Part shown: piece after piece, positions 1-7,239 of the stretch
Numbering within the stretch: position 1 is the first letter of the stretch
Layout of the letters: every line of letters begins with the position of its first letter
Assembly: GCA_030610915.1 (NCBI GenBank)
Contig: JAUWQS010000079.1
Span: forward strand, 1-7,239
Source of the DNA: Pseudomonadota bacterium
GTDB lineage: Bacteria; Desulfobacterota; Syntrophia; Syntrophales; JADFWA01
Length of the DNA stretch: 7,239 nt
Direction: 5' to 3'
Position numbers and translations under genes: made by a program
The notes under the pieces: generated by a model
Told to the model about the DNA's origin: nothing
Seen by the model: only the letters and a program-made list of their open reading frames with translations
The model's database searches: none

Positions 1-1014
1 GGTGTCGAGACATTCAGGGATATCAGTCTCGTAGAAAAGCTCAGGAAGGAGATTGAACAAGGATACACATTTGAAGATATTATTTCAAAAAATCACGCTG
101 TTCATGAGTTGTTCCAGATCCTGCCGGATGTGGCGGACAGCTTGAGCACAGTGCTGATAGAGGGTGAAAGCGGAACGGGAAAGGAACTTTTTGCCAGGGC
201 AATTCACAACTTGGGTTCGAGAAAAAACAGACCTTTTATTGCCGTCAATTGTGGGGCGCTGCCGGATACACTACTGGAATCCGAGCTTTTCGGCTATAAG
301 GCGGGGGCGTTTACCGATGCGAAAAAGGACAAACCCGGTCGCTTTAAACTTGCTGATAAGGGCACGATTTTTCTTGATGAGATAGGGGATATATCGCCTG
401 CGCTTCAGGTTCGCCTTTTACGTGTTCTTCAGGAAAAAACCTATGAGCCTCTGGGGGCTGTAGAAAGCGTAAAGGCAGATGTTCATATAATTACCGCTAC
501 AAATAAAAGATTATTCAAACTGGTCAAGGCCGGCAAATTCAGAGAGGACCTCTATTATCGAATCAATGTGATACAACTGGAGCTGCCCCCACTTCGCGAG
601 AGGATGGAAGATGTCCCGCTGCTGGTTGACCACTTTATAAGACGTTTCAATGACATGCAGAAAAAGGACGTTGCTGGAATTACTGAGGAAGCCCTTGCCT
701 GTCTGATGTCTTACGACTATCCGGGAAATATAAGAGAATTGGAAAATATCATTGAACGAGCCTTTATCTTGTGCAAGACAGAAATGATCGGAAAGGAGCA
801 CCTTCCCGAGCCGGTATGTTCGTTTTCCGGAGTGGACTACTCAAAACATGCGGAGGGGATGACGTTTAAGGACATGGAGACGATATTTTTAATCAATGTC
901 CTGCGCAGAAATAACTGGAATCGATTGAAGACTGCTCATGAGCTTGGCATCCATAAAAGCACGCTCTTCCGAAAAATCAAATCACTGGAAATAGAGATTC
1001 CCGGCAAAAAATAG
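1..1014 (+). CDS. sigma-54-dependent transcriptional activator (enhancer-binding protein), 5'-truncated by window
   Basis: AAA+ activator that hydrolyses ATP to open sigma-54 RNA polymerase promoters. The frame is open from base 1, so the start lies outside the window; the TTG at 109 is internal. Numbering from base 1: residues 1-20 look like the end of a PAS domain (VETFRDISLVEKL), so an N-terminal PAS sensor is inferred. Walker A GESGTGKE is at 55-62, the sigma-54 contact loop GAFTDA at 102-107 (canonical GAFTGA), Walker B GTIFLDEIGD at about 121-130, the arginine-finger segment FREDLYYR at 180-187, and a sensor II-like YPGNIRELEN further on. A Fis-type helix-turn-helix covers about 306-330 (NWNRLKTAHELGIHKSTLFRK). 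The ligand is unknown. Position next to NifX-like genes with -24/-12 promoters suggests it is the local activator, as DVU2106 is for the Desulfovibrio orp operons. The family call is very secure; the target assignment is inference. Confidence 0.96.
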   Translation, partial: GVETFRDISLVEKLRKEIEQGYTFEDIISKNHAVHELFQILPDVADSLSTVLIEGESGTGKELFARAIHNLGSRKNRPFIAVNCGALPDTLLESELFGYKAGAFTDAKKDKPGRFKLADKGTIFLDEIGDISPALQVRLLRVLQEKTYEPLGAVESVKADVHIITATNKRLFKLVKAGKFREDLYYRINVIQLELPPLRERMEDVPLLVDHFIRRFNDMQKKDVAGITEEALACLMSYDYPGNIRELENIIERAFILCKTEMIGKEHLPEPVCSFSGVDYSKHAEGMTFKDMETIFLINVLRRNNWNRLKTAHELGIHKSTLFRKIKSLEIEIPGKK

Positions 1015-1036
1015 ACAAATACGAAATATAACAGGC

Positions 1037-1180
1037 TCGTAAAAAGTCTGAAAAACACTCTTTTGTCATTCTGGTGAGCCGAAGCCCTGAGTATAACGAA
1101 GGGGATAGCGAAGAATCTGATATCATTGAGATTCTTCGTCGCTCCGCTCCTCAGAATGACACTGCGTGGACTTTTTACGA
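1037..1180. repeat. MITE-like inverted-repeat element, copy 1
   Basis: A 144-bp element with perfect 12-bp terminal inverted repeats (TCGTAAAAAGTC at 1037-1048, GACTTTTTACGA at 1169-1180). Inner arms TGTCATTCTG (1064-1073) and CAGAATGACA (1152-1161) also pair, and a central hairpin pairs CGAAGAATCT (1109-1118) with AGATTCTTCG (1129-1138). No transposase is encoded. It begins 22 bp after the activator stop codon and ends 30 bp before the -24 element of the next promoter. The transcript could fold into a long hairpin and may help end the activator mRNA. A related copy in opposite orientation lies at about 2990-3137. Confidence 0.8.
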
Positions 1181-1210
1181 TTTCATCAACATTCGATTTT
1201 ATGCATTCCC

Positions 1211-1226
1211 TGGCATGGTTTCTGCT
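1211..1226 (+). promoter_or_regulatory. sigma-54 (-24/-12) promoter
   Basis: TGGCATG-N4-CTGCT matches the consensus TGGCAYR-N4-TTGCW with one mismatch. The invariant GG (1212-1213) and GC (1224-1225) are separated by exactly 10 bp. Transcription would start near 1237, leaving a very short leader that still contains the AGGAG ribosome site just before the ATG at 1253. No pair of enhancer dyads like those at 2073-2120 is visible upstream; the usual enhancer distance is filled by the MITE-like element. Confidence 0.65.
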
Positions 1227-1252
1227 GTACATTTAACACAGGAGACGGAAAA

Positions 1253-1642
1253 ATGAAAGTCGCAGTACCTGTCTGGGGCCATTTTGTTTCGACGGTTTTT
1301 GATTTTTGCGACCATCTTTTGATCGTGAACATAGAGTCTGGGCGGATAAAAGATCGGACAACGGTTCACTTCGCCGAAAATACGATTGCAGCCAAGGCCG
1401 TCAGATTGAGAAAAATTGGTGTTCAGACCCTTCTTTGCGGGGCAATTTCAAGACCCCTGGAAAGGATGATCGTTGCGTCAGGAATTGTGGTTATACCATT
1501 CTTGAGGGGAACGGCGGATGAGATACTTCAAGCCTATCTTACAGGCAATCTGTTAGATGGACGTTTTGCCTTGCCGGGCTGCCGCACCGCTGGATGGCAT
1601 CGCAGAAGAAGAGGAATGAGGAGCCGCGGCAGGTGTGGGTGA
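1253..1642 (+). CDS. NifX/NafY-fold (dinitrogenase iron-molybdenum cofactor biosynthesis-like) protein, 129 aa
   Basis: The protein starts MKVAVPVWGHFVSTVFDFCDHLLIV, typical of the Fe-Mo-cofactor-binding NifX/ORP superfamily (RNase H-like fold). The core continues through RLRKIGVQTLLCGAISRPLERM, with VIPFLRGTADEILQAYLTGNL near the end. The C-terminus LPGC followed by an Arg-rich tail (HRRRRGMRSRGR) is common in stand-alone family members. The ATG at 1253 is chosen over upstream in-frame codons because AGGAG lies at 1240-1244 and MKVAVP aligns with relatives; the longer frame would run back into the MITE-like repeat. It is the first gene after the -24/-12 promoter and is followed after 43 bp by a second NifX-like gene, probably in one operon. 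Members bind metal-sulfur clusters in other systems; here that is inferred. It contains four cysteines, unlike its neighbours. Confidence 0.88.
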   Translation: MKVAVPVWGHFVSTVFDFCDHLLIVNIESGRIKDRTTVHFAENTIAAKAVRLRKIGVQTLLCGAISRPLERMIVASGIVVIPFLRGTADEILQAYLTGNLLDGRFALPGCRTAGWHRRRRGMRSRGRCG

Positions 1643-1685
1643 AAAGCCCCGGTTTATTGAGCTATTACAAAAAAAGGTGGTAAAT

Positions 1686-2054
1686 ATGAAAATTGCGATT
1701 ACTTCCTATGGTAAGGATCTCTCCAGTAAAGTGGATCGAAGTTTTGGGCGTGCAAAGTGGTTTATCGTTGTTGATACTGAGTCAGGCATTTTTGAAGCAC
1801 ATGACAACAAGCAGAACGTAAGCCTACCCCAGGGCGCCGGCATACAGGCCGGTCAGAACGTCGCAAATCTGGGGGTTGATGCGATCCTGACCGGCAATAT
1901 TGGTCCCAATGCCTACAGAACGCTCAGCGCTGCTTCTGTTAAAATATTTCTTATCGAAAAAGGTATCGAGATTGTCGAGGATGCCCTTTCTGAATGGAAG
2001 GCTGGCCGCCTGAAAGAGGTGACGGAGGCAACTATCGAGGGACATTGGGTATAG
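1686..2054 (+). CDS. NifX/ORP-like protein, cysteine-free, 122 aa
   Basis: Single-domain NifX-fold protein. MKIAITSYGKDLSSKVDRSFGRAKWFIVVD is the characteristic N-terminus, followed by QGAGIQAGQNVANLGVDAIL, the family loop TGNIGPNAYRTL, and a final helix (VEDALSEWKAGRL). The start at 1686 is supported by AGGTGG at 1675-1680; an upstream GTG at 1635 would overlap the preceding gene and add a non-family leader. There is no cysteine anywhere, and the TGNCGPNA loop seen in the protein at 3903 has Ile in place of Cys. From memory, the D. gigas orange protein binds its Mo-Cu-sulfide cluster non-covalently, so lack of Cys does not exclude cluster binding. Its length matches single-domain ORP/NifX members. 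It probably shares the promoter at 1211 with the gene before it. Confidence 0.88.
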   Translation: MKIAITSYGKDLSSKVDRSFGRAKWFIVVDTESGIFEAHDNKQNVSLPQGAGIQAGQNVANLGVDAILTGNIGPNAYRTLSAASVKIFLIEKGIEIVEDALSEWKAGRLKEVTEATIEGHWV

Positions 2055-2072
2055 TAAAAAAGGATTGGCGAA

Positions 2073-2120
2073 GTTGCATATCTGCAACCTTTACATAAAT
2101 ATAGGTTGCAAAATAGCAAC
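2073..2120. promoter_or_regulatory. tandem enhancer dyads (putative activator-binding sites)
   Basis: Two near-identical 16-bp dyads: GTTGCATATCTGCAAC (2073-2088) and GTTGCAAAATAGCAAC (2105-2120), both of form GTTGC-N6-GCAAC. They are offset by exactly 32 bp, about three helical turns. They lie roughly 105 and 137 bp upstream of the start predicted from the -24/-12 element at 2192-2207, the usual place for sigma-54 enhancer sites. The activator encoded at 1-1014 is the obvious candidate ligand; that link is inferred. Confidence 0.7.
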
Positions 2121-2191
2121 TCCTATTTTTCTTTATGACTTTCAAAGTATGTAACCCCTTGAAACGTGAAACTTTTATACGCAGCAGATTC

Positions 2192-2207
2192 TGGCACACT
2201 TTTTGAA
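2192..2207 (+). promoter_or_regulatory. sigma-54 (-24/-12) promoter
   Basis: TGGCACA-N4-TTGAA fits the consensus TGGCAYR-N4-TTGCW, with GG at 2193-2194 and the -12 dinucleotide GA (instead of GC) at 2205-2206, separated by exactly 10 bp. The expected start is near 2218, giving a leader of about 53 nt before the ATG at 2271. The -12 mismatch makes it weaker than the element at 1211, but the paired dyads upstream strongly support it. Confidence 0.68.
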
Positions 2208-2270
2208 ATATAAATTAGTAGAGTTTTAATTAGCTTTTGCGTAACAGTGAAAAACAAGGAGGTGATTTTA

Positions 2271-2558
2271 ATGCCAGGTGGAAATAGAACAGGACCGGCA
2301 GGGATGGGTCCGATGACAGGCAGGGCGGCAGGCCTCTGTGCAGGATATTCAGTGCCCGGATATATGAATCCCATTGCTGATGGAGGTTTTTTGGGAAGCG
2401 CTCCTTATGGCAATGTGGCGCCAGGCTATTCGGGGGGGTATGTTCCCTATGGACAGGCAGGATACTATGGCGGTTTTGGGAGATCTTTTGGATTTGGCAG
2501 AGGCTTCGGAAGAGGCTGGTCCGGCAGGGGTCGTGGATTTGGTCGTGGTCGGTGGTAG
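2271..2558 (+). CDS. DUF5320-type Gly/Tyr/Arg-rich small protein, 95 aa
   Basis: Short protein of unknown function. Its N-terminus (MPGGNRTGPAGMGPMTGR, then LCAGY and PGYMNP) is the DUF5320-type signature, followed by a Gly/Tyr-rich middle and a C-terminal tail of GFGRG/GRGRG repeats ending in RGRW. It has one cysteine (Cys23) and looks mostly disordered, with no signal peptide or membrane segment. The ATG at 2271 is preferred over the in-frame GTG at 2247 because AAGGAGGTG at 2255-2263 sits just upstream and the motif begins at MPGG. It is the first gene after the predicted -24/-12 promoter at 2192. Unlike the related protein at 3358 it lacks a coiled-coil tail. Arg-Gly-rich tails can bind nucleic acid or mediate assembly, but nothing here shows which. 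Confidence 0.85.
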   Translation: MPGGNRTGPAGMGPMTGRAAGLCAGYSVPGYMNPIADGGFLGSAPYGNVAPGYSGGYVPYGQAGYYGGFGRSFGFGRGFGRGWSGRGRGFGRGRW

Positions 2559-2608
2559 ATTAATTTTTTACCTAATAAAATAGACAGATAAGAGGAGGAG
2601 ATAATATT

Positions 2609-2833
2609 ATGCCAAGAGGTGATCGAACTGGACCGCAGGGGCAGGGGCCGCGAACGGGTCGTGGTTTAGGGCCATGTGGGACAGGAACAGGAGAAAATCC
2701 GGATTCCGGTCAGAATATCGGATTCTTCCGTAGACTGGGAAGGGGTCTGGGAATTGGCCGGGGAGGAAAAGGAAGAGGAATGGGGCAAGGTTCGGGTCGC
2801 GGACGTGGCGGACAGGGCCAGGGTCGCAATTAG
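2609..2833 (+). CDS. small Gly/Arg-rich protein with DUF5320-like N-terminus, 74 aa
   Basis: The N-terminus MPRGDRTGPQGQGPRTGRG and the single Cys23 align position for position with the proteins at 2271 and 3358, so this is a divergent family member. The rest is low complexity (GRGLGIGRGGKGRGMGQGSGRGRGGQGQGRN), with no hydrophobic core or coiled coil. GAGGAGGAG at about 2592-2600 is a strong ribosome site 8-9 nt before the ATG. It lies 50 bp after the preceding gene with no terminator between, so it is probably cotranscribed from 2192. The stop codon falls in the left arm of a 12-bp inverted repeat (2830-2885). Function unknown. Confidence 0.8.
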   Translation: MPRGDRTGPQGQGPRTGRGLGPCGTGTGENPDSGQNIGFFRRLGRGLGIGRGGKGRGMGQGSGRGRGGQGQGRN

Positions 2834-2885
2834 GCTGAAGGTAGATAGACTGAAGACTATCAGGCGCTGACAGCCTTCAGCCTAA
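2830..2885. repeat. inverted repeat overlapping a stop codon, possible transcript-end hairpin
   Basis: TTAGGCTGAAGG (2830-2841) pairs perfectly with CCTTCAGCCTAA (2874-2885); an inner pair GATAG (2844-2848) / CTATC (2857-2861) extends the fold. The left arm includes the TAG stop of the preceding gene. No T-run follows, so it is not a classic intrinsic terminator, but it could stabilise the mRNA 3' end. Confidence 0.55.
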
Positions 2886-2902
2886 CCCGGATAAGCCGGA
2901 AA

Positions 2903-2951
2903 AGCTCAAAGTTCGAAGCTCAAAGCTGAAAGCTCAAAGCTCAAAGCTCAA
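2903..2951. repeat. heptanucleotide tandem repeat (AGCTCAA)n
   Basis: Seven uninterrupted 7-bp units; five are exact AGCTCAA (2903, 2917, 2931, 2938, 2945) and two are variants (AGTTCGA, AGCTGAA). A degenerate unit follows at 2952. There are no unique spacers, so this is not a CRISPR array. A second array with the same unit length but another sequence occurs at 6713-6738. Confidence 0.85.
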
Positions 2952-2989
2952 AGCAAAAAACAGAGCATCGCTATAAAGTTTGAGGCATT

Positions 2990-3137
2990 CGCAAAAAGTC
3001 CACACAGTGTCATTCTGAGGAGCCCTTCGCCCATGTCATTCTGAGGAGCGAAGCGACGAAGAATCTGGGACTCAGGATAAACTCCGCGACGAAGAATCTC
3101 AATGATATTAGATTCTTCGCTATTGCTCAGAATGACA
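2990..3137. repeat. MITE-like element, copy 2 (rearranged, one end missing)
   Basis: Related to the reverse complement of the element at 1037-1180. CGCAAAAAGTCCACACAGTG corresponds to the outer end of copy 1, and GAAGAATCTCAATGATAT-AGATTCTTCGCTAT matches its centre (one T/C change at the dash). Two internal segments are duplicated: TGTCATTCTGAGGAGC at 3008-3023 and 3034-3049, and GCGACGAAGAATCT at 3053-3066 and 3086-3099. The distal arm survives only as CTCAGAATGACA, and the terminal GACTTTTTACGA is absent. Copies 1 and 2 are in opposite orientation. Confidence 0.72.
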
Positions 3138-3307
3138 GCGGATATGACAACAAATTCTTTTGCCAGTTTGGCACGAATTTCACAACTAAGGGACTAAACA
3201 ACCTAAATAGTGCCTGAACGAAAACCCTGAAATATAGTTTTTCAGTTTTGTCTGGAAAACTCAAACGCGCTGAGATTGTTTTCTTTTTTTAACTCAAAAC
3301 TCGAAAC

Positions 3308-3338
3308 AGTGTCTGAACGAGGTTTTCGTTCAGACACT
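3308..3338 (+). promoter_or_regulatory. 13-bp perfect hairpin directly upstream of a ribosome site
   Basis: AGTGTCTGAACGA (3308-3320) and TCGTTCAGACACT (3326-3338) pair perfectly around the loop GGTTT. The ribosome site AAGGAGG (3343-3349) starts 5 nt later. A further arm, AGTGCCTGAACGAAAACC at 3209-3226, can pair with 3321-3338 with one mismatch, so two folds compete. No T-run follows, so a terminator is unlikely. It may act in mRNA stability or translation, or simply be a short repetitive palindrome. Confidence 0.5.
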
Positions 3339-3357
3339 AAATAAGGAGGTATTTATC

Positions 3358-3732
3358 ATGCCAGGTGGAGATAGAACAGGACCGGCAGGGATGGGTCCGA
3401 TGACAGGCAGGGCAGCAGGTCTCTGCGCAGGATATCCAGCGCCAGGATATATGAATCCTGTTGGTGGCAGAGGTTTTGGTGGTTTTGGCCGTGGCGGAGG
3501 CTGGGGCCGTCGTAATCAGTTTTACGCAACCGGTTTGACCGGCTGGCAACGTGCCGCTTATGGTTACCCGGTTTATGCAGGGGCGGTTCCTTATGGAGTG
3601 CCGTACGGGCCAACAGTAACAAAGCAAGAGGAACTCGATGGGCTGAAAGGCCAGGCAGAGTACCTGGAGGATTCCCTGGAAGGTATTAAGAAACGCATGG
3701 CAGAGTTAGAAGAAAAAACCAAAGAGGGATAA
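3358..3732 (+). CDS. DUF5320-type protein with C-terminal coiled coil, 124 aa
   Basis: N-terminus MPGGDRTGPAGMGPMTGR with Cys23 in LCAGY, then PGYMNP, a short Gly/Arg/Phe-rich stretch, a conserved-looking aromatic block (NQFYATGLTGWQRAAYGYP), a Pro/Tyr/Gly segment, and a charged amphipathic tail from about residue 89 (TKQEELDGLKGQAEYLEDSL onward) predicted as a coiled coil. This layout is what I recall as full-length DUF5320; the 2271 product looks like a version without the tail. The ATG is supported by AAGGAGG at 3343-3349. The first 102 nt match the 2271 gene at 94 positions, after which the genes diverge. A terminator follows. Function unknown; the coiled coil suggests oligomerisation, and a similar tail on the 3903 protein suggests possible pairing (inference). 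Confidence 0.88.
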   Translation: MPGGDRTGPAGMGPMTGRAAGLCAGYPAPGYMNPVGGRGFGGFGRGGGWGRRNQFYATGLTGWQRAAYGYPVYAGAVPYGVPYGPTVTKQEELDGLKGQAEYLEDSLEGIKKRMAELEEKTKEG

Positions 3733-3743
3733 AAACAGAAAGG

Positions 3744-3795
3744 GCGCTGGTATAGGAAGGATTTAATATCCTACATCTATTACCGGCGCTTTTTT
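3744..3795 (+). terminator. intrinsic terminator
   Basis: GCGCTGGTA (3744-3752) pairs with TACCGGCGC (3781-3789), nine pairs including one G-U, followed at once by TTTTTT (3790-3795). A small inner hairpin (GGAT/ATCC around TTAAT) sits in the loop. It lies 12 bp after the stop codon at 3730-3732 and separates the DUF5320 gene from the NifX-domain gene at 3903. Confidence 0.85.
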
Positions 3796-3806
3796 ATTTG
3801 TCAAGC

Positions 3807-3835
3807 TTGCGTTTTGAATGTAGGATGTTTATGAT
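3807..3835 (+). promoter_or_regulatory. possible sigma-70-type promoter
   Basis: TTGCGT (3807-3812) and TATGAT (3830-3835) are separated by 17 bp. The -10 box matches 5 of 6 consensus bases and the -35 box 3 of 6. Because an intrinsic terminator closes the upstream gene, the gene at 3903 needs its own promoter, and no -24/-12 element is visible between 3796 and 3902. Confidence 0.3.
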
Positions 3836-3902
3836 AGTTACGTTCTTTTGTACTTAGTAGCTCTCGTAGCTTAATACTTTTTTTCAGGAAAGGGGTTAAA
3901 AA

Positions 3903-4565
3903 ATGAAAATAGCAGTAACAGCAACAGGTCCATCCCTGGATGATCAGGTTGAAGCTCGTTTTGGGCGGACTCCCTATTATTTGTTCGTAGATCCGGAGAC
4001 AATGGAATTTGAGGCCCTGCAGAATCCTAATGTTGCGGCGGGAGGCGGCGCCGGTATCCAGTCGGCGCAATTGATGTCGGATAATGGTGTTCAGTATGTT
4101 CTGACGGGAAATTGCGGGCCCAATGCGTTCCAGGTTTTCACGGCTGCAGGTATCCAGGTTATTGTGGGAGTCACTGGATCTGTCCGTCAGGCAGTTGAGC
4201 AATTTAAAGTCGGCGCCTTTACTGGAACCGACCAGGCCAATGTAGCGAGTCACTTTGGGGTGGGGGCAGGCGTGCCTCCGCAAAGTGGTCAAAGCGGAAT
4301 AGGCGGAGGCACGGGCATGGGTGGCGGTCGTGGTATGGGAATGGGCGGTGGTCGTGGCATGGGCGGCGGTCGCGGTATGGGAATGGGAGGCGGTCGTGGT
4401 ATGGGTATGACGGGGCAAACCGGCACTCCTGAAAATCTTGCACCTCAAGGAACCATGACGAAGGAAGAAGAATCAGCCGTGCTTAAGGAACGGGCACGTA
4501 TGCTTCAAGAGGAGCTCAAACGCGTTAAAGGGCAAATTGATGAAGTGGACAAAAAGGGGAAGTAA
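3903..4565 (+). CDS. NifX/ORP-domain protein fused to Gly-Met-Arg repeat and coiled coil, 220 aa
   Basis: Residues 1 to about 118 form a complete NifX/ORP domain: MKIAVTATGPSLDDQVEARF, GRTPYYLFVD, GGGAGIQSAQLM, the loop TGNCGPNAFQVF (the only Cys), VIVGVTGSVRQAVEQFKVG and ASHFG. Residues about 139-166 are two exact-length 14-residue repeats (MGGGRGMGMGGGRG-like). Residues about 185-220 are a charged helix (KEEESAVLKERARMLQEELK and on) predicted as a coiled coil. Single-domain relatives are near 120 aa, so about 100 residues are extra. AGGAAAGGGG at 3886-3895 supports the ATG. It follows a terminator and lies 211 bp before the Fe-S ATPase pair. Cofactor binding is inferred from the family; the fused tail may tether partners such as the coiled-coil protein at 3358. 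Confidence 0.9.
   Translation: MKIAVTATGPSLDDQVEARFGRTPYYLFVDPETMEFEALQNPNVAAGGGAGIQSAQLMSDNGVQYVLTGNCGPNAFQVFTAAGIQVIVGVTGSVRQAVEQFKVGAFTGTDQANVASHFGVGAGVPPQSGQSGIGGGTGMGGGRGMGMGGGRGMGGGRGMGMGGGRGMGMTGQTGTPENLAPQGTMTKEEESAVLKERARMLQEELKRVKGQIDEVDKKGK
4317..4400 (+). repeat. 42-bp tandem repeat (two copies) inside a CDS
   Basis: Two in-frame 42-bp units (4317-4358, 4359-4400), each encoding M-GGGRG-M-G-M-GGGRG, plus a partial third (ATGGGTATG). Differences between units are synonymous third-base changes, so the peptide is preserved while the DNA has drifted. Confidence 0.85.
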
Positions 4566-4567
4566 GC

Positions 4568-4750
4568 GTTCACCGCAGAGCTCGCAGAGAGCGCAGAGAA
4601 ACTATTCTTGTAAGCCAAGAGCTAAAAACGTTCTAACGTTTTGCTGAAGGCTGAAGGAAGAATAACCTAATGAAATTGTTTGTAATTTCCTCCAACTCGA
4701 CTACTCGATTATTTAACTGTTTTGTCATCTCTGCGGTCTCTGCGGTGAAC
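4568..4750. repeat. long-armed inverted repeat built from CGCAGAG units
   Basis: GTTCACCGCAGAG (4568-4580) pairs perfectly with CTCTGCGGTGAAC (4738-4750). The left arm carries three CGCAGAG units at 9-bp spacing (4574, 4583, 4592); the right arm carries two CTCTGCG units at 9-bp spacing (4729, 4738). It fills the gap between the NifX-domain gene and the ATPase pair. The unpaired middle contains an 8-bp palindrome (4625-4642). No convincing promoter is visible in this gap. Confidence 0.75.
4625..4642. promoter_or_regulatory. palindrome AAAACGTT-CT-AACGTTTT
   Basis: Perfect 8-bp arms around a 2-bp centre, in the non-coding gap before the ATPase pair. Its form suits either a dimeric repressor site or a chance AT-rich palindrome inside the larger repeat. 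No second copy was seen in the window. Confidence 0.25.
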
Positions 4751-4776
4751 AGTTACACGGAAAGGAATAAAATATC

Positions 4777-5622
4777 TTGAAGCTAACTATCGCAAGCGGA
4801 AAGGGCGGCACGGGAAAGACAACAATGGCAACAAATCTTGCCCTGACTCTTGCCGATATGGGAAAAACAGTCGAGCTGCTGGATTGTGATGTCGAAGAGC
4901 CGAACTGCCATATCTTTCTGAAACCGGAAATTGAATCATCCACCCCTGTCACTGTGCTCAAGCCGGAAGTTATTGAGGGAAAGTGTACGGGTTGCGGTAT
5001 TTGCGCGGATGTCTGCGAATTCAGCGCTATTGCCGTTATAAAAGGTAAGGTGCTGATATTTCCTGAACTATGTCATGGTTGCGGCGCATGCAAACTATTT
5101 TGTCCTGAAGATGCAATTATAGAAACAACAAGAGAGGTAGGTATTGTCGAGGAAGGAAAAAGCAACAATGTCGGTTTTGTTCAGGGATTGCTTAATATAG
5201 GAGAACTTATGTCCCCTTCGGTTATCCACGCAGTCAAAGCGGCGGCCAAGGAAGGTGAAATTGTTCTCATTGACTCTCCTCCCGGAACATCCTGTCCTGT
5301 TATCGAGGCAGTTAAAGGTTCAGACTTTGTTGTCCTCGTTACGGAACCGCCCCCTTTTGGTCTTAATGATTTAGAACTCGCCGTTGGCATGGTCAGAAAG
5401 CTGGATATACCATTTGCGGTGGCCATTAATCGATCTGATATCGGCGATGAAGACGTGAAGGAATACTGTAAAAAAGAAAAAATCGAGATTGTCCTGGAAA
5501 TACCCGATGATCGCAGAATCGCCGAGGCTTATTCGCGAGGGGAAATGGTAATTCATGCGTTGCCGGATTATCGAAAATTATTTGAAGAGTGCTGGATGCG
5601 CATAAAGGTGTTAAGCTCATGA
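4777..5622 (+). CDS. MinD/ParA-family P-loop ATPase with inserted 2[4Fe-4S] ferredoxin domain, 281 aa
   Basis: Deviant Walker A GKGGTGKTT at residues 8-16, switch-type motif DCDVEEPN, then an inserted bacterial ferredoxin domain with Cys70/73/76/80 and Cys99/102/105/109 (both CxxCxxCxxxC), returning to the ATPase fold with IVLIDSPPGTSCP (Asp166) and VLVTEPPPFGLNDL. Such proteins are often misannotated as cobyrinic acid a,c-diamide synthase; they are related to MinD, NifH and Mrp ATPases. It begins with TTG: GGAAAGGA at 4759-4766 precedes it and MKLTIASGKGG is the exact family start. It overlaps the next gene by 4 nt (ATGA). Homologues are, as I recall, part of the Desulfovibrio ORP complex. 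Role here: ATP-dependent cluster or electron handling for the NifX-like proteins (inference). Confidence 0.93.
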   Translation: MKLTIASGKGGTGKTTMATNLALTLADMGKTVELLDCDVEEPNCHIFLKPEIESSTPVTVLKPEVIEGKCTGCGICADVCEFSAIAVIKGKVLIFPELCHGCGACKLFCPEDAIIETTREVGIVEEGKSNNVGFVQGLLNIGELMSPSVIHAVKAAAKEGEIVLIDSPPGTSCPVIEAVKGSDFVVLVTEPPPFGLNDLELAVGMVRKLDIPFAVAINRSDIGDEDVKEYCKKEKIEIVLEIPDDRRIAEAYSRGEMVIHALPDYRKLFEECWMRIKVLSS

Positions 5623-6506
5623 AGGAAATCGTTGTAATCAGCGGAAAAGGCGGCACCGGGAAAACAAGTATTGTGGCGTCCTTTGCGGCGCTGGCGGGGA
5701 AGAAAGTCCTGGCGGACTGCGATGTGGATGCGGCCGATCTGCACCTCGTCCTCAATCCCGTAATAGAACACCGGGAAGATTTCAGCGGCGGTAAGAAAGC
5801 CATGATACTGGAAAATGAATGCCTAAGCTGCAATCGATGCATAGAAGAATGTCGTTTCGATGCGATACATTACCCTGTTTTGAATAACGGAGAGATAGCA
5901 GATACCCCTCAAATAAATCCCATTTTCTGCGAGGGTTGCGGAGTTTGTATGCGCGTCTGCCCGGCTGAGGCAATCTCTTTTGAACCGGCAGTAAACGGTG
6001 AGATGTACATCTCTTCGACGAATCATGGACCGATGGTGCATGCGAGACTCGGTATGGCCGAGGGCAACTCGGGGAAACTGGTAACGCAAATTCGCCAGGA
6101 GGCCCGCTCGATTGCGGAGAGAGAAAGACTCGACTATATTATAATCGATGGTTCGCCCGGCATCGGATGCCCCGTTATTGCATCTATAACAGGCGCTGAT
6201 CTCGTTCTCGTTGTAACCGAACCCACTCTGTCAGGCCGGCACGATTTACTGCGGGTGTCGGAACTCACCGCGCATTTTCAAATTCCAACGATTGTGTGCG
6301 TCAATAAGTGGGATTTAAACCCCGAAGTCGCGGAGCAGATTGAAGCGGAAGCGAAAGAATGTGGTATTAAGGCAGCGGGGAGAGTCCGATACGATAACGC
6401 AATTACAAAGGCACAGATTATGAAGATCAGCGTTGTTGAATATACCGACGGCGCCGTCTCTGAAGATATCAGGCAGGTCTGGAAAAATACGATTTCAAGG
6501 TTATAG
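5619..6506 (+). CDS. MinD/ParA-family P-loop ATPase with inserted 2[4Fe-4S] ferredoxin domain, paralogue, 295 aa
   Basis: Same architecture as the preceding gene: Walker A GKGGTGKTS at residues 9-17, DCDVDAADLH, ferredoxin insert with Cys68/71/74/78 (CLSCNRCIEEC) and Cys104/107/110/114 (CEGCGVCMRVCP), then IIIDGSPGIGCP and LVVTEPTLSGRHDL. The ATG at 5619 overlaps the TGA of the first gene as ATGA, indicating translational coupling and probably a stoichiometric or heteromeric pair; AAAGGTG at 5604-5610 is the ribosome site. The insert is longer between its two cluster motifs than in the first paralogue (26 versus 19 residues from Cys4 of one to Cys1 of the next). Proximal-cluster Cys78 is followed by Arg rather than the usual Pro. 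Paired copies are typical of anaerobe ORP-type loci. Confidence 0.93.
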   Translation: MKEIVVISGKGGTGKTSIVASFAALAGKKVLADCDVDAADLHLVLNPVIEHREDFSGGKKAMILENECLSCNRCIEECRFDAIHYPVLNNGEIADTPQINPIFCEGCGVCMRVCPAEAISFEPAVNGEMYISSTNHGPMVHARLGMAEGNSGKLVTQIRQEARSIAERERLDYIIIDGSPGIGCPVIASITGADLVLVVTEPTLSGRHDLLRVSELTAHFQIPTIVCVNKWDLNPEVAEQIEAEAKECGIKAAGRVRYDNAITKAQIMKISVVEYTDGAVSEDIRQVWKNTISRL

Positions 6507-6738
6507 GGTTCACGGTTAAGCGAATGAAGGAGAGACGGAGCTCCGAGATGAATGCGGAGTTCCTCTGGTTCTTGTGATACGCAGAAAAGTTTTGCACGGA
6601 AGTTCGTAGGGTGGATTAAGCGGAGCGAATCCACCAAAAACTCTGATCGCTTTGGTGGATTCGTCGCTTACGCTCCTTAATCCACCCTACGCCTTGGATG
6701 CGACCAACCGTTGAACCGTGAACCGTGAACCGTGAACC
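6507..6738. repeat. nested inverted repeat with (GAACCGT)n heptanucleotide arm
   Basis: GGTTCACGGTT (6507-6517) begins immediately after the ATPase stop codon. Its complement AACCGTGAACC occurs three times in overlapping register at 6714-6738, inside a 7-bp tandem array (GAACCGT, 3.7 units, 6713-6738). A second palindromic element (6605-6691) lies inside these arms. Function unknown; it may act as a transcript-end hairpin or simply be repetitive DNA. Confidence 0.75.
6605..6691. repeat. palindromic dispersed-type repeat (GTAGGGTGGATTAAG family)
   Basis: Outer arms CGTAGGGTGGATTAAG (6605-6620) and CTTAATCCACCCTACG (6676-6691) are perfect 16-bp complements. Inner arms CGAATCCACCAAA (6626-6638) and TTTGGTGGATTCG (6651-6663) add 13 bp, with a bulge on the right side. 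This GTAGGGTGGATTA...AATCCACC type occurs as dispersed repeats in many proteobacterial genomes (from memory). It encodes nothing. Confidence 0.85.
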
Positions 6739-6762
6739 AGTAGTTACACAGGAGCACACATT

Positions 6763-7239
6763 GTGAAAATATCTTTAGACTGTTTTCCCTGCTTTCTCAG
6801 GCAGACCCTGGAGGCAAGCAGGATATCCGGCGCTGATGAAAAGACGCAGAGGGAAGTCTTAAACTCGGTTATGAGGGTGTTGCAAAATCTCCCGGAGAAA
6901 ACAACGCCCCCACAGATGGGCCGGCTGATTCACAAGACTATCAGAGAGGCTGCCGGTAACCCTGATCCGTACAAAGAAATAAAGCAGTGTCACAATGAAC
7001 AGGTATTAAAGATGGAGGCTGATCTGACAAATCTTGTGAACGAGTCATCCTCTCCTCTAATCAGTGCCTTAAAACTTGCCGGCGCCGGAAACCTGATTGA
7101 TCTGGGGCCCGAGCGTAAGTGGAGTGATGTGAGTGAGGTCTTTGAAGGTTTTGTGGATAAAAAGTCCGGTTTTTTTGATTATCCCACTCTTGAAAACTCT
7201 CTGAAAAATTCAAGCACGCTTTTTTATATAGGTGACAAC
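6763..7239 (+). CDS. DUF89 (ARMT1-like) family protein, 3'-truncated by window
   Basis: The open frame runs to the window end (159 codons). The protein begins MKISLDCFPCFLRQTLEASR, the DUF89 N-terminus with its CxxC (Cys7, Cys10), followed by a helical region (TPPQMGRLIHKTIREAAGNP, DPYKEIKQCHNEQVL), SALKLAGAGNLIDLG, and FYIGDN at the very end, the start of the family's GDNxGE metal-site motif. GTG is the start: AGGAG lies at 6750-6754 and the family motif begins there. DUF89 proteins are metal-dependent enzymes; eukaryotic members act as damage-control phosphatases or, reportedly, carboxyl methyltransferases. The bacterial CxxC type has no firm substrate. It follows the ATPase pair after a 256-bp repeat-filled gap, so cotranscription is uncertain. 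Confidence 0.9.
   Translation, partial: MKISLDCFPCFLRQTLEASRISGADEKTQREVLNSVMRVLQNLPEKTTPPQMGRLIHKTIREAAGNPDPYKEIKQCHNEQVLKMEADLTNLVNESSSPLISALKLAGAGNLIDLGPERKWSDVSEVFEGFVDKKSGFFDYPTLENSLKNSSTLFYIGDN

What the first reader, a model, noticed from the sequence alone, without database searches (positions are those of the whole stretch)
2073..2207. Complete sigma-54 control module: twin GTTGC-N6-GCAAC enhancers plus a -24/-12 promoter
Two 16-bp dyads with identical half-sites sit exactly 32 bp apart, so on the same helical face, about 105 and 137 bp upstream of the start expected from TGGCACA-N4-TTGAA. This drives the small DUF5320-type genes, not only the NifX-like ones. It suggests a recognition sequence for the activator encoded at 1-1014, and that the glycine-rich proteins belong to the same regulon.
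Basis: partly seen in the sequence, partly recalled or inferred. Interest (0 to 1): 0.75.

Follow-up and report, generated by a model that had tools for sequence, protein, structure and literature searches.

The report
Redox-type switch for iron-sulfur genes
Two matching DNA docking sites and a promoter sit in front of a set of iron-sulfur-related genes, and the same arrangement recurs next to the same activator gene in many related bacteria, so it is very probably that activator's control switch: a member of a known kind of system rather than a new kind.

Summary
Perfect GTTGC-N6-GCAAC dyads lie at 2073-2088 and 2105-2120 (32 bp apart), with a -24/-12-like element at 2192-2207.

The activator at 1-1014 belongs to an OrpR/DVU2106-like family. 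In fetched relatives of its recognition-helix class with ORP-type genes downstream, 20 of 24 have the dyad, 16 a twin, 23 a strong -24/-12 (shuffles 0.85, 0, 0.8); twin spacing is 31-34 bp in 22 of 23 twin loci. An unbiased palindrome enumeration ranks GTTGC spacer 6 first. In 17 further loci, all 13 with a promoter also have a dyad. Family consensus: GTYGC-N6-GCRAC.

Corrections. The -12 box reads GA, not GC, so P2 scores 12.7, below the cut-off of 13 used for relatives. The only IHF-like site has one mismatch. In relatives the module precedes the NifX-like gene; a dyad plus promoter directly before DUF5320 was found in 0 of 41 DUF5320 loci. Here the NifX-like gene keeps its own -24/-12 (1211-1226), but a MITE-like insert (1037-1180) occupies its enhancer position.

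Novelty: a new member of the known OrpR/orp kind.

The parts
1..1014 (+). C-terminal 337 aa of a sigma54 activator (AAA+ with GAFTDA loop, Fis-type HTH, recognition helix GIHKSTLFRK); its N-terminal part lies outside the window
   Evidence: Pfam Sigma54_activat 2.6e-67, HTH_8 2.9e-08; 181 of 395 genomes sampled from one phylum hold a close relative at E<=1e-104; relatives carry CX8CX3C in 120 of 126
1037..1180 (.). MITE-like insert with 12-bp perfect terminal inverted repeats, in the stretch where relatives keep the dyads of the NifX promoter
   Evidence: second, inverted copy at about 2980-3123; no dyad with up to 3 mismatches to GTYGCN6GCRAC in 1001-1260
1211..1226 (+). P1: -24/-12 element TGGCATGGTTTCTGCT, 42 bp before the NifX-like start codon
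   Evidence: score 13.7 of 14.7; 4 of 2000 shuffles of 1015-1252 reach it; distance in L306, L310, L311, L312, L314 is 39, 40, 40, 31, 41 bp
1253..1642 (+). NifX/ORP-like protein (NifXa)
   Evidence: Pfam Nitro_FeMo-Co 2.3e-07; weak MrpORP model match, below cut-off
1686..2054 (+). NifX/ORP-like protein (NifXb)
   Evidence: Pfam Nitro_FeMo-Co 4e-19
2073..2088 (+). enhancer dyad 1, GTTGCATATCTGCAAC
   Evidence: family consensus GTYGCN6GCRAC
2105..2120 (+). enhancer dyad 2, GTTGCAAAATAGCAAC, 32 bp from dyad 1
   Evidence: spacing 31-34 in 16 of 17 FY-class and 6 of 6 W-class twin loci
2152..2164 (-). weak IHF-like site TTTCAAGGGGTTA, 1 mismatch to WATCARNNNNTTR; may be chance
   Evidence: at <=1 mismatch relatives are 10 of 24 against 4.35 in shuffles, maximum 10
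2192..2207 (+). P2: -24/-12-like element TGGCACACTTTTTGAA, with GA instead of GC at -12; expected start near 2218
   Evidence: dyad 2 to -24 distance 87 bp, relatives 79-125
2256..2263 (+). ribosome-binding site AAGGAGGT of the first DUF5320 gene
   Evidence: sequence
2271..2558 (+). DUF5320 protein with Gly/Arg/aromatic-rich tail, first gene after P2
   Evidence: Pfam DUF5320 4.6e-12; composition
2609..2833 (+). DUF5320 protein, second copy
   Evidence: Pfam DUF5320 1.5e-07
3358..3732 (+). DUF5320 protein, third copy
   Evidence: Pfam DUF5320 3.6e-22
3903..4565 (+). NifX/ORP domain fused to a DUF5320-like Gly/Arg tail (NifXc)
   Evidence: Pfam Nitro_FeMo-Co 1.2e-22 and DUF5320 3.1e-07; PDB 2wfb, deposited as protein ORP, E=3.3e-18
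4777..5622 (+). MinD/Mrp-type ATPase with 4Fe-4S ferredoxin motifs
   Evidence: Pfam ParA 2.6e-18, Fer4 6.5e-13
5619..6506 (+). second MinD/Mrp-type ATPase with 4Fe-4S ferredoxin motifs
   Evidence: Pfam CbiA 1.1e-11, Fer4_7 2.8e-10

Best explanation
The twin dyads are the enhancer (operator pair) of the sigma54 activator encoded at 1-1014, an OrpR-type protein. Its dimers bind the two GTTGC-N6-GCAAC sites on one face of the helix, assemble into an active AAA+ oligomer, loop the intervening DNA and remodel sigma54-RNA polymerase held at the -24/-12 element 2192-2207. That drives the DUF5320 genes and, in the same direction, probably the rest of the cluster (NifXc and two Fe-S ATPases). By analogy with the cysteine-bearing PAS of its relatives and the DvH OrpR system, the signal is probably redox or Fe-S status. 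Shown here: the sites, their conservation with the activator, spacing, geometry and operon neighbours. Inferred: binding, looping, promoter activity, the extent of the transcript and the signal.
For: Unbiased enumeration of 1024 half-sites x 8 spacers over 43 loci downstream of activators with an F/Y-type helix gives GTTGC spacer 6 first (16 of 43 loci at <=1 mismatch, 0.0 in mononucleotide shuffles). Of 24 such loci with ORP-type genes next, dyad 20, twin 16, -24/-12 23, dyad and promoter in order 19; dinucleotide shuffles give 0.85, 0 and 0.8 for the first three. Twin spacing is 31-34 in 22 of 23 twin loci of both helix classes. In 17 loci not used for the motif, 14 have a dyad, 11 a twin, 13 a promoter, and all 13 with a promoter have the dyad. 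The R-type helix class has no dyad downstream of the activator (0 of 21). HK/HR helices carry dyads in 26 of 35 against 9 of 39 for others. In L305 a dyad plus promoter sits with NifXa, 3 kb from the activator. Among 120 loci (1.29 Mb) there are 67 dyad-plus-promoter pairs, 54 of them within 400 bp after the activator gene, against 8 in one shuffle of all. A blind scan for exact twins reached 4 ORP clusters with the activator among the 120 loci it returned, spacings 32, 32, 32, 33, in three Eisenbacteria MAGs and one deltaproteobacterium. That paired dyads as such are not random: exact twins in 7 of 395 genomes of one phylum, reversed pattern 0 of 395; but none of these 7 is an ORP cluster.
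Against: P2 has GA at -12; in the closest relatives (L304-L315) the best-scoring site of all 12 has GC. P2 scores 12.7 and fails the cut-off of 13 used for relatives, which by its construction demands GG and GC. The only IHF-like site has 1 mismatch, a level not better than chance in relatives. In relatives the module precedes NifXa, not DUF5320 (0 of 41 with dyad plus promoter directly before DUF5320). In W-class loci with ORP genes only 10 of 31 show the dyad; in the 9 unclassed activators none does. GTTGC-N6-GCAAC twins also occur in many unrelated places (116 of 120 loci are not activator-plus-ORP clusters). The loci compared are related, so the counts are not independent.
Confidence: 0.82

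Rival explanations
1. The dyads do bind this activator, but the promoter that matters is P1 (1211-1226) before the NifX-like gene. P2 is decayed, and the dyads act on P1 from about 0.9 kb downstream.
For: P1 keeps GC at -12 (13.7 against 12.7 for P2) and a distance to NifXa like that of relatives (42 against 31-41 bp). Its own enhancer position is taken by a MITE-like insert.
Against: The dyad 2 to -24 distance of P2 (87 bp) lies inside the range of relatives (79-125). The DUF5320 genes would then have no promoter of their own that I could see.
Confidence: 0.09
2. The dyads are the operator of some other regulator that happens to use GTTGC half-sites.
For: Exact twins lie before strong -24/-12 elements beside other genes and in other phyla (15 of 120 genome loci, which include the 4 ORP clusters, against 6 of 120 viral loci), and 21-bp-spaced twins lie beside other genes in three genomes.
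Against: In the orp context the dyad tracks the activator gene and its recognition helix, and spacing there is mostly 31-34 bp.
Confidence: 0.05
3. The dyads are RNA hairpins that end the NifX transcript; the promoter match is chance.
For: Dyad 2 with the following T-rich stretch matches a terminator-like pattern, and 2060-2140 folds better than shuffles (z -3.6).
Against: Only 5-6 pairs with 3 GC pairs; any palindrome folds. The conservation is of sequence, pairing and near-fixed spacing with a promoter downstream, which a terminator does not need. Both functions could coexist.
Confidence: 0.04

Closest known systems
orp operons of Desulfovibrio vulgaris Hildenborough with activator DVU2106 (OrpR)
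   Same: Cognate one-component sigma54 activator with GAFTDA loop encoded beside ORP/NifX and Fe-S ATPase genes; palindromic activator sites upstream of sigma54 promoters (DvH: -131 and -88; here about -137 and -105); perfect IHF consensus between site and promoter in 7 of 24 relatives. DvH facts from passages and one section of PMC3897727 and a table passage and one section of PMC4641369.
   Different: Co-directional instead of two divergent operons; DUF5320 genes included; NifX domain and ATPase are separate genes, not the MrpORP fusion; recognition helix HKSTLFRK, against SKDTLRR-type in relatives from the family of Desulfovibrio cuneatus, where no GTYGC dyad was seen downstream of the activator (the upstream side was not tested). 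The DvH palindrome sequence could not be read.
IssA of Pyrococcus furiosus (iron-sulfur storage)
   Same: NifX/IPR003731-type domain with a glycine-rich tail (NifXc); DUF5320a tail rich in Gly, Arg and aromatic residues, the chemistry proposed for the IssA tail (passages of PMC5524996).
   Different: Tail sequences were not compared with IssA; NifXc is not net basic (-1) and ends in a charged stretch without glycine repeats; the basic tails are on separate proteins; thioferrate never tested.
MrpORP (DVU2109)
   Same: Fe-S ATPase and NifX-type domain serving the ORP complex, in a sigma54-controlled cluster (passages of PMC6345978).
   Different: In the window these domains are on separate proteins, all below the MrpORP model's cut-off.

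Membership tests
OrpR/orp sigma54 regulatory system | sigma54 AAA+ activator with Fis HTH (GAFTDA loop in DvH) | tested here: met
   GAFTDA read in the translation; DvH loop from the table passage
OrpR/orp sigma54 regulatory system | N-terminal PAS with cysteines (Fe-S sensing; the sensing itself is recalled, the paper is not held) | tested here: inconclusive
   Window starts after that part; CX8CX3C in 120 of 126 relatives (of the 6 without, 3 are shorter frames of 253-377 aa and 3 are only 43-47% alike); PAS fold in the L306 relative
OrpR/orp sigma54 regulatory system | adjacent ORP/NifX and ferredoxin-type ATPase genes | tested here: met
OrpR/orp sigma54 regulatory system | palindromic activator sites upstream of a sigma54 promoter of the orp genes | tested here: met
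   -12 box imperfect in the window
OrpR/orp sigma54 regulatory system | IHF site between activator sites and promoter | tested here: inconclusive
   window: one site with 1 mismatch, 2152-2164 minus strand, none perfect; relatives: perfect consensus in 7 of 24, shuffles 0.32
OrpR/orp sigma54 regulatory system | binding of the cognate activator to the palindromes | not testable with these tools
   needs a purified protein
IssA-type iron-sulfur storage | NifX-type domain followed by basic Gly/Arg/aromatic tail | tested here: inconclusive
   NifXc has a Gly/Arg stretch but net charge -1; DUF5320a is net +8 with GFGRGF-type repeats
IssA-type iron-sulfur storage | binds thioferrate | not testable with these tools
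   biochemistry

The most novel reading that the evidence does not exclude
The DUF5320 proteins are free-standing versions of the IssA tail: arginine/glycine/aromatic-rich polypeptides that bind or grow thioferrate together with NifX-type domains. The twin-dyad module is a redox-gated switch, read by an Fe-S PAS activator, that gives this bacterium a dedicated promoter for making iron-sulfur storage material.
Probability: 0.2. Interest if true: 0.75.

Novelty: new member of a known kind. Interest (0 to 1): 0.45.

Why it matters
It suggests that operator and recognition helix vary together, and it places the uncharacterised DUF5320 glycine-rich proteins in the orp regulon. Two papers in the searched library contain 'DUF5320', one on plant heat-shock factors and one on G-quadruplexes in archaea by title (search listing only).

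Tried and rejected
As a substitute, exact single dyads were counted in 8 relatives' genomes: 39 against 21 for the reversed pattern. By my reading of the positions, 20 of the 39 lie in clusters at the selected loci and 19 are single, i.e. singles are at background level (these genomes were chosen because they hold a twin).

L026, beside a NifX-like gene, is a possible fifth by eye (a weak match). The viral scan also stopped at 120; 0 of those 120 loci matched cluster proteins other than the activator at E<=1e-4 (activator-only matches were not printed). The 7 genomes with exact twins (one of them, G005, was the centre of the sample and already known) do not lie at ORP clusters.

Single-motif -24/-12 counts alone are uninformative: 29 hits against 28.75 expected at up to 3 mismatches. 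No sigma70-type promoter was found in 1900-2400. The GTYGC consensus and the score cut-offs were chosen after seeing part of the data; searches are the checks against that. The loci are from the same two families as some loci used earlier. Of 17, L469 has a dyad but no promoter, and L466, L476, L477 have neither; no cluster gene follows the activator in the stretches held for these four. The HK/HR split was chosen after seeing the helices; NRSTLWRK activators also carry the dyad (6 of 6), and the Fisher value 1.8e-5 ignores relatedness (14 changes of the dyad label on the tree, shuffled mean 24.9, minimum 17).

Full report
What is there. The window holds, all on the + strand, the 3' part of a sigma54 activator gene (1-1014), two NifX/ORP-like genes (1253-1642, 1686-2054), three DUF5320 genes (2271-2558, 2609-2833, 3358-3732), a NifX-DUF5320 fusion (3903-4565) and two MinD/Mrp-type ATPases with ferredoxin motifs (4777-5622, 5619-6506), followed by a partial ARMT1-like gene. 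The NifX part of the fusion matches PDB 2wfb, deposited as protein ORP, at E=3.3e-18. Between the second NifX gene and the first DUF5320 gene lie two perfect dyads, 2073-2088 and 2105-2120, and a -24/-12-like element at 2192-2207.

More than chance. Any pair of identical perfect dyads with 5-bp arms within 60 bp appears in 7 of 1000 shuffles of the window, and this is the only such pair in it. A -24/-12 score as high as that of P2 occurs in 15 of 2000 shuffles of 2121-2270. In 395 genomes sampled from the phylum of a Desulfobulbaceae MAG, exact twins occur in 7 and the reversed control pattern in 0; these 7 are not at ORP clusters, so they speak for paired dyads in general, not for this cluster.

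The activator family. The window's activator searched against those 395 genomes finds close relatives (E<=1e-104) in 181. I fetched regions around 56 places taken, 20 loci from the family of Desulfovibrio cuneatus found through the ATPase, and 60 more places; the matches beyond those were not fetched. These gave 126 activator genes over 250 bits, including four from the twin scan. CX8CX3C is present in 120 of 126, at residue 49 or later and upstream of the ATP-binding motif wherever that motif was recognised (100 of 120), and 100 of 126 have the loop GAFTDA, the loop listed for DVU2106 (table passage). In a full-length relative the cysteines fall within a PAS fold. That the known OrpR protein senses redox through an Fe-S PAS is from recall: the paper did not appear among the 10 listed of 145.

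For the 43 activators with an F/Y-type recognition helix, all 1024 half-sites with spacers 2-9 were counted in the 220 bp around and after the activator stop. GTTGC with spacer 6 came first (16 of 43 loci at <=1 mismatch; 0.0 in mononucleotide shuffles), GTCGC with spacer 6 at 13. For 53 W-type activators the top was TTGCA spacer 4 (17 of 53), the same dyad shifted by one base, with GTTGC spacer 6 in 12. For 21 R-type activators no pattern reached 5 loci.

Geometry. In F/Y-type loci with ORP-type genes next (24), the dyad GTYGC-N6-GCRAC (<=1 mismatch) is in 20 (shuffles 0.85), a twin in 16 (0), a -24/-12 scoring >=13 in 23 (0.8), both in order in 19. In F/Y-type loci without such genes (19): dyad 4, twin 1, promoter 12. 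W-type with ORP genes (31): 10, 5, 27; W-type without (22): 3, 1, 4. R-type (21): 0, 0, 2. Unclassed (9): 0, 0, 6. Twin spacing: F/Y 31 (4), 32 (4), 33 (7), 34 (1), 23 (1); W 31 (2), 32 (4). The last dyad lies 79-125 bp before the -24 in the 24 loci where both were found in that range; 87 in the window. In 17 further loci, 14 have a dyad, 11 a twin at 30-32 bp, 13 a promoter, and all 13 with a promoter have a dyad. Perfect IHF consensus between dyad and promoter occurs in 7 of 24 loci against 0.32 in shuffles; at <=1 mismatch it is 10 against 4.35 (maximum 10), so only the perfect matches are informative. The window has one 1-mismatch site, 2152-2164 on the minus strand, and no perfect one.

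Specificity. Across 120 loci (1.29 Mb) 67 dyad-plus-promoter pairs (counted per dyad, promoter >=12.5) were found, 54 within 400 bp after the activator, 43 of them with a NifX-like gene next; one shuffle of all loci gave 8. In L305 the activator and NifX-like gene are 3 kb apart and a dyad plus promoter is beside the NifX-like gene, so it is not merely a feature of the activator's 3' end. Among 74 activators with a promoter downstream, HK/HR helices have the dyad in 26 of 35, others in 9 of 39 (relatedness not removed).

What is peculiar to this window. The NifX-like gene has its own good -24/-12 (1211-1226), 42 bp before its start against 31-41 bp in five relatives, but the stretch where relatives keep the dyads contains a 144-bp MITE-like insert with 12-bp terminal repeats (1037-1180), and no dyad with up to 3 mismatches is found in 1001-1260. 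The perfect twin sits instead before DUF5320. None of 41 other DUF5320-bearing loci has a dyad and promoter within 320 bp before DUF5320; six (L306, L310, L400, L422, L434, L448) have a -24/-12 there without the dyad, and one (L325) a dyad without promoter (promoter >=13; the laxer scan, >=12.5, also shows none). I read this as an enhancer-promoter module present at a second position, with the first one damaged. Whether P1 still works, perhaps from the dyads 0.9 kb downstream or from sites before the activator gene, is open.

Mechanism. Most likely the activator binds the two dyads on one helical face, loops to sigma54 polymerase at P2 and drives the DUF5320-NifXc-ATPase genes. Shown: sites, conservation, geometry, neighbours. 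Inferred: binding, looping, transcript, signal. The imperfect -12 box is the main reason for doubt about promoter strength; P2 would have missed the cut-off of 13 that I applied to relatives, a cut-off that by construction accepts only sites with GG and GC. In the 12 closest relatives L304-L315 the best site has GC.

Known or new. The DvH orp operons use the same logic: cognate sigma54 activator, palindromic sites, IHF between (passages and one section of PMC3897727). The operator sequence of DvH could not be read (figure not held; the 2011 paper not held). The present case is therefore a new member of that kind with a defined operator and DUF5320 as first gene. The IssA paper proposes that a cationic, glycine- and aromatic-rich tail binds thioferrate (passages of PMC5524996). 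The DUF5320a protein (31 Gly of 95 residues, net charge about +8) and the fusion NifXc suggest, no more, an iron-sulfur storage role.

Noticed in passing
L355, L356 (Desulfobulbaceae; twin dyads at 8512/8545 and 7346/7379): Exact twins 33 bp apart with a -24/-12 lie before what by eye looks like a multihaem cytochrome and cytochrome b gene pair, next to an activator of over 820 aa with four CX8CX3C motifs (four PAS stretches confirmed for L355). Activators with 2-4 CX8CX3C motifs recur (8 of 126).
   Followed up: partly
L343, L346, L347: Exact GTTGC-N6-GCAAC twins spaced 21 bp lie beside a gene that looks like a response regulator and others that look like chemotaxis receptors (by eye), perhaps another regulator using the same half-sites.
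   Followed up: no
L005, L048, L071, L075, L095, L098: Exact twins 19-40 bp apart followed by strong -24/-12 elements in Clostridia and other Firmicutes and in a Phycisphaerae MAG; other sigma54 activators may share this recognition sequence.
   Followed up: no
window 1037-1180 and about 2980-3123: Two inverted copies of a MITE-like repeat flank the NifX and first two DUF5320 genes.
   Followed up: partly
window about 6606-6692: A further long inverted repeat (TAGGGTGGATTAAG...CTTAATCCACCCTA) lies between the second ATPase and the ARMT1-like gene, seen by eye.
   Followed up: no
window 2901-2963: Short tandem direct repeat (AAAGCTCAAAGCTC...) after the second DUF5320 gene.
   Followed up: no
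L062, L112, L090: A third dyad lies upstream of the activator gene itself, perhaps for autoregulation as reported for DVU2106.
   Followed up: no
L400: In this relative from the family of Desulfovibrio cuneatus a DUF5320-like gene is the first gene of the ATPase operon divergent from the OrpR-type activator, with a -24/-12 before it and no GTYGC dyad; L393 looks similar in gene order.
   Followed up: partly
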